Source of the DNA: Corallococcus coralloides DSM 2259
GTDB lineage: Bacteria; Myxococcota; Myxococcia; Myxococcales; Myxococcaceae
NCBI RefSeq assembly: GCF_000255295.1
Contig: NC_017030.1
Span: 806,001 to 870,000 of the forward strand
DNA: 64,000 nucleotides
Direction: 5' to 3'
Below the pieces are notes generated by a model. It was not told where the DNA came from. It was given only the letters and a program-made list of their open reading frames with translations, and made no database searches. This document shows, in pieces, positions 1 to 64,000 of the stretch. A program made the position numbers and the translations under genes. Numbering within the stretch: position 1 is the first letter of the stretch; each line of letters opens with the position of its first letter.

Positions 1-1164
1 ATTGGCCGGCCGGACGCCGTCTACGTGCCCGTCACCGAAACCCCCATGTCGGCGGAGCTCTTCAACCTGGCGCCCTGGCAGGACTATGCGTCCATCTCCG
101 AGCCGGGCAGCTCCGTGCAGCTCATCAGCGCGGACGTGGACCTCTACAGCACGACGTACCTGTGGGCCCAGGCCGGTGACACGTCCATCGTCGACCCGTA
201 CGCCTCCGCGTACTTCAGCACCGGCTACGGGGCGCCCGTCCTGGATGCGTCGAAGGGCGACCGCATCTACGTGAACCAGTTCAACTCCGTGCAGGCCGGC
301 ACGCTGCCGAGCGGCGGGCCCCTGGCGTACCAGTCCGTGGTGAGCAGCGCGCACCTGCCGTCGTTCTCGTTCACGCCGGACGGCACCACTTCGCTGCCGA
401 TCGAGGCTACGTTGGCGCCCGTGACGCAGACGCCCTTCTCCATGGAATGGCGCCTGAACGAGTTCGCCCGTTGGCGCTCGGATGCGAACCCCAGCGGCAT
501 CCTCAACTATCCCTCGCTGTCGCTGGTGCCCGCGCCGTTCGGCTACCAGTCCGGCTGGGTGGGCTACCAGGGAGAGCTCTTCAACATGTGGCTGCCGCGC
601 GGCGAGAATGGCGTCATCGCGAGCCGGCTCGCCTACGGCAATCCCTACCCGTCCAACTGGGGCGTGATCGGTTCCGTCGGCTATTCGTTCCGGTCCGCGA
701 CGCCCGTCGCCGTGGGGAACCGGCTCCACTACCCCAGCGGCAACATCTACGTCACCGACCGGCTGGACCACCTCATCGCCGGTCCCATCCAGCCGCCCGT
801 TTCGCCGCCGCGGGATCTGCGCATTGACGGGGTGGATGCCTATGTGTCGCGCGTCGTGGGCTCCAACCAGCCGGTCATCGACTGGCGAGCCCCTGTCATG
901 GGCACGCCCCGGCACTACACCGTGTCCGTCATCCAGCTGATCGACACCTACGCGGCCAACCCGACGTTCCGCTTCTATGTGCCCGGTGACCGGACCCAGG
1001 TCCGCCTGCCGCCGGGCCTGCTGCTGCCCGGGACGACCTACTACGTGCGCGTGATGGCGGACAGCTCGCCGAACTACGAGCCCTCGCGCGCCCCGTACGT
1101 CACCGCGGAGCTGCTCCCCACGGCCACCGCGGACACGTTCAGCGCCGTCTTCACCACGCCGTAG
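1..1164 (+). CDS. Secreted/surface hypothetical protein with C-terminal fibronectin III-like domain (5' end cut)
   Basis: The frame is open from the first base, so the N-terminus lies outside the window and 387 residues are visible. The upstream part is rich in aromatic and small residues (many Tyr, Ser, Gly) and resembles a beta-rich extracellular protein. From about residue 265 a segment opening with PPVSPPRDLRIDG and ending near LLPGTTYYVRVMADS has the strand pattern of a fibronectin type III domain. No catalytic motif was recognised. Such modules usually mediate extracellular binding, so an exported adhesive or structural role is inferred only. The stop is followed 18 nt later by the convergent DUF1615 gene. 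Confidence 0.75.
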   Translation: MGRPDAVYVPVTETPMSAELFNLAPWQDYASISEPGSSVQLISADVDLYSTTYLWAQAGDTSIVDPYASAYFSTGYGAPVLDASKGDRIYVNQFNSVQAGTLPSGGPLAYQSVVSSAHLPSFSFTPDGTTSLPIEATLAPVTQTPFSMEWRLNEFARWRSDANPSGILNYPSLSLVPAPFGYQSGWVGYQGELFNMWLPRGENGVIASRLAYGNPYPSNWGVIGSVGYSFRSATPVAVGNRLHYPSGNIYVTDRLDHLIAGPIQPPVSPPRDLRIDGVDAYVSRVVGSNQPVIDWRAPVMGTPRHYTVSVIQLIDTYAANPTFRFYVPGDRTQVRLPPGLLLPGTTYYVRVMADSSPNYEPSRAPYVTAELLPTATADTFSAVFTTP

Positions 1165-1182
1165 TCCCGGCGTGGCGGCCCG

Positions 1183-2379
1183 CTACCGCGCAGGCTGGCG
1201 GTGGCGGGCCATGCACTGCTGGTAGCGGGCGTCCACCGACTTCGCGAACCACGCGGTGGAGCGCTCCCCGCTCAGCTTCACGCTCTTGAGCGTCACCTGG
1301 GGCAGCTGGGCGTAGGCGGGCGCCTGTCCCATCCGGTTCGCGTACACGCGCTTCACCGCCAGGTACGTGTCCGTCTTCTCGAGGTCCGCCGTCTTCTCCT
1401 CCTTCACGTCCCGGCGCACCCGGCGCTCGCTCAGGTCCGGCGCGTAGCGCTCACGGAAGAGGAGCAGCGCCTTGAGGCTCTGGCTGTCCTCGCCGCGCGG
1501 CTCACCGTCCTTGTCATACAGCTGGAGGTCGCCGTCGGTCGCCAGGGCGACGCCGGTGAGCCGGCTGACCTGGGCCTGGAGCGCGGCGTTGCGCGAGCTG
1601 TAGACGCCGCTGTTGTAGTCCGCGAAGCGGTAGAGCGGTGCGTCGTACGCGGCCTCGAAGCCCAGGAGCCGGGCGGTGCCGTAGCGCACGCCGCCCGCGC
1701 GCGTGTAGAGCGACTCGCGCACCGCCACCGGATCCGCGTCCGGGCCCGCCTTCTCCACCGCGTAGCGCACGCTGACCTGCATGGAGCCCGCGGTGGTGAC
1801 GGGGTTCTGCCCCGCGAACGAGGACGGACCGAACAGCGAGCTGGCCAGGTCCGCGGCCGCGTACGCCGCCGGGTACTCCTCCTCGTAGTACGCCAGCATG
1901 TCCCGGAAGAGCCGGTCCAGGTCCCGTTCCGTGCGCAGGGTGTCCAGCCGCGCCCCGAAGGTGCGCTTCGCCCCCTTCGGCTTCGCCGCGAGCACGTCCC
2001 CCAGCAGCCGCCGCCCCACGGGGCCCAGCCGTCCCGCGGTGCTGTCCAGCTTCTGACGCACCATCTTGGGCAGCCCCGGCACCGCGGGGTCCGCCTGGAA
2101 GCCGGACTCCTGTTCGATGATGGCCAGCACCTGACACACCTCCGACGCCGCGGCGGGAATCGCCTCCGCGTCCAGCGCCGCCAGCACGTCGCCCGCCCAA
2201 CCCTCGCGCTCCGCCCCCTTCACCTTCGAGGGAAGGAGCCTCGCCACCTGCGCCACCGACAACGTGGGCGGCGCTGGCACCTGGGTCACCACCGGCGCCC
2301 GGGACGCGCAGGCCGTGAGCGCCAGCAGCACCCCCACGCACAGCCCTTCGGTCCACCGGCGCCCGGCGCTCCGCGTCAT
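1183..2379 (-). CDS. DUF1615 family lipoprotein
   Basis: 398 residues. The N-terminus (MTRSAGRRWTEGLCVG...) has a positively charged start, a hydrophobic stretch and the lipobox LTAC, so it is a predicted lipoprotein. The body matches the DUF1615 family pattern: LPSKVKGAEREGWAGDVLAA near the start, IIEQESGFQADP, and a lysozyme-like GSMQVSVRYA segment. Glu in EQES and the SMQV region suggest a lytic-transglycosylase-like fold, but the family function is not established. I chose the ATG at 2379 because GGGGG sits about 8 nt upstream. The frame extends to 2433, but that start would place 18 residues before the signal peptide. Transcribed divergently from the M4 protease. Confidence 0.85.
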   Translation of the reverse strand: MTRSAGRRWTEGLCVGVLLALTACASRAPVVTQVPAPPTLSVAQVARLLPSKVKGAEREGWAGDVLAALDAEAIPAAASEVCQVLAIIEQESGFQADPAVPGLPKMVRQKLDSTAGRLGPVGRRLLGDVLAAKPKGAKRTFGARLDTLRTERDLDRLFRDMLAYYEEEYPAAYAAADLASSLFGPSSFAGQNPVTTAGSMQVSVRYAVEKAGPDADPVAVRESLYTRAGGVRYGTARLLGFEAAYDAPLYRFADYNSGVYSSRNAALQAQVSRLTGVALATDGDLQLYDKDGEPRGEDSQSLKALLLFRERYAPDLSERRVRRDVKEEKTADLEKTDTYLAVKRVYANRMGQAPAYAQLPQVTLKSVKLSGERSTAWFAKSVDARYQQCMARHRQPAR

Positions 2380-2637
2380 GTCAGCCCCCTGATGCACCCT
2401 TCCGCCCGTCTCATGAAACATTTTTTGAGACATCCCGGAGGCAGGCTCGTTCCCTCGGGAGAGCCGGTGAAGAGCTGCAAACCTGCTGAAATTTTACAGA
2501 ACGGCAATTCAGGTGCTCTAGGCTTGGGCGGCAGGGTTGGTGAAAGTGGCTAAACGTACTTTCCCCAAAAAGTAGTTGCTCTGATGATTTCAAGTGTGTC
2601 ACGTATCATCCCGCTGTTTCTTCATGGAGGTATCGCG

Positions 2638-4854
2638 TTGGCTCATCGACTGTTGAAGACGATTGGCGCGGCCTGGTTGGGCGTGGCTCTGACGGCGTGC
2701 GGTACGCAGGGCTCCTCGGGTGAAGAGGTGCAGGCGCCTGAGCAGGAGAGGTCGGGCGAGGACATCCAGAGCACGCTGAACGCGCTCGGTGGTGCCCAGG
2801 TGGTGGGCGTGCACGCGGACGGCATCCCGGACAGCATCCAGGGCGAGCTGGGCCGGGTGGCGCGGACGCTGAACACGCTGGACGCGAGCCGCCAGGCGGT
2901 GGCGAGCGTGGCGCCGGCGTTCCGGCTGAACGCGGATGACATGGTGCTGCGCAAGTCGCGCACCGACGAGATGGGCAACCAGCACCTGCGCTTCACGCAG
3001 ACGAAGAACGGCCTGGAGGTCGTCGGCGGCGAGCTGGTGGTGCACGTTCGTCCGGACGGCTCGGTGTACGGGGCGAACGGCTCCGCGCGCGACGGCCTGA
3101 ACGTGTCCGCGCTGCCGCGCATCGCGGCCGCGTCCGCGCGTGAGGCGGCGCTGAGCGCGACGGTGGGCACGGGCCTGGAGGCCCAGGGTGCTCCCCGCCT
3201 GGTGTACGTGCGCACCGAGGAAGGCGCGCTGCGCCTGGCGTACGAAGTGACGGTGACGGGTGAGAACAACCTGATGCCGCTGCGCGACCGCGTGTACGTG
3301 AGCGCCCAGGACGGCTCCGTCGTGCTGCGCGCGCCGCAGATCCACTCCGCGCTCAACCGCAAGGTGTACAGCGCGAACAACGGCACCAGCACCCCGGGCA
3401 CGCTCAAGCGCAGCGAGGGCCAGGCGGCCACCGGTGACTCTCATGTCGACATCAACTACGACATGCTGGGCTACACCTACGACTGCTACAAGGTGCTGTT
3501 CAACCGCGACTCGCTGGACAACGCGGGCGCGACGCTCATCAGCACGGTGCACTACAGCACCAACTACGTGAACGCCTACTGGGACGGCACCCAGATGGTG
3601 TACGGCGATGGCAACGGCGTGGACTCCATCGAGCTGGGCAAGGACGCGGACGTCACGGTCCACGAGCTGACCCACGCGGTGACGGAGTACGAGTCCAACC
3701 TCACGTACTCCGGCCAGTCCGGCGGCCTCAACGAGGCGATGTCCGACACGTTCGGCGCCGTCTGCGAGAGCCGCGTGAACAACTGGAGCACGGCTCCGGC
3801 CATCTGGATGGTGGGCGAGGACGTGTGGACGCCGGGCACGGCGAACGACGCCTTGCGCTACATGGACGACCCGGCGAAGGACGGCGTGTCCAAGGACTGG
3901 GCGCCCAACGTGACGTCCGGCACGGACGTGCACTACAGCTCTGGCGTGCCGAACCTGGCGTTCGCGCTGCTCTCCAAGGGTGGCACGCACCCGCGCGGCC
4001 GCAGCACCGTCAACGTGCCGGCCATCGGCGTCGAGAAGGCCGCTCGCATCTGGTACTACGCCAACACCAACCTGTTCACGGCGAGCACCACGTTCGTGCA
4101 GGCCAAGAACTGGACCGTCCAGGCCGCCGCGGCGCTGGGCTACACCGCGGCCGAGCAGGCTGCCGTGACGGCCGCCTGGGAAGCGGTGGGCGTGGGCGTG
4201 ACGGTTCCGCCCCCGACCTCCACCCCGCTGACCAACGGCACCGCGGTGACGGTGTCCGACAGCACGGGCAACAACAAGTACTACTCGCTGGTGGTCCCCG
4301 CGGGCGCCACGGCCCTGACGTTCACCATCTCCGGTGGCACGGGTGACGCGGACCTGTACGTGAAGTTCGGCGCGGTTCCGGACTCGGCCACCTACGACTG
4401 CCGTCCGTACCAGTCCGGCAATGCGGAGACGTGCACCATCACCAACATCCAGGCGGGCACGTACTACGTGATGCTGAACGCCTACTCCGCGTACTCGAAC
4501 GTGACGCTGAAGGGCTCCTACACCCCCGGCGGTGGCGGTGGCGGCAACGTGCTGCAGAACAACGTCCCGGTGACGGGCATCTCCGGCGCCTCCGGCTCCT
4601 TCACCAGCGAGTGGATCACCGTGGACGTGCCGGCGAGCCGTCGGGTCACGTTCTCCATCGCCGGTGGCTCGGGCGACGCGGACATGTTCGTGAAGTTCGG
4701 CTCCTCGCCGACGACCGCCTCGTACGACTGCCGTCCGTACCTGTCCGGCAACAACGAGTCGTGCAGCCTCACCAAGACGACCCAGGGCAAGTACTACGTG
4801 AAGATCCGTGGCTACACCGCCTACTCCGGCGTGACGCTCAAGGCCGTCTGGTAG
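2638..4854 (+). CDS. M4 (thermolysin-like) zinc metalloprotease with two C-terminal PPC domains
   Basis: 738 residues from a TTG start. Order: lipoprotein-type signal with LTACGT, FTP/PepSY propeptide (about 40-230), M4 catalytic domain (about 240-540), then two pre-peptidase C-terminal (PPC) beta domains (about 531-628 and 641-738) joined by a Gly-rich linker. Zinc ligands are visible: HELTH at 342-346 and Glu366 in GGLNEAMSD. His432 in DVHYSS is the transition-state histidine. An exported neutral protease, autoprocessed by release of the propeptide, is the family expectation; in a predatory bacterium it would digest prey protein. The TTG is preceded by GGAGG with a 7-nt spacer. The ATG at 2584 has no such site and would put 18 extra residues before the signal. 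Confidence 0.93.
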   Translation: MAHRLLKTIGAAWLGVALTACGTQGSSGEEVQAPEQERSGEDIQSTLNALGGAQVVGVHADGIPDSIQGELGRVARTLNTLDASRQAVASVAPAFRLNADDMVLRKSRTDEMGNQHLRFTQTKNGLEVVGGELVVHVRPDGSVYGANGSARDGLNVSALPRIAAASAREAALSATVGTGLEAQGAPRLVYVRTEEGALRLAYEVTVTGENNLMPLRDRVYVSAQDGSVVLRAPQIHSALNRKVYSANNGTSTPGTLKRSEGQAATGDSHVDINYDMLGYTYDCYKVLFNRDSLDNAGATLISTVHYSTNYVNAYWDGTQMVYGDGNGVDSIELGKDADVTVHELTHAVTEYESNLTYSGQSGGLNEAMSDTFGAVCESRVNNWSTAPAIWMVGEDVWTPGTANDALRYMDDPAKDGVSKDWAPNVTSGTDVHYSSGVPNLAFALLSKGGTHPRGRSTVNVPAIGVEKAARIWYYANTNLFTASTTFVQAKNWTVQAAAALGYTAAEQAAVTAAWEAVGVGVTVPPPTSTPLTNGTAVTVSDSTGNNKYYSLVVPAGATALTFTISGGTGDADLYVKFGAVPDSATYDCRPYQSGNAETCTITNIQAGTYYVMLNAYSAYSNVTLKGSYTPGGGGGGNVLQNNVPVTGISGASGSFTSEWITVDVPASRRVTFSIAGGSGDADMFVKFGSSPTTASYDCRPYLSGNNESCSLTKTTQGKYYVKIRGYTAYSGVTLKAVW

Positions 4855-4870
4855 TCGCATCCGCATCCAT

Positions 4871-4900
4871 CCCGGCTCCCTTCGCGTGAAGGGAGCCCGG
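4871..4900. terminator. Hairpin between convergent genes (proximal)
   Basis: Ten perfect base pairs (GGCTCCCTTC, 4874-4883, with 4888-4897) around a GCGT loop, 17 nt after the protease stop. There is no long T run, as is common in GC-rich terminators. It probably ends the protease transcript. Confidence 0.6.
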
Positions 4901-4912
4901 GACGAAGACAGG

Positions 4913-4943
4913 CACCCGGGGAGCCCACATGGCTTCCCGGGTG
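4913..4943. terminator. Hairpin between convergent genes (distal)
   Basis: A 13-bp stem (4913-4925 with 4931-4943, one G-T wobble on the + strand) around a CACAT loop. It lies between the protease and the convergent lipoprotein gene ending at 4976. Two hairpins back to back suggest one terminator for each direction. Confidence 0.6.
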
Positions 4944-4975
4944 TCGTCGTTTCAGGTGTTGGAAGAAGCGCGGGG

Positions 4976-5803
4976 CTAGCGCCGCACCTGCACGTCACGC
5001 GCGACGGTGCGGCCGCCCATGAGCACGAACTGCGCGCGCACCGGGGTGCCCTCCTGGAGTTCCTTGAGGGGCACGCGCTGGCCCTGGCGCAGGCCGCGGC
5101 TGCGCTGGTCGAGCTGGAGCTCGTAGACGGTGCCCTCGCCGTCGCGCACGTGCAGGGTGTTCCTGCCCACGCGCGTCACCCGGCCGCTCACCGTGCTGGA
5201 CGCGATGATGACCTGCTCCAGCGGCCGGTTGGCGGAGGTGTCCGTCACCGCCGCCTGCGCCGCCTTGGCCGCGCCCTCGTACCAGGCCTCGTCGTCGCTG
5301 GCCTGCACGGCCTGGGCGCCAATCATCACCCGGCCCTCGGCGGGGGCCTGCGTCGCGGGCGCGCCGTCCCGGTTGGGCTGGGGCTGCTGTTGGGCGTTGG
5401 CCTGCTGGGCGTTCGGATTCGCCGGGGCGGCCTGCTGGGGCCGGGCGGCGTTCGGGTTCGCCTGGGCGTTCCGGCGGGCCGGGGCCTGCGCCGTGGTGCC
5501 CTGTGCGGGCTCGTTGACGCGGAGGCCGGGCAGCGGCCGGGCACCGGGCGGAGGAGGAGCCGTGTCCGGAGGCACCTGCGCGTTCGCCGCGGGCAGCGCG
5601 TCGCCGCTCGGGGCGCGATTGGTGTCCACCGTGTTCTGCGCCAGCGCGGGCGTGGCCGGCACCATCAGTCCGCCGCTCGCGGAGTCGCGGGTCTGCATCG
5701 TCGCCGGTGCCGCTGGCACCGTGTCCTCGGTGTCCTGCTCCTGACAGCCGGAAGCAAGCGAGCACAGCCCCACCATCCCCAACCACATCCAACGTCCACC
5801 CAT
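4976..5803 (-). CDS. Hypothetical lipoprotein with long Pro/Ala/Asn/Gln-rich linker
   Basis: 275 residues. The N-terminus MGGRWMWLGMVGLCSLASGC has the lipobox LASGC, predicting lipid anchoring at Cys20. Residues about 25-150 are low complexity, rich in Pro, Ala, Gln and Asn (PNAQQANAQQQPQPN), and probably unstructured. The C-terminal 100 residues look folded: VSGRVTRVGRNTLHVRDGEG followed by YELQLDQRSRGLRQGQ and VRAQFVLMGGRTVARDVQV. This is a small beta-barrel/OB-like pattern similar to other bacterial secreted DUFs in which a metal or redox effect on expression is reported, but I cannot assign a family. Convergent with the M4 protease. Confidence 0.75.
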   Translation of the reverse strand: MGGRWMWLGMVGLCSLASGCQEQDTEDTVPAAPATMQTRDSASGGLMVPATPALAQNTVDTNRAPSGDALPAANAQVPPDTAPPPPGARPLPGLRVNEPAQGTTAQAPARRNAQANPNAARPQQAAPANPNAQQANAQQQPQPNRDGAPATQAPAEGRVMIGAQAVQASDDEAWYEGAAKAAQAAVTDTSANRPLEQVIIASSTVSGRVTRVGRNTLHVRDGEGTVYELQLDQRSRGLRQGQRVPLKELQEGTPVRAQFVLMGGRTVARDVQVRR

Positions 5804-5896
5804 CCGCCAACCCTCCCGCAGGCGAACCTGCGGACGACCCCCTGCCGTTGCAAGCGTCAGACGTGCGACGGGGTGTTGGCTTCTGGATGGCGCAGG

Positions 5897-6706
5897 CTAC
5901 GTGGGGAAGGTGGCGGCCACGGCGCGCACGTGCTCGCGCACCAGCGCCCTGGCGGCGAGCAGCTCCGTCGCATCCGAGGGCGTGTAGCCCAGGCACAGCA
6001 CCACGTCGTCCTCGGGGGCCGCGCGCGTGCCCAGCGCCGCGTAGTCGAGCGAGCGCGGGGCCGGTTCGCCTTCCGTGTCGTGGGTGAAGCGGCCGAACAC
6101 GGCGGACTGCCCGTCGCGGCCGGGCGCCGTCTCCTTGAGGGCGAAGAGGCGGCGCACGGCGGCGAGCGATTCGGGACGCTCGCGCAGGAGGTCCGGGGAC
6201 GCGGGGCCTCCCAGCTCCCACTCGAGGAGCTTCAGGCAGCCGCGCACGAACTCCACGTCGGTGATGACGAGCCCGTAGAGGTACCAGTCCGCGCACGCCG
6301 CCTGGACCAGCCGCGCCTGCGCGTCGGTGAGCCAGCCGAAGGACGGACAGGTGAACGTCTCACAGACGGTGGCGCGGTAGACGCCGCAGTCACGCAGGTC
6401 CGTGCCGCCCGTCACCAGCGGGTGGCCCAGGCAGCCCACGCGCTGGTGCTGCGCGTCCAGGAAGCCCAGCAGGGGACACACCCGCACGATGGGGAAGAGC
6501 GCGGGGGCGTCCCGGTTCGCGGTCAGCTCGCGCGCGGCCTCGGCGTAGGCCTCGGGCGTGTGGGGCGTGCGGGAGAGCCGCTCGGTCTGTGTCGTGAGCC
6601 TGCGGGTCAGCGCCGCGCGCGAGTGGTCGCGGAAGTTGTAGAGGCCGCAGCAGGCGCCACACGAGGCGCCCTTCCCGGGCTGGCACAGGTGGAAGGAGAC
6701 GGACAT
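5897..6706 (-). CDS. YkgJ-like cysteine-cluster protein
   Basis: 269 residues. Cys8, Cys16, Cys19 and Cys20 form a C-x7-C-x2-CC cluster at the N-terminus, and further cysteines occur at 77, 92, 107, 115 and 120. The spacing resembles the YkgJ (UPF0153) family, thought to bind zinc or an iron-sulfur centre, but the protein is longer than most members. Its start codon lies 1 nt beyond the stop codon of the acyl-CoA dehydrogenase upstream, so the two are almost certainly translated from one message. The biochemical role is unknown; a link to the dehydrogenase is inferred from this spacing alone. Confidence 0.75.
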   Translation of the reverse strand: MSVSFHLCQPGKGASCGACCGLYNFRDHSRAALTRRLTTQTERLSRTPHTPEAYAEAARELTANRDAPALFPIVRVCPLLGFLDAQHQRVGCLGHPLVTGGTDLRDCGVYRATVCETFTCPSFGWLTDAQARLVQAACADWYLYGLVITDVEFVRGCLKLLEWELGGPASPDLLRERPESLAAVRRLFALKETAPGRDGQSAVFGRFTHDTEGEPAPRSLDYAALGTRAAPEDDVVLCLGYTPSDATELLAARALVREHVRAVAATFPT

Positions 6707-6707
6707 G

Positions 6708-8519
<1,812 letters not shown>

Positions 8520-8530
8520 GCCCTGGTTCC

Positions 8531-8695
8531 CTACCAGGACGCGATGGGGTCGTCGAAGTCGTCGTGCGGCGGGCGCTCACCGCCGGACGCGGGAGGAGCG
8601 GCGTCCGGGCGTGGGGCGGGCGGGGGCAGCGAGGGCTTGGGTTTCCAGGGAGGGGATGGGGGGCTGGGGCGTTGGGTGCCGGTGGTGTCTGGCAT
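8531..8695 (-). CDS. Small proline-rich hypothetical protein
   Basis: 54 residues, Pro-rich ([20 protein letters not shown]), ending in an acidic tail [10 protein letters not shown]. The start at 8695 is chosen because GGAGG stands 7 nt upstream; a longer in-frame start at 8734 lacks this. It ends 11 nt before the acyl-CoA dehydrogenase, so they are probably co-transcribed. No known domain. Confidence 0.55.
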
Positions 8696-8889
8696 TGGCG
8701 CACCTCCATGTGGGGTGTCGCGGCTCTCTGGCAAAGGTGCGTCCCATGTCTGTCCATTGCCAGGCGGGGGGCCCCGGGGTCGCAGACACGGGTGGGGACG
8801 GACAGGGAGACAAGGTCCCGCAGGGCGTGTCGGCTCAGGCCTGCGGGAGGGGCAGGCGCGACGTACCGTTGGAGGTGGAGGTGGTTCAG

Positions 8890-9087
8890 ATGCTCATCGT
8901 CGGCGCGATGGTGGTGGGAATCCTGGTGATGATGTTGGTGATAGGTGGGGCCATCGTGGGGGGTGCGCTCGCGCACAAGAACGCGCGCGAGGACGACGCG
9001 CGGTGGGCAAGGGAAGACGCGGAGCGAGCGTCACGGCGCGACCGGGACCTGTCCGGGCCCATGGGTGGGGAACCCTTGCACGCGTGA
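8890..9087 (+). CDS. Small single-span membrane protein
   Basis: 65 residues. An N-terminal hydrophobic segment (LIVGAMVVGILVMMLVIGG) of about 22 residues forms one membrane span, followed by a charged Arg/Asp/Glu tail. Two overlapping GGAGGTGG sites at 8871-8884 precede it. The GTG at 8881 in the same frame is an equally placed alternative start, adding three residues. Function unknown. Divergent from the minus-strand unit beginning at 8695. Confidence 0.6.
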   Translation: MLIVGAMVVGILVMMLVIGGAIVGGALAHKNAREDDARWAREDAERASRRDRDLSGPMGGEPLHA

Positions 9088-9186
9088 AAGCCCGATGGGT
9101 CGGGCATTGGTCTTGAAGGGGCATGCGGCTAGGGTGGTCCGAGTGCGGCCGAGTGCATGAGCCGCTACAGCGGATCGGGTCCCTTG

Positions 9187-9330
9187 ATGAAACGCCTCTG
9201 GCCATTGCTCGTGCTCATGACGGCTTGCGCGAGCGCGCCCGCCTCCAATGAGCGCTACGTCGAACCTGGACGGGGCGAACGTGCGAGGGCCCTGGTCGGA
9301 AGTGGCCTCGTTCGAAATGCCGACGGGTGA
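9187..9330 (+). other. Lipoprotein signal-peptide ORF out of frame with the JAMM-like gene
   Basis: 47 codons beginning MKRLWPLLVLMTACASAP, a textbook lipoprotein signal with the lipobox LMTAC, then a frame that stops at 9330. The following gene (9248-9940) is in the +1 frame relative to this one and has no ribosome site of its own. The simplest reading is that this is the true N-terminus, separated from its body by a frameshift between about 9240 and 9270. A sequencing error or a genuine mutation cannot be told apart here. An in-frame ATG at 9157 exists but would add residues before the signal. Confidence 0.55.
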
Positions 9331-9940
9331 TGTCACCATCCCCATCGACCTGCTCAGGGACGTGGCAGACGCGTTGCTCAAACTGCCTGGTGCGAAGACG
9401 TGTGATCCCGGCAGCCAACGGCCCATCGTCGGACTCTCCATGGAGTACTGCTCGACGGTTTACGTCGCCGGGACGGAGGATGCGTTGTCCTGGCGGGTCA
9501 CGAAGCCACTTCGTGGGTCCTATAACGGATGCCAGCCGTCATCCGACGTGACGGACAGCGAGCATTCCGCCGAGCAGATTTGGATCGTGGGCTACATCCA
9601 CAATCATCCGTGCGGGACGCCTCCCTCCACCCTCGACCTTACGGTGTGGCCCACGGATGCCTTCTCAGGCAAGCCCGCGTTGGCGGAGTTCCGGATGATC
9701 CCGGGCAACCCTGCTCCCGCGATGTTCAAGGGCCAAGCCCTCCTGATGGCCTCGGCCCTCGTCGCGGAGCGGGCGGATGGTTCGCGCGTCTTCCTCCGCT
9801 ATTTTCCCACCGGTGAGATCGAACAATGGAGCCAGCAGGAGCGCCGCTGGCGGCTTCTGGGAACCTGCGTCCCGACGCGAACCCGTTACAGCTCCGAGCC
9901 GCTGTGCCGGGACGGAGCAGTCCAACTCCTGGCCGAATAG
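9248..9940 (+). CDS. JAMM/MPN-like putative metalloprotease, probably a frameshifted lipoprotein
   Basis: 230 residues in this frame. WIVGYIHNHPCGTPPSTLD contains His118-x-His120, then Ser127 and Asp130, close to the JAMM zinc motif HxH-x7-S-x2-D but with six residues between the second His and Ser. Glu66 in MEYCSTVYV is placed where the catalytic Glu would be. JAMM proteins cleave isopeptide or peptide bonds (RadC-like and Prok-JAB relatives); activity here is inferred. The ATG at 9248 has no Shine-Dalgarno site, while a lipoprotein signal in the neighbouring frame starts at 9187, so the native product may be an outer-membrane lipoprotein. It heads a tandem of lipoprotein genes, the next only 8 nt downstream. 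Confidence 0.65.
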   Translation: MSATSNLDGANVRGPWSEVASFEMPTGDVTIPIDLLRDVADALLKLPGAKTCDPGSQRPIVGLSMEYCSTVYVAGTEDALSWRVTKPLRGSYNGCQPSSDVTDSEHSAEQIWIVGYIHNHPCGTPPSTLDLTVWPTDAFSGKPALAEFRMIPGNPAPAMFKGQALLMASALVAERADGSRVFLRYFPTGEIEQWSQQERRWRLLGTCVPTRTRYSSEPLCRDGAVQLLAE

Positions 9941-9948
9941 GAACTGGG

Positions 9949-10494
9949 ATGAAGAAGGTCTGTGCGCTGTTCGGCTTCGCGGTGATGGCGACGGGATGTT
10001 CCGCCCGGGCTCCTGCCTGGAAGGGGACTGTTGAATGGCCTGACGAGCAGTCCGCGAAACTCGTGGGCCAGCCCCTGGAGGGAGGAGCCGTTCTCGCGGC
10101 CGCAGGCGCCATCCGCGAGTTGATTCGCACCAACCCCTATCCACACCTGTTCGAGGGGTGCTCGAGCCCGGAGCAGGGGCTGGTGGCCGTGGTCTTCACG
10201 GGACCGACGGAGGGGCTCTATTACGTGAGGGTGATCCACGACTTCGTCCGATGCCGTGGGGCGCGCTTCCGCCTCCTGGATGGTTGGGATGTCTATGCGG
10301 TCACCCCCCAAGGCGAGGTCGTCGCGAAGGATCCGCTGGGGCCAGGGGAAGCCCGGCCGGCAGCGACTCCAGATGCGGCGCCTCCTCCGGCACCTCCCGC
10401 GCAAGAGGCTCCGGCTCCACCGCCCACGCCGGAGCCACAGGTTCCTGCTCCTACCGGGGACGCGGAGCGTAGTGGCGGCACCGTGACTGAATGA
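9949..10494 (+). CDS. Tandem lipoprotein paralogue A
   Basis: 181 residues, first of three neighbouring paralogues. The signal MKKVCALFGFAVMATGC has the lipobox. The shared core reads W-x-G-T-V-E-WPDEQSA, VGQPLEGGA, AGAIRELIRTNPYP, FEGCSSPEQGL and VFTGPTEGLYYV, ending YAVTPQGEV. The C-terminal 50 residues are Pro/Ala-rich and probably unstructured. I do not recognise a described family. It begins 8 nt after the JAMM-like gene, so they are probably one operon. Its last 45 or so nucleotides nearly match the end of paralogue C, including the stretch that there runs antisense to the FRG gene. Confidence 0.75.
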   Translation: MKKVCALFGFAVMATGCSARAPAWKGTVEWPDEQSAKLVGQPLEGGAVLAAAGAIRELIRTNPYPHLFEGCSSPEQGLVAVVFTGPTEGLYYVRVIHDFVRCRGARFRLLDGWDVYAVTPQGEVVAKDPLGPGEARPAATPDAAPPPAPPAQEAPAPPPTPEPQVPAPTGDAERSGGTVTE

Positions 10495-10531
10495 GGCGCT
10501 CTCCGGTTGCTGAGTGAGTAGGGGACGGTGG

Positions 10532-11041
10532 ATGCGACAGGTGCATGGATGGCTGGGGCTCCTGCTGGTGCTGTCCGGGTGCAGGCACCCCGCGGCCGCG
10601 TGGAAGGGCGTCGTCGAATGGCCGGATGAACGCTCGGCCCGGCCCGTGGAGAGCCCGATGCCCGCGGGTGCGGCGCAGGCCGCGGTGGGCGCCGTTCGCG
10701 AGTTCGTCAGGACGAATCCACGACGGTTGTTCTCTGGCTGCGAGCATCCCGAGGACGGCCTCAACGTTTCGCTCTTCACGGGGCCGACGCCGGGGCTCTA
10801 CTACGTGCTGTTGGATCCGGACTTCGAGCGACGCGCGGGACCGCGTCGGCGCATCCTCGATGGCTGGTTCTTCTACGCCGTCACCCCCCAGGGGGACGTG
10901 GTCGCGGAATCGCCGGGGCCTCCGGATGAAAGGACACCGGCTGAGCCACCTCAGGCCCCACCGCCTGTGCCCCAAGCTCCCGTGAACGACGCCGGGCCTG
11001 ACGGGGAACAGGGAGGTGTTGGCGGTACCACGACTGAATGA
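10532..11041 (+). CDS. Tandem lipoprotein paralogue B
   Basis: 169 residues. MRQVHGWLGLLLVLSGCRH gives a signal peptide and lipobox LSGC. It keeps the family core: VVEWPDERSARPVESPM, VGAVREFVRTNPR, FSGCEHPEDGL, LFTGPTPGLYYVLL and YAVTPQGDV. It is more diverged than A and C; the second cysteine of the GC-SPEQ motif remains but the FRRCGG cysteine is lost (RRAGPRRR). The ATG at 10532 is preceded by AGGGGACGGTGG. The GTG at 10514 in frame would add six residues. Function unknown. Confidence 0.72.
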   Translation: MRQVHGWLGLLLVLSGCRHPAAAWKGVVEWPDERSARPVESPMPAGAAQAAVGAVREFVRTNPRRLFSGCEHPEDGLNVSLFTGPTPGLYYVLLDPDFERRAGPRRRILDGWFFYAVTPQGDVVAESPGPPDERTPAEPPQAPPPVPQAPVNDAGPDGEQGGVGGTTTE

Positions 11042-11059
11042 GGTGCTCTCCTCTCGTGG

Positions 11060-11161
11060 GTGCGAGGACGCGCCGAGCGATTCGCGCTGCCTTCGTTACT
11101 CGTGCTGTTGATGGGATGCGTCGCTTCGATGCGTGCTTCCACCGTTGCGGCTGCTGCATGA
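11060..11161 (+). pseudogene. Remnant of a further lipoprotein: signal peptide only
   Basis: Between paralogues B and C, GTG at 11060 opens a 33-codon frame reading RFALPSLLVLLMGC, a clear signal with lipobox LLMGC, then VASMRAS and a stop at 11159-11161. The first residues MRGR match the start of paralogue C. No family core follows. I read it as the 5' end of a deleted family member or of a second JAMM-like gene. A functional 33-residue lipopeptide cannot be excluded. Confidence 0.4.
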
Positions 11162-11174
11162 ATAGGGAGCATCG

Positions 11175-11717
11175 ATGAGGGGCAGGGTTGTGGCGGCAGG
11201 ATGCATCGCGGTGCTCGCGGGATGTGCCGCGAAACCGAAGGCGTGGACGACGCCCATCGAATGGCCCGACGAGCAGTCTGCCTCGCTCGTGGGACAACCC
11301 ATGGAGGCCGGGGCCGCGGTGGCTGCCGCTGGCGCGATACGGGAGTTCATCCGCACGAACCCCGACCCCACGTTGTTCCAGGGCTGTTCCAGCCCGGAGC
11401 AGGGCCTGGCGGTCGCCGTCTTCACCGGGCCCACCCAGGGCCTCTACTTCGTCGCGGTACACCAGGACTTCAGACGGTGTGGCGGCCCTCGCATCCGGGT
11501 TCTCGATGCATGGGATGCCTATGCGGTCACTCCCCAGGGAGAGGTGCTCGCAAAGGCCCCCCCTCCGGCGGGAGATGCCTCCTTCGCGATTCCTCCTCCT
11601 GCGCTGGACACGCAGCCTCCCGCGGAAGAGGCACCGGCGCCACCGCCCGTTCCGGAGCCACAGGTTCCGGCTCCTACCGGGGACGCGGAGCGTAGTAGCG
11701 GCGCAGCCAGCGGCTGA
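11175..11717 (+). CDS. Tandem lipoprotein paralogue C
   Basis: 180 residues, the closest relative of paralogue A. Signal MRGRVVAAGCIAVLAGC with lipobox LAGC. Core: PIEWPDEQSASLVGQPMEAG, AGAIREFIRTNPDPTLF, GCSSPEQGLAVAVFTGP, GLYFVAVHQDFRRCGGP and YAVTPQGEV; then a Pro/Ala tail. The final 44 nt overlap the antisense 3' end of the FRG-domain gene. GGGAG lies upstream of the ATG. Cys pairs in GCSSPEQ and RRCGG may form a disulfide after export. Confidence 0.75.
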   Translation: MRGRVVAAGCIAVLAGCAAKPKAWTTPIEWPDEQSASLVGQPMEAGAAVAAAGAIREFIRTNPDPTLFQGCSSPEQGLAVAVFTGPTQGLYFVAVHQDFRRCGGPRIRVLDAWDAYAVTPQGEVLAKAPPPAGDASFAIPPPALDTQPPAEEAPAPPPVPEPQVPAPTGDAERSSGAASG

Positions 11718-12465
11718 GGCCGTCCAGGCCGGGGAAGAGGACCCGCTCGGTGATGTTCGCCTGGTCGAGCTTGTCCCGGATCTCCCACTTGAGCTTCGCC
11801 GGCACCACCAGCCGGCGCACGCCCTGGTGCTGGTGCCCCAGGAACTCGTTCAGGCTCAGGCCCGGCCCGTTCATCACTGAAAACAGCGCGAACTGGTTCA
11901 CGATGCGCGCATCCAGCGACGGCGGCTCGAAGAACAACACGAACGGTTGCTCCCCCAACCCGTCGAACGTCGCCAGGTCCCCCGCCACCGTCGCCAGCAT
12001 CTCCGCCGTGAACACGTCCGCCCCCTCCAACCGCAGCTGCTCACGCAGCGGCCGGGGCAACTGCTGGTTCGTCTCGTGGTAGTCCACGCACCAGACCGCG
12101 CCGTCCTGCTCCAGCAGGTCCATGCGCTCCGTCATGAAGTGCAGCGCCACATAGGGACTGAACGTCCAGTCCAACAGCCGCGTCGGCATCCCGTGATGCT
12201 GCGCCAGCGCCAGCCAGTCCCAGATGGATGTCAGCCGCTCCGTGCCCGGCACGCCTCGCGCGTACTTGCGGAAGGCCCGCAGCAGGTCCCGCTCCTGCCG
12301 CACGAACGCCCCGTGGCGGTTGAGCGTCGCCGTCAAATCCAGCGTCGCGTCCGGGACGCCCCGGAACACGAAGCTCGTGCGGAACCGGCCCAGCGGCTCG
12401 TTCCAGGAGCCCGCGAACAGCAGGTCCTGCAGCTCCAACCACGATGTGACCCGACGCTCCTGCAT
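11674..12465 (-). CDS. FRG domain protein
   Basis: 263 residues. Diagnostic FRG pieces are FVFRGVPD near the N-terminus (about 32-39) and LALAQHHGMPTRLLDW with SPYVALHFM in the middle (about 85-110). The name comes from the conserved Phe-Arg-Gly. FRG domains are found in accessory and defence loci and are suspected nucleic-acid or ADP-ribose related enzymes, but no reaction is proved. The start has GAGGGG upstream. The 3' end, coding YYAPRPR, overlaps the end of lipoprotein C on the other strand, and a copy of the same DNA has been carried to the end of lipoprotein A. Confidence 0.85.
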   Translation of the reverse strand: MQERRVTSWLELQDLLFAGSWNEPLGRFRTSFVFRGVPDATLDLTATLNRHGAFVRQERDLLRAFRKYARGVPGTERLTSIWDWLALAQHHGMPTRLLDWTFSPYVALHFMTERMDLLEQDGAVWCVDYHETNQQLPRPLREQLRLEGADVFTAEMLATVAGDLATFDGLGEQPFVLFFEPPSLDARIVNQFALFSVMNGPGLSLNEFLGHQHQGVRRLVVPAKLKWEIRDKLDQANITERVLFPGLDGLSRWLRRYYAPRPR

Positions 12466-12520
12466 CCGCTGTCCCCTCGCCGCCTGACAAGGTGGACCCT
12501 GTCCTCCCGGAACGCAGGGG

Positions 12521-12541
12521 CCGGGCGTCCAGGACGCCCGG
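12521..12541 (-). terminator. Hairpin downstream of the 78-residue zinc-ribbon-like gene
   Basis: CCGGGCGTCC and its reverse complement meet around one A (12521-12541), giving an 8-10 bp stem 34 nt past the stop codon of the minus-strand gene at 12575. It likely separates that gene from the FRG gene downstream. Confidence 0.45.
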
Positions 12542-12574
12542 TTGGCTCAATCACAGCGCTTGAAACAAAGACGC

Positions 12575-12811
12575 CTACGGCTGCCCGAAGTTCGCGGGCT
12601 GCGTGAAGGCAAACGAGCTGGCACCCGGCGCCTTGTCCTGCTGGAACAGCGGGCACTTGGCGCAGGTGAAGCTCTCCCAGTCCTGACGGACCGCCACGTC
12701 GATGCAGCCGCCGTAGAAGCGGCAGTGGACGTTGCGGTGCTCCTCGATGGAGAACGTATCGGCCCGCAGCGGGAGGTGGAACTTGGTGGGACGCGGCTGT
12801 GGACAAGGCAT
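12575..12811 (-). CDS. Small four-cysteine hypothetical protein
   Basis: 78 residues with cysteines at 30, 36, 49 and 52 (HCRFYGGC and FTCAKCP), a spacing compatible with a zinc site, although the first pair is wide. No membrane segment. GAGAGA precedes the ATG. Conserved short Cys proteins of this type are common in myxobacteria; no role is known. Separated from the FRG gene by a hairpin. Confidence 0.65.
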   Translation of the reverse strand: MPCPQPRPTKFHLPLRADTFSIEEHRNVHCRFYGGCIDVAVRQDWESFTCAKCPLFQQDKAPGASSFAFTQPANFGQP

Positions 12812-13086
12812 TGGATTCTCTCTAGCCCCCCTCGTGGGTGCTGATTCCCTCTACTGACTGGTGCGTCGCGTCATTCCCGGCCGTCCGTCGCCCGGACACT
12901 GAACGCCTGCACCCCGTCTCATCGCTGCCAGCAGAAGACCGTGTGGGTGTGACACATTCAAAAGGCACAACAGCCTAATGACGTCGGGCGTCCCTGGCCC
13001 GTCCCGCCAGGATGTCTGCCTTCACGCGGAGCAACCGGCCGGGCGGGCCGTCGGAATCTTCACGCCCGGAGCCCTTTCCCGCGAGA

Positions 13087-14901
13087 ATGCGGCGCGTGAG
13101 CTCCCCCGCCCGACCCCCCCGCGATTCCTCCCGCTGGCTGAGCGCCCTGGCCCTGCTGTCACTCGTGCTGCTCAGCGGCTGTTCCGCCTTCTCCCGCGCC
13201 GTGCGCGAGGGCGACGGCGCCGTGAAGGAGCGCCACTGGGCCGAAGCCGAAGCCGCCTACCTGCGCGCCCTGGCCGCGGATCCGGAGGCCTCCGAAATCA
13301 CCGTGAAGCTGCGCGCGGTGCGCAGGGAGTGGGGCGAGGAGGTGTACCAGGAGGCCGGCGCCGCCCATTCCTCCGGGGACCTGCCGTCCGCCACCAAGCT
13401 GCTGGTGCGCGTGCTGGAGCTGAACCCCGACCATGAAGGGGCCCGCGCGCTGCTCGCGCAGACGTTGGATGCGCGCGTGCAGGTGGCCTTGGGGCTGCTC
13501 AAGGAGGAGAAGCTCCAGGATGCCCGCGCGGAGCTGGACGCGGTGCTGGCCGTGTCGCCGGACCACGTGAACGCTCGCAAGGGCGTGGACGCCGTGCAGG
13601 TGGCGTGGGCGAAGCGCTTCTTCGCCAGCGCGGAGACGCTGGAGAAGGCCGGCAAGCTGGGCAACGCGCTCGTGGCCTATGTGCGCGCGGACCAGGAGCG
13701 CGTGGGCGCCACCGCCGCCCGGGAGCGCGCGGAGGCCGTGCGGCAGCGGCTGCGCGACGAGGTGGCCTTCCTGGTGGTCGCCACGCCCGTGGAGGACAAC
13801 GCCCAGGCCCCCGACGTCGCCCAGCGGCTGAGCGCGGGACGGCTGGCGTCGGCGCTCCCCACGAAGCTGCCCCTGAAGGTCGTGACGGAGGCGCCCCCGG
13901 GCCGCGTGGGCGTGAAGCTGGACCTGTCCCTGGAGCGCGTGCTGCCGCTCAAGGCGGTGGAGGACTCCCAGCGCAGCCAGCGCTACCTCGCGGGCAACCG
14001 CTCCGTGCCCAACCCCAAGCGCGGCGACTACGAGAAGAAGCTGCTGGAGGCGGAGCGCACCCTGGAGGGCGTGGAGCGCAAGCAGGCCGCCGTGCTGCGC
14101 GAGTACCTCAAGGCCCAGGTGGAGCTGGGCACGCTGCGCGACGCCGCCGAGCGCTGCCGCGAGCGGGAGAAGCGCGAGTGCCGCGCGGCCATCCAGGAGT
14201 GCGGCGAGGAGGCCCGCGACGCGAAGAGCCCGGGCAAGGTGCCCAGCGAGTGCGACCCGGAGCGGTGCTCCGGGCAGTGCACCCAGGATGAAGGCCTGAT
14301 GTCGATGAAGGCCAAGGCGGCGCGCGTGCTGGAGGTGGCGGTGCAGGTGGCCCTGGACAAGGCGGAGACGCAGCGCTCCGAGGTGCAGCGCAACCGCGAC
14401 TCCGTCTTCCGCGAGCCCATCACCGTGGAGGAGCCCATGTACTCGGACTTCGTCTACGACGTGCAGCTGCACCGGCTCACCGTGACGGCCACCGTGACGT
14501 CGGTGATGCGCGACCTCTTGACGCCCCAGCAGGTGCCCGCGCCCAACACGCAGGACTACGCGGTGCTGCACGAGGACCTGGCGCACAAGGGCTATGACCG
14601 CTACGGCGTGCTCGCGGACCCCGTGCAGCTGCGCAACGAGCTGGAGCTGCGCGTGGACGCGGGCGACAAGGCCGTGGCGGACGTGGCGAAGCACGTGAGG
14701 GAGCGCTTCGACCTGTACCGCGGCAAGCGCGTGGAGGACGCCCGGCGCGGCATGGTGCGCCCCGGCGCGGAGGACGTGGTGGAGACCGCCGTGCGCGCGC
14801 TGCTGCTCACCGCGGACGCGCCGCCGCAGGACATCCTCCAGCCCGTCGCCCGCGCGCGCGGCCTCACCCGGCCGGAGGCCCTCCTGGGCGTGGGGCAGTA
14901 G
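13087..14901 (+). CDS. TPR-containing lipoprotein
   Basis: 604 residues from the ATG at 13087. RRVSSPARPPRDSSRWLS precedes a hydrophobic stretch and the lipobox LLSGC (Cys32). Residues about 35-200 contain several TPR-like helix pairs (HWAEAEAAYLRALAADPEA, DLPSATKLLVRVLELNPDH, KLQDARAELDAVLAVSPDH), a protein-interaction scaffold. A long coiled-coil stretch follows (YEKKLLEAERTLEGVERKQA), then a Cys-rich patch (CREREKRECRAAIQECGE...CDPERCSGQC) and an alpha-helical C-terminus. Likely located in the periplasm or outer membrane. The in-frame 13012 start would put 25 residues ahead of the signal. No partner is evident nearby. Confidence 0.8.
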   Translation: MRRVSSPARPPRDSSRWLSALALLSLVLLSGCSAFSRAVREGDGAVKERHWAEAEAAYLRALAADPEASEITVKLRAVRREWGEEVYQEAGAAHSSGDLPSATKLLVRVLELNPDHEGARALLAQTLDARVQVALGLLKEEKLQDARAELDAVLAVSPDHVNARKGVDAVQVAWAKRFFASAETLEKAGKLGNALVAYVRADQERVGATAARERAEAVRQRLRDEVAFLVVATPVEDNAQAPDVAQRLSAGRLASALPTKLPLKVVTEAPPGRVGVKLDLSLERVLPLKAVEDSQRSQRYLAGNRSVPNPKRGDYEKKLLEAERTLEGVERKQAAVLREYLKAQVELGTLRDAAERCREREKRECRAAIQECGEEARDAKSPGKVPSECDPERCSGQCTQDEGLMSMKAKAARVLEVAVQVALDKAETQRSEVQRNRDSVFREPITVEEPMYSDFVYDVQLHRLTVTATVTSVMRDLLTPQQVPAPNTQDYAVLHEDLAHKGYDRYGVLADPVQLRNELELRVDAGDKAVADVAKHVRERFDLYRGKRVEDARRGMVRPGAEDVVETAVRALLLTADAPPQDILQPVARARGLTRPEALLGVGQ

Positions 14902-14973
14902 TCCAGCGCCCGCGCCTCGCGGCGCGAAACAGGCCGCCCTTCGCGCCGCTCCTGGCGCGAGGGCCTGGCCTCC

Positions 14974-16227
14974 TCAGTCCAGGCTGGCGCTCATCTCCGG
15001 GCGCTCCAGCCTCAGCGTCTCCACCCGGCGCCTGCGCGCGCCCGCGATGGTCAGGTGCCACGCGGCGGCGGCGAGGCCCACGCAGAAGCAGCCGGCCCAC
15101 AGCGCGGTGGTGCCCATGTGGCCCAGCATCGCTCCGCCCAGCGCGGGGGCGACGCTGGACGCCAGGCCCCACATCATGTGGTACGCGCCCTGGTAACTGC
15201 CGCGCAGCTCCGCCGGCGCCAGGTCCGCCACCACCGATGGCGCCACCGGCGAGTGGACAATCTCTCCCAGCGTCCACACCGCCACGGCCGCCATCGCCAG
15301 CGGCACGGTGGCCGGCAGCGCGTGCAGCCCGAAGCCCACGGCGGTGAGCACGCCCGCCACCGCCAGCGCGGTGGAGCGGCGCACCCGGCCCACGCTTCGC
15401 ACGACGAACGGCTGGAGCGCGACGATGAGCACGCCGTTGACGGACATCACCAGCCCGTACTGGGCGGGCGTCAGGCCCTGCTGGGTCAGCGTCACCGGCA
15501 GGCTCATGAAGCTCTGGTGGAAGAGCAGGGCCAGCGCGAACACCGGCAGGCAGAAGGCCAGGTACACGCTGTCGCGGAAGGGCGTCAGCACCGCCCCCAG
15601 CGGGGAGTGCTCCGCGTGCGCCGCTCGCGCCTCCGGGGGCCGCGTCTCCGGCACGAACGCCCAGACGCAGCAGCCGTAGAGGAACGTGGTCACCGCGTCC
15701 GCGATGAAGAGCAGCCGGTAGCCCAGCCCCGCGAGCAGGCCCGCCAGCGGCAGCGCGATGGCGAAGCCCAGGTTGATGACCCAGTAGAGCAACCCGTACG
15801 CGCGCGCCCGGTCCCGGGGCGGCACCAGGTCCGCCACCGCCGCGGACACCGCCGGCCGGTACAAATCCCCCAGGATGCCCAGGAGGAAGGCCGCCACCGC
15901 GATGCGGCCCGGCGTCTCCGAGTGGCCGATGAGCAGCATGGCCCCCGACCCCAGCCACAGACCCCCCGCGAGCGTCAGCCGCCGGCCCACCCGGTCCGCG
16001 AGCATGCCCCCCAAGGGCGCCGCCAGCACCGCGCCCGCGCCGTTGAGCGCCACGATGAAGCCCGCCTGCTCCACGCTGAAGCCGCGCTCGCGCGTGAGGT
16101 ACAGCGCCAGGAACGGCGCGACGAAGGACCCCAGCCGGTTCACGAAGGTGCCCACCCACAGGACCCAATACGTCCGTGGCAGGCCACCCCCGCCCAGCGC
16201 TCTCAACACCGTGGCAACGGGATTCAT
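14974..16227 (-). CDS. Major facilitator superfamily transporter
   Basis: 417 residues with about 12 hydrophobic segments. The first loop motif GGMLADRVGRRLTLA after helix 2 is the MFS signature G-x-x-x-D-R-x-G-R. The overall pattern resembles the MdtH/drug-efflux type, but the substrate cannot be told. The start at 16227 (MNPVATVLRALGGGG) is chosen because upstream in-frame codons give a charged, non-hydrophobic extension. Divergent from the AEC transporter at 16413; the 186 nt between them holds both promoters. Confidence 0.88.
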   Translation of the reverse strand: MNPVATVLRALGGGGLPRTYWVLWVGTFVNRLGSFVAPFLALYLTRERGFSVEQAGFIVALNGAGAVLAAPLGGMLADRVGRRLTLAGGLWLGSGAMLLIGHSETPGRIAVAAFLLGILGDLYRPAVSAAVADLVPPRDRARAYGLLYWVINLGFAIALPLAGLLAGLGYRLLFIADAVTTFLYGCCVWAFVPETRPPEARAAHAEHSPLGAVLTPFRDSVYLAFCLPVFALALLFHQSFMSLPVTLTQQGLTPAQYGLVMSVNGVLIVALQPFVVRSVGRVRRSTALAVAGVLTAVGFGLHALPATVPLAMAAVAVWTLGEIVHSPVAPSVVADLAPAELRGSYQGAYHMMWGLASSVAPALGGAMLGHMGTTALWAGCFCVGLAAAAWHLTIAGARRRRVETLRLERPEMSASLD

Positions 16228-16412
16228 GGCGTTTGCCCGACGGACATGGAGAGGAAGGACTGACCGCGGGCGCCCGCCAGCATGCCCCCGATTCCAGCCG
16301 CGCGCGAAACGCGACTTCCCCGCGCGCACCTTCATGGCGCTGGACATCGCTGGCGGGCTCCTCCAGGTTGCCGCGCCAATCCACACCCTGGAAGGCGGGA
16401 CGCAAGGCGGGC

Positions 16413-17318
16413 ATGGGGCAGGTCATCGGACTCCTGGGGGTGTGTCTCGTCTTGGGCGTGCTGGCGCGGCGCAGTGGCCGGTTCCCCGAAGGGACGGCGC
16501 CCGCGTTCAACGTCTTCCTGCTCAACGTGTCCCTGCCGGCGCTGGTGCTGCGCGCCATGCACCGGCTGGAGTTCGCGCCCGGGCTGGTGGTGGCCGCCGC
16601 GGCGCCGTGGCTGCTCTTCGTGGGGGCGGTGCTCTTCCTCCGCCTGCTCGGGCCCCGGCTGGGGCTGTCGCGCGAGTCGGTGACGGCGCTCATCCTCACC
16701 GCGGGGCTGGGCAATACGGCCTTCGTGGGCCTGCCCATGGCCGCCGCGCTGCTGGGGCCCTCGGGCGTGCCGGTGGCGGTGGTGGCGGATCAGCTGGGCT
16801 CGTTCCTGGTGCTGGCGACGCTCGCCACGCTGACGGCGGCGAGGGCCAGCGCCCGGTCGGAGCTGTCCGTCCGCTCGCTCGTGCGCAAGGTGCTGGGGTT
16901 CGTCCCGTTCCAGGCGCTGGTGCTGGCGCTGCTGCTGCGTCCCTTCGCCTTCCCGGAGTGGCTGGAGTCCGTGCTGCAGCGGCTGGGGGACCTGCTCACG
17001 CCGCTGGCGCTGTTCGTCGTGGGCTTCCAGCTGAGGCTGAAGGGGCTCTGGCCGCGGGTGCCGGCGCTCGCGCTGGGGCTGTCCTACAAGCTGGTGCTCG
17101 CGCCGCTGGCGGTGCTGGGCCTGCTGATGCTCATGCCCGGGCTGGCGCTGGTGGTGAAGCAGGCCACGGTGTTGCAGATCGCCATGGCGCCCATGGTGAC
17201 GGCCGCCATCCTCGCGGCCGAGCATGACCTGGACGCGGACCTGGCGGTGCTGATGGTGGGCGTGGGCATTCCGCTGTCGTTCGCCACCGCGCCGCTGCTC
17301 TTGTCCCTGGTGCACTGA
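16413..17318 (+). CDS. AEC family (auxin efflux carrier-type) transporter
   Basis: 301 residues, the usual length, almost entirely hydrophobic with about ten predicted spans. The paired patterns FNVFLLNVSLPALVLRAMH in the first half and QIAMAPMVTAAILAAEHD in the second are characteristic of AEC permeases (malonate/organic acid and auxin-like carriers). The substrate is unknown. The gene starts 186 nt from the divergent MFS gene and ends in a hairpin that includes its stop codon. Confidence 0.85.
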   Translation: MGQVIGLLGVCLVLGVLARRSGRFPEGTAPAFNVFLLNVSLPALVLRAMHRLEFAPGLVVAAAAPWLLFVGAVLFLRLLGPRLGLSRESVTALILTAGLGNTAFVGLPMAAALLGPSGVPVAVVADQLGSFLVLATLATLTAARASARSELSVRSLVRKVLGFVPFQALVLALLLRPFAFPEWLESVLQRLGDLLTPLALFVVGFQLRLKGLWPRVPALALGLSYKLVLAPLAVLGLLMLMPGLALVVKQATVLQIAMAPMVTAAILAAEHDLDADLAVLMVGVGIPLSFATAPLLLSLVH

Positions 17319-17342
17319 CGCCCGTGTGCGGCACGGGCGTCA
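17316..17342 (+). terminator. Terminator overlapping the AEC stop codon
   Basis: An 11-bp perfect stem TGACGCCCGTG (17316-17326) with 17332-17342 around a 5-nt loop. The stop codon TGA forms the first three bases of the stem. Confidence 0.65.
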
Positions 17343-17353
17343 GTCGATTCGTT

Positions 17354-17563
17354 TCAGGCGAGCGCCGTGGTCTCGAAGGAGAGCTCGACGCCATTGGGCT
17401 TCACGCGCATCTGCGGGCGCGACAGCACATGGCAGTGCGGGCAATAGCCGTGGGCACCGGCTGGCGTGGCCCGGATGGAGACCGCGCCGCCACACATCAT
17501 GCAGCCCTCGGGAAGATCGAAGTCCGCGAACCGCTCTCCGCTCTGGGTCTCGAATTGGGTCAT
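17354..17563 (-). CDS. Small zinc-ribbon protein
   Basis: 69 residues with CMMCGG and YCPHCH, two CxxC pairs 20 residues apart, a likely zinc ribbon. The C-terminus is beta-rich. No membrane segment or signal, so cytoplasmic. Function unknown; such proteins often act as adaptors or regulators. Convergent with the AEC gene. Confidence 0.7.
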   Translation of the reverse strand: MTQFETQSGERFADFDLPEGCMMCGGAVSIRATPAGAHGYCPHCHVLSRPQMRVKPNGVELSFETTALA

Positions 17564-17812
17564 GACATTGAGTTAACGCAGGATCCGCCCGACACAAGCA
17601 GACCGGCTCCGCGCCGCGAGGACCCGGTGTGACGCCTTGCCCCACCTTTCGGGGACAGAAGACGGCCCTCCAGGGCAGCCTGCAAAGGTTACCGGCCGAT
17701 CTGCGACTGCTCACCCGCCGACACCGCAACCTGTTGGGCGGCCTTGCGGACGCTGGCACGGGGATTTCATAGCGCACCCCCTCGGACAGCAACGGGACGG
17801 GGGAGGCGCGGG

Positions 17813-18055
17813 ATGGGTGCAGGGAACACAGTGAAGGTCATGTGCGACCGGAAGGGCTGGCGGGTGGAGGTCGCCCACTCGGGGGGTGTGCGGCGCTACC
17901 GGTACGGCAGCGAGTCGCAGGCGCGCTACTTCGCGGCGGTGTTCGAGCTGGGGCCGAGCGTGCTGCCCCCCAAGAACCACGCGCGAAGGCGGCAGGAGCC
18001 CCGCTTGGCTCTACCCAATGAGGTCTCTTTCGGAGAGGCTTGGCTGCATGAGTGA
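17813..18055 (+). CDS. Hypothetical protein, first of a coupled pair
   Basis: 80 residues from the ATG at 17813, preceded by GGGGAGG. An N-terminal beta-rich part (VKVMCDRKGWRVEVAHSGGVRRYRYGSESQARYFAAVFEL) suggests a small folded domain with no recognised family. It overlaps the next gene by 8 nt (ATGAGTGA), so translation is coupled. The longer frame to 17744 lacks a ribosome site. Confidence 0.6.
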   Translation: MGAGNTVKVMCDRKGWRVEVAHSGGVRRYRYGSESQARYFAAVFELGPSVLPPKNHARRRQEPRLALPNEVSFGEAWLHE

Positions 18056-18338
18056 TGCTCCCAAGCCCAAGCCCTTCATCCTTCCCAACCGGCAGCACGT
18101 CACCAAGGAGCCGGATCCGGGCGGCCGTTGGTCCGCGCAGTTCCCGGACACGATTGGTTACACCAGCCAGGGCGGCGGCAAGGTGCCGGCCGACTTCGGG
18201 TGGAACACCAACCCCAAGCAGTGGCAGGAAGAGCTGACGCCGCAGACGCTGGCGGAGCGCTTCGAGGAGCTGCGCATCCTGCCTCCGAAGAAGGACGCCC
18301 CCGCGCTGCCCCCGCCGGCCACGCCCGCGAAGCCCTGA
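18048..18338 (+). CDS. Hypothetical protein, second of a coupled pair
   Basis: 96 residues, rich in Pro and Lys (PKPKPFILPNRQHVTKEPDPGG...PPPATPAKP). The middle (WSAQFPDTIGYTSQGGGKVPADFGW) may be the only ordered part. It starts inside the end of the preceding gene and ends 35 nt before a strong hairpin. Role unknown. Confidence 0.6.
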   Translation: MSDAPKPKPFILPNRQHVTKEPDPGGRWSAQFPDTIGYTSQGGGKVPADFGWNTNPKQWQEELTPQTLAERFEELRILPPKKDAPALPPPATPAKP

Positions 18339-18372
18339 AGCTCCGGGTGAATCAGCGGGCCGTGTCCGCTTC

Positions 18373-18398
18373 CAGGGCCCGGAGGTTCCCGGGCCCTG
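18373..18398. terminator. Hairpin between convergent genes
   Basis: A 10-bp stem CAGGGCCCGG with its complement (18373-18382 and 18389-18398) around a 6-nt loop. It lies between the + strand pair ending at 18338 and the minus gene ending at 18414. Confidence 0.6.
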
Positions 18399-18413
18399 TC
18401 GAAGCGTGACTCG

Positions 18414-19601
18414 CTAGCTGAAGGGCAGGCTGGCCAGCCGCTCGCGGAAGCGGGCGAGCAGCTCCCTCGCGCCGGCCTCGTTGAGCCCCGCGGAGGCCTC
18501 CTGACGGCCCTTGCGCAGGAAGGCGTCGAAGGGCGCCGAGCGGCCCGACAGCGCGCCCGCCGCCGTCACCGCCTCCTCCAGGACCCGCGCCGCGCCCGGA
18601 GAGCCCAGCTCCAGGTGCATCTCCACCTGCTCCAGCTTCGCACCGCTCGCGGCCCACACCGCGCGGTCGTGCACGGTGAGCCACATGCGGGTCAGCTCCT
18701 CCATCGCTTCTTCCAGCAGCGCGAGGAAGGGCTCCACCAGCCCGGGCAGCACCTCAGGCCCCAGCGCGGCCTGCGTGCCCGCGTCACGCAGCCGGCCTCG
18801 CGCCGCGACGATTTCGCGCTTGGTGGGCGTCTTCAGCGCGAGCGACGCGGGCAGGGACACGAACGCGGCCAGGCTCTCCTCGGCCTGCCTCGCCAGCGCG
18901 GGCCGCTGGGCGTCCGTGGCCTTCGCGGCGCGCTCCAGCCGGCCTTGCAGTGAGCGGCGCAGATCCGCCGCCGCGCCTCGCAGGGCCACGCGCGCGCCCA
19001 CCTGGTTCGCGTAGCCGGGCACCACGTCCTCGCGGCGCACGTCCGCGAAGGCCGCGGCGGTGAGGTACACGAGGTCGCCAATGCGGTTGCGGAAGTCCGC
19101 GCGCGACGCGGCCAGCTCCGACATCAGCGTCCAGCGGTCGCTCACCACCTCCGGCCGGCGCATCTGCACGCCCAGCTCCTGCAAGCGCTTGGACAGGCGC
19201 TCCGCGCTGGCGTGCAGCACGGCCTCCGCTTCCTGGGACAGGCGCTCGTCGGAGCTCGCGGGCGGCGGGGCCCAGCCGCCGTCGCTGGACGTGGCGGGGC
19301 GCGCGGGCGGCGGGAAGGCGTCGCGGATGGCGGCCACGAGCTTGTTGACGTCCGTCAGCGTCTCGCCGATGGCGGGCGCCATCGTCTCCCAGAGGGACAG
19401 GTCCGCGGCGTCGTCGGGTTCGGCGGTGGTGGGCTCGTACTTCACGATGCTCAGGTGCCCCAGCCGGTCGATGGCGACGGCGGCCGCCTGGTAGACCTTG
19501 CGCAGCCGCGTCGCGAAGTCGCGGTCCATCAAGGCTTCGAGCAGCGCATCCAGGCGGGGCGGCAGGGCATCCTGCGGGAGACGGTTCTTCGACACGGCCA
19601 T
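18414..19601 (-). CDS. Hypothetical alpha-helical protein
   Basis: 395 residues, mostly helical with frequent Leu/Ala heptads (EAEAVLHASAERLSKRLQELG, FLALLEEAMEELTRMW). No signal peptide, membrane span or known motif was seen, so it is probably cytoplasmic. It ends at the convergent hairpin at 18373-18398 and is divergent from the split macroglobulin genes that start at 19705. Any connection to them would be a guess. Confidence 0.7.
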   Translation of the reverse strand: MAVSKNRLPQDALPPRLDALLEALMDRDFATRLRKVYQAAAVAIDRLGHLSIVKYEPTTAEPDDAADLSLWETMAPAIGETLTDVNKLVAAIRDAFPPPARPATSSDGGWAPPPASSDERLSQEAEAVLHASAERLSKRLQELGVQMRRPEVVSDRWTLMSELAASRADFRNRIGDLVYLTAAAFADVRREDVVPGYANQVGARVALRGAAADLRRSLQGRLERAAKATDAQRPALARQAEESLAAFVSLPASLALKTPTKREIVAARGRLRDAGTQAALGPEVLPGLVEPFLALLEEAMEELTRMWLTVHDRAVWAASGAKLEQVEMHLELGSPGAARVLEEAVTAAGALSGRSAPFDAFLRKGRQEASAGLNEAGARELLARFRERLASLPFS

Positions 19602-19704
19602 GACGCGTCACCCTAGCCCAGCCACCCCACGGATACGTCAACGGGGGGAGGTGGGGACCGGCTCCGCGCTTTCCGGCGTACAGTGGAAAGACGGGGAGAA
19701 ACGC

Positions 19705-22700
19705 ATGACAGGTGGCATCCAGCGCCGGCGATGGGTGGCCAGAGGGCTCGGGCTGTTGTTCGTGGGGGGAGGCCTGGCCTTCATTGCTTCCGGGCGATGT
19801 CTGTCCGCCTGGATGTTCCAGGGCGTGGACGTGCGCGCGTGTCCGGACGGCGAGTTCCGCCAGACGGTGAGCCTGTCCGCCAACGGGCTCGCGCGGGGGG
19901 GCTCCAGCCGGGTGACGGTCTGGGCGGAGGCGCACGGGATGGACGCGGAGGGCCGCGAGCTCACGGCCTACGTGGGCCGGGGCACGGCGGCGCTGTTCCT
20001 GGTGGACGCGGCCGGCAAGGAGACGCCGCTGCCGCTGGATGACAAGGGCCGTTGGGAGCGCGAAGGCTCCGGTCCCCTGTCGGCGCCCGTGACGCTGCCC
20101 GCGGTGCCTGACGGCGATTATCAACTTCGCGCACGCCTCACCACGCCGCTGGGCACCGGCACGGTGGACTCGGCGCTGCCCCTGTACGCGCCCGCGCGGG
20201 TGCGCGTGCTGACGGACCGGCCCCTCTATGAGCCCGGGCACCGGGTGCGCTTCCGCGCGGTGGCGCTGCGCGCGAAGGACCTGTCGCCGCTCGATGGACG
20301 GCCGGGGACGTGGAAGGTGACGGACCCCTCCGGCGAGGTGGTGCTGGAGGAGCGCGCGCCCGCGGGCAACTGGGGCGTGGTGGCGGGGGACTTCCCGCTG
20401 GACCGGGGCGCGCCCACGGGCACGTGGATGGTGTCGTGGACCAGCGGTGGCGCCTCTGGTGACGCGGCCTTCACGGTGGAGCCCTTCACGCTGCCGCGCC
20501 TGCGGATGGAGGCGAAGAGCCCCCGGCCCTTCTGGCGCGCCAACGACACGCCGGAGGTGACGGGGCAGGTGTCGTACGCGTCTGGCGCGCCGGTGGCGGA
20601 CACGGACGTGACGCTGGCGTGGAGCCACGCGGGCGCATGGCCTCCTCCGACGGAGTGGCTCCAGGGCGAGCTGCCCACGAAGGCGCGCACGGATGCCGCT
20701 GGCCGCTTCCGCGTGACGCTGCCGCGCGTGCCCCAGGACCTGCGCGGCCAGGCCACGCTGAGCGCGAGCCTGGAGGCGAAGGACCCCACGGGCGAGCCGG
20801 TGCGCGGTGGCGTGTCGCTCCTCCTGTCCGAGGACGCGCTGGCCGTGTCCTCCGTGACGGAGCTGGAGGACGGGCTGGTGGCGGGCTTCAGCAACCGCGT
20901 CTACCTGCGCGCCACCACCGCGTCGGGCCAGGTGCAGCCGGGCGCGGAGGTGACGGTGACGCGCGCGTGGGACCCGCGCGACAAGGGCGTGAGCGCGGTG
21001 GCGGACGAGGACGGCGTGGCCGCCTTCCAGCTGGACCCGGGCCCCGCGGTGAACGTGGTGGTGCCGCCCCTTCTGGTGCGCGTGCAGCCGCGTCCGCCGT
21101 CCGTGTCGCTGGTGTTGTCCAAGGACCTGCTGGGCGCGCAGGGAGGACAGACGTCGCTGGAGGACCAGCTCGCGCTGGAGCGGCTGCTGCCCACGCTGCA
21201 CCCTTGCGCGCGCTTCGTCTCCCCGGCCTCTGGCTCCGCCATGGCGGAGTTCGCGGTGCGGGTGGGCGCGGCCGGGCAGGTGCTGGACGTGGCCGGCGCG
21301 GAAGAGGGGTTGGAGGCGTGCATGGCGTCGGCGCTGCGCGCGAAGGGACTGCCGGCAAGAGCGGAGCGGATGCTCCAGCTTCGCTTCCATGCGCGGGAGC
21401 CGGGCCTGCCTTCCTTCCGCTGGAACACGCAGGTCGCCTTCGGGGACGAGCGGGGCTTGAGCGACGGGCTGACGCTCGCCACGCTGGATGCGCGTTCGTG
21501 CCTGCCTCCCACGCTGGACCGCGCCGTGGCCATCCCTGGCGCGATGACGTGGCGGCGGTGGGCGGACAAGCCGGAGCTGGCGCTGTCCTGGGTGGCGGAG
21601 CCCGTGCCGGATGACTCGCTCCCCGAGGCGGTGCTGGCGTGCGTGAAGGAGCGCTTCGCGCGCATCCGCGTTCCGGCCTCGACGCAGGCGGAGCTCCAGT
21701 CGGGACGGCGGCCGTCGGAGGCCATGGGCGTGGTGCGCTTCATCGCGCAGCCCACATACGGCGGCAACGGCATCCCCCGTCCGCCCCAGGCCACCACGTT
21801 CCTGGGCTACGAGTTGAAGGTCCGCGCGAAGTGGGATGGTCAGGACATGGGGGAGACGAAGCTCGTGCTGCGCCCCGCGCACCTGCCGCCGCTGCGCTCC
21901 CGCGTGACGCCGGTGCTGGCGAAGGCAGGCGAGTCCGTGAAGGTGGAGCTGCTGCGCGGCCCCGGCTTCACGGGTGAGCTGCCCAAGACGCTGGAGCTGG
22001 TGGCGGGGCTGACGCGGCTCAAGGAGAAGCTGGACCCGGCCACGCGCTCCGCGCACTTCACGCTGCCCCAGGACTTCGAGGGCTGGGCGCAGGTGGAGGG
22101 CGTGGAGGCGACCGCGCGCGTGTACGTGGCGCCCCGCGCGTCGCTGTCGGTGGAGGTGTCTCCTGACAAGCCCGCGTACGCGCCCGGAGAGCTGGCGCAC
22201 CTCCAGGTCCACACGCGCGTGGACGGCAAGGACGGCGAGGCGGCGGTGGGCCTCTTCGGCGTGGACGAGACGCTGTCCCAGCTGGCGCCGCTGCCAGGCG
22301 CGGACGCGCTGGACGGGCTGCGGCCTGCTCCGTCGGTGGCCACGCCTGCCTTCGGCGTGCTGGACGGCCAGGCGCTGGCCATGGGCCGCATCCGGGGCGC
22401 GAACGCGGCCGCGGCGGCGCTCTTGCGCGTGACGGGGGTGCCCGGGCTGGAGGACGTGGAGACGGCCGTGTCGGTGAACGCCAGGAGCCCCTTCTCCCCG
22501 GACGCGGAGCTGACGGAGCCCTTCTACGCGGTGCTGACGGAGCTGCACGCGCGCACGCGCAAGTGGGAGGAGACCGCGCCCGAGGGTGAGACGTTGGACC
22601 CCGCAGGGCTCGCGCGGCTGTGGGCGGAGTCGCTGGCCGCGTGCGAGCAGCGCGGGCAGAAGGTGACGGATGCGTTCGGCCGCAAGCTGCGCCTGTCGCG

Positions 22701-22815
22701 GCTGCCGCAGGACCTGCTGGCCCTCACGGATCCGCGCGCGGTGGTGGTGAATGGAACGCGGTTGCCGGAGGACGTCGTGAACTGGGGCGCGTGGGTCGCC
22801 CGGGAGGCGCCATGA
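19705..22815 (+). CDS. N-terminal half of an alpha-2-macroglobulin-like protein with two inserted cysteine-paired domains
   Basis: 1036 residues. One N-terminal membrane span (VARGLGLLFVGGGLAFIA) anchors it facing the periplasm. The bait/MG2 region is marked by TDRPLYEPGHRVRFR at about 170, the counterpart of the TDKPIYRPG motif of macroglobulins, followed by further beta domains. Around 490-560 and 590-690 are two segments that each begin and end with Cys (Cys501/539 and Cys599/646) and read like TonB/PglI-type C-terminal domains (AVRVGAAGQVLDV...ACMASALRAKGL). Bacterial macroglobulins trap proteases in the periplasm. The 3' end overlaps the next gene by 4 nt (ATGA). GGGGAG precedes the start at 19705. 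Confidence 0.85.
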   Translation: MTGGIQRRRWVARGLGLLFVGGGLAFIASGRCLSAWMFQGVDVRACPDGEFRQTVSLSANGLARGGSSRVTVWAEAHGMDAEGRELTAYVGRGTAALFLVDAAGKETPLPLDDKGRWEREGSGPLSAPVTLPAVPDGDYQLRARLTTPLGTGTVDSALPLYAPARVRVLTDRPLYEPGHRVRFRAVALRAKDLSPLDGRPGTWKVTDPSGEVVLEERAPAGNWGVVAGDFPLDRGAPTGTWMVSWTSGGASGDAAFTVEPFTLPRLRMEAKSPRPFWRANDTPEVTGQVSYASGAPVADTDVTLAWSHAGAWPPPTEWLQGELPTKARTDAAGRFRVTLPRVPQDLRGQATLSASLEAKDPTGEPVRGGVSLLLSEDALAVSSVTELEDGLVAGFSNRVYLRATTASGQVQPGAEVTVTRAWDPRDKGVSAVADEDGVAAFQLDPGPAVNVVVPPLLVRVQPRPPSVSLVLSKDLLGAQGGQTSLEDQLALERLLPTLHPCARFVSPASGSAMAEFAVRVGAAGQVLDVAGAEEGLEACMASALRAKGLPARAERMLQLRFHAREPGLPSFRWNTQVAFGDERGLSDGLTLATLDARSCLPPTLDRAVAIPGAMTWRRWADKPELALSWVAEPVPDDSLPEAVLACVKERFARIRVPASTQAELQSGRRPSEAMGVVRFIAQPTYGGNGIPRPPQATTFLGYELKVRAKWDGQDMGETKLVLRPAHLPPLRSRVTPVLAKAGESVKVELLRGPGFTGELPKTLELVAGLTRLKEKLDPATRSAHFTLPQDFEGWAQVEGVEATARVYVAPRASLSVEVSPDKPAYAPGELAHLQVHTRVDGKDGEAAVGLFGVDETLSQLAPLPGADALDGLRPAPSVATPAFGVLDGQALAMGRIRGANAAAAALLRVTGVPGLEDVETAVSVNARSPFSPDAELTEPFYAVLTELHARTRKWEETAPEGETLDPAGLARLWAESLAACEQRGQKVTDAFGRKLRLSRLPQDLLALTDPRAVVVNGTRLPEDVVNWGAWVAREAP

Positions 22816-25163
22816 AGCAGCGCTCGTGGATGTCCGGGGTCGTGGGCCTCGGGGTGGGGTTCGTGCTGGGCGGGGTGACGCTCGCGCTGGTGGCGGGGGA
22901 TGTGATTCGCAAGACCATGGGGCAGTCCGCCGCCGCGCTCGCGGGGGACGGCATCGTCGCCACCCTGTCGCCACGCCCCGGCGGTAGGACGATGAAGAGC
23001 TTCGGCTCGTCGACCTCCTACGACGAGGAGTCCGTCGATTCGCGAGGCGGCGGCGGGGCCGAACCTCCGATGGCCGCGGCACCCGTGATGGAGGTGGCGG
23101 CACCTCCGGAGCCGGAGATGGAGGAGGGGGGCGTCAGCGAGGACAAGGGTGGCGCGGCCGCGCCCACCCGCGCGTGGTTCCCGGAGACGTTCCTCTTCGA
23201 GCCCCTGGTGGTGACGGACGCGAACGGCGTGGCGACGGTGCCGGTGCGCGTGCCGGACCGGCTGACGCAGTGGCGGGTGCTGGCGCTCGCGCACTCGCGC
23301 TCCGGCGCGCAGGCGGGGGCGGTGACGTCCTTCGCGGGCACGCTGCCCACGTACGTGGATCCGGTGCTGCCGCCCTTCCTTCGCGCGGGCGACACGGTGC
23401 GCCTCCCGGTGCAGGTGGTGAACACCACCGACAAGGCCGTGGAGGCCGCGCTCAAGGTGGACGTGAAGGGCGCGCAGGTGGAGGCCGGCGCTCGCACCGT
23501 GCGGGTGCCCGCGCGTGGCAGCGTGGTGGAGTTGGTGACGGTGAAGGCCGCGGGCGCGGGGCCGGTGACGCTGCGTGCCTCGCTGGGAGACACGGACGCG
23601 GTCGTGCGCGACTTCGACGTGTGGGCCACCGGCCAGCCCATGGTCCAGACGCGCGGTGGTTCGCTGGCGGCGCCGCGCACGCTGTCCCTGGTGGGCCCCG
23701 CGGACGCGCAGGCCGGCAGTGAGCGGGTGCGCTTGCAGGTGTACCCGGGCGCGCTGGGCATGGTGCGCGCGGAGCTGGCGGCGGTGGAGCGCCGGCCGGT
23801 GGACGTGGCGGGGGACGCGTACGCGCTGCTGCTCGCGGGCCAGGCGCCGGAGCTCCTGAAGTCGCTGGGCGAGACGGCGGACCCCGCGGCGCTGAAGGCG
23901 CTGTCGTTGGTGGCGACGCAGCGGGTGCTGCGCGCGGCGCGGGCGCCGTCGATTGAAGTGGCGACGCGGCTCGCGGAGGGCGCGCTGGCCCACCCGGACA
24001 ACCCCGTGCTCGCGCGGCTGGGGGAGAGACTGGTGGCGCAGGTGGCCCAGGCGCAGCGGCCGGACGGCACCTGCCAGGGCGGTGAGGGCTGGACGCTCCA
24101 GCGGCTGCTGGTGGCGACGGCGAACTGCGCCCGCACGGTGCGCGCGGCGCAGGGCACCCCGGAGGGCAAGCAGCGCGCGTCGGCCTTCACCGTGCGCGCG
24201 TCGGGCGTCTTCGAGCGCTACCTGCCGCAGGTGAAGGATGGCTATACGGCCGCGGTGCTGCTGGCGGAGGGCTCCGCGGAGGGCAGCGTGGCGGACGCCC
24301 TGCGCACCCGCGTGCGCGAGGCGCTGAAGTCCGGCCCGGACGGCACCGCGTGGCTGCCGGTGGATCCGGACACGGTGCGCGCGGATGGGGAGCTGCCCTC
24401 GGAGGCGGAGGCCACGGCGATGGCGGTGCTCGCCCTCCAGGGTGATGCGAAGGCGCCGCTCGCGGACCTGGGCGCCTGGCTGCTCGCGCACTACACGCCG
24501 GGCCTGGGCTGGGGGGATGGGCAGGCCAACCGCGTGGGGCTGCGCGCCGCGCTGGCCCTCTTCAAGGATCCGCTGCCGGACCGGGTGCGCGTGACGGTGG
24601 CGCGCGACGGACAGGTCGTCACGGAGGGCACCTACGACACGAAGGCGCTGCGCGAGGTGCTGGCGCTGGAGGCCGCGGCGCCGGGCTCGGCGGGGTCGCA
24701 TACGTGGACCGTGCGCGCGGAGCCCGCGGTGCCGGGGCTGGGCTTCTCCCTGGCGCTGTCCGCGGCGGTGCCGTGGAAGAGCGAGGTGAAGGGCGGCCTC
24801 CAGCTGGCCGTGACGGGGCCGAAGGAGGCGCGCGTGGGACAGCTGACGAACGTGCGCGTCCAGGTGGGTGCGCCGTCCTCGTTGCCGCTGCGCTTCCAGC
24901 AGGAGCTGCCCGCGGGCGTGCAGGTGGACCCCGCGAGCCTGGCAGCGCTCGTGGCGTCCGGACAGGTGACCTCCTGGGATGTGCAGGATGGTGCGTTGTC
25001 CTTGGACCTTTCTCCCAGGGAGCAGGGCGCGCCGGTGCAGGTGGAGTTCCGCGTGCTGCCCACGCTCGCCGGGACGTTGCAGGCGGGCGCGGCGCGACTG
25101 GGGGTGCCTGGCCGGCCAGACATCACCGCGTCCTTGCCGCCCACCACCTGGGCCGTGCGCTGA
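22812..25163 (+). CDS. C-terminal half of an alpha-2-macroglobulin-like protein (A2M and TED-like regions)
   Basis: 783 residues, translated by ATGA overlap with the first half. An N-terminal membrane span and a Gly/Pro/Glu linker precede AWFPETFLFEPLVVTDANG at about 120, the A2M-domain signature. The remainder resembles the macroglobulin TED helices and receptor-type domain. The GCGEQ thioester motif is absent; the nearest Cys is in DGTCQGGEGW and does not fit. It would thus not couple covalently to targets in the classical way. Splitting into two membrane-anchored halves implies that they assemble with each other. Followed 209 nt later by the EAD1-trypsin gene. Confidence 0.85.
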   Translation: MKQRSWMSGVVGLGVGFVLGGVTLALVAGDVIRKTMGQSAAALAGDGIVATLSPRPGGRTMKSFGSSTSYDEESVDSRGGGGAEPPMAAAPVMEVAAPPEPEMEEGGVSEDKGGAAAPTRAWFPETFLFEPLVVTDANGVATVPVRVPDRLTQWRVLALAHSRSGAQAGAVTSFAGTLPTYVDPVLPPFLRAGDTVRLPVQVVNTTDKAVEAALKVDVKGAQVEAGARTVRVPARGSVVELVTVKAAGAGPVTLRASLGDTDAVVRDFDVWATGQPMVQTRGGSLAAPRTLSLVGPADAQAGSERVRLQVYPGALGMVRAELAAVERRPVDVAGDAYALLLAGQAPELLKSLGETADPAALKALSLVATQRVLRAARAPSIEVATRLAEGALAHPDNPVLARLGERLVAQVAQAQRPDGTCQGGEGWTLQRLLVATANCARTVRAAQGTPEGKQRASAFTVRASGVFERYLPQVKDGYTAAVLLAEGSAEGSVADALRTRVREALKSGPDGTAWLPVDPDTVRADGELPSEAEATAMAVLALQGDAKAPLADLGAWLLAHYTPGLGWGDGQANRVGLRAALALFKDPLPDRVRVTVARDGQVVTEGTYDTKALREVLALEAAAPGSAGSHTWTVRAEPAVPGLGFSLALSAAVPWKSEVKGGLQLAVTGPKEARVGQLTNVRVQVGAPSSLPLRFQQELPAGVQVDPASLAALVASGQVTSWDVQDGALSLDLSPREQGAPVQVEFRVLPTLAGTLQAGAARLGVPGRPDITASLPPTTWAVR

Positions 25164-25371
25164 TGCCCTCCGGTGCCGTGGGGTCATTCTCCACTCACGG
25201 CGCCGGTGCAGGTCCCTTCCGTCTGGCCCCGGGGGCGAGTGGAATGCGCGCCGGAAGCGCGGCAGGGGCCCGTTCCTCCGGGCGCCCCCCGCCCGGTGCA
25301 ATCGCTGCCCGCGTGCGTACACTTCAGGGTGCACGGCGGAGATGCATTTGCGCGCGGCAGCGAGGAATTGG

Positions 25372-26409
25372 ATGGAGCTTGAAGGCTCCGAACAGGAGGA
25401 ACTGACCCACGCCCTCCTGGGCGCGTTCACCTCGGTGGAGGAGCTCCTCCGGATGGTCGAGGTGAAATGCGGCCGCAGCCTGGTGCCCCCCGTCGAACGG
25501 GAGGGGGCGGCGCGGGCCCGGGCGCTCGTGCGCACCGCGGAGGCGGAGGGGTGGACGGACGTGCTGGTGCGCGGCGCGCACGCGGCGGCGCCGGGCCATC
25601 CGCGCATCCGCCGCTTCCTGCAGAGCTACCTGTCCTCCGTGCAGCGCAGCGTGTCCGGCAGTGCCCTGGCGCGCATCGTCCAGCAGTCCAGGCTGGCGCT
25701 GACGCCGCAGGTCTGGCGCGACCGGCTGACCACGCTGTCGCGGCGCGTGTGCCGCGTGGAGCTGGAAGGCGGCCGCGCGCTGGGTACGGGCTTCCTGGTG
25801 GCGCCGGACATCGTGCTGACGAACTCGCACGTCATCGAGCACCGGCTGCTGGAGGCGCTGCGCGTGCGCTTCGACTTGAAGGTGCTGCCGGACCGCATCG
25901 CGGTGCACCCGGGCCGGGTGTTCGCGGTGACGGCGTGCCTGGCGCAGAGCCCGCACAGCCCGGCGGACCTGATGCATCCGCGCCCGCGCGAGGCCACGCG
26001 CGACGAGCTGGACTACGCCTTCCTGCAGATTCAGGACGCCCCCGGCGAGGACCGGCTGGGAGACCGGCCGCGCGGTTTCATCCCGCTGGCCCCGTCGTCG
26101 CCCACGGCGTTCGAGACGGGCGCGCTGGCGCTCGTGGTGCAGCATCCGAAGGGGCGGCCCATGCAGGTGGCGCTGGACACGTTCCAGGCGGTCAACCGCT
26201 CCCAGACGCGAGTCACCTACTGCACCAACACGCACCCGGGTTCGTCCGGGTCGCCCTGCTTCACGCCGGACCTGGAGCTGGTCGCGCTGCACCACAGCGG
26301 AGACCCACGCCCCGGCCACGAGTCCGCCGAGGACGACGAGGGCATCCCCCTGGACACCATCCGCTCGAGCCTGTCCGGGAGCGTGCTGCGCCGCCTCGGC
26401 TGGGAGTGA
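25372..26409 (+). CDS. EAD1 domain fused to a trypsin-like serine protease
   Basis: 345 residues. The first 80 (MELEGSEQEELTHALLGAF, LLRMVEVKCGRSL) match the effector-associated domain EAD1, a small helical adaptor that links effectors to conflict-system regulators. The catalytic part has His153 in LTNSHVIEH, Asp214 in DELDYAFLQI and Ser292 in HPGSSGSPCF, a complete trypsin-fold triad. No signal peptide is present, so a cytoplasmic effector is expected; activation through EAD1-EAD1 contact is family knowledge. The ATG at 25372 is chosen for the GAGGA site 6 nt upstream; the one at 25343 is too close to its purine run. The solitary palindrome at 26433 lies 24 nt beyond the stop. Confidence 0.85.
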   Translation: MELEGSEQEELTHALLGAFTSVEELLRMVEVKCGRSLVPPVEREGAARARALVRTAEAEGWTDVLVRGAHAAAPGHPRIRRFLQSYLSSVQRSVSGSALARIVQQSRLALTPQVWRDRLTTLSRRVCRVELEGGRALGTGFLVAPDIVLTNSHVIEHRLLEALRVRFDLKVLPDRIAVHPGRVFAVTACLAQSPHSPADLMHPRPREATRDELDYAFLQIQDAPGEDRLGDRPRGFIPLAPSSPTAFETGALALVVQHPKGRPMQVALDTFQAVNRSQTRVTYCTNTHPGSSGSPCFTPDLELVALHHSGDPRPGHESAEDDEGIPLDTIRSSLSGSVLRRLGWE

Positions 26410-26432
26410 CGAGGCCGGGCCCCGGTCTTCCA

Positions 26433-26459
26433 GAACCTGTCCGACTGTCGGACAGGTTC
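26433..26459. repeat. Solitary copy of the 53-kb palindromic repeat
   Basis: GAACCTGTCCGAC and its exact reverse complement flank one central T, giving a 13-bp perfect stem. Apart from the central base it is the same sequence as the perfect copies in the array at 53,424-54,343. It begins 24 nt after the EAD1-trypsin stop, where it might serve as a terminator. Confidence 0.85.
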
Positions 26460-26583
26460 GTGCGGTACGCCGCCGACAGCGAGCCTGGAAGCACGGCTGC
26501 TACACCCCTGTGACGAGGCTGTGGATCCGCACGCGTGGACGCGCATGCGGGCGCGGGGAAGGGGGCTGCTATCGTCCCCGCGC

Positions 26584-28968
26584 ATGAGCCTTCCCGCTCG
26601 AAGCACCCTGGCCGCGAAGGTCCTGTCCCACGCCAGCGCGTGGCTCATGTGCACCGTGCTGTGCCTGCTGCCCGTGCTCGCGGGCGCGGCGCCGCGCTTC
26701 GGCCTCGCGGGCCTGTCCTCCAACAACGAGGTGCGCCTGCGCACGTCCACCGCCCACCTGGAGACGGTGCTGCGCGTGGACCTGCTGCCCACGCCCACGG
26801 ACGTGTCTCCGGACGCACCGCGCGACGCGGGCGCGGAGGCCACGCGGGTGACGGTGCTGGTGGATCCGCTGCTCGCGGCGGACGGCACGCAGGTGCCGGT
26901 GACGGTGCGCGTGGGCACGACGGAGGGCGCGGCGGAGGTGCCCATCTCCGTGCGGCAGCCGGTGACGGTGACGCTGTCCGCGGACCTGCCCGCGGCCGGT
27001 GACTTCCACGGTCGCGTGGTGCTCCTGGGCGACGGCGTGCGGGAGGTCACCCCGCTCGTCGTGCAGCGCATGGCGGTGGCGCCCACGGTGCAGTTCTATC
27101 CGGTGGCCCCCGCGCGCGGTTGGACGCTGGGGCCGTTCTCCGGCAAGGCCACGGTGCGGCTGACCTTCCGGGAGACGGCCGGCGTGGGCGGCGCGGTGGG
27201 GCCCGCGGCGGTGGTGCAGCTGGACCGCAGGGCGGGTGGCTCCGGAGACGGCGCCGCGCCCGTGCAGGCGCAGGACGCGAAGTGGTTCTTCCGCGGACCG
27301 GATGGCCAGCCGCAGGGCCCGGGGAAGGAGGGCATCCTCCAGGTGCCCGCCCATGGCACCGGCCTCTTGAGCCTGGACGTGGACGACCTGCCGGAGTCCG
27401 GCGAGTACACCGGCACGGTGCGGCTGCTCGTGCCGGAGGGCGCGGCGGTGGAGCAGGCCTTCACCGTCTGGGTGAAGACGCCCGCGATGTTCGGCGCGTT
27501 CCTCATCTTCCTGGGCGTGGTGACGTCCGCGGCGGTGCGCTTCTATGTGCAGCGCGTGCGCCCGCGCGTGAACCTGCGCAGCCGCGCGGAGGCCGCGCGC
27601 CAGAAGCTCCAGTCCCTGGTGCCCGCCCGTCCGCTGGAGCGCGAGGCCACCGTGGCCGCGTCGCTGCGCCGCCAGGTGGACGCGCTCCTCGCGGACATCC
27701 AGCGGCCGCTGAGCGGGCTCGTCGTGCAGGACTCCGTGCTCGCCCTGTTCGAGGCGCGCCTCCAGCTGTTCTCGCTCTGGTCCGTGCTCCTGCGGCAGCT
27801 GGAGGGGCTCAAGGGCGTGGCGCTGCTGGACGCGGAGCGCAAGCTCAAGGCGGTGGAGACGCTGCTCCAGAATGATCAGGCCACGTCCGCGGACTTCTCC
27901 GAACAGGCGCAGCTCTTGCGCACGCTCGACCTGGAGGCGGTGGCCCGCGCGGTGCTGGAGGCGCGGCTGACGGAGCTTGAGCAGCAGTCGCGGACGCTGT
28001 CCTCCCAGCGCGGGGATGACCCGGTGAGCCGCCGGCTCCAGGGGGAGCTGCCCCTGTACGTGCTGCGCGCGCGCCAGCAGCTGCCGGGGCCCGACCTGGA
28101 GGCGTCACGGCGGCTGGTGGAGACCGCGCGCGAGGCGTTCCTCGAAATCCTCCTGACGGACCTGGAGGACGCCCTCACCGCGAAGGAGCTGCCCGGCGGC
28201 TTCACGCAGGAGGAGTGGGCGGCGCTGCGCCTGCGCGTGGGCGAACAGCTGGCCCGGGCGCGGGCCCGCATGTCCGCCAGCGTGGACGAGGCCTACCTCT
28301 ACTACCAGTCCGCGCACGCGCTGTACCTGCGCGAGCTGGTGGACAACCTGGAGGAGGCGCTGACGCAGCTCCAGGCCCAGTCCGGCGGCGGGCTGAACAC
28401 CCTGTCGGACTGGCGCACCGCGGTGGACGCGCGGCTGGCGACGGCGCGCGAGCAGCTGGACAAGGGCGAAGCGAACCTGGCCTCGGCGGAGTACCGCGCC
28501 GCCCGCGAGGACTTCGCGCGCCACGTCACGCTCCCGCCGCCCCCGGTGTCCATGGGCGGCCGGCTGGCCCTGGAGTCCGTTCCCTCCGCCGTGACGCTGG
28601 ACCCCTTCTCGCAGCCGGCCACGGAGTCGCCACCGCCGCCGCAGTCGCCGCTGCCCGGCGGGCCCGCCACCGGGAACCTCTCCCCCCTGCCACCGTCGTC
28701 CACGAAGGCGAGCACCGACGTGCTGGTGAACCTGGACTGGATTCCCCTGCCGCGCTCGCGAGACCTGTGGAAGGTGGAGCTCGCGGTGCTGGGGATGATG
28801 TCCATCATCGCGGTGCTGCTGGGGCTCCAGGTGTTGGATGTCTTCGCGCCCACGTGGGGCGGCTCCGGCGCGTGGATGACCGCCTTCCTCTGGGGCTTCG
28901 GCCTGCACCAGGTGGGCAACGCCACCTTCGACGGCCTGTGGGGCATGGTGTCGCGGCTGGAGAAGTAG
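26584..28968 (+). CDS. Large membrane protein with coiled-coil cytoplasmic region
   Basis: 794 residues. Signal-like N-terminus and an extracytoplasmic beta-rich part (to about 295), a membrane span at 301-320 (FGAFLIFLGVVTSAAVRF), then 400 residues of charged helices and coiled coil (LEARLTELEQQSRTL and similar), a Pro-rich linker, and two C-terminal hydrophobic segments at about 733-755 and 763-782. The layout suggests a sensor or scaffold spanning the inner membrane. I do not recognise a family. It follows the EAD1-trypsin gene on the same strand, and might be its receptor, but that is inference. The start at 26584 is weakly supported. Confidence 0.75.
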   Translation: MSLPARSTLAAKVLSHASAWLMCTVLCLLPVLAGAAPRFGLAGLSSNNEVRLRTSTAHLETVLRVDLLPTPTDVSPDAPRDAGAEATRVTVLVDPLLAADGTQVPVTVRVGTTEGAAEVPISVRQPVTVTLSADLPAAGDFHGRVVLLGDGVREVTPLVVQRMAVAPTVQFYPVAPARGWTLGPFSGKATVRLTFRETAGVGGAVGPAAVVQLDRRAGGSGDGAAPVQAQDAKWFFRGPDGQPQGPGKEGILQVPAHGTGLLSLDVDDLPESGEYTGTVRLLVPEGAAVEQAFTVWVKTPAMFGAFLIFLGVVTSAAVRFYVQRVRPRVNLRSRAEAARQKLQSLVPARPLEREATVAASLRRQVDALLADIQRPLSGLVVQDSVLALFEARLQLFSLWSVLLRQLEGLKGVALLDAERKLKAVETLLQNDQATSADFSEQAQLLRTLDLEAVARAVLEARLTELEQQSRTLSSQRGDDPVSRRLQGELPLYVLRARQQLPGPDLEASRRLVETAREAFLEILLTDLEDALTAKELPGGFTQEEWAALRLRVGEQLARARARMSASVDEAYLYYQSAHALYLRELVDNLEEALTQLQAQSGGGLNTLSDWRTAVDARLATAREQLDKGEANLASAEYRAAREDFARHVTLPPPPVSMGGRLALESVPSAVTLDPFSQPATESPPPPQSPLPGGPATGNLSPLPPSSTKASTDVLVNLDWIPLPRSRDLWKVELAVLGMMSIIAVLLGLQVLDVFAPTWGGSGAWMTAFLWGFGLHQVGNATFDGLWGMVSRLEK

Positions 28969-28970
28969 CC

Positions 28971-29798
28971 TCAGGCCTTCTTGCCGCGGATGGCGCGCGC
29001 GGCCAGCCGGTCCACCAGCGCGGGCGCCACCAGCTTGAGCACCTGTCCCACGCGGCCGGTGAGCGTCATCACCAGCTCGCGTTGGCGGCGCTCCATGGCG
29101 TTCAGGATGAGGGCCACGCAGGTGTCCACGTCCATGGTGGCGCCCGCTTCGTCGCGAGGGCTCTGTCCCAGGGGCCGGCCCTCCGGACCCAGCGCGTGCG
29201 CGCGGATGTCCGTGGCCACGAAGCCCGGCGACACCACGAGCACGTCCGTGCCGGTGCCCAACAGTTCGATGCGCAGCGAATCGAAGAAGCCCTGCATCGC
29301 GTGCTTGCTGGCGGCGTAGCCGGTGCGCATGGGCACGCCCGTCTTGCCCGTCAGGGACGACACGGCGACGAGCAGTCCCTTGCGCGCCTTGATGTGCGGC
29401 AGCGCGTGGAAGGTGCAGTGCACCGCGCCCAGGTAGTTGATGCGCATGAGGCGCTCGTAGAGGCCCAGGTCCTTCACGTCCTCGAAGCGCGAGTGCATGG
29501 TGATGCCCGCGTTGTTGACGAGCACGTCCACGCCGCCGAACGCCTCCACCGTGCGCTCCACCAACCGGCGGCACGCCTCCGGGTCACCCACGTCGGTGGG
29601 CACCGCCAGCGCCTTGCCACCGGCGACCTCGCAGGACCCCTTCACGCGCTCCAGCGCCTGGGCATCCCGCGCCGCCAGCGCCACGTTCGCGCCCAGGCCG
29701 GCCAGGGCCACCGCCAGCGCCTCGCCGATGCCCGCGGACGCGCCGGTGACAATCACGGTCTTTCCTTGCATGGGCTGCTTCTTCCCAGGGGGGTTCAT
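28971..29798 (-). CDS. Short-chain dehydrogenase/reductase
   Basis: 275 residues. TGASAGIG (NAD(P) binding), NNAG, the catalytic Tyr-Lys in YAASK and the Ser of VSSLTG are all in place, so it should be an active oxidoreductase. The C-terminal extension after the fold (VMTLTGRVGQVLKLVAPALV...) resembles DltE/DHRS-type membrane-associated members. The substrate is unknown. GGGAGG precedes the ATG at 29798. It overlaps the ZIP gene by 4 nt (ATGA) and so is the last gene of a three-gene minus-strand operon. Confidence 0.9.
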   Translation of the reverse strand: MNPPGKKQPMQGKTVIVTGASAGIGEALAVALAGLGANVALAARDAQALERVKGSCEVAGGKALAVPTDVGDPEACRRLVERTVEAFGGVDVLVNNAGITMHSRFEDVKDLGLYERLMRINYLGAVHCTFHALPHIKARKGLLVAVSSLTGKTGVPMRTGYAASKHAMQGFFDSLRIELLGTGTDVLVVSPGFVATDIRAHALGPEGRPLGQSPRDEAGATMDVDTCVALILNAMERRQRELVMTLTGRVGQVLKLVAPALVDRLAARAIRGKKA

Positions 29799-30574
29799 CC
29801 ATGTCCTCCCGTGAACCGTTCCGCGAAGTGCAATCCGCCAATGAGCAGCAGCCCACACAGGAAGCCCACCACGCGCTGGCGTGAGTCCGGGCCCCGGCGC
29901 AGCTCCGGCAACAGGTCCACCGCGCCGATGTAGAGGAACGAGCCTCCGGCGATGGCCAGCACCGTGCCCTGGAGCGAGGGCAGATACCGGGTGCCCAGCA
30001 GCACTCCCGCGGCGCCCACCGCGGCGGTGAGCTGCACCGCGCCCAGCGCGACCAGCGACCGCGCGCGAGTCCAGCCCGCGGCGCGAAGGAGCGCGTAGTC
30101 GCCCACCTCCTGCGGCAGCTCGTGGACGATGACGGCGAACGCGGTGGCGAAGCCCGCTTCCGGCGACACGAGGAAGGCCGCCGCGACCGCCGCGCCATCG
30201 CCCACGTTGTGCAGCGCATCCGACGCGAGCAGCGCGCCCGGCAGCGTGGGCACGCTCGGGTGCGCATGATGATGGCCATGCGCGTGTCCGGCGGCGCACT
30301 CGGCGTCATGGTGGTGATCGCCCAGCGCCCACTCCATGAGCGCCAGCGCGACGAAGCTGGCGAAGGCCCACGCGAAGGCGGCATTGCCCCGGGCCTCCAC
30401 CGCCTCCGGCAGCACCTCCAGGAACACCGCGCTCAAGAGCGTGCCGGCGGCGAAGGCCACCAGCGCGGGCAGCCGCCGTTGCAGCCAGCGCTCGGACAGC
30501 ACCCCGCCCGCGAGCCCGGCCAGGCCGTCCAGCCCCACCGCGACGAAGACGAGCAGGACGGTCTGTGTATCCAT
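29795..30574 (-). CDS. ZIP family metal transporter
   Basis: 259 residues, about eight membrane spans. A His-rich cytoplasmic loop (GDHHHDAECAAGHAHGHHHAHP) and the intramembrane metal motifs ALHNVGDGAA and VIVHELPQEVGD are diagnostic of ZIP (ZupT/GufA-like) carriers for Zn2+, Fe2+ or Mn2+ import. The direction and metal preference are family knowledge. The start is placed at 30574 (MDTQTVLLVFVAVGLDG) because the frame upstream is a non-hydrophobic shadow. It overlaps the hydrolase stop by 1 nt and the SDR start by 4 nt. Confidence 0.9.
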   Translation of the reverse strand: MDTQTVLLVFVAVGLDGLAGLAGGVLSERWLQRRLPALVAFAAGTLLSAVFLEVLPEAVEARGNAAFAWAFASFVALALMEWALGDHHHDAECAAGHAHGHHHAHPSVPTLPGALLASDALHNVGDGAAVAAAFLVSPEAGFATAFAVIVHELPQEVGDYALLRAAGWTRARSLVALGAVQLTAAVGAAGVLLGTRYLPSLQGTVLAIAGGSFLYIGAVDLLPELRRGPDSRQRVVGFLCGLLLIGGLHFAERFTGGHG

Positions 30575-31350
30575 CAGGGGGCCATCAGCCACGCGAGCAC
30601 TTCTTGGGGATTGTCCACGTGCACGAAGTGGCCGGCATCCGGAAGGAGGGCCACGGGGCAGCCCGCGTCCTCCAGGCGCCGGGCGCTCTCCTCGGACACG
30701 TAGCGGCTGCGCCCGCCGCGGATGCAGCGCAGGGGCGGGTGCACGGGGCGCTCCACCGCGGGCCACAGGTCCTGGCCGTTGACGCGGCGGTGGAGCTGGA
30801 GGAGCGCGTCGCGGTCGAAGCGCCAGCGCACGCCGTCACCGTCGGGCGTGAGGTTCATGAGGAGCCAGTCCGACAGCCCCTCCGACAGGCCATTGCCGAT
30901 GAGGTTCTCGCGCAGGGCCTTGCGGCTGTCCGCGCGCGGCGGGGCCTTCAGGAGGATGTCCAGGACATAGCCGCTGTCTGACAGGTTCAGCGGCACGGGC
31001 CCGGGCGCGATGTCGAGCATCGCCACGCTGCGCACACGCTCGGAGGCCTCCAGGCTCGCGGCCAGGGACACGCGGCCGCCCAGCGAGTGGCCCACCCAGT
31101 CCACGGCGCCGGTGAAGCCCTGCGCGTCGAGCGTGGCCACCACGTCGCGAGCGAGCGTGGTCAGGTCCGAGTCCGGATGCAGGGCCGGGGAGGTGCCGTG
31201 GCCGGTGAGGTCGGGCAGGAGGATGCGGCGGCGCGGATCCGCCTTCGTCCACGCGACGGCCAGCGAGCGCAGGTTGCGGCCCGTCCCGAGGAAGCCGTGC
31301 AACATCACCGTGAGCACGTCACCCGTGCCCACCTGAAAACTTTCGAGCAT
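30574..31350 (-). CDS. Alpha/beta-fold hydrolase (YbfF-like esterase)
   Basis: 258 residues. LHGFLGTGRNLRSLA supplies the oxyanion loop; GHSLGG holds the nucleophilic Ser; GHFVHVDNP near the C-terminus holds the catalytic His. The length and the HGF-LG motif fit the small esterases/acyl-CoA hydrolases related to YbfF or MhpC. The exact substrate is unknown. An in-frame GTG one codon upstream (31353) is an equal alternative start. First gene of the hydrolase/ZIP/SDR operon. Confidence 0.88.
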   Translation of the reverse strand: MLESFQVGTGDVLTVMLHGFLGTGRNLRSLAVAWTKADPRRRILLPDLTGHGTSPALHPDSDLTTLARDVVATLDAQGFTGAVDWVGHSLGGRVSLAASLEASERVRSVAMLDIAPGPVPLNLSDSGYVLDILLKAPPRADSRKALRENLIGNGLSEGLSDWLLMNLTPDGDGVRWRFDRDALLQLHRRVNGQDLWPAVERPVHPPLRCIRGGRSRYVSEESARRLEDAGCPVALLPDAGHFVHVDNPQEVLAWLMAP

Positions 31351-31441
31351 CACGCCACCGCCGTCGTGTGTCGCATGCCTTGACCTGGGGGCACGCCTGC
31401 CGCTTCATACCGCGAACCCCCCTTTCGTCGAGGTGAACCCG

Positions 31442-31981
31442 ATGGCATCCGTCTCCTGGTTGTTGCTGGCGCTCGGCGCCAACCCCGTCGCTGCTCCGGC
31501 CGCGGCCCAGGCTCCGGCCGACCCCAAGGTCGCGGTGGCCACGGTGCTGGACGACTGGCACCGCGCGGCGGCGGTGGCCAACGAGGCGCGCTACTTCGCC
31601 TTCTTCACGCCGGACGCGGTCTTCATGGGCACGGACGGTGAGGAGCGCTGGACGGTGGACCAGTTCCGCGCGTGGGCGAAGCCCTACTTCACGAAGGGCA
31701 AGGCCTGGTCCTTCAAGTCGGTGTCCCGCAACGTGTTCTTCTCCAAGGACGGCCAGGTCGCCTGGTTCGACGAGGCGCTGGACACGCCCAACCTGGGCCC
31801 CGCGCGCGGCAGCGGCGTGCTGGTGAAGGACGCGGCCGGCTGGAAGATCGCCCAGTACAACCTCTCCGTCCCCATCCCCAACGACCTGATGGGCGAGGTG
31901 ACGAACCGCATCGCCACGTACTCCAAGGCCAAGGCCGCCACACCGCCCGCCCCGGCAAGCAAGCCCGCGGCGAAGCCCTGA
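31442..31981 (+). CDS. SnoaL/NTF2-like secreted protein (DUF4440 type)
   Basis: 179 residues. The hydrophobic N-terminus with PVAAPAAAQA is probably a cleaved signal. The body fits the cone-shaped NTF2/SnoaL fold: VLDDWHRAAAVANEARYFAFFTPDAVFMGTDGEERWTV then WFDEALD and GVLVKDAAGWKIAQYNLS. Members may bind small ligands or act as enzymes; none can be chosen here. GAGGTG precedes the ATG at 31442. Divergent from the esterase/ZIP operon. Confidence 0.8.
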   Translation: MASVSWLLLALGANPVAAPAAAQAPADPKVAVATVLDDWHRAAAVANEARYFAFFTPDAVFMGTDGEERWTVDQFRAWAKPYFTKGKAWSFKSVSRNVFFSKDGQVAWFDEALDTPNLGPARGSGVLVKDAAGWKIAQYNLSVPIPNDLMGEVTNRIATYSKAKAATPPAPASKPAAKP

Positions 31982-32114
31982 CGCATGCCTGCCTGCGTCA
32001 TGGTCCGGCTTCATGACAGAACCATGACAAACGTATGGAGGAGCTGAGGCCCTCCGCCATTTCCTACGCTGTACGTTGGGGTCCTTCGCCACTCTGTAAC
32101 GGAGGCCCCAACGC

Positions 32115-32516
32115 ATGCGTGTCATCACCCCCGACCTTCTCGTCGCGGCCGTGACGGAACTCTCCCGGGGATCGAAGCTGGTCCGACTGAAGGACGTTCA
32201 GGCGTGGTGTGAGTGGAACGGAGTGGATGCGCAGGGCGACGGCCTGCGGAACCAGGCGCTCTGGGAAGCGGAGCGCGCCGAGGCCCAGGGCCAGCGCCGG
32301 CTGCTGAAGTTCAAGAGCGGCGAGTGCAAGCAGTCCCGGCTGGGCTGGGCGCTCATCCCCCACGGGACCAAGGCGCGCGAGCTGGCCACGGACCTGCGCT
32401 GGTGCGAACAGACGTGGAACGGCATGGACTGGGAGTGGGTGGGCGGAGTCGCGCCCGTCCCCGAGCGCCGTCCCAACCGGGTGCGGAACGAGGAGCAGGC
32501 GCCCGCCTCCCCGTGA
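32115..32516 (+). CDS. Hypothetical cytoplasmic protein
   Basis: 133 residues, start preceded by CGGAGG. Trp- and charge-rich: VQAWCEWNGVDAQGDG, LLKFKSGECKQSRLGWALIP, WCEQTWNGMDWEWVGG. Neither a signal nor a recognised domain was found. It ends 29 nt before the palindrome that overlaps the SET gene's ribosome site. Confidence 0.65.
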   Translation: MRVITPDLLVAAVTELSRGSKLVRLKDVQAWCEWNGVDAQGDGLRNQALWEAERAEAQGQRRLLKFKSGECKQSRLGWALIPHGTKARELATDLRWCEQTWNGMDWEWVGGVAPVPERRPNRVRNEEQAPASP

Positions 32517-32545
32517 GTCCGGGCCGTGCTTAGGTTCGTGCAGGC

Positions 32546-32565
32546 ACCCTCCCCGCGGGGAGGGT
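32546..32565 (+). promoter_or_regulatory. Palindrome covering the SET gene ribosome-binding site
   Basis: A 20-nt perfect palindrome with half-site ACCCTCCCCG. Its right arm contains GGGGAGGG, which is also the Shine-Dalgarno sequence 7 nt upstream of the ATG at 32572. Folded RNA would hide the ribosome site. The following TTTCTCC also allows a terminator reading. Confidence 0.55.
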
Positions 32566-32571
32566 TTCTCC

Positions 32572-32982
32572 ATGAACAATCCCGAGCTCGATCGCCTCGT
32601 CTCCGAGAATCAGTTCCATCCCAACGTTGAATGGCGCCTCGTTCCTGGAAAGGGACGGGGCGTCTTCGCGCGCAGGTTCCTGCCCAAGGGCACGCTCGTG
32701 GAGTGGGCGCCCATCAGCCGCTTCCCGGAGAGCGACCTGAAGCCGGTGGAGCACCGCGACTGTCAGGCGCACCACCACGTCTTCACCTGGGGCAGCGAGC
32801 CCGGCCGGGAGAAGGCCTACGCGTGGGGCATGCTGGCGCTCTACAACCACTCCCAGACGCCCAACGTGGAGCTCATCGACGGGCCGGTGCCGGACTCGGG
32901 CGCCGCCGTGGCGCTGCGGGACATCCAGCCCGGCGAAGAGCTCTGCCTGGACTACGGCCTCACCTGGTTCGAGCCGAGCTGA
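32572..32982 (+). CDS. SET domain protein
   Basis: 136 residues, just the catalytic domain. KGRGVFARRFLPKGTLVEWAP, ALYNHSQTPNVE and ALRDIQPGEELCLDYG are the conserved SET blocks: SAM site, NH-S pseudo-knot and the C-terminal Tyr. It is expected to methylate protein lysines with SAM; no target is apparent. Standalone bacterial SET proteins are scattered and usually taken to be acquired by transfer. The ribosome site lies within the palindrome at 32546-32565. Confidence 0.88.
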   Translation: MNNPELDRLVSENQFHPNVEWRLVPGKGRGVFARRFLPKGTLVEWAPISRFPESDLKPVEHRDCQAHHHVFTWGSEPGREKAYAWGMLALYNHSQTPNVELIDGPVPDSGAAVALRDIQPGEELCLDYGLTWFEPS

Positions 32983-33002
32983 AGCGCGCCCGTGTGCTTC
33001 AG
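32979..33002. terminator. Hairpin shared by the SET gene and the convergent lipase-like gene
   Basis: CTGAAGC (32979-32985) pairs with GCTTCAG (32996-33002) around a 10-nt loop. The stop codons of both convergent genes lie in the arms. Confidence 0.5.
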
Positions 33003-34099
33003 ACCGCGTCCTGGATGTTGTTCAGGTACGTGTCGATGCCGTGCTTGCCATCCAGGGCGAAGACCTCGCCGTTCCCGGGGGAGTCGAAGGTGTGGATGGT
33101 GGCGCCTTCGGGGTACTGGGTGGACGGGCCGCCGTTGAGGATGCCGATGCCGGGGAAGAGGCCGGACGCGATGCCGCTCACGATGTCCGTCACCGGGTTG
33201 AACGCGTGCGTGCCCAGCCACGTGGGCACGGGGTCCTGCTTGTTCACGTAGAAGGTGTACTTGGGCCCGTCCGGGAACGTCTTGCCCGCGCCCGCGAAGG
33301 TGGAGACGTTGATGTTCCCGAGCAGCGCCTCGCGCTTGTCGCGGTTGCCGTCGCCGAAGATGGGCAGGTTTCCCCAGAAGCCGCCCATGTCGTCCTTGAT
33401 GCGGTTGTCCACCTCGCGCAGCGCGCTCGACACGATGGCGCCACCCTGGCTGTAGCCGGTGACGTTGACCTTCTTGCCGGCCTGCAGGTCCCTGTAGATG
33501 GCGTCCGCCAGCGTCTGGGCCGCCTTGTTGTCACCGAGGCCCAGCCGGTCCAGGCCCGTCTGCGTCACGTCCGCGGGCAGGCCCTCCGTGGCGTTGTAGA
33601 TGGGCACCACGTTGGTGCCCGACTCGTTCGCCAGCTTCTGGGCCTCGCCCGTGGCGTTCCCGTCTCCCTGCGGCTGCGTGAGGATGCCGTTGACGTGGTA
33701 CGTCGTCGGCGTCGGGGAGGCGATGGGCTTCTCCGGCTTGAACGGCGGCACCTCCGAGACGGAGAACTTGTCCGGCGGATAGGCGTAGCCGTCCGAGCCC
33801 AGGTACATGCCGTCGTAGAGCTTCGGATCCGCTTTCGAGTCGATCTTCAGCGCGCCGCGAGCCACCTTCGTCGCGTCATCCAGCTGCACCGTGCCGGCCT
33901 TCACCGTGCCCGTGTTGGACTGGATGGGCGGCAGGTTCGCGTTGCCCGGGGTGGAGGACTGGGCGCGCTTCGCCTCGAAGACGTCCTTGGCCGCCAGCGG
34001 GCGGGCGAGCGCGTTCTTCGCCACGGGACCGGACTGCTCCTCCACGGCGCGCGGCGTCACCTGCCGGACTCCGCCTCTTCCCACTCCGTCGATGGACAT
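32999..34099 (-). CDS. Lipase/esterase-like alpha/beta hydrolase
   Basis: 366 residues. No signal peptide; the first 130 residues are low in hydrophobics and probably a linker or secretion region. The hydrolase core starts near TTYHVNGILTQPQGDG and contains the nucleophile elbow GYSQGG at 215-220 (Ser217). Related PE-PPE/cutinase-like hydrolases and polymorphic-toxin lipases share this elbow. Catalytic Asp and His are probably in the last 100 residues (NKQDPVPTW and ATIHTFDSPGNG). The substrate and export route are not visible. Confidence 0.75.
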   Translation of the reverse strand: MSIDGVGRGGVRQVTPRAVEEQSGPVAKNALARPLAAKDVFEAKRAQSSTPGNANLPPIQSNTGTVKAGTVQLDDATKVARGALKIDSKADPKLYDGMYLGSDGYAYPPDKFSVSEVPPFKPEKPIASPTPTTYHVNGILTQPQGDGNATGEAQKLANESGTNVVPIYNATEGLPADVTQTGLDRLGLGDNKAAQTLADAIYRDLQAGKKVNVTGYSQGGAIVSSALREVDNRIKDDMGGFWGNLPIFGDGNRDKREALLGNINVSTFAGAGKTFPDGPKYTFYVNKQDPVPTWLGTHAFNPVTDIVSGIASGLFPGIGILNGGPSTQYPEGATIHTFDSPGNGEVFALDGKHGIDTYLNNIQDAV

Positions 34100-34165
34100 G
34101 TCCAGGGCCTTCCGTGCTCGTGGTTCGAGGAGGTTATCGGGAGATGAGAAGAAGAGTTGTCCCGG

Positions 34166-35842
34166 TCAGGGCAGAACGTTGACGTGAATGCCCGGCGTGC
34201 GGCGCTCGGTCGCGCGCTCCACCACACGGCCCAGGCGCAGCAGCAGGTGCTCCTCGTAGGGGCGCCCCATGAGGTGCACGCCCACGGGCAGGCCGGCGCG
34301 GTCGAAGCCCGCGGGCACGGAGAGGGCAGGGCAGCCGGTGAGGTTCGCCAGGCGGATGAAGCGCATCAGGGCGTCCACCACCGGCAGGTTCGACTCGCCG
34401 GCGGGGAGCGTCGCCTCGGGGATGGCGGGCGCGGTGCTGGCCGTCGTCGGCGTGACGATGACGTCCACGTCCGCCATGAGCGCCAGCAGCTCGCGGGTCA
34501 GCCGGTGCCGGTGCCGCAGCGCGTGGATGAGGTCCGTGGCCCGGAAGTGACGTCCCAGCGCCAGGTTGGTGCGCGAGTCGAGCCCGAACACCGACGCGCG
34601 GGCCTTCAACTGCGGCAGCATCGCCTCCGCCATCTCACTCAGGATGATGCAGCTGTGCGTCCAGAGAATCGTGTTCAGGTCCGGCGCGGGCAGCTCCACC
34701 ACCGTGGCACCCGCGTCGGTGAGGGCGCGCACGGCCTCGCGGCAGCGTGCCACCACGTCCGGATCCGCGTCTTCGAAATAGGGCGTGCAGATTCCCAGCC
34801 GGATGCCCTTCAACGCACCGTCTTCAAAGCCAGACAGGTGATGCGGAGGCTGCTGCCGGGCGACGACGTCGTGTCCGTCCGGTCCGGCGACAATCGCATA
34901 CGCCGCCGCGACGTCGTCGACGGTGAGGCCCAGGGGGCCCACGTGCGCCACGTTCCAGCACAGCGGCGGCACGCCCGTCTCCGGGATGCGGCCCCAGGTG
35001 GCCTTGAGGCCGACGATGCCGCACAGCGCGGCGGGGATGCGGATGGAGCCGCCGCCGTCCGCGCCAATGCTCACCGGACACAGGCCCGCCGCCACCACGG
35101 CTCCGGAGCCGCTGGAGCTGCCGCCGGTGATGTGGCCCCGGTTCCACGGGTTGCGCGCGGCGCCGTGGTGCGGATTCAACCCGATGGGGTTGATGCCAAT
35201 CTCCTGCATGTTGGCCTTGCCCAGGATGACCGCGCCCGCGGCCTTCAACCGGGCGGCCACGGTGGAGTCGGTCCGGGCCGGCTCGGTGCGGAACGTGGTG
35301 CCCAGCGTCGTGGGGAAGCCGGCCAGGTCCAGCTCGTCCTTGATGACGACGGGCACCCCGTCGAACACGCTCAAGGGCGCGCCCGCGCGCAGGCGCTCCG
35401 CGGACGCCTCCGCCGAGCGCAGCACCTCCTCCGGCTTGCGAGCGATGAAGAGCCCCAGCCGGTCCGCGCCGGCGTCCAGCCGTTCAATCGCCTCGTGGAC
35501 CTTGTGCGCCACGGCCACCGGATCCGTGCTCCCGTCCCGGTAGGCGCGAGCGAACGCCGAGACCGTCTCCCGCTTCGGCGTCACGGGTGACGCGGCGACG
35601 GCGCGCGCGGCCTGCTCCACCGGTGTCTGTGTTTCAGCGGGAGGCGCTCCCGGGGGCAGTGGGTACTGGACGGGCGGAGCATCGCCAGCGGACAGCTCGC
35701 GCCACTGCTCGATGCCGCTGTCCCGCATCAACTTCTCCACCAGTGCCGGGCCCACGCCGCCCCGCTCCAGCGTGTTGACCATGGCCTTGAGGGCCATGCC
35801 AGAGAGTCGCGGAGCCTTCACCGGAGCGCGTCGGTAGGTCAT
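34166..35842 (-). CDS. Amidase signature family protein
   Basis: 558 residues. The Ser-cisSer-Lys triad is clear: Lys168 in VVIKDELDL, cis-Ser in GGSSSGSGA (about 242-245) and nucleophile Ser266 in GADGGGSIRIP. The 90-residue N-terminal extension before the domain makes it like the fatty-acid-amide-hydrolase-type amidases. It hydrolyses an amide bond, but the substrate is unknown; it is not the GatA type, as no gatB/gatC lies nearby. The start MTYRRAPVK at 35842 is chosen over upstream frame extension, although the ribosome site is weak. Confidence 0.9.
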   Translation of the reverse strand: MTYRRAPVKAPRLSGMALKAMVNTLERGGVGPALVEKLMRDSGIEQWRELSAGDAPPVQYPLPPGAPPAETQTPVEQAARAVAASPVTPKRETVSAFARAYRDGSTDPVAVAHKVHEAIERLDAGADRLGLFIARKPEEVLRSAEASAERLRAGAPLSVFDGVPVVIKDELDLAGFPTTLGTTFRTEPARTDSTVAARLKAAGAVILGKANMQEIGINPIGLNPHHGAARNPWNRGHITGGSSSGSGAVVAAGLCPVSIGADGGGSIRIPAALCGIVGLKATWGRIPETGVPPLCWNVAHVGPLGLTVDDVAAAYAIVAGPDGHDVVARQQPPHHLSGFEDGALKGIRLGICTPYFEDADPDVVARCREAVRALTDAGATVVELPAPDLNTILWTHSCIILSEMAEAMLPQLKARASVFGLDSRTNLALGRHFRATDLIHALRHRHRLTRELLALMADVDVIVTPTTASTAPAIPEATLPAGESNLPVVDALMRFIRLANLTGCPALSVPAGFDRAGLPVGVHLMGRPYEEHLLLRLGRVVERATERRTPGIHVNVLP

Positions 35843-35884
35843 GGGACACAGCCTAGCGCGAGGCCCGTGATAAGGGCCGGCGGC

Positions 35885-36304
35885 ATGACCATCGCCCTGA
35901 TGATCGACAACGTCGCCACGGAGCTGGGACGGGGCGACTTCGTCCACGCCTTCTTCTCCACCCTCTCCGCGCGGTTGGAGCCGGAGGGCTGGGGCACGCG
36001 CTTCCCGACTCTCCTGAACACGCTCTACCAGGGCGAGCTCCCCAAGGCGCACGCCGCCCGCGCGGTGGAGGAGCTGCGCGCCGCACGGATGGAGCTCCGG
36101 GCCTTTTCGCCCGCGGAGGTGGTCTGGGACATCGAAGACCGCGACGCGCGGCCACCCTGGGGCGCGGACATCGCGTCCAGCATCACCTCGCTGGCGGACT
36201 ACTTCGTCACCAGCACCGGCCGCGACCTGTTCGACGCGATGATTGAAGACCTGGAGTTCCTGCGCGACCAGGGCCATGGGCCCGCGACGCTGACTCGAAT
36301 CTGA
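35885..36304 (+). CDS. Imm70-type immunity protein
   Basis: 139 residues. The motifs DFVHAFFSTLSARLEPEGWG, VVWDIEDRDARPPWG and ITSLADYFVTSTGRDLFD closely follow the Imm70 family. Members protect against a cognate secreted nuclease or related toxin in polymorphic toxin systems. No toxin gene is recognisable on either side (amidase and BMP lipoprotein), so it looks like an orphan, perhaps guarding against kin or prey toxins. The ATG at 35885 is the first in frame that retains the family start MTIALMIDNV. Confidence 0.85.
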   Translation: MTIALMIDNVATELGRGDFVHAFFSTLSARLEPEGWGTRFPTLLNTLYQGELPKAHAARAVEELRAARMELRAFSPAEVVWDIEDRDARPPWGADIASSITSLADYFVTSTGRDLFDAMIEDLEFLRDQGHGPATLTRI

Positions 36305-36359
36305 GCGGCTCCGCCGTCATCCGACGTGCCAGACCGCGCGTGATACATTTCGCGGTGTC

Positions 36360-37511
36360 ATGAGCCCGCGCCGCCGAGTCCCCTCCCTCGTCCTGTGTCT
36401 GTTGGCGGCCGTCACCGGCTGCAAGAAGGAGGCGCCCGCTGCGCCGCCCACGCCCACCATCGGCCTGGTGCTGGGACTGGGAGGCCGGGGCGACCACGCC
36501 TTCAACGACTCCGCCCTGCGCGGACTGGAGCTGTGGGCCGCGGGGAAGAAGTACGAGAAGGCCGGCTACCAGGAGGCCACCGCGTCCGAGCGGCAAGCCT
36601 CGCTGGCGCCGGACGTCGCCGCGCGCGGAGGGGAGATGGGCCCACTGGGCATCACGCCGGTGGTCCTCCAGAGCCGCGTGGCGGAGGACTATGAGCCGAA
36701 CCTCCAACTGCTCGCGGAACAGCGCGTGTCGCTGGCGATGGGCGTGGGCTTCATGCTGGAGAACGCCGTGGAGACGGTGGCCCGGCGCAATCCCTCACTG
36801 CCCTTCCTGCTGGTGGACAGCCCACTCCTGGACGCGCAGGGCCGGGTCATCACGCTGCCCAACGTGCGCACGGTGGTGTTCCGGGAGGAGGAGGGCTGCT
36901 TCCTCGCGGGCGCCCTGGCCGGGCTCGTCACGAAGACGGGCAGGGTGGGCATGGTGGGCGGGATGAAGATTCCCCTGGTGCAGCGCTATGAAGCCGGCTT
37001 CCGGGCCGGCGTGGCCGCGACGAACCCGAACGCCACGGTGCTGGTGAACTACACCGGCAGCTTCACGGACTTCGCCCTGGGCAAGCAGGTGGGGCAGGAC
37101 CTGCTGCTCAAGAACACGGACGTCCTCTTCGCGGCGGCCGGCGTGGACGGCCTGGGCGCCATCCAGGCCGTGAAGGAGGCGCGCGAAGCCGGCAAGGCCG
37201 TGTCTGTGATTGGCGTGGACTCCGACCCGTCCCACCTGGCGCCGGAGGCGGTGCTGTCCGCCGTCGTGAAGCACGTGGACCTGGTGGTCTACGAGGCCAT
37301 CCGCGAGCACCGCCAGGGGCGCTTCCAGGGCGGGAATGTCTCGCTCGGGTTGAAGGAGGGAGGCATGGGGCTGGCGCCCGTGCGGCTGGACTTTCCGGGC
37401 AAGGCGGAGGCGCTGCGCACGGTGGACGCGCTCCGGGCTCGCATCATCTCCGGGGAGCTGAAGGTGCCCACGCAGCCCGACGCCGCTCAGGCCGCTGGCG
37501 CCAACCCCTGA
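36360..37511 (+). CDS. BMP-family substrate-binding lipoprotein
   Basis: 383 residues. The signal ends with the lipobox VTGC. The mature protein follows the Med/BMP (PnrA-like) fold of periplasmic nucleoside-binding proteins: IGLVLGLGGRGDHAFNDSALRG, VETVARRNPSLPFLLVD, GRVGMVGGMKIPLVQRYEAGF, VLFAAAGVDGLGAIQA and VIGVDSDPSHLAPEAVLSAVVKHVD. The family feeds ABC importers, but no permease or ATPase genes are adjacent, so it may serve a distant transporter. The start ATG has no strong ribosome site. Confidence 0.9.
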   Translation: MSPRRRVPSLVLCLLAAVTGCKKEAPAAPPTPTIGLVLGLGGRGDHAFNDSALRGLELWAAGKKYEKAGYQEATASERQASLAPDVAARGGEMGPLGITPVVLQSRVAEDYEPNLQLLAEQRVSLAMGVGFMLENAVETVARRNPSLPFLLVDSPLLDAQGRVITLPNVRTVVFREEEGCFLAGALAGLVTKTGRVGMVGGMKIPLVQRYEAGFRAGVAATNPNATVLVNYTGSFTDFALGKQVGQDLLLKNTDVLFAAAGVDGLGAIQAVKEAREAGKAVSVIGVDSDPSHLAPEAVLSAVVKHVDLVVYEAIREHRQGRFQGGNVSLGLKEGGMGLAPVRLDFPGKAEALRTVDALRARIISGELKVPTQPDAAQAAGANP

Positions 37512-37616
37512 ACGCAGGCCCCTGCTCGGACGACCGGGGGGAGGGAGGGCGGTCCAGCCTCGTGCTGCTGCTCGACGCGCATGCCGCGTCCACCCTAGGG
37601 CCAGGAGGAGTCCCTC

Positions 37617-38102
37617 ATGGCCGTCCCCCAGAAGATCGTCACCTGCCTGTGGTGCAACTACAACGCGGAGGAGGCCGTCGCCTTCTACACGTCCATCTTC
37701 CAGGACTCGAAGGTCCTGAGCGTCACCCGCTACACGGAGGCGGGGCCCGCGCCCAAGGGCACGGTGCTGACCATTGATTTCCAGCTCGCGGGGCAGCGCT
37801 TCATCGCGCTCAACGGCGGGCCGGGCCCCTCCTACACGGACGCCGTCTCCCTGAGCGTGGACTGTGAGACGCAGGCGGAGCTGGATGCGCTGTGGGACAA
37901 GCTCATCGCGGGCGGTGGCAAGCCGGTGCAGTGCGGCTGGCTCAAGGACCGCTTCGGGCTGTCCTGGCAGATCGTCCCCACCTATATGCAGCAGGTGTTG
38001 CAGGATCCGGACGAGGCGAAGCGGGACCGCGTCATGCGCGCGATGCTGAAGATGGTGAAGCTGGACATCGCCACGCTGAAGCAGGCGGCGGAGGCGCGGT
38101 AG
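37617..38102 (+). CDS. VOC-superfamily PhnB-like protein
   Basis: 161 residues. IVTCLWCNYNAEEAVAFYTSIF and GTVLTIDFQLAGQRFIALNGGP are the hallmarks of the 3-demethylubiquinone-9 3-methyltransferase-like VOC family; CGWLKDRFGLSWQIVPTYM follows. These are paired beta-alpha-beta-beta-beta modules that often bind a metal. No enzymatic reaction can be assigned; the family name is historical. GGAGGAG lies upstream of the ATG. Confidence 0.88.
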   Translation: MAVPQKIVTCLWCNYNAEEAVAFYTSIFQDSKVLSVTRYTEAGPAPKGTVLTIDFQLAGQRFIALNGGPGPSYTDAVSLSVDCETQAELDALWDKLIAGGGKPVQCGWLKDRFGLSWQIVPTYMQQVLQDPDEAKRDRVMRAMLKMVKLDIATLKQAAEAR

Positions 38103-38111
38103 CCGCTCCCG

Positions 38112-38645
38112 CTAGAAGAGCCCTCCGTGCGTCTCCACCTTCAGCTGGCCCTCGTTGATGGCCACGCTGAGCCGGCGCAGCAGGTCCATCTGCTGCTGTT
38201 GCGTGAGCAAGGGCACGGACGCCGCCAGCTCGCGCGCCTGATCATCCCCCCACCGGCGGGCGCTGATGGCCCGGTCCAGCACCTCATTGCCGCGGGCCCA
38301 GGTCGCGGCGTTCCGCTCGTTCAGCACCGGTGGCACCTGGGGGGCCGGCTCCTCCCGGGGCACGGCGTTGGAGGCCTGGGCCTGAAGCGCGCGGGTCACG
38401 GCCTGCTCGATGCGCGCATCCAGGTCCGTGGGCAGCGCGGGCGCTGGAGTGGGCGCACCGGACAGCGCCATGGCGGGGCCCTGGCGCTGCGCGAGCAACT
38501 GATTGAGGCGCCCCTCCATCCGCTCCAACCGGGTCTCAAGCTCCCGGTTGCTGTCGGACGCGCGCTGGCCCTGCACGAAGAGGGCGAGCCCCGCGCCAAA
38601 GAACATCAGGTTGAGCACGACGAGCGTGCGGCTGAGTGGAATCAT
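38112..38645 (-). CDS. Membrane-anchored coiled-coil protein
   Basis: 177 residues. One N-terminal span (LVVLNLMFFGAGLALFVQ), then a short coiled coil (RELETRLERMEGRLNQLLAQ), a Pro/Ala-rich linker and a helical end (RNAATWARGNEVLDRAISARRWGDDQARELAAS). This C-terminal segment is typical of a myxobacterial family of unknown function. ATG at 38645 preferred; an upstream ATG at 38663 would add six residues. It lies downstream of the small secreted protein on the same strand. Confidence 0.65.
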   Translation of the reverse strand: MIPLSRTLVVLNLMFFGAGLALFVQGQRASDSNRELETRLERMEGRLNQLLAQRQGPAMALSGAPTPAPALPTDLDARIEQAVTRALQAQASNAVPREEPAPQVPPVLNERNAATWARGNEVLDRAISARRWGDDQARELAASVPLLTQQQQMDLLRRLSVAINEGQLKVETHGGLF

Positions 38646-38673
38646 GGCGCGGGGTGCCTTCAACGCGAGCGGC

Positions 38674-39054
38674 TCAGGGGCCCTTGGTCTCGAAATGAGA
38701 ACCGGTGGCGACGTAGATGAACGTGCACATCCCCGCGCTGTCGTAGAGAACCTCGATGCGCGAATCCGAGTTCAGCGAGCGGATCGTCGCGAGCATGCCG
38801 GCATCCGTGGTCGCGCAGCTCAGGGTGACGCCAGCGGCATCCCTCGCGTGGCACCAGCCGACCCCCGACCCGGTGGAAGCACACCACATGTACGACAAGC
38901 TGTCCGAGCCGTTGCGGGCCGTCCCCAGGTTTCCGCTGAAGCGGCGGGCCGTGGCGTCAAGGGAGACCGAAGAGCTGAACCGCTCGCCAGCGAAGCTGAT
39001 GGCGGAGAGACCCATCGCGACACACAGCCCCCACATCATTCCCGTCTTCTTCAT
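38674..39054 (-). CDS. Small secreted hypothetical protein
   Basis: 126 residues. The N-terminus MKKTGMMWGLCVAMGLSAIS ends with FAGERF, a predicted cleaved signal peptide. Two or more Cys (MWCAS, GWCHARD, LSCATT, GMCTFI) may form disulfides in the exported form. GGGAG precedes the ATG. No family identified. Confidence 0.7.
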   Translation of the reverse strand: MKKTGMMWGLCVAMGLSAISFAGERFSSSVSLDATARRFSGNLGTARNGSDSLSYMWCASTGSGVGWCHARDAAGVTLSCATTDAGMLATIRSLNSDSRIEVLYDSAGMCTFIYVATGSHFETKGP

Positions 39055-39141
39055 GCGGACTCCCGTTGTTGGATGAAGGTTGCTCCTGCGTGCTCCAGGC
39101 GCGCGGCGAGCTATGCCACGGGATTGGCGGCTTTCTAGTTT

Positions 39142-40350
39142 TCATCGGTTGTCGGATTGAGGCGTGAAGGCCTCCGCGTACTCCGGCAGCTCGAACCCGG
39201 TGGCGGCGTGGGTGACCATCTTTTCGAACACGCGCTCCAGCGGCTTCGTGGTGAGCAGCCGATAGATGTGATTGCGCAGGAACAGGCCGGCCCGGGTGCG
39301 GGGCGCGAAGAACCCGCCCACGTGGCTCGCGCCTTCCTGGCACTTCGTCGCGTAGGGCCGGAGCCGGGACTCGTAGCGTGCGAAGGCTTGGGCGTGCGCC
39401 TCCGGGCTCGCGAGCAACTCCCCCGCGAGCACGTACGCGCCCACCATCGCCATGGGCGTGCCCTGTCCTCCCAGCGTGCCGCCCCAGGCCGCGTCTCCCA
39501 GCAGCACCACTCGCCCGTGTGAGTAGCGCGGGAGCCGGACGGAGCTGATGGTGTCGAAGTAGAGGTCCTCCGCCCCGTGCAGCGTCTCCACGAGCCGGGC
39601 GGTCCTCCAGCCCGCCCCCGCGAAGGCCGTCGATACCGCTTCGCGCGCCACGTCCGGGGACCGCTCCCGAGGGCCGAGGGGCGCGCCGGTGAAGACGAAC
39701 AGCGCGCGAGCTTCGTCCTCGGCGCGGGCGCTGGTGACGCAAACGCCGCGGCCGGGCTCGCTGTAGATGACGCCTTGCCGCCGCAGGCCGAGCACGTTCG
39801 GCAGCGTGCATCCCACGACGCGGAAGCCGTGGTGCCTCAGGTGGCTGTCATCCCCACCGAAGACGCGTGAGCGCACGTTCGAGCGCAACCCATCCGCCCC
39901 CACCACCAGGTCGAAGCGTTGGGGGGCGTGCTGCTCGAACCCGACCTCCACGCCGTCGGGCGTTTCGTGGAGTGAGGTGGGGCTGTCCCCGAAGCGGTAC
40001 TCCACCTGCTCACGGGTGCGCTCGAAGAGCAGCTGGCAGAGGTCGCCGCGTTGAAGCTCCACGTCGCCGCTCATCATCAACGCCGGAACCTCCGCCAGCG
40101 TCCGGCCCGTGGCGTCGACGCAGGCCTGCGTGCCCAGCCGCGTCCGCCGTTCGTGGATGGCCTCCCACAGCCCCATGCGCTCCAGCACGGCGCGGTGCAC
40201 GGGCCCGCGGAAGTCGACGGCCTGCCCGCCGGTGCGCAGCGCGTGGGCGCGTTCGACGAGGGTGACTCGCCAGCCTCGCCGGGAGAGCCACCATGCGAGG
40301 GACGGGCCTGCGATTCCTGCTCCAGCGACGAGGACGTGGGGTCGGGTCAT
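39142..40350 (-). CDS. FAD-dependent aromatic monooxygenase-type oxidoreductase
   Basis: 402 residues. The FAD dinucleotide fold is at the N-terminus (VAGAGIAGPSLAWWLSRRG), DLVVGADGLRSNVRS follows, and the second FAD motif is GRVVLLGDAAWGGTLGGQG. The pattern fits the PHBH/TetX-like class A flavoprotein monooxygenases, which hydroxylate aromatic compounds, often antibiotics. Starts at 40350 with the operator-like repeat GCGTAC-GGT-GTACGC at 40354-40368 directly upstream. It is divergent from the GntR-TetR regulator, a common arrangement in which the regulator controls the enzyme. Confidence 0.9.
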   Translation of the reverse strand: MTRPHVLVAGAGIAGPSLAWWLSRRGWRVTLVERAHALRTGGQAVDFRGPVHRAVLERMGLWEAIHERRTRLGTQACVDATGRTLAEVPALMMSGDVELQRGDLCQLLFERTREQVEYRFGDSPTSLHETPDGVEVGFEQHAPQRFDLVVGADGLRSNVRSRVFGGDDSHLRHHGFRVVGCTLPNVLGLRRQGVIYSEPGRGVCVTSARAEDEARALFVFTGAPLGPRERSPDVAREAVSTAFAGAGWRTARLVETLHGAEDLYFDTISSVRLPRYSHGRVVLLGDAAWGGTLGGQGTPMAMVGAYVLAGELLASPEAHAQAFARYESRLRPYATKCQEGASHVGGFFAPRTRAGLFLRNHIYRLLTTKPLERVFEKMVTHAATGFELPEYAEAFTPQSDNR

Positions 40351-40353
40351 GGA

Positions 40354-40368
40354 GCGTACGGTGTACGC
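40354..40368. promoter_or_regulatory. Candidate operator next to the monooxygenase start
   Basis: An inverted repeat GCGTAC-GGT-GTACGC, 4 nt upstream of the monooxygenase ATG (minus strand). It shares GTAC with the second palindrome at 40464 and could be a binding site for the regulator in this divergent pair. Inferred from symmetry only. Confidence 0.4.
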
Positions 40369-40463
40369 ATGCGCCGCCCTCCACAACGGAACCCCTGACG
40401 GTGCTTTCCGCTGTGCTAGCTCAGGCGGGAGGCGCGAGGCAGGGCCTGCGCCCACGGGCCATC

Positions 40464-40475
40464 TGTACTAGTACA
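40464..40475. promoter_or_regulatory. Candidate operator over the regulator's ribosome site
   Basis: A 12-bp perfect palindrome TGTACTAGTACA, 7 nt upstream of the ATG at 40483 and touching its purine-rich AAGGGG. The TGTAC half-site fits GntR-type sites. It would allow the regulator to repress its own gene. Confidence 0.55.
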
Positions 40476-40482
40476 AGGGGCC

Positions 40483-41412
40483 ATGGCCATCGCCCCGTAC
40501 CAACGCATCGTGGACGACGTGAGGCGGCAGGTGCGCACCGGTGCGTTGCAGCCCGGGGACCGGCTGCCCTCCACGCGGGAGCTGGCCCGGCAATGGAAGG
40601 TCGCGCTCGCGACAGCGGCGCATGCGTTGAGGACCCTGGCGCAGGAAGGCGTGGTGAAGGCCGTGCCGCGCGTCGGAACGGTCGTCGCGGGAGGCGCGCC
40701 CCGGACCGGTGCCACGCGGGGCTCGGCGGACCTGACGCGCGAGCGCATCGTGCGCGCGGCGATCGCCGTGGCGGATGACGAGGGGCTGCCGGCGCTGTCC
40801 ATTCGCGGGGTCGCGGCGAAGCTGGGCCTGCCGGTGATGTCGCTCTACCGCCATGTGGCGAGCAAGGACGTGCTGCTCTTCATGATGGCGGAGGTCGCCT
40901 TCGCGGAGGAGCCGCTGCCGGCGAAGCCACCACCCGGGTGGCGCGCGCAGCTGGAGCTGGCCGCGAGGCTGGAGTGGCGGGTCTTCAAGCGCCATCCCTG
41001 GCTCGCGCGGGTGGTGAACCTCACCCGGCCCCAGCCGCAGGAGAACGCGCTCGCGTTCGCGAACTGGGTCATGCGGGCACTGGAGGAGACCCGGCTCCCT
41101 GCACAGGAGGCGATGCGCATCCACGTGTTGCTCCACGCGTTCGTGCAGGGCATCGCGGTCAACCTCGAGTCCGAAGCGGACGCCGTCGCGCAATCCGGCA
41201 TGAACGACGAGGAGTTCATGCGGCGCAACCTGGACAACTTCCTCCGGGTCGCGACGTCGGGGCGCTTTCCGCACTTCGAGAGGGTGCTGGTCGGCCTGCG
41301 CCCGGGGTTCGACCTCGACTTCGATGAGCTGTTCGAACTGGGGTTGCGCGTGTGGCTCGACGGGCTGGAGGCGCGGCTCGCGAGGAGGACCGGCTCCACG
41401 AAGCCACGCTGA
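40483..41412 (+). CDS. GntR-TetR fusion transcriptional regulator
   Basis: 309 residues with two DNA-binding domains. Residues 1-70 are a GntR winged helix (YQRIVDDVRRQVRTGALQPG, LPSTRELARQWKVALATAAHALRTL). Residues about 83-130 are a TetR HTH (LTRERIVRAAIAVADDEG, LSIRGVAAKLGLPVMSLYRHVASKD). The rest is a TetR-type C-terminal ligand domain. Such fusions are known but uncommon. It is probably a ligand-responsive repressor of the divergent monooxygenase and of itself, through the palindromes at 40354 and 40464. Confidence 0.88.
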   Translation: MAIAPYQRIVDDVRRQVRTGALQPGDRLPSTRELARQWKVALATAAHALRTLAQEGVVKAVPRVGTVVAGGAPRTGATRGSADLTRERIVRAAIAVADDEGLPALSIRGVAAKLGLPVMSLYRHVASKDVLLFMMAEVAFAEEPLPAKPPPGWRAQLELAARLEWRVFKRHPWLARVVNLTRPQPQENALAFANWVMRALEETRLPAQEAMRIHVLLHAFVQGIAVNLESEADAVAQSGMNDEEFMRRNLDNFLRVATSGRFPHFERVLVGLRPGFDLDFDELFELGLRVWLDGLEARLARRTGSTKPR

Positions 41413-41420
41413 GCCGGGGC

Positions 41421-41948
41421 TCACGGCTTGCGAGGGACCTTCTCCACGAACCATTCGGGGAGCGGGCGCGTGGGGCCGCCCAGCCGCGCCACCGCGTCCT
41501 CCAGCGCGTCCTGGTTGGCCCAGACGATGTCCGCGTCGCCGTGCCTTCCCACCAGGTCCAGGATGAAGTGGCAGAAGAGGCCGCCGTCGCGCGCGGCGGC
41601 GAAGCCATACGAGCGGCACGCCAGCGGCCGGTGCGCGTAGACGCGGCATGCCCCCGTCTCCCGGTCCAGCAGCGGGCAGGTGTACGGACGCGCCTCCTGC
41701 CCGGCCATGGCGTCGACGCGGGCGCGGAGCTCCTCCAGCACTTCAGCGGAGAGCTGCTGGAGCCCTTCCTCCAGGTAGCTCCACTCCAGCTGCGTGAGCG
41801 GGAGCGGCGCGGCCAGGTGGCGGCAGCAGTGGTCACACCCCCGGCGGCAGGGCCACCAGTCATGGGAGCTGGAGATGTCCGCCGCACGTGCCTCCACACG
41901 TGCGTAGACGGCCTCCAGCGCGCGTCGCGCTTCGTCGGACGTGCTCAT
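41421..41948 (-). CDS. YkgJ family cysteine-cluster protein
   Basis: 175 residues. CRRGCDHCCRH supplies the N-terminal C-x3-C-x2-CC site; CPLLDRETGACRVYAHRPLACRSYGF supplies the second part, with the conserved RPLACR-YG. YkgJ proteins probably bind zinc or iron-sulfur; the function is not known. It ends 8 nt from the convergent regulator gene. A second, more distant relative is at 5897. Confidence 0.88.
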   Translation of the reverse strand: MSTSDEARRALEAVYARVEARAADISSSHDWWPCRRGCDHCCRHLAAPLPLTQLEWSYLEEGLQQLSAEVLEELRARVDAMAGQEARPYTCPLLDRETGACRVYAHRPLACRSYGFAAARDGGLFCHFILDLVGRHGDADIVWANQDALEDAVARLGGPTRPLPEWFVEKVPRKP

Positions 41949-41994
41949 CAGAGCGGTTTTTTATCGCTCCTCCGGCACCGGCGCATCCGTCCTT

Positions 41995-42011
41995 CGGAGC
42001 GCTACGCTCCG
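41995..42011 (-). terminator. Short hairpin at the end of the SDR at 42002
   Basis: CGGAGCG (41995-42001) pairs with CGCTCCG (42005-42011) around CTA, which is the stop codon in the minus direction. A 7-bp stem; the absence of a T run makes it only a weak candidate. Confidence 0.35.
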
Positions 42012-42733
42012 GCGGTCCAGCCGCCGTCGATGTCGATGACCTGACCGGTGGCGTACGCGCACGTGGCGAGGAAGTACGCCGCGTCCGCCATGTCGCGCAC
42101 GGTGCCCGGCTTCTTGAGGGGCACCTTGCTCACGAGCGCGTCCAGGAACGCGCCGACCTGCTCCTGCGGGACGCCCCAGTCGATGGCGGTGTCGCGCGTC
42201 AGGCCCGGGGACAGCACGTTGACGCGGATGCCCTTGGGCGCCAGCTCCACGGACAGCGAGCGGCCCATGGCATTGACCGCGCCGCACAGGCCCGCGCCGC
42301 CCGAGTAGTTCACCAGGGCCGTGTGACCCGCGATGCCGGAGCACAGGATGATGGCGCTGCCCGGGGCCATCTTCGGCACCGCGTAGTGGCAGGCGGAGAG
42401 CTGGCCGAAGAAGCGGTCGTTGAAGAGGGCCCGCCACGACTGCGAGGGCACGCTGTCCACCGCGCCGAACACGGCCCCGCCCGCGCACGTCACCAGCAGG
42501 TCCACGCGCGGAACGGAGTCGATGAGCCGCTTCACCTGCGCGTCGTCGCCCACGTCGGTGACGACGCCCCGGGCGCCCCGGCCAATCCTCGCCGCCGCGT
42601 CCTCCAGGCGCTGCTGCCGGCGTCCGGCGATGACCACCTCCGCGCCCTCGCTGGCGAAGCGCTCCGCGATGGCGAAGCCAATGCCCGTGCTGCCGCCCGT
42701 GACGACCGCGATCTTCCCGTCCAATGCGCCCAT
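42002..42733 (-). CDS. SDR-fold protein lacking the catalytic lysine
   Basis: 243 residues. The nucleotide-binding TGGSTGIG is intact. In the active site Ser is in LCSGIAG and Tyr in VNYSGGAGL, but the position four after Tyr, normally Lys (YxxxK), is Ala. The usual NNAG is TCAGG. It may bind NAD(P) without acting as a typical dehydrogenase, or use another general base. The C-terminus TGQVIDIDGGWTAG is normal. GGGAGG 7 nt upstream supports the ATG at 42733 over 42757. Confidence 0.85.
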   Translation of the reverse strand: MGALDGKIAVVTGGSTGIGFAIAERFASEGAEVVIAGRRQQRLEDAAARIGRGARGVVTDVGDDAQVKRLIDSVPRVDLLVTCAGGAVFGAVDSVPSQSWRALFNDRFFGQLSACHYAVPKMAPGSAIILCSGIAGHTALVNYSGGAGLCGAVNAMGRSLSVELAPKGIRVNVLSPGLTRDTAIDWGVPQEQVGAFLDALVSKVPLKKPGTVRDMADAAYFLATCAYATGQVIDIDGGWTAGA

Positions 42734-42810
42734 GTGTGTGCCTCCCTGGATAGGCATACGGATGACACAGGCACGGCTGGCAACGCCATGCGGCGGGGAG
42801 CGGAGACTCT

Positions 42811-44241
42811 TCAGTTCAACTGGAGCGAGAACCCGAGCAGGAAGCCCACCTTCCAGTCCTTGGTCGTGGGGATGGGGTCGGGAAGGTCGGCGGGAACCTC
42901 CTCGCCCTCCTTGAAGCCGCCTGCGAGGCTGCTGCGCTGACCTGCTTGGAGTCCCAGGTGGAGATAGAAGACGTCCCGGAATGAAGCGAAGAGGCCCAGT
43001 GCGTAGTCGATGCGAAGCGTTGAATCCGCGGCGGCGGTGACGATTCCCGCGCTGGCGCCCCAGTTGTAGCGGGGGGAGTCGGAGAGACGCGCGTTGAAGA
43101 ACACGGCCGGCGCGAAGGTGACGTCCGAGTCCTCGTCGTAGCCGAAGCGCAGGCCCACCTGATTGGGATTGTCTTCCGTCGGAACCCGCGAGGGCTGGCG
43201 GACGAGCCGGCGGCTCTCGATGGTGGAGAACACGATGCCCGCCGACAGGGAGAAGGGGCTCCGGCCGAGCTCCATGTTCACGGTTCCCACCAGGCGCTCC
43301 GGGGCATTCTCGGTGCGCAGGTCGCGGCGGAAGCTCTCCGCGCGGACGCCCGTGGGCTCGTCCCGAGGAGAGGTGTAGCGGGTCTCGAAGAAGGGATCTT
43401 CACGGGTCAGCGTGCTGGCGAGCACCGAATCCAGTTGCTGGATGGCGACCTTGTGGGTCTGGAGCTCGGCCTCTACCTTCGCGGCTGCCTTCTGATAGGC
43501 GTCGGCTTCATCCTCGAAGGTCGCGGTCGCCTTCTGGGTTTCGGCCTGGCATCCGGTGGAGAGTGGCTTGCCGTCCAAACCCTCATCCTTGCCGAGGAAC
43601 GTGGCCAACGCAGCCGACTGCGTCTTGAAGGTGTCCGTGTCGTTCGTGAAGGAACCCGGTGAATGGGGCCATGCCCTCAACTTCTCGGCACGGCCGCAGA
43701 TGAGCGGGAGGTCCTGGAGCACGTCTGTCTCCGTGACCTTGAGGAAGGAATTCGCTTCCTCGAAGTAACCCAGGTTGTCGCGCACCTGGACGCTGCGTTG
43801 CTGGAGCGCCCTGGCCCTCTTGTCGACCTCGTTCACCCACTTCAGGTCCTCTGGGGTCTTGCACTGGGACGAAACCAGTCCCTTGAGGTCCTTGGCCTTG
43901 GCCGTGGCGGGTGGAAGGTTTCCCAGATCCAGGCCGGGAATCATCTGGAGGAACCTCAACGCGACGGCGGCGCCCAGCGGCTGGGAGGTCACGGGGAAAC
44001 GGTATTCGTACCGGAACGGGTTCTTCCCCGAGAAGATGAACTGGACCCGGGCGTCCTCGGAAAGACGGGTGGTGCCATCCACCACCTGCCCGGAGTTCGC
44101 GTCGATGGTCACGACTTCGTACCCATCTTTCGTCTCAGGCTTCTTGCTCACCCGCTCGCAGTAGCCGCTGGATTCCGCGTGCGCGGTGCCGCCCGCGAGG
44201 AGAACGGCGAGGACCGCGAGGCTTCGTGAACGTCGGTGCAT
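42811..44241 (-). CDS. Secreted protein with coiled-coil middle and possible beta-barrel C-terminus
   Basis: 476 residues. A clear signal peptide (SLAVLAVLLAGGTAHAES). The middle has charged helices (KAAAKVEAELQTHKVAIQQLD). The last 150 residues alternate hydrophobic and polar (FSLSAGIVFSTI, FAPAVFFNARL, YNWGASAGIVTAA, FYLHLGLQAGQ, KVGFLLGFSLQLN), ending in a Leu-Asn like many outer-membrane beta strands. An outer-membrane location is likely but the function is unknown. GAGAGGG lies ahead of the ATG at 44241. Divergent from the large protein at 44414. Confidence 0.7.
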   Translation of the reverse strand: MHRRSRSLAVLAVLLAGGTAHAESSGYCERVSKKPETKDGYEVVTIDANSGQVVDGTTRLSEDARVQFIFSGKNPFRYEYRFPVTSQPLGAAVALRFLQMIPGLDLGNLPPATAKAKDLKGLVSSQCKTPEDLKWVNEVDKRARALQQRSVQVRDNLGYFEEANSFLKVTETDVLQDLPLICGRAEKLRAWPHSPGSFTNDTDTFKTQSAALATFLGKDEGLDGKPLSTGCQAETQKATATFEDEADAYQKAAAKVEAELQTHKVAIQQLDSVLASTLTREDPFFETRYTSPRDEPTGVRAESFRRDLRTENAPERLVGTVNMELGRSPFSLSAGIVFSTIESRRLVRQPSRVPTEDNPNQVGLRFGYDEDSDVTFAPAVFFNARLSDSPRYNWGASAGIVTAAADSTLRIDYALGLFASFRDVFYLHLGLQAGQRSSLAGGFKEGEEVPADLPDPIPTTKDWKVGFLLGFSLQLN

Positions 44242-44413
44242 GTGAACCCTCTCGAGGTGGAGCGCTCGGACACGGCAAAGCCAATCGTACGAACGGGATG
44301 AGAGGAATTCCTTGTGACGCTTTCGCGAATGACCACGTGATTCATGTCTCACCCCGCCGAGGCATCGAAAACCCGGGGTGCGCGACACCCCCGGACCGGG
44401 GTAGACACACGGC

Positions 44414-46963
44414 ATGTCCGCCCTGCTCGACAGCGGTGTGCGCCAGGGCGCGGAAGTGCGCTGCCCCGGGTGCATCCGCTTCATCCCTGCTGATGCCGCG
44501 TGCCCGCACTGCCTCTGTGGTGCCATCCCGCCGGAGCGCCATGGCTCCGCGCGGGCGTTGGTGAAGTCCGGCGTGGACCGCTTCGCCCTGGCGGCCCGCA
44601 CCGCCGCGCTGGAGCCCGCCCAGGTGGCGGTGCTGGAGGCGCGCTACGCACGGCAGTGGGGCGCGGTGCAGCGCCTCGCGGAGGACGCCCGGCGCATCGA
44701 GCCCCTCCTCATCCAGCGTGGCTTCGTGCGGGAGCTGGAGGACTCGTGGGCGTTGATCCTCCCCATCGAAGATGCGGCCCTGGAGGAGATGCTCGCGCCC
44801 TTCAGCCCCATGCCGGACTCGGTGGAGTGGCTGGCGAACAAGTCTCCGGATCCGACCCTGCGCCTCCTGGGAGCGCTCGCCTGTGTGCACCAGGGCAGCG
44901 GGTCGCGGGATGCCCGCTTCGCCGTGAGCAACCAGGTACTGCACGGGGAGGGCCGCGTGGCGGTGGAGGCCATGCTCGCGATGACGCGCTGGCGCAACGG
45001 CCTCGACCCCCGGCTCAGTCCCGAGGAGCGTGAGCGGATCCGGACGCTCGCCCTGGGCGTGCTCCATGTGCCGGAGCTGTCCGCGCGCGCCGCGGTCGCC
45101 TGGACGCGGGCCTCGCATGAGCCGACCCCCGCGAACGTCACCGAAGCGCTGCACCGGGGCCTGTATGGCTCCGACCCGGATGTCCGCTTCGAGTGCGCGC
45201 TGTGCCTTCGCGACGAGATGGAGGTCTCCCAGGCGCTGGACTCCTCCGACGCGGACCTCGCCGCCTTCGCGCGGCGCGTCCTGAGCCAGTGGGGCTCACG
45301 CCGGCTGCTCGCGCGCCTGCAGAAGGATGGGGATGCGGCCTTCGCCAAGGAGGTCCTCCGCGAACTTCCCACCCCTCCTCCCGAGGGCGCCCTGGAAGCG
45401 CTGCTCACCGTGTCGCTGCGCACGGTCGGGTCGCTCGCGGACGAGCTGCTCTCCTTCGCGAAGCGGCGTCCCTTCCGCGAATGGGGGCTGGAGGACCAGC
45501 GGCGCTGGGCCCGCTGGGCGCGCTCGGTGCTGAGCGACCTGCCCGCGGAGACCGCGCTCGACTTCTTCAGCTGGGCCGCCACGCCTCCCCGCGACGACCC
45601 CGAGCCTCCCGAGGAAGAAGAGTCCGAGGCGATGTGGGCCTTCCTGGAGGAGACCGTGCACGCCATCGACCGGGGCACGACGAAGGACCGCACCGCGTGC
45701 TTCGGCGAGTCCGAGTTCGCGCGCTTCCTCCACCATTCGGGCGTGGACGAACAGCGGCGGCTGAACGACTGGGCCTGCGACATGTACAGCGGCGAGGCCC
45801 TGCTGGAAGCGTTGATCCTGTTCCCCTCCAGGGCCCGGCACCTGGGCCTCGTTCCGGACATCTCGCGCACGGAGAAGCACCCCGACCCCGGTCACTTTGG
45901 CCGGCTGCTGATGGCCATCTGGGAAGGGCCGGGCCAGCACCTGCTGGTGGCGCCGCTGTCCCGCGTGGTGCGCTCCTGGCGCTCCCTCACCGGAAGCGAG
46001 CTGTTCGTCGAAGCCGTGTGGCGGCGCTTCCAGTCCCATCCCGCCGAGCGCGCGGCCCTGCTCACCGCCTTCGCGGCCTGGCGCGACCGCCTGTGGGAGC
46101 ACCAGTGCGAAGTGGAGCCGGACGCGCTGGTGCGCTTCCAGACCTGGTGGCGCGTGGATCCGGAAGGGCTCTACCGCCAGACGGAGCAACTGCTGGACCG
46201 CGTCCCGGTGGAGGCGCTGCCCAAGAGGCTGCGCGCCCTCTGGGACGCGGCGGAGGAGGTGGTGGGCACGCGCCCGCGCACGGCGTCCCTCTCCGTGTCG
46301 AAGGGCGCCATGGCGCTGCGCAACGGGCTGGAGTCCCGCGACGCCAGCGCCCGCGACGTCCTGGACGCGGAGCTGGAGCACTTCGAGTCGTGGCTTCCCG
46401 CCTTCGAAGAGCGCGTGCGCGCCACGCCGTCCCCGCAGGAGGAGTCCAACATCCACCGCGACTTCCTGGACGACACGCACAACGCGCTGCGGATGATGCG
46501 GGAGCGCCGTGAGCGCAGGCGTGAGGACGAGGAGCGCGAGCGGCAGCGCGCCATCGACCGCCAGGTGGCCGAGTCCCGCCGCCGCGACCAGGAGCGCCAG
46601 TTGGAGGCCCAGCGCCGCGAGGCCGAAGCGCTCCGGGCCCGGCAGGCCGCGGAACGCGAACAGCAGGAGACGCTCTCCCGCGTGAATGCGCAGCGCCTGC
46701 TGGTGACGCTCCAGCCGCGCGTGGCGCTGAAGGACGTGGACCGCGAGGTGCTCTTCCCGGAGTCGGCCTTCCCCACGCTCGTGGACTACGCGCGGATGAT
46801 CAAGGCGATGCAGCAGGGCGCGGACGTGATGAAGCTCTTCGAGACCCTGGGGCTCACGCCCGCCACCTGGGCCGCGCAGGCCACCGCCTGGGGACAGGTG
46901 ATGGTGGGCCGCATGGACCTGGGCATGCGCTTCGGGGAGCTGCTGACGGCGCCCTGGGAGTGA
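44414..46963 (+). CDS. Large zinc-ribbon/HEAT-like/coiled-coil protein
   Basis: 849 residues. A zinc ribbon opens the protein: Cys17, 20, 30, 33 and a fifth Cys at 35. Then come about 500 residues of helical repeats resembling HEAT/armadillo (LHRGLYGSDPDVRFECALCL is the clearest). An 80-residue highly charged coiled coil (RERRERRREDEERERQRAIDR onwards) follows, and an ordered C-terminal domain of about 80 residues. No catalytic motif. It is large, cytoplasmic and probably a scaffold. The window shows no partner; the 38-nt 3' gap separates it from a convergent SDR. Confidence 0.7.
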   Translation: MSALLDSGVRQGAEVRCPGCIRFIPADAACPHCLCGAIPPERHGSARALVKSGVDRFALAARTAALEPAQVAVLEARYARQWGAVQRLAEDARRIEPLLIQRGFVRELEDSWALILPIEDAALEEMLAPFSPMPDSVEWLANKSPDPTLRLLGALACVHQGSGSRDARFAVSNQVLHGEGRVAVEAMLAMTRWRNGLDPRLSPEERERIRTLALGVLHVPELSARAAVAWTRASHEPTPANVTEALHRGLYGSDPDVRFECALCLRDEMEVSQALDSSDADLAAFARRVLSQWGSRRLLARLQKDGDAAFAKEVLRELPTPPPEGALEALLTVSLRTVGSLADELLSFAKRRPFREWGLEDQRRWARWARSVLSDLPAETALDFFSWAATPPRDDPEPPEEEESEAMWAFLEETVHAIDRGTTKDRTACFGESEFARFLHHSGVDEQRRLNDWACDMYSGEALLEALILFPSRARHLGLVPDISRTEKHPDPGHFGRLLMAIWEGPGQHLLVAPLSRVVRSWRSLTGSELFVEAVWRRFQSHPAERAALLTAFAAWRDRLWEHQCEVEPDALVRFQTWWRVDPEGLYRQTEQLLDRVPVEALPKRLRALWDAAEEVVGTRPRTASLSVSKGAMALRNGLESRDASARDVLDAELEHFESWLPAFEERVRATPSPQEESNIHRDFLDDTHNALRMMRERRERRREDEERERQRAIDRQVAESRRRDQERQLEAQRREAEALRARQAAEREQQETLSRVNAQRLLVTLQPRVALKDVDREVLFPESAFPTLVDYARMIKAMQQGADVMKLFETLGLTPATWAAQATAWGQVMVGRMDLGMRFGELLTAPWE

Positions 46964-46999
46964 CGTCCACGGGCGCCTGGAGCGGGGGCTTGCCGCGCG

Positions 47000-47764
47000 C
47001 TACTGCGCGGTGGCGCCGCCGTCGAGGACCATCTCCGCGCCGGTCATCAGCTTGGACTCGTCCGACGCCAGGTAGACGACGGCGTGGGCCACGTCGTCCG
47101 GCTCACCGAAGCGGCCCGCGGGGATGCCCTTGAGCATGCGCGCGCGCGTCTTCTCCGCATGGCCACCGGCCTGGGCCAGCGCCTCCACCATGGCAGTCTC
47201 CACGTAGCCGGGGTGGATGGAATTGCAGCGGATGCCGTAGCCCTTGTACGCGCAGTGCAGCGCCACGGACTTGGACAGCATGCGCACGGCGGCCTTGCTG
47301 GAGCAGTACGCGGGGTACTGCGGCACGCCCACGAGCCCCGCGATGGAGGAGATGTTGATGATGGAGCCCTTGGACCCGCACTCCTTCATCACGCGGATGC
47401 CGTGCTTGCAGCCCAGGAACACGCCATCCAGGTTGACCGAGTGCACGCCCTTCCACTCGTCCAGGGACAGCTCCTCCACGTCCTTCACGACGCCCGTGCC
47501 GGCGTTGTTCACGAGCACGTCCAGCCGCCCGAACTTCTCCACCGTGCGCGCCAGCGCGCTCACCCACTGGTCCTCGCGGGTGACGTCCAGCGGGAGGAAC
47601 AGGCCGGCGTCGCCCAGCTCCTCCACCACCGCGCGGGCCTCGTCCTCGCGCCGGTCGGTGACCACCACCTTCGCACCCTCGCGCGCGAGCATCCGGGCGG
47701 ACGCGGCGCCCAGGCCCCCCGCGCCGCCGGTCACCAGGGCCACCTTGCCTTCGACTCGCTTCAT
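47000..47764 (-). CDS. Short-chain dehydrogenase/reductase
   Basis: 254 residues. TGGAGGLG, NNAG, the Ser of NISSIAG and YCSSK are intact, so it should be an active NAD(P)-dependent enzyme. The C-terminus GRFGEPDDVAHAVVYLASDESKLMTGAEMVLDGG is that of the cyclopentanol/3alpha-hydroxysteroid dehydrogenase-like branch, but sequence alone cannot give a substrate. It follows the enoyl reductase-like gene by 33 nt, so an operon of two oxidoreductases is likely. Confidence 0.9.
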   Translation of the reverse strand: MKRVEGKVALVTGGAGGLGAASARMLAREGAKVVVTDRREDEARAVVEELGDAGLFLPLDVTREDQWVSALARTVEKFGRLDVLVNNAGTGVVKDVEELSLDEWKGVHSVNLDGVFLGCKHGIRVMKECGSKGSIINISSIAGLVGVPQYPAYCSSKAAVRMLSKSVALHCAYKGYGIRCNSIHPGYVETAMVEALAQAGGHAEKTRARMLKGIPAGRFGEPDDVAHAVVYLASDESKLMTGAEMVLDGGATAQ

Positions 47765-47797
47765 GGTCGTCGTTCCTTCCTGTGGGCGGCGGGTGCT

Positions 47798-48784
47798 TCA
47801 CGCCGCGGGGTTGGGGGTGAGCAGAATCTTGCCGTTGCGGCCCGGCTCCAGCGCGCGCTTCACCGCGTCCTGGATGCGCTCCAGCGGATAGGTGCCGTCC
47901 ACGGGCGCCTGGAGCGTGCCCACGGCCATCAGCTCCGCCAGCCGCGCGAGCGTGGCGTTCTGCTCCTCGCGCGGTGCATCCCGCAGCCAGCGCGTCAGCC
48001 AGAAGCCGCGCAGGGTGACGTCCTTGAAGATGGTGGCCGCCGCGGACAGCTTGGGGCCCTTGCCGCTCATGGAGCCGTAGTTCACCAGCGTGCCGCCGGT
48101 GGAGAGACAGTCGCCCACGCGGCGCGCGGACTCACCACCCACCGCGTCGATGCCCAGCCGCACCTTCGCGCCGCCGGTGGCCGCGCGCACCTGCTGGGGC
48201 AGTTCGTCCGTGTCCAGCAGAACCACGTCCGCGCCCTGGGCCTTGAGCTGGTCGGCCAATTCCTGGCGGCGCACGACGTTGACGGTCTTCAGGCCCATCA
48301 CCTGCGCCAGGGTGATGAGGTAGCGGCCCACCGCGGAGTTGGCGGCGTCCTGCACCACCCACTCGCCGGGCTGGAGCGTCACGAACTGACGCAGCATCAA
48401 ATAGGCGGTGGGCGGGTTGATGAGCAGCATGCTCGCCTGGAGCAGGTCCAGTCCCGGCGGCACGGGCAACAGCTGCGCGGCGGGCGCGGTGAGGTGGGTG
48501 CGCCAGGTGCCCGCGCCCAGCGGGAGGAACACGAGGTCGCCCACGGCCACGGACTCGGTGCCGGACACCTCCACCACGCGGCCCACGCCCTCGTTGCCAG
48601 GCGTGGCGGGCAGCTTGGGCAGCACGCCGTATTCGCCGGAGAGGGTGAGCAGGTCGGACGGGTTGATGGGCGTGGCGAGCACGGCCAGCCGCGCCTCGCC
48701 GGGCTTCAGCGGCGCGGGTGAGTCCTCCACCACCTGGACGACGTCGGAGGGCGGCCCGAAGGCCGAGAAGCGCACTGCTTTCAT
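47798..48784 (-). CDS. MDR-family reductase (trans-2-enoyl-CoA reductase-like)
   Basis: 328 residues. It has the MDR fold without the structural zinc cysteines: INPSDLLTLSGEYG, PGNEGVGRVVEV, GTWRTH, VQDAANSAVGRYLITLAQ and NYGSMSGKG. This matches the mitochondrial ETR/MECR-like reductases, which reduce the C2-C3 double bond of enoyl-CoA/ACP with NADPH. Start set at 48784 with GGGAG upstream; the frame extends far beyond without a signal. Divergent from the LPG-synthase-like gene at 49066. Confidence 0.88.
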   Translation of the reverse strand: MKAVRFSAFGPPSDVVQVVEDSPAPLKPGEARLAVLATPINPSDLLTLSGEYGVLPKLPATPGNEGVGRVVEVSGTESVAVGDLVFLPLGAGTWRTHLTAPAAQLLPVPPGLDLLQASMLLINPPTAYLMLRQFVTLQPGEWVVQDAANSAVGRYLITLAQVMGLKTVNVVRRQELADQLKAQGADVVLLDTDELPQQVRAATGGAKVRLGIDAVGGESARRVGDCLSTGGTLVNYGSMSGKGPKLSAAATIFKDVTLRGFWLTRWLRDAPREEQNATLARLAELMAVGTLQAPVDGTYPLERIQDAVKRALEPGRNGKILLTPNPAA

Positions 48785-49065
48785 GGCATTGCTCCCGCGC
48801 TGTGAAGGCGGCGTCACCCTAATCGCCTTCCGCCCTGCTGCCGAGCGTGCGCTGTGATGGCACCCGCGGTGTGCATCCGCTGGTGGATGGATCCGCTCCG
48901 CCTGCATTCCCGCCCCAATGGCGCGGCGCTCTGTCCACCCCCGGACGCGAGCGGAAGGAGGCTGCCGGCCGGCGACGATCGGGCCTCGCCATGACGGTGG
49001 GGGCTGCACAGGTTCTGAAATGGACCCCTCGGTGGGGCGGGTGGGGACGGGCGAGGAGGTCGAGT

Positions 49066-50142
49066 GTGAGCAACGTGCACCACGAAGGGGCCCTGGCCGG
49101 GCCGGGGGCCGCCGCGGGGGAGGGGCTTTCCGCCTCACCGTGCGTCTGGAGACGCAGGCTGCTGACGGTCCTCAAGCCGGTGTTCGCGATGGGCGGCCTG
49201 GGGATGTTGGGGGCCCTGGTGCACAAGGCAGGCGCGGGCGAGCTGAAGACCACGCTCCTGGAAGCGCTGCCGCTGCTCCCCTGGGTGGTGTTCATCGAAA
49301 TGGGACGGCAGGCGTGCGACGCCACGGCGACGCGACTGTCCTATGGCGCGCGTGCACGGCAGGTGCCGTTGTCGGTGTTGGTACGCGCGCAGCTGATTGG
49401 CACGGCGGTGTCGAGCATGGCGCCCGCGGGCCGAGCGGCGGCGGAGGCGACGAAGGCCACGCTGCTGACGCCATACACGGGAGGCGCATCCGCGACGGCG
49501 GCGGCGGCCACGTCGCAGTCAGCATCGCTGGGAGCCGGAGGGCTCATCTCCTTTCCGTGCGCGCTGGCGGCCTATCTGATGACGGGCTGGAGCGCGTTCA
49601 CGGTGGCGATGCTGGTGCACGGCGTCGTGTTGCTGCTCGCGTCGCTGGGAGTGCGCGCGGGACTGCGGGCGAAGCGGCTGGGCGCCTGGATGCGCAGACG
49701 GTGCGGAAAGTGGGGCGAGCACGCGGAGGCGTTCCAGGCATCGGTGTGCGCCGGAGGGTTGTGTCCGTGGCGGCCGATGATGGCGTTCCTGGGCAGCCGG
49801 GTGTTGCAGGTGATGCAGTACGCGGTGCTGGCGCATGCGGTGGGCATCGACACGACGTTGGTGCAGGCGCTGTTCACGCAGGGGCTCTACCTGGTGGCGC
49901 TGGCGATGGGCTCACTGGTGCCGGGGCAGGTGGGCGTGACGGACGGCATGTTCTCGCTGGCGGCCGGAGCAATGGGGACGACAGCGGCGAAGGCGATGTC
50001 CATCGCGCTGCTCGCGCACACGGTGCAGGCGGTGTTCGTGCTGGTGGGGGCGCTCACGCCGTTGGTGTGGCGCGCGAAGGCGAAGGTGGCGGCCGCCGCG
50101 CCGGTGGTGCCGCCCGTGCTGCCCGCGCCGGTGTACCGCTAG
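49066..50142 (+). CDS. LPG-synthase-like multispan membrane protein
   Basis: 358 residues from a GTG with GGAGG six nt upstream. At least seven hydrophobic spans (VLKPVFAMGGLGMLGALVH, LLPWVVFIEMGR, FTVAMLVHGVVLLLASLGV, MQYAVLAHAVGI, GLYLVALAMGSLVPG). The VPGQVGVTDGMFSLA motif matches the flippase part of the lysylphosphatidylglycerol synthase/UPF0104 family. It lacks the cytosolic aminoacyl-transferase domain. Its stop codon overlaps the LysR stop on the other strand by 4 nt. Confidence 0.82.
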   Translation: MSNVHHEGALAGPGAAAGEGLSASPCVWRRRLLTVLKPVFAMGGLGMLGALVHKAGAGELKTTLLEALPLLPWVVFIEMGRQACDATATRLSYGARARQVPLSVLVRAQLIGTAVSSMAPAGRAAAEATKATLLTPYTGGASATAAAATSQSASLGAGGLISFPCALAAYLMTGWSAFTVAMLVHGVVLLLASLGVRAGLRAKRLGAWMRRRCGKWGEHAEAFQASVCAGGLCPWRPMMAFLGSRVLQVMQYAVLAHAVGIDTTLVQALFTQGLYLVALAMGSLVPGQVGVTDGMFSLAAGAMGTTAAKAMSIALLAHTVQAVFVLVGALTPLVWRAKAKVAAAAPVVPPVLPAPVYR

Positions 50143-51074
50143 GTCCTGTCCGTCAGGGCCTGGCGCGCGGACGCCTCGCGAACGAGCCAGTCGCGAAACG
50201 CCACCAGCTTCGGGAGCGTGGCGCACTCGGGCCGGTAGACGACGTAGTAGGCGAGCACGGAGGGGAACTCGACCTCCGGGAACAGGCGCACCAGCCGTCC
50301 GGCCGCGAGGTCGTCATGCGCCATGATGCTGCGGGCCAGCGCCACGCCCTGCCCGTCGATGGCCGCCTGCAACACCGAGGCGGAGTTGTTGATGCGCAGG
50401 CCCCGTTTTGTTTCGACGTCCTTCGCGCCCGCCTTCTCGAGCCATGCATCCCACGTGGCGAAGCCCAGGCGCGCATCCACGGACCGGTCATGGATGAGCC
50501 GGAGGCCGCGCAGGTCCGACGGCCGGCGCGGACGGCGGTTCTGCCGGAGGAGCGCCGGTGAACAGACGGGATAGACCTCCTCGCCGAGAAGCTTTTCGGC
50601 GACCAGCCCGGGCCAGCTCCCAGCGCCGTAGCGCACGCCGACATCCACCCCGCGCGCGGCGAAGTCGAGCAGCTCGGTGGACGCATCGAGCCGCACGTCC
50701 AGCTCCGGCCATGCGGCCTGGAACCGCTCGAGGCGTGGCAGGAGCCACTTGGCCGCGAAGGCGGGGCTGACGGTCACGGTCAGCACACCGGCCGACGAGC
50801 TCTCCTTCAGCCGCGCGACGCCGACGCTCAGCCGCTCGAATCCCGCGCGGATGTCCGGCAGCGCCCGCTGGGCCGCTTCAGTGAGGACGAGCCGCTTCCG
50901 TCCGCTCGTGCCCCGGTGGAACAGCGGCGTGCCAAGCGCCTCCTCGAGGCTTCGCACGAGCTGTCCGACCGCCGCCGGGGTCACGTGAAGCTCGGCGGCC
51001 GCGGCGGAGAAGCTCTCGTGCCTGGCGCTCGCCTCGAAGGCGCGCAAGGCATTGAGGTGTTCGGGTGCGCTCAT
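50139..51074 (-). CDS. LysR family transcriptional regulator (GcvA-like)
   Basis: 311 residues. N-terminal winged helix-turn-helix (LNALRAFEASARHESFSAAAAELHVTPAAVGQLVRSLEEALGTPLF) with the LysR signature, then the substrate-binding domain (LTVTVSPAFAAKWLLPRLERF). The SAAAAELHVTPAAVGQ residues place it near GcvA/AmpR-type members. Divergent from the operon beginning at 51189, and so probably controls it; the palindrome at 51150-51163 lies between. The 3' end overlaps the convergent gene at 50142. Confidence 0.9.
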   Translation of the reverse strand: MSAPEHLNALRAFEASARHESFSAAAAELHVTPAAVGQLVRSLEEALGTPLFHRGTSGRKRLVLTEAAQRALPDIRAGFERLSVGVARLKESSSAGVLTVTVSPAFAAKWLLPRLERFQAAWPELDVRLDASTELLDFAARGVDVGVRYGAGSWPGLVAEKLLGEEVYPVCSPALLRQNRRPRRPSDLRGLRLIHDRSVDARLGFATWDAWLEKAGAKDVETKRGLRINNSASVLQAAIDGQGVALARSIMAHDDLAAGRLVRLFPEVEFPSVLAYYVVYRPECATLPKLVAFRDWLVREASARQALTDRT

Positions 51075-51149
51075 GGGCGGTCAAGATTTCCTTTGTCGGG
51101 GGCCAAGAACATCTCGTTTGCGACGGCAGGTGTTCAGGAACATGAATCC

Positions 51150-51163
51150 TCTCGTCGACGAGA
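51150..51163. promoter_or_regulatory. Candidate LysR-box palindrome
   Basis: A 14-bp perfect palindrome TCTCGTCGACGAGA, 25 nt upstream of the ATG at 51189 and in the divergent LysR intergenic region. It is the only strong symmetry there. Confidence 0.4.
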
Positions 51164-51188
51164 TAGCCCATCTTTCACGAGGACACCC

Positions 51189-51470
51189 ATGGTCTACCTG
51201 CAAATCACTCTTCGGATTTCTCCCAACAACCGGCCCGCGGCCGCCGGTGTGTATCAGCGCTACAAGGCACCCTTCCTGGAGACGATCGCCGGCGCGAAGT
51301 CGAAGGAGTTGCTCGTCCGTGACGAGGACGTGCAGGTGCTCCACGGGTTCGAGACGGCGCAGCAGGCCAGCGCCTACCTCAAGACCGACCTGTTCAACGC
51401 TGACGTCGTGGCCGCGCTGAAGCCGCTGCTCGACGCCGCCCCGGACGTCCGCATCTACCAGGCTGCCTGA
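51189..51470 (+). CDS. Small hypothetical protein, possible ABM-like fold
   Basis: 93 residues. The pattern VYLQITLRISPNNR, YQRYKAPFLETIAGAKSKELLVRDEDVQVLHGFETAQQASAYLKTDLF resembles the dimeric alpha/beta barrel (antibiotic biosynthesis monooxygenase, ABM-like) with its FETAQQASAYLKT segment. No catalytic residues can be assigned. GAGGACACCC precedes the ATG. First gene of the operon, 9 nt ahead of the SDR and divergent from LysR. Confidence 0.7.
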   Translation: MVYLQITLRISPNNRPAAAGVYQRYKAPFLETIAGAKSKELLVRDEDVQVLHGFETAQQASAYLKTDLFNADVVAALKPLLDAAPDVRIYQAA

Positions 51471-51479
51471 GGTGCTCCA

Positions 51480-52262
51480 GTGAGTGCACGATTCCCCCAT
51501 CAGAAGCTCATCGTCGTGGGCGGTACCAGCGGCATGGGAAAGGCCGTGGCCCAACTCGTCCTCGAGGAGGGCGGGCGAGCTGTTGTCATCGGGCATCGAG
51601 ACGACAAGCTCCAGGCCGCCGTCACGGAGTTGGCCGCGTTCGGTTCCGTGGACGGCCTCCGCGCGGACATCACCTCGGGTGCCGAGAGACAGGCGTTGGT
51701 GGCCCAGTTGCGGAGGGACCACGCCGACGCGACGCTGCTGGTCAACGCAGCGGGCGTCTTCCTGCCGAAGTCCTTCCTGGAGCACGAGGAGCGCGATTAC
51801 GACCTGTACCTCGACCTCAACAAGGCGGTCTTCTTCATCACGCAGGCCGTCGCGAGATCCATGGTCGCCATGGGCAAGGGAGGCGCGATCGTCAACATCG
51901 GCTCGATGTGGGCCCGGCAGGCCATCCAGGCCACTCCCTCCTCGGCCTATTCGATGGCCAAGGCAGGACTTCACTCGCTGACGCAGCACCTGGCGATGGA
52001 GTTGGCCAGCCATGGCATTCGCGTCAACGCGGTTTCGCCCGCGGTCGTCGAGACCCCCATCTACGAGGGCTTCATCCCGAAGGAGCAGGTGCACCGTACG
52101 CTCCAGGGGTTCAACGGCTTCCATCCGCTGGGCCGCGTGGGCCGTGCGGAGGAGGTTGCACGGACCATTGCCCATCTGTTGTCGAACGAGGCTTCCTGGG
52201 TCACCGGAGCCATCTGGGATGTCGACGGCGGCGTCATGGCAGGACGCAACCAGTACAGCTGA
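51480..52262 (+). CDS. Short-chain dehydrogenase/reductase
   Basis: 260 residues from a GTG start. GGTSGMG, NAAG, Ser in NIGSMW and Tyr-Lys in YSMAK are present, so it is a complete classical [20 protein letters not shown] ends the fold. It probably oxidises or reduces an alcohol/ketone within the same pathway as its neighbours. Second gene of the LysR-linked operon, 9 nt after the small protein. Confidence 0.9.
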
Positions 52263-52306
52263 GAGGCGAGGTTTCCGATGATGCCGACGATGACGGGAGC
52301 GTGCTG

Positions 52307-53287
52307 ATGAGTGGCCTGGCGAACCACGCATCTTTTCTTCGAGCCTTGCACGAGGCCCCGCGGGTGCTCACCGAGGGTTCCGTGGTCGAGCGCCTGCGTC
52401 GCCACCCCGCGGGACTGTTGGATCCGCACGTGGCCAACGCGGGCCTCCTCTTCAATCCAGAGGGACGCGAGGCGCTCGCCGGCATCTACCGCGATTACCG
52501 TGACATCGGCCTGCGCCACGGCCTGCCCACGCTCCTCCTCACGCCTACCTGGCGCGCGAACGCGGAACGGCTCGCACGAGCGGGGCTCGCCGGCCGCGAC
52601 GTTTTCGGTGAGGCGGTGGGGTTGTTGGCAGGCCTGCGCGATGAGGTCGGCGGCCGGGGGGAGGGCGTGTTCATCGGAGGGCTTGTCGGGTGTCGCGGGG
52701 ATGCCTACCGGCCCGAGGAAGCGCTCCCGCGCGAGGAGGCCGCGGCCTTCCACGCGCCGCACGTGGAGGCGCTCGCGCGAGCCGGGGTGGACTTCCTCGT
52801 GGCCCAGGCGCTGCCGGCCCTCTCGGAGGCCGAAGGCCTCGCCCTGGCGATGGCGGGCACGAGGGCGCCGTTCCTGCTGAGCTTCATCCTCCGTCCCACC
52901 GGGACGCTGCTCGACGGAACCCCGCTGGCCGAAGCCGTGGCGCGCATCGACGCCCTGCCCGGCGCGCGCCCGGCCGCGTACATGGTGAATTGCGTCCACC
53001 CCTCCATCTTCCGCGAGGGCCTGTCGCGCCAGCTGGCCGCCTCACCCGCCCTCGGCGCGCGGGTGGTGGGCCTGCAGGCCAATACCTCCCGCCTCTCGCC
53101 CGAGGAACTCGAAGGGCGCGCGGAGCTCGACAGTGAGACCCCGGACGCTTTCGCGAGGGAGATGGCGCGCGTCCACGCGGAGTGCGGCACGCGCCTGCTC
53201 GGAGGGTGTTGCGGCACCGACGAACGGCACATCGCCGCGCTCGCCAGCGCCCTGACAGAAGGAGCGCCGGGCGAGCGGCGCCCGTGA
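52307..53287 (+). CDS. Homocysteine S-methyltransferase family protein
   Basis: 326 residues. The three zinc ligands are visible: Cys in VNCVHP and the pair in GGCCGTDERHI. The family transfers a methyl group from S-methylmethionine, SAM or betaine to homocysteine (or a thiol analogue); no methyl donor can be chosen here. The N-terminus (LANHASFLRALHEAPRVLTEGSVVERLRR) is typical. GGGAG lies upstream of the ATG at 52307. Third gene of the operon, 44 nt after the SDR. The palindrome array begins 137 nt past its stop. Confidence 0.88.
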   Translation: MSGLANHASFLRALHEAPRVLTEGSVVERLRRHPAGLLDPHVANAGLLFNPEGREALAGIYRDYRDIGLRHGLPTLLLTPTWRANAERLARAGLAGRDVFGEAVGLLAGLRDEVGGRGEGVFIGGLVGCRGDAYRPEEALPREEAAAFHAPHVEALARAGVDFLVAQALPALSEAEGLALAMAGTRAPFLLSFILRPTGTLLDGTPLAEAVARIDALPGARPAAYMVNCVHPSIFREGLSRQLAASPALGARVVGLQANTSRLSPEELEGRAELDSETPDAFAREMARVHAECGTRLLGGCCGTDERHIAALASALTEGAPGERRP

Positions 53288-53423
53288 CGACAAGATCGCC
53301 GTGAACATGCAGGTGGCGAGGGTCCACTGCATCCGTGAGACAGGTCCCAGGTCCTCGGACCTGGAGTCTCCATGAGAAGGTGAGAACTCCCGCCGGGCCA
53401 CCCTGGCGGCGGCGACCTCCAGA

Positions 53424-54343
53424 AACCTGTCGGACAGTCGGACAGGTTCCAGAGGACCGTAGCCGGGCCACCCCTTCAGCCGAGCGGCTGGAACCTGTCG
53501 GACAATCGGACAAGTTCTGGAGGACCGCCGCCGAGGGCTCGCACCCATCCAGGGAGCGGATACCAGTCTGACCGCCGGACAAGTTTCGGGGAATCGCGGC
53601 CGGGGCTGCCGCCCTATCCAGGCGTCAGAAACCTGTCGGACAGTCGGACAGGCTTGGACTGAAAGGCCGTGCCCGGGCCCCCGCTCAGGCCGCGCGGCGG
53701 AAACCTGTCCGACAGTCGGACAGGTTTGGGAGGACAGTGGTCGGAGCCTCCGCTCCATCCAGGCGGCGGGAGCTTGTCGGTCAGTCGGACAGGTTTTGGA
53801 GAACCGCGGCCGGAGAACCTCCTCCCCATGCGGGCGGAAGAACGTGTCCGACAGTCGGACAGGTTTCAAGGAACCACGGTCGAGGGCCTCGACTCCATCC
53901 ATCCAGGGGGCGGAAACCTGTCCGACAGTCGGACAAGTTGGGGAGGACAATGACCGGAGACCTCTGCTCCATCGAGCAGCGGAAACCTGTCGGACAGTCG
54001 GACAGGTTTTGGAGAACCGTGACCGGAGCCCCGCCTCAACTGAGCAGCGGAAACCTGTCGGACAGTCGGACAGGTTCTGGAGAACCGTTGCCGAGGGCCC
54101 GCCTCGGCTGCGCGGCGAAAAGCTGTCGGACAGTCGGACAGGTTTTGGAGAACCGTGACCGGAGCCCCGCCTCAACTGAGCAGCGGAAACCTGTCGGACA
54201 GTCGGACAGGTTCTGGAGAACCGTTGCCGAGGGCGCCGCTCCAGCGGGACGGCGGAAACCTGTCGGACAGGTTTGGGAGGACCGTGGCCGGAGCGCCTCC
54301 GACCCATCCGGGCGGATGAACTTGTCCGACAGTCGGACAGGTT
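53424..54343. repeat. Array of 14 palindromes at about 68-74 nt spacing
   Basis: Fourteen copies of a 25-nt element start at 53424, 53492, 53561, 53630, 53702, 53771, 53841, 53915, 53984, 54052, 54120, 54188, 54257 and 54319. The perfect form is half-site AACCTGTCCGAC, one base, and its reverse complement; most copies have one mismatch (G for C at position 9). The copy at 53561 has about six mismatches, and the one at 54257 lacks 8 nt. Spacers of 43-49 nt share a pattern (TGGAGAACCG, then GCCGGAG-type) but diverge, so the whole is a degenerate tandem array rather than a CRISPR. No gene was accepted in 53,288-54,391. Each unit would fold to a 12-bp hairpin in RNA. Confidence 0.9.
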
Positions 54344-54391
54344 TTGAGGAACCGCGTCAGACCGGCGGTGTACACCCCGGATGGTCGACGC

Positions 54392-56557
54392 TCAGGCCGG
54401 TCGGACCTGCACCGGTGTCCCGCTGAACGCGGCGTTGCCGCTGACGACGTCCAGTGCTTGATCATCCGTGAGGTCGTTGATGCTGGCGCCGGCATGCGCG
54501 CTGGCGACCTGCTGGCGGATGCCTGGGCGCTGGTGGCCGTAACCGTGCGGCAGGCTGACCACGCCGGGCATCACGTCGGCGGTGACGGCGACGGGCACGG
54601 TGACTTCTCCCACGCGCGAGCGGATGGTGGCGTTGGCTCCATCCGCGAGTCCTATGCGTGAGGCATCGTCCGGGTGGACCATGAGCGTGCAGCGGGGACG
54701 GCCCTTCACGAGCCCCGGCACGTTGTGCATCCACGAGTTGTTGTCGCGCAGGTGCCGCCGGCCAATCAGCAGCAGTTCGCCTTCGCGAGGTGCCGCGTCA
54801 TCAGGGAACGCGGCACGAAGCCGGGCCACGTCCGCGACGAGCAACTCCGGCGCCAGTTGGATGCGCTTGGAGCGGTTGCGAAGCCGGCCGGGCAGGCTGG
54901 GCTTCATCGGGCCCAAATCGATTCCATGCGGCGCGGCACGAAGCTTCGCGAGCGACAGGCCGTGCTTCTTGAGCGGATGGAAGCGCGAGCCATAGGGCCC
55001 CATGCGAAGGCCCAGGTCGAGGATGCGCTCCGGTCCCATGCGCTTGAGGGCCTGGTACTTGAGCACCGCGCGAACGCTCCGTCCCTTGCGCAGCGTCTTC
55101 AGCCGGTGCTGGAGCTCCAGGAGGATCTCCCAGTCCTGCCGTGAGTCCGGACCGGCCGGGAACACCGGCGGCGAATACTTCGCCGTGTTGCGCACCGCGA
55201 GCACATGGAAGACGAGGTCGTAGTGTCCTCGCTCCAGCAGGGACGCGGGCGGCAGGATGTAGTGCGCGTGGCGAGTGGTCTCGTTGAGATACGGATCCAC
55301 GCTCACCATGAAGTCGAGCTGCTCCAGCGCGGTGTCCAGCTGCGTGCCATTGGGCGTGGACAGCACGGGATTGCCAGCCAGGGTGATGAGCGCGCGGATG
55401 CGGCCCTCGCCCGGGGTGAGGATCTCCTCCGCGAGCGCGGCGACAGGAAGCTCACCAGAAGACTCCGGCAGGCCCCGCACCCGGCTCTTCCAGCGGCCAT
55501 GGCTGCCAGGACTGACGCCGAACGCGCGAGGCCCGCCAATGAGGTCGAAGGCCGGCAGGGTGAAGAGAGCACCGCCCTCTCGGTCCAGGTTTCCGGTGAC
55601 GATGTTGAGGACATTGATGAGCCATTGGCAGAGCGAGCCGAACGGCTGCGTGGACACACCGACGCGCCCGTAGCAGACGGCTCCGTCCGCAGCGAGGAAG
55701 TCCCGGGCGATGCCTCGAAGCACGTCCGGTGCGATGCCCGTGTGAGGCGCCGTGCGCTCCGGAGGGAAGTCGCGGACGAGTGGCAGCACGGTGTCCAGCC
55801 CGTCCACGAACGCCGCGAGCCGGCCCATGCGGTGCGCGTTCCCCTCCAGCACGACATGCAGCAGGGAGAAGAGGGCGAGCGCATCGGTGCCGGGCCGGAC
55901 GAAGACGTGCTGGTCGGCGATGCCCGCCGTCTCCGTGCGGCGCGGATCGATGACGACGACCTTGCCGCCACGCTCCTGGATGGCACGCAGCCGGGCGCGC
56001 ACGTCCGGCGTCGTCATCAGGCTGCCATTGGACGCGAGCGGGTTCGCGCCCAGCATGAGCATGTACCGTGTGCGGTCGATGTCCGGGATGGGCACCAGCA
56101 GCTGATGCCCGAACATGAGGTGGGCCGCGAGCTGATGGGGAAGCTGGTCGACGGAGGTGGCGGAGAACCGGTTGCGCGTGCGCAGCGCGCGAAGGAGCTG
56201 GGGGCCGAACATCATCGCGCCCAGGTTGTGGACGTTGGGGTTGCCCAGGTACGCGCCCACGGCGTTCGGCCCGTGCTCCTTCTGGATGGAATGGAGCCGA
56301 TGGCTGATGTCGCGGAATGCGTCCTCCCAGGACACACGCTCCCAGCCGGAGGCGGTGCGCTTCATGGGGTGGCGGAGCCGGTCCGGGTCCTCGTGCAGGT
56401 CACGGAGCGCCACGGCCTTGGGACAGATGTGGCCCCGGCTGAATGGATCCTCCGAATCGCCCTTGATGGACGTGATGCGTCCGTCCGCCACTTCGATGCG
56501 CACGCCGCACATGGCTTCACAGAGATTGCAGGTGCGGAAATGGACGGAAGCGCTCAT
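54392..56557 (-). CDS. Molybdopterin-dependent oxidoreductase (bis-MGD type)
   Basis: 721 residues. The [4Fe-4S] site near the N-terminus is Cys10, Cys13, Cys17 and Cys45 (TCNLCEAMC and ICPKAV). Further Moco-binding patterns follow (GAYLGNPNVHNLGAM, LMLGANPLASNG, VIDPRRTETAGIAD, SVDPYLNETTRHAHYILPP) and the C-terminal dinucleotide-binding domain (LMVHPDDASRIGLADGANATI). It is a DMSO-reductase-superfamily enzyme such as a formate dehydrogenase-like or thiosulfate/other reductase; there are no electron-transfer subunits adjacent, so the reaction is open. Start at 56557 has no clear ribosome site. Confidence 0.9.
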   Translation of the reverse strand: MSASVHFRTCNLCEAMCGVRIEVADGRITSIKGDSEDPFSRGHICPKAVALRDLHEDPDRLRHPMKRTASGWERVSWEDAFRDISHRLHSIQKEHGPNAVGAYLGNPNVHNLGAMMFGPQLLRALRTRNRFSATSVDQLPHQLAAHLMFGHQLLVPIPDIDRTRYMLMLGANPLASNGSLMTTPDVRARLRAIQERGGKVVVIDPRRTETAGIADQHVFVRPGTDALALFSLLHVVLEGNAHRMGRLAAFVDGLDTVLPLVRDFPPERTAPHTGIAPDVLRGIARDFLAADGAVCYGRVGVSTQPFGSLCQWLINVLNIVTGNLDREGGALFTLPAFDLIGGPRAFGVSPGSHGRWKSRVRGLPESSGELPVAALAEEILTPGEGRIRALITLAGNPVLSTPNGTQLDTALEQLDFMVSVDPYLNETTRHAHYILPPASLLERGHYDLVFHVLAVRNTAKYSPPVFPAGPDSRQDWEILLELQHRLKTLRKGRSVRAVLKYQALKRMGPERILDLGLRMGPYGSRFHPLKKHGLSLAKLRAAPHGIDLGPMKPSLPGRLRNRSKRIQLAPELLVADVARLRAAFPDDAAPREGELLLIGRRHLRDNNSWMHNVPGLVKGRPRCTLMVHPDDASRIGLADGANATIRSRVGEVTVPVAVTADVMPGVVSLPHGYGHQRPGIRQQVASAHAGASINDLTDDQALDVVSGNAAFSGTPVQVRPA

Positions 56558-56621
56558 GGACGGAGAGCCTACGTCGGCTCTTCCCCGCATGGGGCCGTTG
56601 GGTGACAGACTGTTCCCCACG

Positions 56622-57134
56622 ATGGCTTTCCTGAACGTGTCGGTCCACGACGCCGAGGTCGCGGGCGTACGGATGGATTCAGCAAGAGAGCTCCTGCAAC
56701 TGGAACTGGTCCTGCACTCCTGTGAGAAGGTCCGGGTGGACTTCTCCAGCGCCTGTCAGTGGTCGCTCTCTCGCTTCGAACGGCAGAACGTGCTGCTCGC
56801 CATCCACGAATGGAAGGCGAGCAATGTCGCAACCGCTGCGCGCTGCCGTGACCTGGGACTGGATGAGTTCTGGACGCGGATGGTGCTGACGGACAGGTAC
56901 ACCTTGTATGAGGTGTCTGCCTCCGTGGGCTTCGGTGGTTGGGTCCTGGCTCAGGGCGCGGAGGTGATTCGTGCCGCACCCGAGACGGCTTTCTCACCCG
57001 CTCCAGATGTCGTCGATCTCCTGGAAGGCATTCGAAAGCGCCCTGGGATGTATGTGCGCGGCGATGCCTCTCAGCGGGTGTTGCAGTTGCGGAACCTGGA
57101 ATGTGTGGGTGCTGTTCTGGAAGCTCGTGGATGA
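56622..57134 (+). CDS. Hypothetical protein, C-terminus possibly frameshifted
   Basis: 170 residues. The N-terminal 110 are not recognised. The last 40 start LLEGIRKRPGMYVRGDAS, a stretch like the IRKRPGMY-G motif that begins a GyrB/ParE-type or a small family of related proteins. It then changes to LQLRNLECVGAVLEARG and stops. In the next frame at about 57095-57159 the DNA reads VWVLFWKLVDEYRESPG, which looks more protein-like. The gene may therefore be truncated by a frameshift. Divergent from the molybdoenzyme. Confidence 0.55.
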   Translation: MAFLNVSVHDAEVAGVRMDSARELLQLELVLHSCEKVRVDFSSACQWSLSRFERQNVLLAIHEWKASNVATAARCRDLGLDEFWTRMVLTDRYTLYEVSASVGFGGWVLAQGAEVIRAAPETAFSPAPDVVDLLEGIRKRPGMYVRGDASQRVLQLRNLECVGAVLEARG

Positions 57135-57210
57135 ATACCGCGAGTCGCCTGGTTCCTGACTCATCGCTCCAGGCTCTCTGGGCCGTAGACCCCTCCGGCG
57201 GCAGGCGCGG

Positions 57211-58317
57211 CTACTTCCATTCCTTCAGCCAGTGATGAACAGGCCTCTGTCCAATGTTGCCCTGCGCCGTCAGGGGCCAGAGCCGGATCCAGATGGGGGC
57301 GTCCTTCATCTGCCAGACATCTTCCAGATAGGAGTGGGTGATGTCATAGGGTTCATCTCCTCCGTTCCGGTCTGAAAGCCTGCGGTGAAAGACGCGGAGG
57401 GCCTCTCCGTTCACCTGGACGTCGGTCCGAGCATCGGAATCCGGCAGGGGCCGGTAGCGCCAACCACTCTTGTCCGCCAGCGCTGTCACGACCTCCAGCA
57501 GGGTGCCTTCCCAGTCAAAGTCGTTACCCGGGAGGGGCATGTCCTGTGACAGGTACGTCTGGACGTGGCGCACGCGCGTGGGCCCTGTCGTCCAGGTATG
57601 GGTGACACTCAAGCCGTCGGATCGGACATAGGTCGCGGATTGGCCTGAACGGACCGCGATGGCGCCAGCCGAGGCATCCACCTCTCGCTGTCCCATGTCG
57701 AGCAGTCGGATTCGCAGCGAAGGCCACCTCGCATCACCGTAGTGCTCCTCCAGGAAGAAGACCCCGCCCGCGAACAGGACGCGGGGATCCTTCGCGCGGA
57801 TGCATCCACGCCCGGAGCGCGGTGGCTCCATCTGGTACGCATGGTCCTCGCATTCGAACGTCTTTCCCTTCACCTGGAGCTTCATGGGCGTGGAGGTCAC
57901 CGACCTGTGGAGCCTCTCCGGGCCCACGAAACGCTCTTCATCGGTGGCGAACCGCGTCTGGAATGGAGGGTTGGAGGGCCCACCTGGGAGGGGCTGAAGC
58001 TGCATGACGAAGATCAGCGGCCGGTCGTACAACCCTTTCAGCAACTCCTCGGGGCGGGCCTCACGCCGCATCCGCACCTCGACCCAACGCTCGGTCTGGG
58101 TTTCGCGGAGCACCGTGAAGGTCGCTCGCAGGTCCGTCAGATACGGCGTGTCGATGCGGTACTCGACGAACGTCCCCGGAGGCAGGGACGTGGGCATGGG
58201 CTCCACGGTGCAGGACGGACAGCGCCGGCCCACCCCCTCGTAGTTCGCCCCCGCGCAGCCCATCAGCACCACGACGCCCCACGCCAGAAGTCCCCGAAAC
58301 CCACGTGCCAGGTCCAT
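57211..58317 (-). CDS. Hypothetical lipoprotein
   Basis: 368 residues. Signal and lipobox (LLAWGVVVLMGC) predict lipidation at Cys21. Beta-rich body, with CPSC near the N-terminus, VEYRIDTPYLTDLRATFTVLRETQTERWVEVRM and FECEDHAYQMEPPRSGRGC. I do not recognise a family. It ends 76 nt from the convergent gene at 57134. Confidence 0.75.
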   Translation of the reverse strand: MDLARGFRGLLAWGVVVLMGCAGANYEGVGRRCPSCTVEPMPTSLPPGTFVEYRIDTPYLTDLRATFTVLRETQTERWVEVRMRREARPEELLKGLYDRPLIFVMQLQPLPGGPSNPPFQTRFATDEERFVGPERLHRSVTSTPMKLQVKGKTFECEDHAYQMEPPRSGRGCIRAKDPRVLFAGGVFFLEEHYGDARWPSLRIRLLDMGQREVDASAGAIAVRSGQSATYVRSDGLSVTHTWTTGPTRVRHVQTYLSQDMPLPGNDFDWEGTLLEVVTALADKSGWRYRPLPDSDARTDVQVNGEALRVFHRRLSDRNGGDEPYDITHSYLEDVWQMKDAPIWIRLWPLTAQGNIGQRPVHHWLKEWK

Positions 58318-58567
58318 CCCGCCATTCTGCCCTGGCCGGGAGCCACATCCCCGGGCTAAACCCGCCTCACGGGTTTCACGACACCCCGCGCCATCCGTCC
58401 TGACCGGCCGCCAACCGGGGAGTCACTTGAACCCCCAACGGCCTTGCCTTGGGCCTCCGGTTGCCGTCCAATGGTGCACAAACCAATGATCGCCGCCGGT
58501 GGCGGTTTTCCAGAGCATGCACACCGTTGCGATCACCGACTTTGGGAAGAGGGTGAAGGGGAAGGCG

Positions 58568-59119
58568 ATGATGGGGACGGCGTGGACAAAGGGGGCGCGA
58601 GGGGTCGCGCTGGGGATGCTCCTGCTGCTGGGCGCTGCCGCCCACGCGGGACAGGCGGGCGGGGTCAACATGCCGGATTCCCTCCAGGTGGAGGGCAAGA
58701 CGCTGGCGCTCACCCACATGGAGCTGAAGAAGAAGCTCTTCTTCAACGTGTACGTGTGGAGCCTCTACATGGAGGAGGAGCCCACCTGCTTCAAGGAGGC
58801 CGTGGCCTCCAACAGTCTGAAGCGCCTGCACTTCCGCTTCCTGCGCACCATCACCAAGGACCAGCTCGTGGGCAGCTTCCGCGAGGGCCTGCGCCAGAAC
58901 CCGGCCATGCGCCAGGACGCCCTCAACCAGTCCCTGGAGAAGCTCCTGTCGTCCCTCCATGATGTGCGCAAGGGCGACGACCTCGTCCTCACCTACCTGC
59001 CCGGCTCCGGCCTCCACGTCTCCGGCGGCGCGTCCGGCGGCGTCCACATCCCCGGCAAGTCCTTCGCTGACGCCCTCTTCAGCTCCTGGCTGGACACCCA
59101 CCCCATCTTCCCCAAGTAG
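58568..59119 (+). CDS. Chalcone isomerase-like periplasmic protein
   Basis: 183 residues. Signal peptide GVALGMLLLLGAAAHA. Mature fold: SLQVEGKTLALTHMELKKKLFFNVYVWSLYMEE, LKRLHFRFLRTITKDQLVGSFREGL, VLTYLPGSGLHVSGG, FADALFSSWL. These follow the chalcone isomerase-like family of bacterial periplasmic proteins, which probably bind lipid or other ligands rather than isomerise chalcone. The ATG at 58568 has GGGGAAGGCG upstream; an upstream in-frame GTG (58499) and ATG (58517) would extend the leader by 23 or 17 residues. Confidence 0.8.
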   Translation: MMGTAWTKGARGVALGMLLLLGAAAHAGQAGGVNMPDSLQVEGKTLALTHMELKKKLFFNVYVWSLYMEEEPTCFKEAVASNSLKRLHFRFLRTITKDQLVGSFREGLRQNPAMRQDALNQSLEKLLSSLHDVRKGDDLVLTYLPGSGLHVSGGASGGVHIPGKSFADALFSSWLDTHPIFPK

Positions 59120-59138
59120 GCTGGCCGCTCGTCCAGCC
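59119..59138 (+). terminator. Short hairpin after the chalcone-isomerase-like gene
   Basis: GGCTGG (59119-59124) with CCAGCC (59133-59138) around 8 nt. A 6-bp stem immediately after the stop, no T run; weak. Confidence 0.35.
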
Positions 59139-59240
59139 AGGAAGTTTGGCCTCAAATTGGATGCGCGTTTCTCCTAGGCTGCGGGCCCGAGAGCGGTAGT
59201 CTCGGACCCACCAACATCCTTGTCAGGAGGAATCGCACCT

Positions 59241-60053
59241 ATGCGGACACGTCTGGTTCTGGCTGCCCTCGTCGCCCTCTCCACGGGTTGCGTCTCGCAG
59301 GGGAAGTTCAACGAGAAGGCCCTGGAGGCGGAAGGGCTGACGAAGAACCTCACGGATGAGAAGGCGGCCCGCGCGGCCGCCGAGGCGAAGATCAAGGAGC
59401 TGGAGGAGAAGCAGGCCGCGCTGGAGCAGGAGAAGACCGCGCTGCAGACGCGCCTGGATGCCTCCGAGAACCGCCTCACCGGCGCCGCGGCCGAGCGCCG
59501 CGCCCTGGAGGAGAAGAACGCGCAGCTGGCCGCGCTCAACGACGAGCTGGGGCGCAACGCCAAGAAGCTCGCGCAGGCGAAGGAGGAGCTGGAGAAGAAG
59601 AGCTCCGAGTACGAGAACCTGGCCCAGTCCCTCAAGCAGGAGATTTCCGATGGCAAGATTGAACTGTCGGAGATGAAGGGCCGGATGACCGTGCAGCTCA
59701 AGGACAAGATCCTCTTCGCGTCCGGCTCCGCGCGCGTGGGCAAGGAAGGGCAGGAGGCGCTGGTGAAGATCGCCGACGCGCTCAAGACGGTGAAGGGCCG
59801 CATCGTGCGCGTGGAAGGCCACACGGACGACGTGCCCACCGGCGGCGGACAGTTCCCCACCAACTGGGAGCTGAGCCTGGCGCGCGCGATGGCGGTGGTT
59901 CGTTCGCTTCAGGACTCTGGCGTGGATCCGACCATGCTGTCCGCGGCGGGTTATGGGCAGTACCAGCCGCTCGTTCCCAATGACACGCCGGAGCACAAGA
60001 GCCAGAACCGGCGCATTGAAATCGTTCTCGCTCCCAGCCTCGGGGGGCGCTAG
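59241..60053 (+). CDS. OmpA-family lipoprotein with coiled-coil linker
   Basis: 270 residues. MRTRLVLAALVALSTGC has a lipobox (LSTGC). A 120-residue coiled coil (AEAKIKELEEKQAALEQEK) leads to the peptidoglycan-binding OmpA C-terminal domain (ILFASGSARVGKEGQEALVKIADALK, EGHTDDVPTGGG, NRRIEIVL). It anchors the outer membrane to the cell wall, as in Pal/MotB-like proteins. AGGAGG lies upstream of the ATG at 59241. The receptor gene begins 30 nt past the stop. Confidence 0.9.
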   Translation: MRTRLVLAALVALSTGCVSQGKFNEKALEAEGLTKNLTDEKAARAAAEAKIKELEEKQAALEQEKTALQTRLDASENRLTGAAAERRALEEKNAQLAALNDELGRNAKKLAQAKEELEKKSSEYENLAQSLKQEISDGKIELSEMKGRMTVQLKDKILFASGSARVGKEGQEALVKIADALKTVKGRIVRVEGHTDDVPTGGGQFPTNWELSLARAMAVVRSLQDSGVDPTMLSAAGYGQYQPLVPNDTPEHKSQNRRIEIVLAPSLGGR

Positions 60054-60059
60054 GAGGGG

Positions 60060-60076
60060 GCGCGGGAGACCCGCGC
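60060..60076 (+). other. Intercistronic hairpin between OmpA-lipoprotein and receptor genes
   Basis: GCGCGGG (60060-60066) pairs with CCCGCGC (60070-60076) around AGA. A GGAGG at 60053-60057 sits just 5' of it and the receptor ATG (60084) just 3'. The hairpin might bring the two close, or limit readthrough. Confidence 0.4.
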
Positions 60077-60083
60077 ACCCTTC

Positions 60084-62702
60084 ATGAAAACGCTCCTCTG
60101 CGTCGTCTGTGTATTGCTTGCGACCGGAGCCGTGGCACAGGCTCCGGACGCAGGAACGCTCGCCGGCGATGCTGGCGCTCCCACGGGCGTGCTGACGAAG
60201 CCGCCCGCCCTTTTGCGTCAGGTCGAAGCGGCCTACCCGCCGGATGCCGCCGCCCAGCAGCTCGAGGGCACGGTGGTGATGTTCATCGACATCTCGGAGA
60301 CGGGCGCCGTCACGAATGTCGAAATCACCCAGCCCGCGGGCCACGGCTTCGACGAGGCCGCCACGGAAGCGGTGAAGCAGTTCCAGTTCGAGCCCGCGGA
60401 GGTGGACCACGTCCCCGCGCCGGTGCGCATCCAGTACGCCTACCAGTTCGTCTTCCGCGCGCCGGAGCCGCCACCCGAGGCCTCGCCGGACGGCGGTGTC
60501 CAGGAGCCGCAGGGGCCGGTGAACTTCAGCGGCCAGGCGCTGGAGCGCGGCACGCGCAAGCCCCTGGTGGGCGCGGAGGTGGTGCTCACGGAGCTGGATC
60601 GCTCCACCGTCACGGACGAGGACGGGCGCTTCGCCTTCCGGGGCGTCCCCGTGGGCACGCATCCGGTCGTCGTGGTGATGGGCAACTACGACCGCTTCAA
60701 GACGCAGGAGACGATTGAAGAGGGCAAGGAGACGCGGGCCACGTACTACGTGCAGAAGCGCATCTTCAGCCAATACGAGACGGTGGTCCGCAGCGACCGC
60801 GAGCGCAAGGAGGTGACGCGCACGACCATCACGGTGGCGGAGGTGCAGCGCGTGCCGGGCACGCAGGGGGACACGCTCAAGGTGGTGCAGAACCTGCCGG
60901 GCGTGGCGCGGCCCGCGTTCAACGGCGGCGCGCTGGTCATCCGCGGCACCAGCCCCCAGGAGTCCGGCGTCTTCCTGGACGGCCTGCGCATCCCCATCCT
61001 GTACCACTTCGGTGGGCTGACCTCCGTTTACAACTCGGACCTGCTGGAGGCGGTGGACTACCTGCCCGGCAACTTCTCCGCGTACTACGGCGACATCACC
61101 GGTGGCGTCATCAACGTGCGCAGCCGCGAGCCCCGCACGGACCGGCTCCACGCCACGGTGGGCATCAGCCTGATTGAGTCCAATGCGGTGGTGGAAGGCC
61201 CCATCACGGACACGCTGAGCTTCGCGATTGGCGGCCGGCGTTCGTACATCGACCTGGTGCTCAAGGCGGTGCCGTTCGACGACGACAGCCTCCAGGTGGC
61301 GCCGCGCTACTACGACGCGCAGGCGAAGCTGGTGTGGAAGCCCAGCCGCCGCCACACCTTCACGCTGCAAGGCCTGACGTCGCGCGACCGGTTGGCGTTG
61401 CTGCTGGACCAGCCGGCGGACGGCGACCCGACCGTCAACGGCGGCCTGGACGTGACCACGGGCTTCAACCAGCTGCGCCTGCGGCACCAGTTCCGCGAGG
61501 GCAAGCTGCTGCTCGACACGCACGGGCTCGTGGGCAACACCATCCTGGACTTCCAGATTGGCGAGCGCGGGCTGCGCATCGCGTCCACGGACCTGTATCT
61601 GCGCCCCACGGTGGAGTACGCGTTCAACGACAACGTGACGGTCGCGGGCGGCCTGGACGTGGTGGCGAACCTGGCGAACGTGACGGCCAGCATCCAGCAG
61701 CCGCCGCGCGAGGGCGAGCCGCCGTCGCCGCTGGTGACGGAGGACCTCATCAACATCGACGGGAAGTTCACCCAGTACTACCCGTCCGCCTGGGCGGAGG
61801 TGCGGTGGCGGCCCCTCCAGGACCTGCTGGTGGTGCCGGGCGTGCGCACGGAGAGCTACATCTTCACGGACCAGCAGGAGGTGAAGCGCACGGTGAACCC
61901 GCGGCTCGCGGTGCGCTACGCGCTCACGGAGACGCTGACGCTGAAGGGCGGCGCGGGCGTCTACCACAGCCCGCCGGTGCAGGATGAGCCGTCCCCGGGG
62001 TTCGGCAATCCGGACCTGGGGGCGAAGCGGTCGCTCCAGTACAGCGTGGGCGCGGAGTGGCAGGCGCGGCCGGAGTGGTTCGTGGGCAGCGAGGTCTTCT
62101 ACAACGACCTGGATGACCTCATCGTCCGCTCGAACGCGCGCGTGGTGCGAGACGGCGAATCCGTGCCGGAGAACCTGAAGAACGGCGGCGTGGGGCGCAT
62201 CTATGGCTTCGAGTTGCTGGTGCGCCGGGCGCTGACGGACCGGCTGTTCGGGTGGATTTCGTACACGCTTTCCCGCAGCGAGCGCCGGGATGCGCCGGGG
62301 GCGCGCTGGCGCAAGTTCGACAACGACCAGACGCACGTGCTGACGGCCATCGCCAGCTACAAGCTGCCGAAGGGCTGGGAGGTGGGCGCGCGGTTCCGCT
62401 TCGCGACCGGCAACCCGACGACGCCGGTGCTGGGCTCCAAGCGCGACGACACGACGGACGTGTTCATCCCGTACTACGGGCTGGTCAATTCCCAGCGGCT
62501 GCCGTCGTTCAACCAGCTGGACATCCGCGTGGACAAGACCCTCATCTTCGACACGTGGAGTCTGGACCTCTACCTGGACCTGACGAACGCGTACAACAAC
62601 CAGTCGGTCGAGGGCGTTGCCTACAACTACAACTATTCCAAGCGCGAGTACTTCAAGGGCCTGCCCATCCTGCCCGTGCTCGGCTTGAAGGGAGCCTTCT
62701 GA
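60084..62702 (+). CDS. TonB-dependent receptor with an N-terminal TonB-like domain
   Basis: 872 residues. Signal peptide to about residue 20. Residues about 35-130 are a TonB C-terminal domain (LEGTVVMFIDISETGAVTNVEITQPAGHGFDEAATEAVKQFQFEPAEVD), then a carboxypeptidase regulatory-like domain (FSGQALERGTRKPLVGAEVVLTELDRSTVTDEDGRFAF), a plug with FRGVP and QNLPGVARPAFNGG, and a 22-strand barrel to the end. Self-carried TonB-like domains are seen in myxobacterial receptors. The substrate is unknown. The gene overlaps none and is 4 nt from the following lipoprotein gene; those two are certainly co-transcribed. Confidence 0.9.
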   Translation: MKTLLCVVCVLLATGAVAQAPDAGTLAGDAGAPTGVLTKPPALLRQVEAAYPPDAAAQQLEGTVVMFIDISETGAVTNVEITQPAGHGFDEAATEAVKQFQFEPAEVDHVPAPVRIQYAYQFVFRAPEPPPEASPDGGVQEPQGPVNFSGQALERGTRKPLVGAEVVLTELDRSTVTDEDGRFAFRGVPVGTHPVVVVMGNYDRFKTQETIEEGKETRATYYVQKRIFSQYETVVRSDRERKEVTRTTITVAEVQRVPGTQGDTLKVVQNLPGVARPAFNGGALVIRGTSPQESGVFLDGLRIPILYHFGGLTSVYNSDLLEAVDYLPGNFSAYYGDITGGVINVRSREPRTDRLHATVGISLIESNAVVEGPITDTLSFAIGGRRSYIDLVLKAVPFDDDSLQVAPRYYDAQAKLVWKPSRRHTFTLQGLTSRDRLALLLDQPADGDPTVNGGLDVTTGFNQLRLRHQFREGKLLLDTHGLVGNTILDFQIGERGLRIASTDLYLRPTVEYAFNDNVTVAGGLDVVANLANVTASIQQPPREGEPPSPLVTEDLINIDGKFTQYYPSAWAEVRWRPLQDLLVVPGVRTESYIFTDQQEVKRTVNPRLAVRYALTETLTLKGGAGVYHSPPVQDEPSPGFGNPDLGAKRSLQYSVGAEWQARPEWFVGSEVFYNDLDDLIVRSNARVVRDGESVPENLKNGGVGRIYGFELLVRRALTDRLFGWISYTLSRSERRDAPGARWRKFDNDQTHVLTAIASYKLPKGWEVGARFRFATGNPTTPVLGSKRDDTTDVFIPYYGLVNSQRLPSFNQLDIRVDKTLIFDTWSLDLYLDLTNAYNNQSVEGVAYNYNYSKREYFKGLPILPVLGLKGAF

Positions 62703-62706
62703 CGCC

Positions 62707-63600
62707 ATGCGCACTCCCGTCCTGCTGTCTGTCATTGCGTTGCTGGGGTCGACCGCGTGCAGCGGCCCCGACTTCGACGCCCAGAGTGAGATTCGCGGTG
62801 TGCGCGTGCTCGGCATCAAGGCGGAGCCGCCGGAACTGGCGTTGGAGCCGAACGCCTCCACGCTGCCGCCGCCGGTGACGTTCAGCGCGCTGGCGGTGAC
62901 GCCGGACGCGCGTCCGGTGACGGTGACGTACGCGCTGTGCCGGCCGGACGTGAACCCCTATGGGGACGTGGCGTGTCCGGGGGACAGCGGGGTGCCGTTG
63001 CCGGGCGGGGTGTTGTCGTTGAGCGACCCGGCGGTGCAGGCGCTGCTCATCGAGGCGTTCCAGGCAGCCACGGGGAGCACGGGGGGAGGGCAGGGGGGCT
63101 CGTTCGACTTCAACGACCCGGTGGTGCAGCAGGTGTTGCAGACAGGGCTGCCGCTGTTCGTGGGGTACGAGGCGACGGACGGCAGCGGGACGCCGGAGGG
63201 CGTGGAGCGGGGCGTGCGGCGCATCACGTTGCGTTCGACGGACACGCCCAACCAGAACCCGGTGATGCAGGACGTGCTGTGGAACGACGCGCCGCTGTCC
63301 GGGCCGCTGCCGCTGGACGCGGAGGTGACGTTCACGCCGGTGCTGGGCGAGGGCAGCGAGGAGACCTATTCCACGGTGGACGGGGCGAGGACGGAGCAGG
63401 TCTTCTACAGCTGGTTCGCGACGGGCGAAGGCGAGGTGGGCTCGTTCCGTTCGCTGGAGCCGGTGGACGGCAAGCCCGGCGACCCGACGACGACCTACAC
63501 GACGGCCAAGACGCCCGAGCGCATCACGCTCTGGGTGGTGGCCCGAGACGGCCGCGGCGGCACGGACTGGACGACGCGCACGGTGGACGTGGGGCCCTGA
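62707..63600 (+). CDS. Receptor-linked hypothetical lipoprotein
   Basis: 297 residues. Signal MRTPVLLSVIALLGSTACSG with lipobox STAC. Beta-rich, with a Gly-rich loop (TGSTGGGQGGSFDFND) and DGRGGTDWTTRTVDV near the end. It begins 4 nt past the TonB-dependent receptor stop, so it probably works with it, perhaps as a surface lipoprotein binding the same ligand. No family recognised. Confidence 0.8.
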   Translation: MRTPVLLSVIALLGSTACSGPDFDAQSEIRGVRVLGIKAEPPELALEPNASTLPPPVTFSALAVTPDARPVTVTYALCRPDVNPYGDVACPGDSGVPLPGGVLSLSDPAVQALLIEAFQAATGSTGGGQGGSFDFNDPVVQQVLQTGLPLFVGYEATDGSGTPEGVERGVRRITLRSTDTPNQNPVMQDVLWNDAPLSGPLPLDAEVTFTPVLGEGSEETYSTVDGARTEQVFYSWFATGEGEVGSFRSLEPVDGKPGDPTTTYTTAKTPERITLWVVARDGRGGTDWTTRTVDVGP

Positions 63601-63606
63601 GGGAGC

Positions 63607-64000
63607 TCACGGGATGTTCGTCGGGTCGCTGTCGAAGAGCGCGTCGAACAAAGTGGTCTGGGGGGGCTGGGTCGAGTCGACGACGACAGGCACCGGTGTA
63701 GCGGCCACCCCTCGGGGCAGCTCACTGACCTGGTAGCGGGCGCCCAGTTCCCGGGCGACGATGCGCGCCGTTTCCTCCATGGGGCCGGGCAGGGGCGTCA
63801 GGTGCAGCTGAGCCGCACGGCGCTTGCGCCCCTCGTATTCGAACGTGATGCCGTACACGGTGAAGACCGGGGCCAGGATGCTCATGCAGCCCACGACCGC
63901 CCAGGGGATGGGCGGCATGGGAAAGCCCATCGCGGGATAGACGATGCACCGGAAACTGCATCGTGTGGGGCCGGTTCCGTCGCCTATCGAGAAGCCCGGA
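63607..64000 (-). CDS. Membrane protein with Cys-rich N-terminus (5' end cut)
   Basis: The frame stays open to the right edge, so the N-terminus is outside; 130 residues are visible. It reads DGTGPTRCSFRCIVYPAMGF, then one membrane span (WAVVGCMSILAPVFTVYGI) and a charged, probably cytoplasmic tail (EYEGRKRRAAQLHLTPLPG, EETARIVARELGARYQV). No family recognised. An ATG at 63930 would give a shorter 107-residue form but drop the Cys pair. Convergent with the receptor-linked lipoprotein gene. Confidence 0.6.
   Translation of the reverse strand, partial: PGFSIGDGTGPTRCSFRCIVYPAMGFPMPPIPWAVVGCMSILAPVFTVYGITFEYEGRKRRAAQLHLTPLPGPMEETARIVARELGARYQVSELPRGVAATPVPVVVDSTQPPQTTLFDALFDSDPTNIP

Follow-up and report, generated by a model that had tools for sequence, protein, structure and literature searches.

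In the 64,000-nucleotide window of Corallococcus coralloides DSM 2259 that we analysed (NC_017030.1, positions 806,001 to 870,000), two convergent genes, one ending on the + strand at 53287 and the other on the - strand at 54392, enclose a gap that holds an array of short palindromes at 53424-54343. The units were read directly from the sequence, and 12/14 also match the 19-mer CTGTCSGACAGTCGGACAG with <=2 mismatches. The features are listed below; palindromes without a remark were identified by both sequence reading and the 19-mer match.

52346..53287, + strand: upstream flanking gene, homocysteine S-methyltransferase-like, with its stop before the array (gene call and ORF; orthologs located)
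53344..53366, + strand: short inverted repeat CCAGGTCC/GGACCTGG just 5' of the leader (read directly; conserved in G027 and G029)
53372..53391, + strand: leader block ATGAGAAGGTGAGAACTCCC, the 5' end of the element (common to 69 non-redundant elements)
53424..53448, + strand: palindrome 1
53492..53516, + strand: palindrome 2 (2 mismatches)
53561..53585, + strand: palindrome 3, degenerate (read directly; its position fits the period)
53630..53654, + strand: palindrome 4
53702..53726, + strand: palindrome 5
53771..53795, + strand: palindrome 6 (2 mismatches)
53841..53865, + strand: palindrome 7
53915..53939, + strand: palindrome 8
53984..54008, + strand: palindrome 9
54052..54076, + strand: palindrome 10
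54120..54144, + strand: palindrome 11
54188..54212, + strand: palindrome 12
54257..54273, + strand: palindrome 13, shortened, with a single GTCGGAC instead of two (read directly)
54319..54343, + strand: palindrome 14
54392..56503, - strand: downstream convergent gene, molybdopterin oxidoreductase-like (gene call and ORF)
26437..26455, - strand: solitary palindrome of this family in another part of the window (19-mer match; the orthologous place is empty in G027 and G028)

Sequence, 19-mer matches and gene calls thus agree with the initial annotation, which had described 14 palindromes between convergent genes. All units share one orientation; 12 are good, one is degenerate and one is shortened. 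A chance origin is excluded, because the window contains 24 strand matches to the 19-mer (<=3 mismatches allowed) against 0.07 expected from shuffles. The half-site given in that annotation, AACCTGTCCGAC, is present, but it is exact in a minority of units only: the sixth base of the 19-mer is G, not C, in 8/12 good units, which are therefore not strictly palindromic.

The start-to-start spacing proved regular but not constant, as had been described, at 63-74 nt (TRF period 68, 12.2 copies), with no clear peak at 10.5 when helical phasing was examined. The spacers are homologous to one another yet different, again as described, and one part of the array was duplicated recently (53976-54105 and 54112-54241 are 95% identical). 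Regular spacing and a leader might recall a CRISPR-like array or a coding repeat, both of which the initial annotation had dismissed. We agree and consider this reading to have a negligible probability, as the spacers are related and were duplicated along with the repeats, the repeats are degenerate, the period varies and is no multiple of three, and no viral contig carries the palindrome.

A dispersed repeat family of Corallococcus

Approximately 270 palindrome sites (<=2 mismatches) were counted in the single-contig genome of 10.08 Mb (10,080,619 bases), for which a reversed-pattern control gave 0. The exact 19-mer occurs in 16/16 Corallococcus genomes, at 4 to 147 copies each, and in only 3/80 other genomes of the family; the 15-mer core GTCCGACNGTCGGAC is found 158 times here, 4-158 times across Corallococcus, 0-19 times in genus g3 and almost nowhere else. 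Named database matches were likewise nearly all Corallococcus. An Rfam search returned nothing near threshold, the literature covered contained no mention of the palindrome or of REPs in myxobacteria, and the half-site beyond the palindromes, considered as an uptake-type signal, showed a slight excess only.

The palindrome has the form GTCSGAC-N-GTCSGAC with outer TKGT/ACMA-like bases, and its consensus flank is AAAC...GTTT. In 69 non-redundant elements, a leader GGATGAGAAGGTGAGAACCC lies 53-59 nt 5' of the first palindrome core. This leader is conserved in sequence and shows no covariation, for which reason a structured leader RNA was rejected. A right flank, GTTTTGGA..CCG, is weakly shared and may correspond to a fixed 3' block such as boxC. 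In genus g3 (20 elements in three genomes), nested inverted repeats located directly 3' of genes enclose the palindrome, which shows the symmetric alternatives TGG/CCA and TTG/CAA.

Using a home-made codon-score gene finder for the gene calls, we placed 112/122 classified palindrome clusters in intergenic DNA and 10 inside gene calls. Convergent gaps hold 34 of the 112 intergenic clusters (30%), whereas they make up 163 of 825 gaps (20%) and 13% of intergenic bases. Between tandem genes, 40/49 clusters lie nearer to the upstream stop (median 67 versus 152 nt).

At the orthologous place of the window array in four sister species, we found 4 palindromes in G027, 3 in G029, 5 in G019 and 8 in G028, while synteny at this place is lost in G021. 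Elsewhere, a 4-unit array of this genome has no counterpart in four sisters, and one further place holds 3/1/1/0/0 units between species. At one insertion, of two palindromes at G000:C1:924921-925223 (L067), the flanks overlap by 19-27 nt, a possible target duplication; it lies between overlapping genes, and the 19-27 nt of their overlap are duplicated so that both genes remain whole. Other empty/filled pairs were not clean in this respect. The initial annotation had regarded absence from related strains, or abundant and random occurrence across the genome, as the mark of an ordinary dispersed repeat without a local role. The outcome is mixed: the array is kept in sister strains, and its units are abundant genome-wide, yet not randomly placed. 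The genus-wide, mostly extragenic repeat family supports its suggestion of a REP-like cluster.

Among known repeats, the element resembles the BOX element of S. pneumoniae (boxA-boxB(n)-boxC; PMC3049150) in its 5' block, its tandem units, whose number varies between strains, its intergenic position and its stem-loop potential; the combination of a fixed 5' block and a variable unit number, typical of BOX, is found here. It differs from BOX in three respects: a strict palindrome forms part of the unit, the element has a link to a cognate family of DNA-binding proteins, and no matching IS ends were identified; we claim no sequence relation between the two. Similarly, REP/BIME elements (PMC2817692, PMC3733652) are high-copy extragenic palindromes that occur singly or clustered and frequently follow the 3' ends of genes. 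However, the GTAG or CGTC tag that defines REPs at the foot of the hairpin (PMC3733652) is absent here, where the flank is AAAC...GTTT instead. Clusters also appear mostly direct rather than alternating as in BIMEs, with 186 neighbouring pairs in the same and 24 in the opposite orientation, a weak count because orientation was read from one central base.

The main rival to the interpretation developed below remains a selfish hairpin repeat of the REP/BOX/MITE type that plays no protein-binding role and whose link to a gene family would merely have been inherited when an ancestral gene was duplicated together with its upstream copy. Dispersal, extragenic position, presence or absence between species, the BOX-like leader and unit number, the possible target duplication and the nested inverted repeats of genus g3 all favour it; these nested outer repeats also exceed what a simple operator needs and count against a binding site. 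On the other side, the search for a REP-associated transposase proposed in the initial annotation came out negative, as PF01797 had 0 matches to a Y1/RAYT transposase in this genome while control genomes were positive. Taking also the evidence of the following section into account, we consider the selfish repeat unlikely, although a serious competitor.

A FadR-like gene family with the palindrome upstream

A link to a gene family was first met while we were seeking empty sites, when a palindrome flank with matches at many places turned out to be the beginning of a GntR-like gene. The palindrome also accompanied two more gene copies that had been fetched for other reasons. The protein scored above the Pfam cut-off for GntR (2.6e-12), profile and fold searches gave FadR/NanR/PdhR types as the best PDB matches, and Foldseek placed FadR among the top matches (TM about 0.5). 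The structure model is all-helical after residue 80, with a mean pLDDT of 80.5. As modelled, the family is a GntR wHTH joined to a helical C-terminal domain, the arrangement of a FadR-like GntR protein.

This genome encodes 12 paralogs and one fragment, and in all 13 of these family members the palindrome stands 104-140 nt before the start codon. Overall it precedes 48/53 non-redundant genes, and the association holds in single-copy genomes. Conversely, 22/120 loci fetched by the palindrome alone contain a FadR-like gene, where we estimate that approximately one would be expected. Across 16 Corallococcus genomes, gene number and palindrome number are correlated (Spearman 0.90, Pearson 0.94, shared ancestry uncorrected), and gene/palindrome presence/absence over 96 genomes is 21/2/6/67. 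Among the matches listed for this genome, we read about 1/8 of the palindromes as lying near a FadR-like gene, with the rest dispersed. The paralogs have upstream DNA in common, as the selfish repeat would predict. Against that reading, an intact palindrome is retained ahead of the gene both in Corallococcus and in genus g3, where it lies 183-274 nt upstream at ~50% protein identity and its base changes are symmetric. The palindrome before FadR-like genes would probably serve autoregulation.

Several other features of the family were recorded. The genes share a promoter-like block TGTCAGACCCCTGTGGTTGGATGG ~60-35 nt before the start (L392-L403), and many have an in-frame palindrome near their 3' end, at ~+968 to +1295, giving NLSDCRTG-like peptides (L393-L403). 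The gene family is present without the palindrome in G037, G039, G042 and G080, with 29 copies in G037 and 16 in G039 (L435-L454), which speaks against the palindrome as the site of these proteins. The TGTCAGACCCCTGTGGTTGGATGG block is recognisable in the G037 and G039 genes too; no shared alternative palindrome was found upstream of these genes, and two of those in G039 carry a different palindrome, CCGAACCTGTCTACTTGTCAGACAGGTTCGG, at +783.

For regulators of the FadR subfamily, a core GTM-N0-1-KAC, usually with 3 nt between GT and AC, and boxes TKGT/ACMA have been reported, as has a preference of proteins with Arg at HTH position 28 for G/C at K of TKGT (PMC4494728). GTCSGAC, which occurs twice per palindrome, and the alleles TGGT and TTGT fit this motif. 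Having read the published rule beforehand, we compared residues and sites in 69 genes. The residue aligned with FadR Arg35 is Arg in 17/17 genes with TGGT on both sides and another residue in 52/52 genes without TGGT, so that 69/69 genes agree. Both types co-occur as paralogs within G016 and within G021. These gene counts overstate the evidence, because paralogs were copied with their upstream DNA. On the tree there are three residue changes and three site changes, always coupled, and with only 2-3 independent residue-site pairs a tree-corrected test cannot reach significance. The match rests on only about three independent changes, in the direction that the published FadR rule predicts, and this co-change is not what a selfish repeat would lead one to expect.

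The only TGGT palindrome of this genome stands before its one Arg-type gene, and sampled sister genomes with non-Arg genes only have zero TGGT palindromes. Two genomes do not fit neatly and count against the binding reading: G002 has 19 dispersed TGGT sites, but the only gene found there has Gln and a TTGT site, and G006 has 12 palindrome sites and no FadR-like gene that we could find (L322-L337, L476).

Proposed binding cluster, hairpin and possible roles of the array

The two outer palindrome pairs covary (382 paired versus 333 permuted, 0/3000), which in a DNA palindrome is compatible with hairpin formation as well as with binding of a dimer. The commonest core variant, C4 to G (102/568), breaks a hairpin pair and keeps each GTCSGAC, and its compensated form was seen twice. 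Because this change disrupts pairing yet spares GTCSGAC, it favours a dimer binding site over a hairpin, selfish or otherwise, although the argument is suggestive only, as mutation bias and array duplication could inflate the G count.

An RNA-level hairpin, acting as a bidirectional terminator or an mRNA 3' stabiliser, would suit the preference of the sites for convergent gaps and for positions directly after stop codons, the folding of single elements to ~ -50 kcal/mol (z about -4.2 to -4.5) and the symmetry of base changes in both outer pairs of the stem. However, the T run is short (3-4 bases) and belongs to the consensus stem, the stem-breaking G variant accounts for 8/12 of the window units and the gene association would be left unexplained. 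The outer hairpin was also rejected as a conserved RNA in Corallococcus, where pairing between matched flanks does not exceed that between permuted flanks. We therefore regard an RNA role as improbable, and the hairpin RNA reservoir that the initial annotation had entertained finds no backing in the core variant or in the leader and outer flanks, which lack covariation in Corallococcus.

Its other suggestion, a protein-binding array, fared better, and three lines of evidence allow us to propose a cognate DNA-binding protein family. We hold with moderate confidence that the array is a tandemly multiplied Corallococcus extragenic palindrome, that the palindrome is a putative site of FadR-like GntR proteins and that the array represents a cluster of binding sites multiplied locally. 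FadR-like proteins would bind GTCSGAC-N-GTCSGAC, each of their genes being autoregulated through the palindrome before its start, and the window array would form a high-occupancy cluster where the 3' ends of two convergent genes meet. It counts against this interpretation that the sites are not ordinary operators, as many occupy gaps between convergent genes, where no promoter is expected. If binding at convergent 3' ends has any effect, a bidirectional transcription roadblock together with titration, in which the bound array would serve as a reservoir for FadR-like proteins, appears most likely.

The proposed system shares with FadR-subfamily regulators (PMC4494728) a GntR wHTH, a helical C-terminal part, the core GTM-N-KAC and an Arg35-equivalent matching K. 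It departs from them in the number of paralogs (12 per genome), in the pair of cores that lie side by side in each site and in its >100 dispersed sites, many in promoter-free gaps. The NanR operator with several repeat half-sites (PMC8012715) offers a parallel for GntR-family dimers on closely spaced repeats, although it is a single operator in one promoter, unlike the genome-wide repeat described here.

More tentatively, and with somewhat less than even confidence, we suggest that a transcription factor family and its binding site were amplified together in one genus, giving about a dozen paralogs and >100 dispersed sites, some of them in tandem arrays between genes, with co-evolving specificity. 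If true, this would parallel the REP-RAYT pair with a transcription factor as the protein partner, or amount to a chromosome-binding system specific to the genus. Most dispersed palindromes of bacteria either are paired with a RAYT transposase or lack a known protein partner; a multiplied transcription factor as the likely partner would add another route by which repeats originate and persist. The matched protein-site pairs would provide a natural series to test the FadR recognition code, and the system would offer a defined candidate for the role of arrays between convergent genes in myxobacteria.
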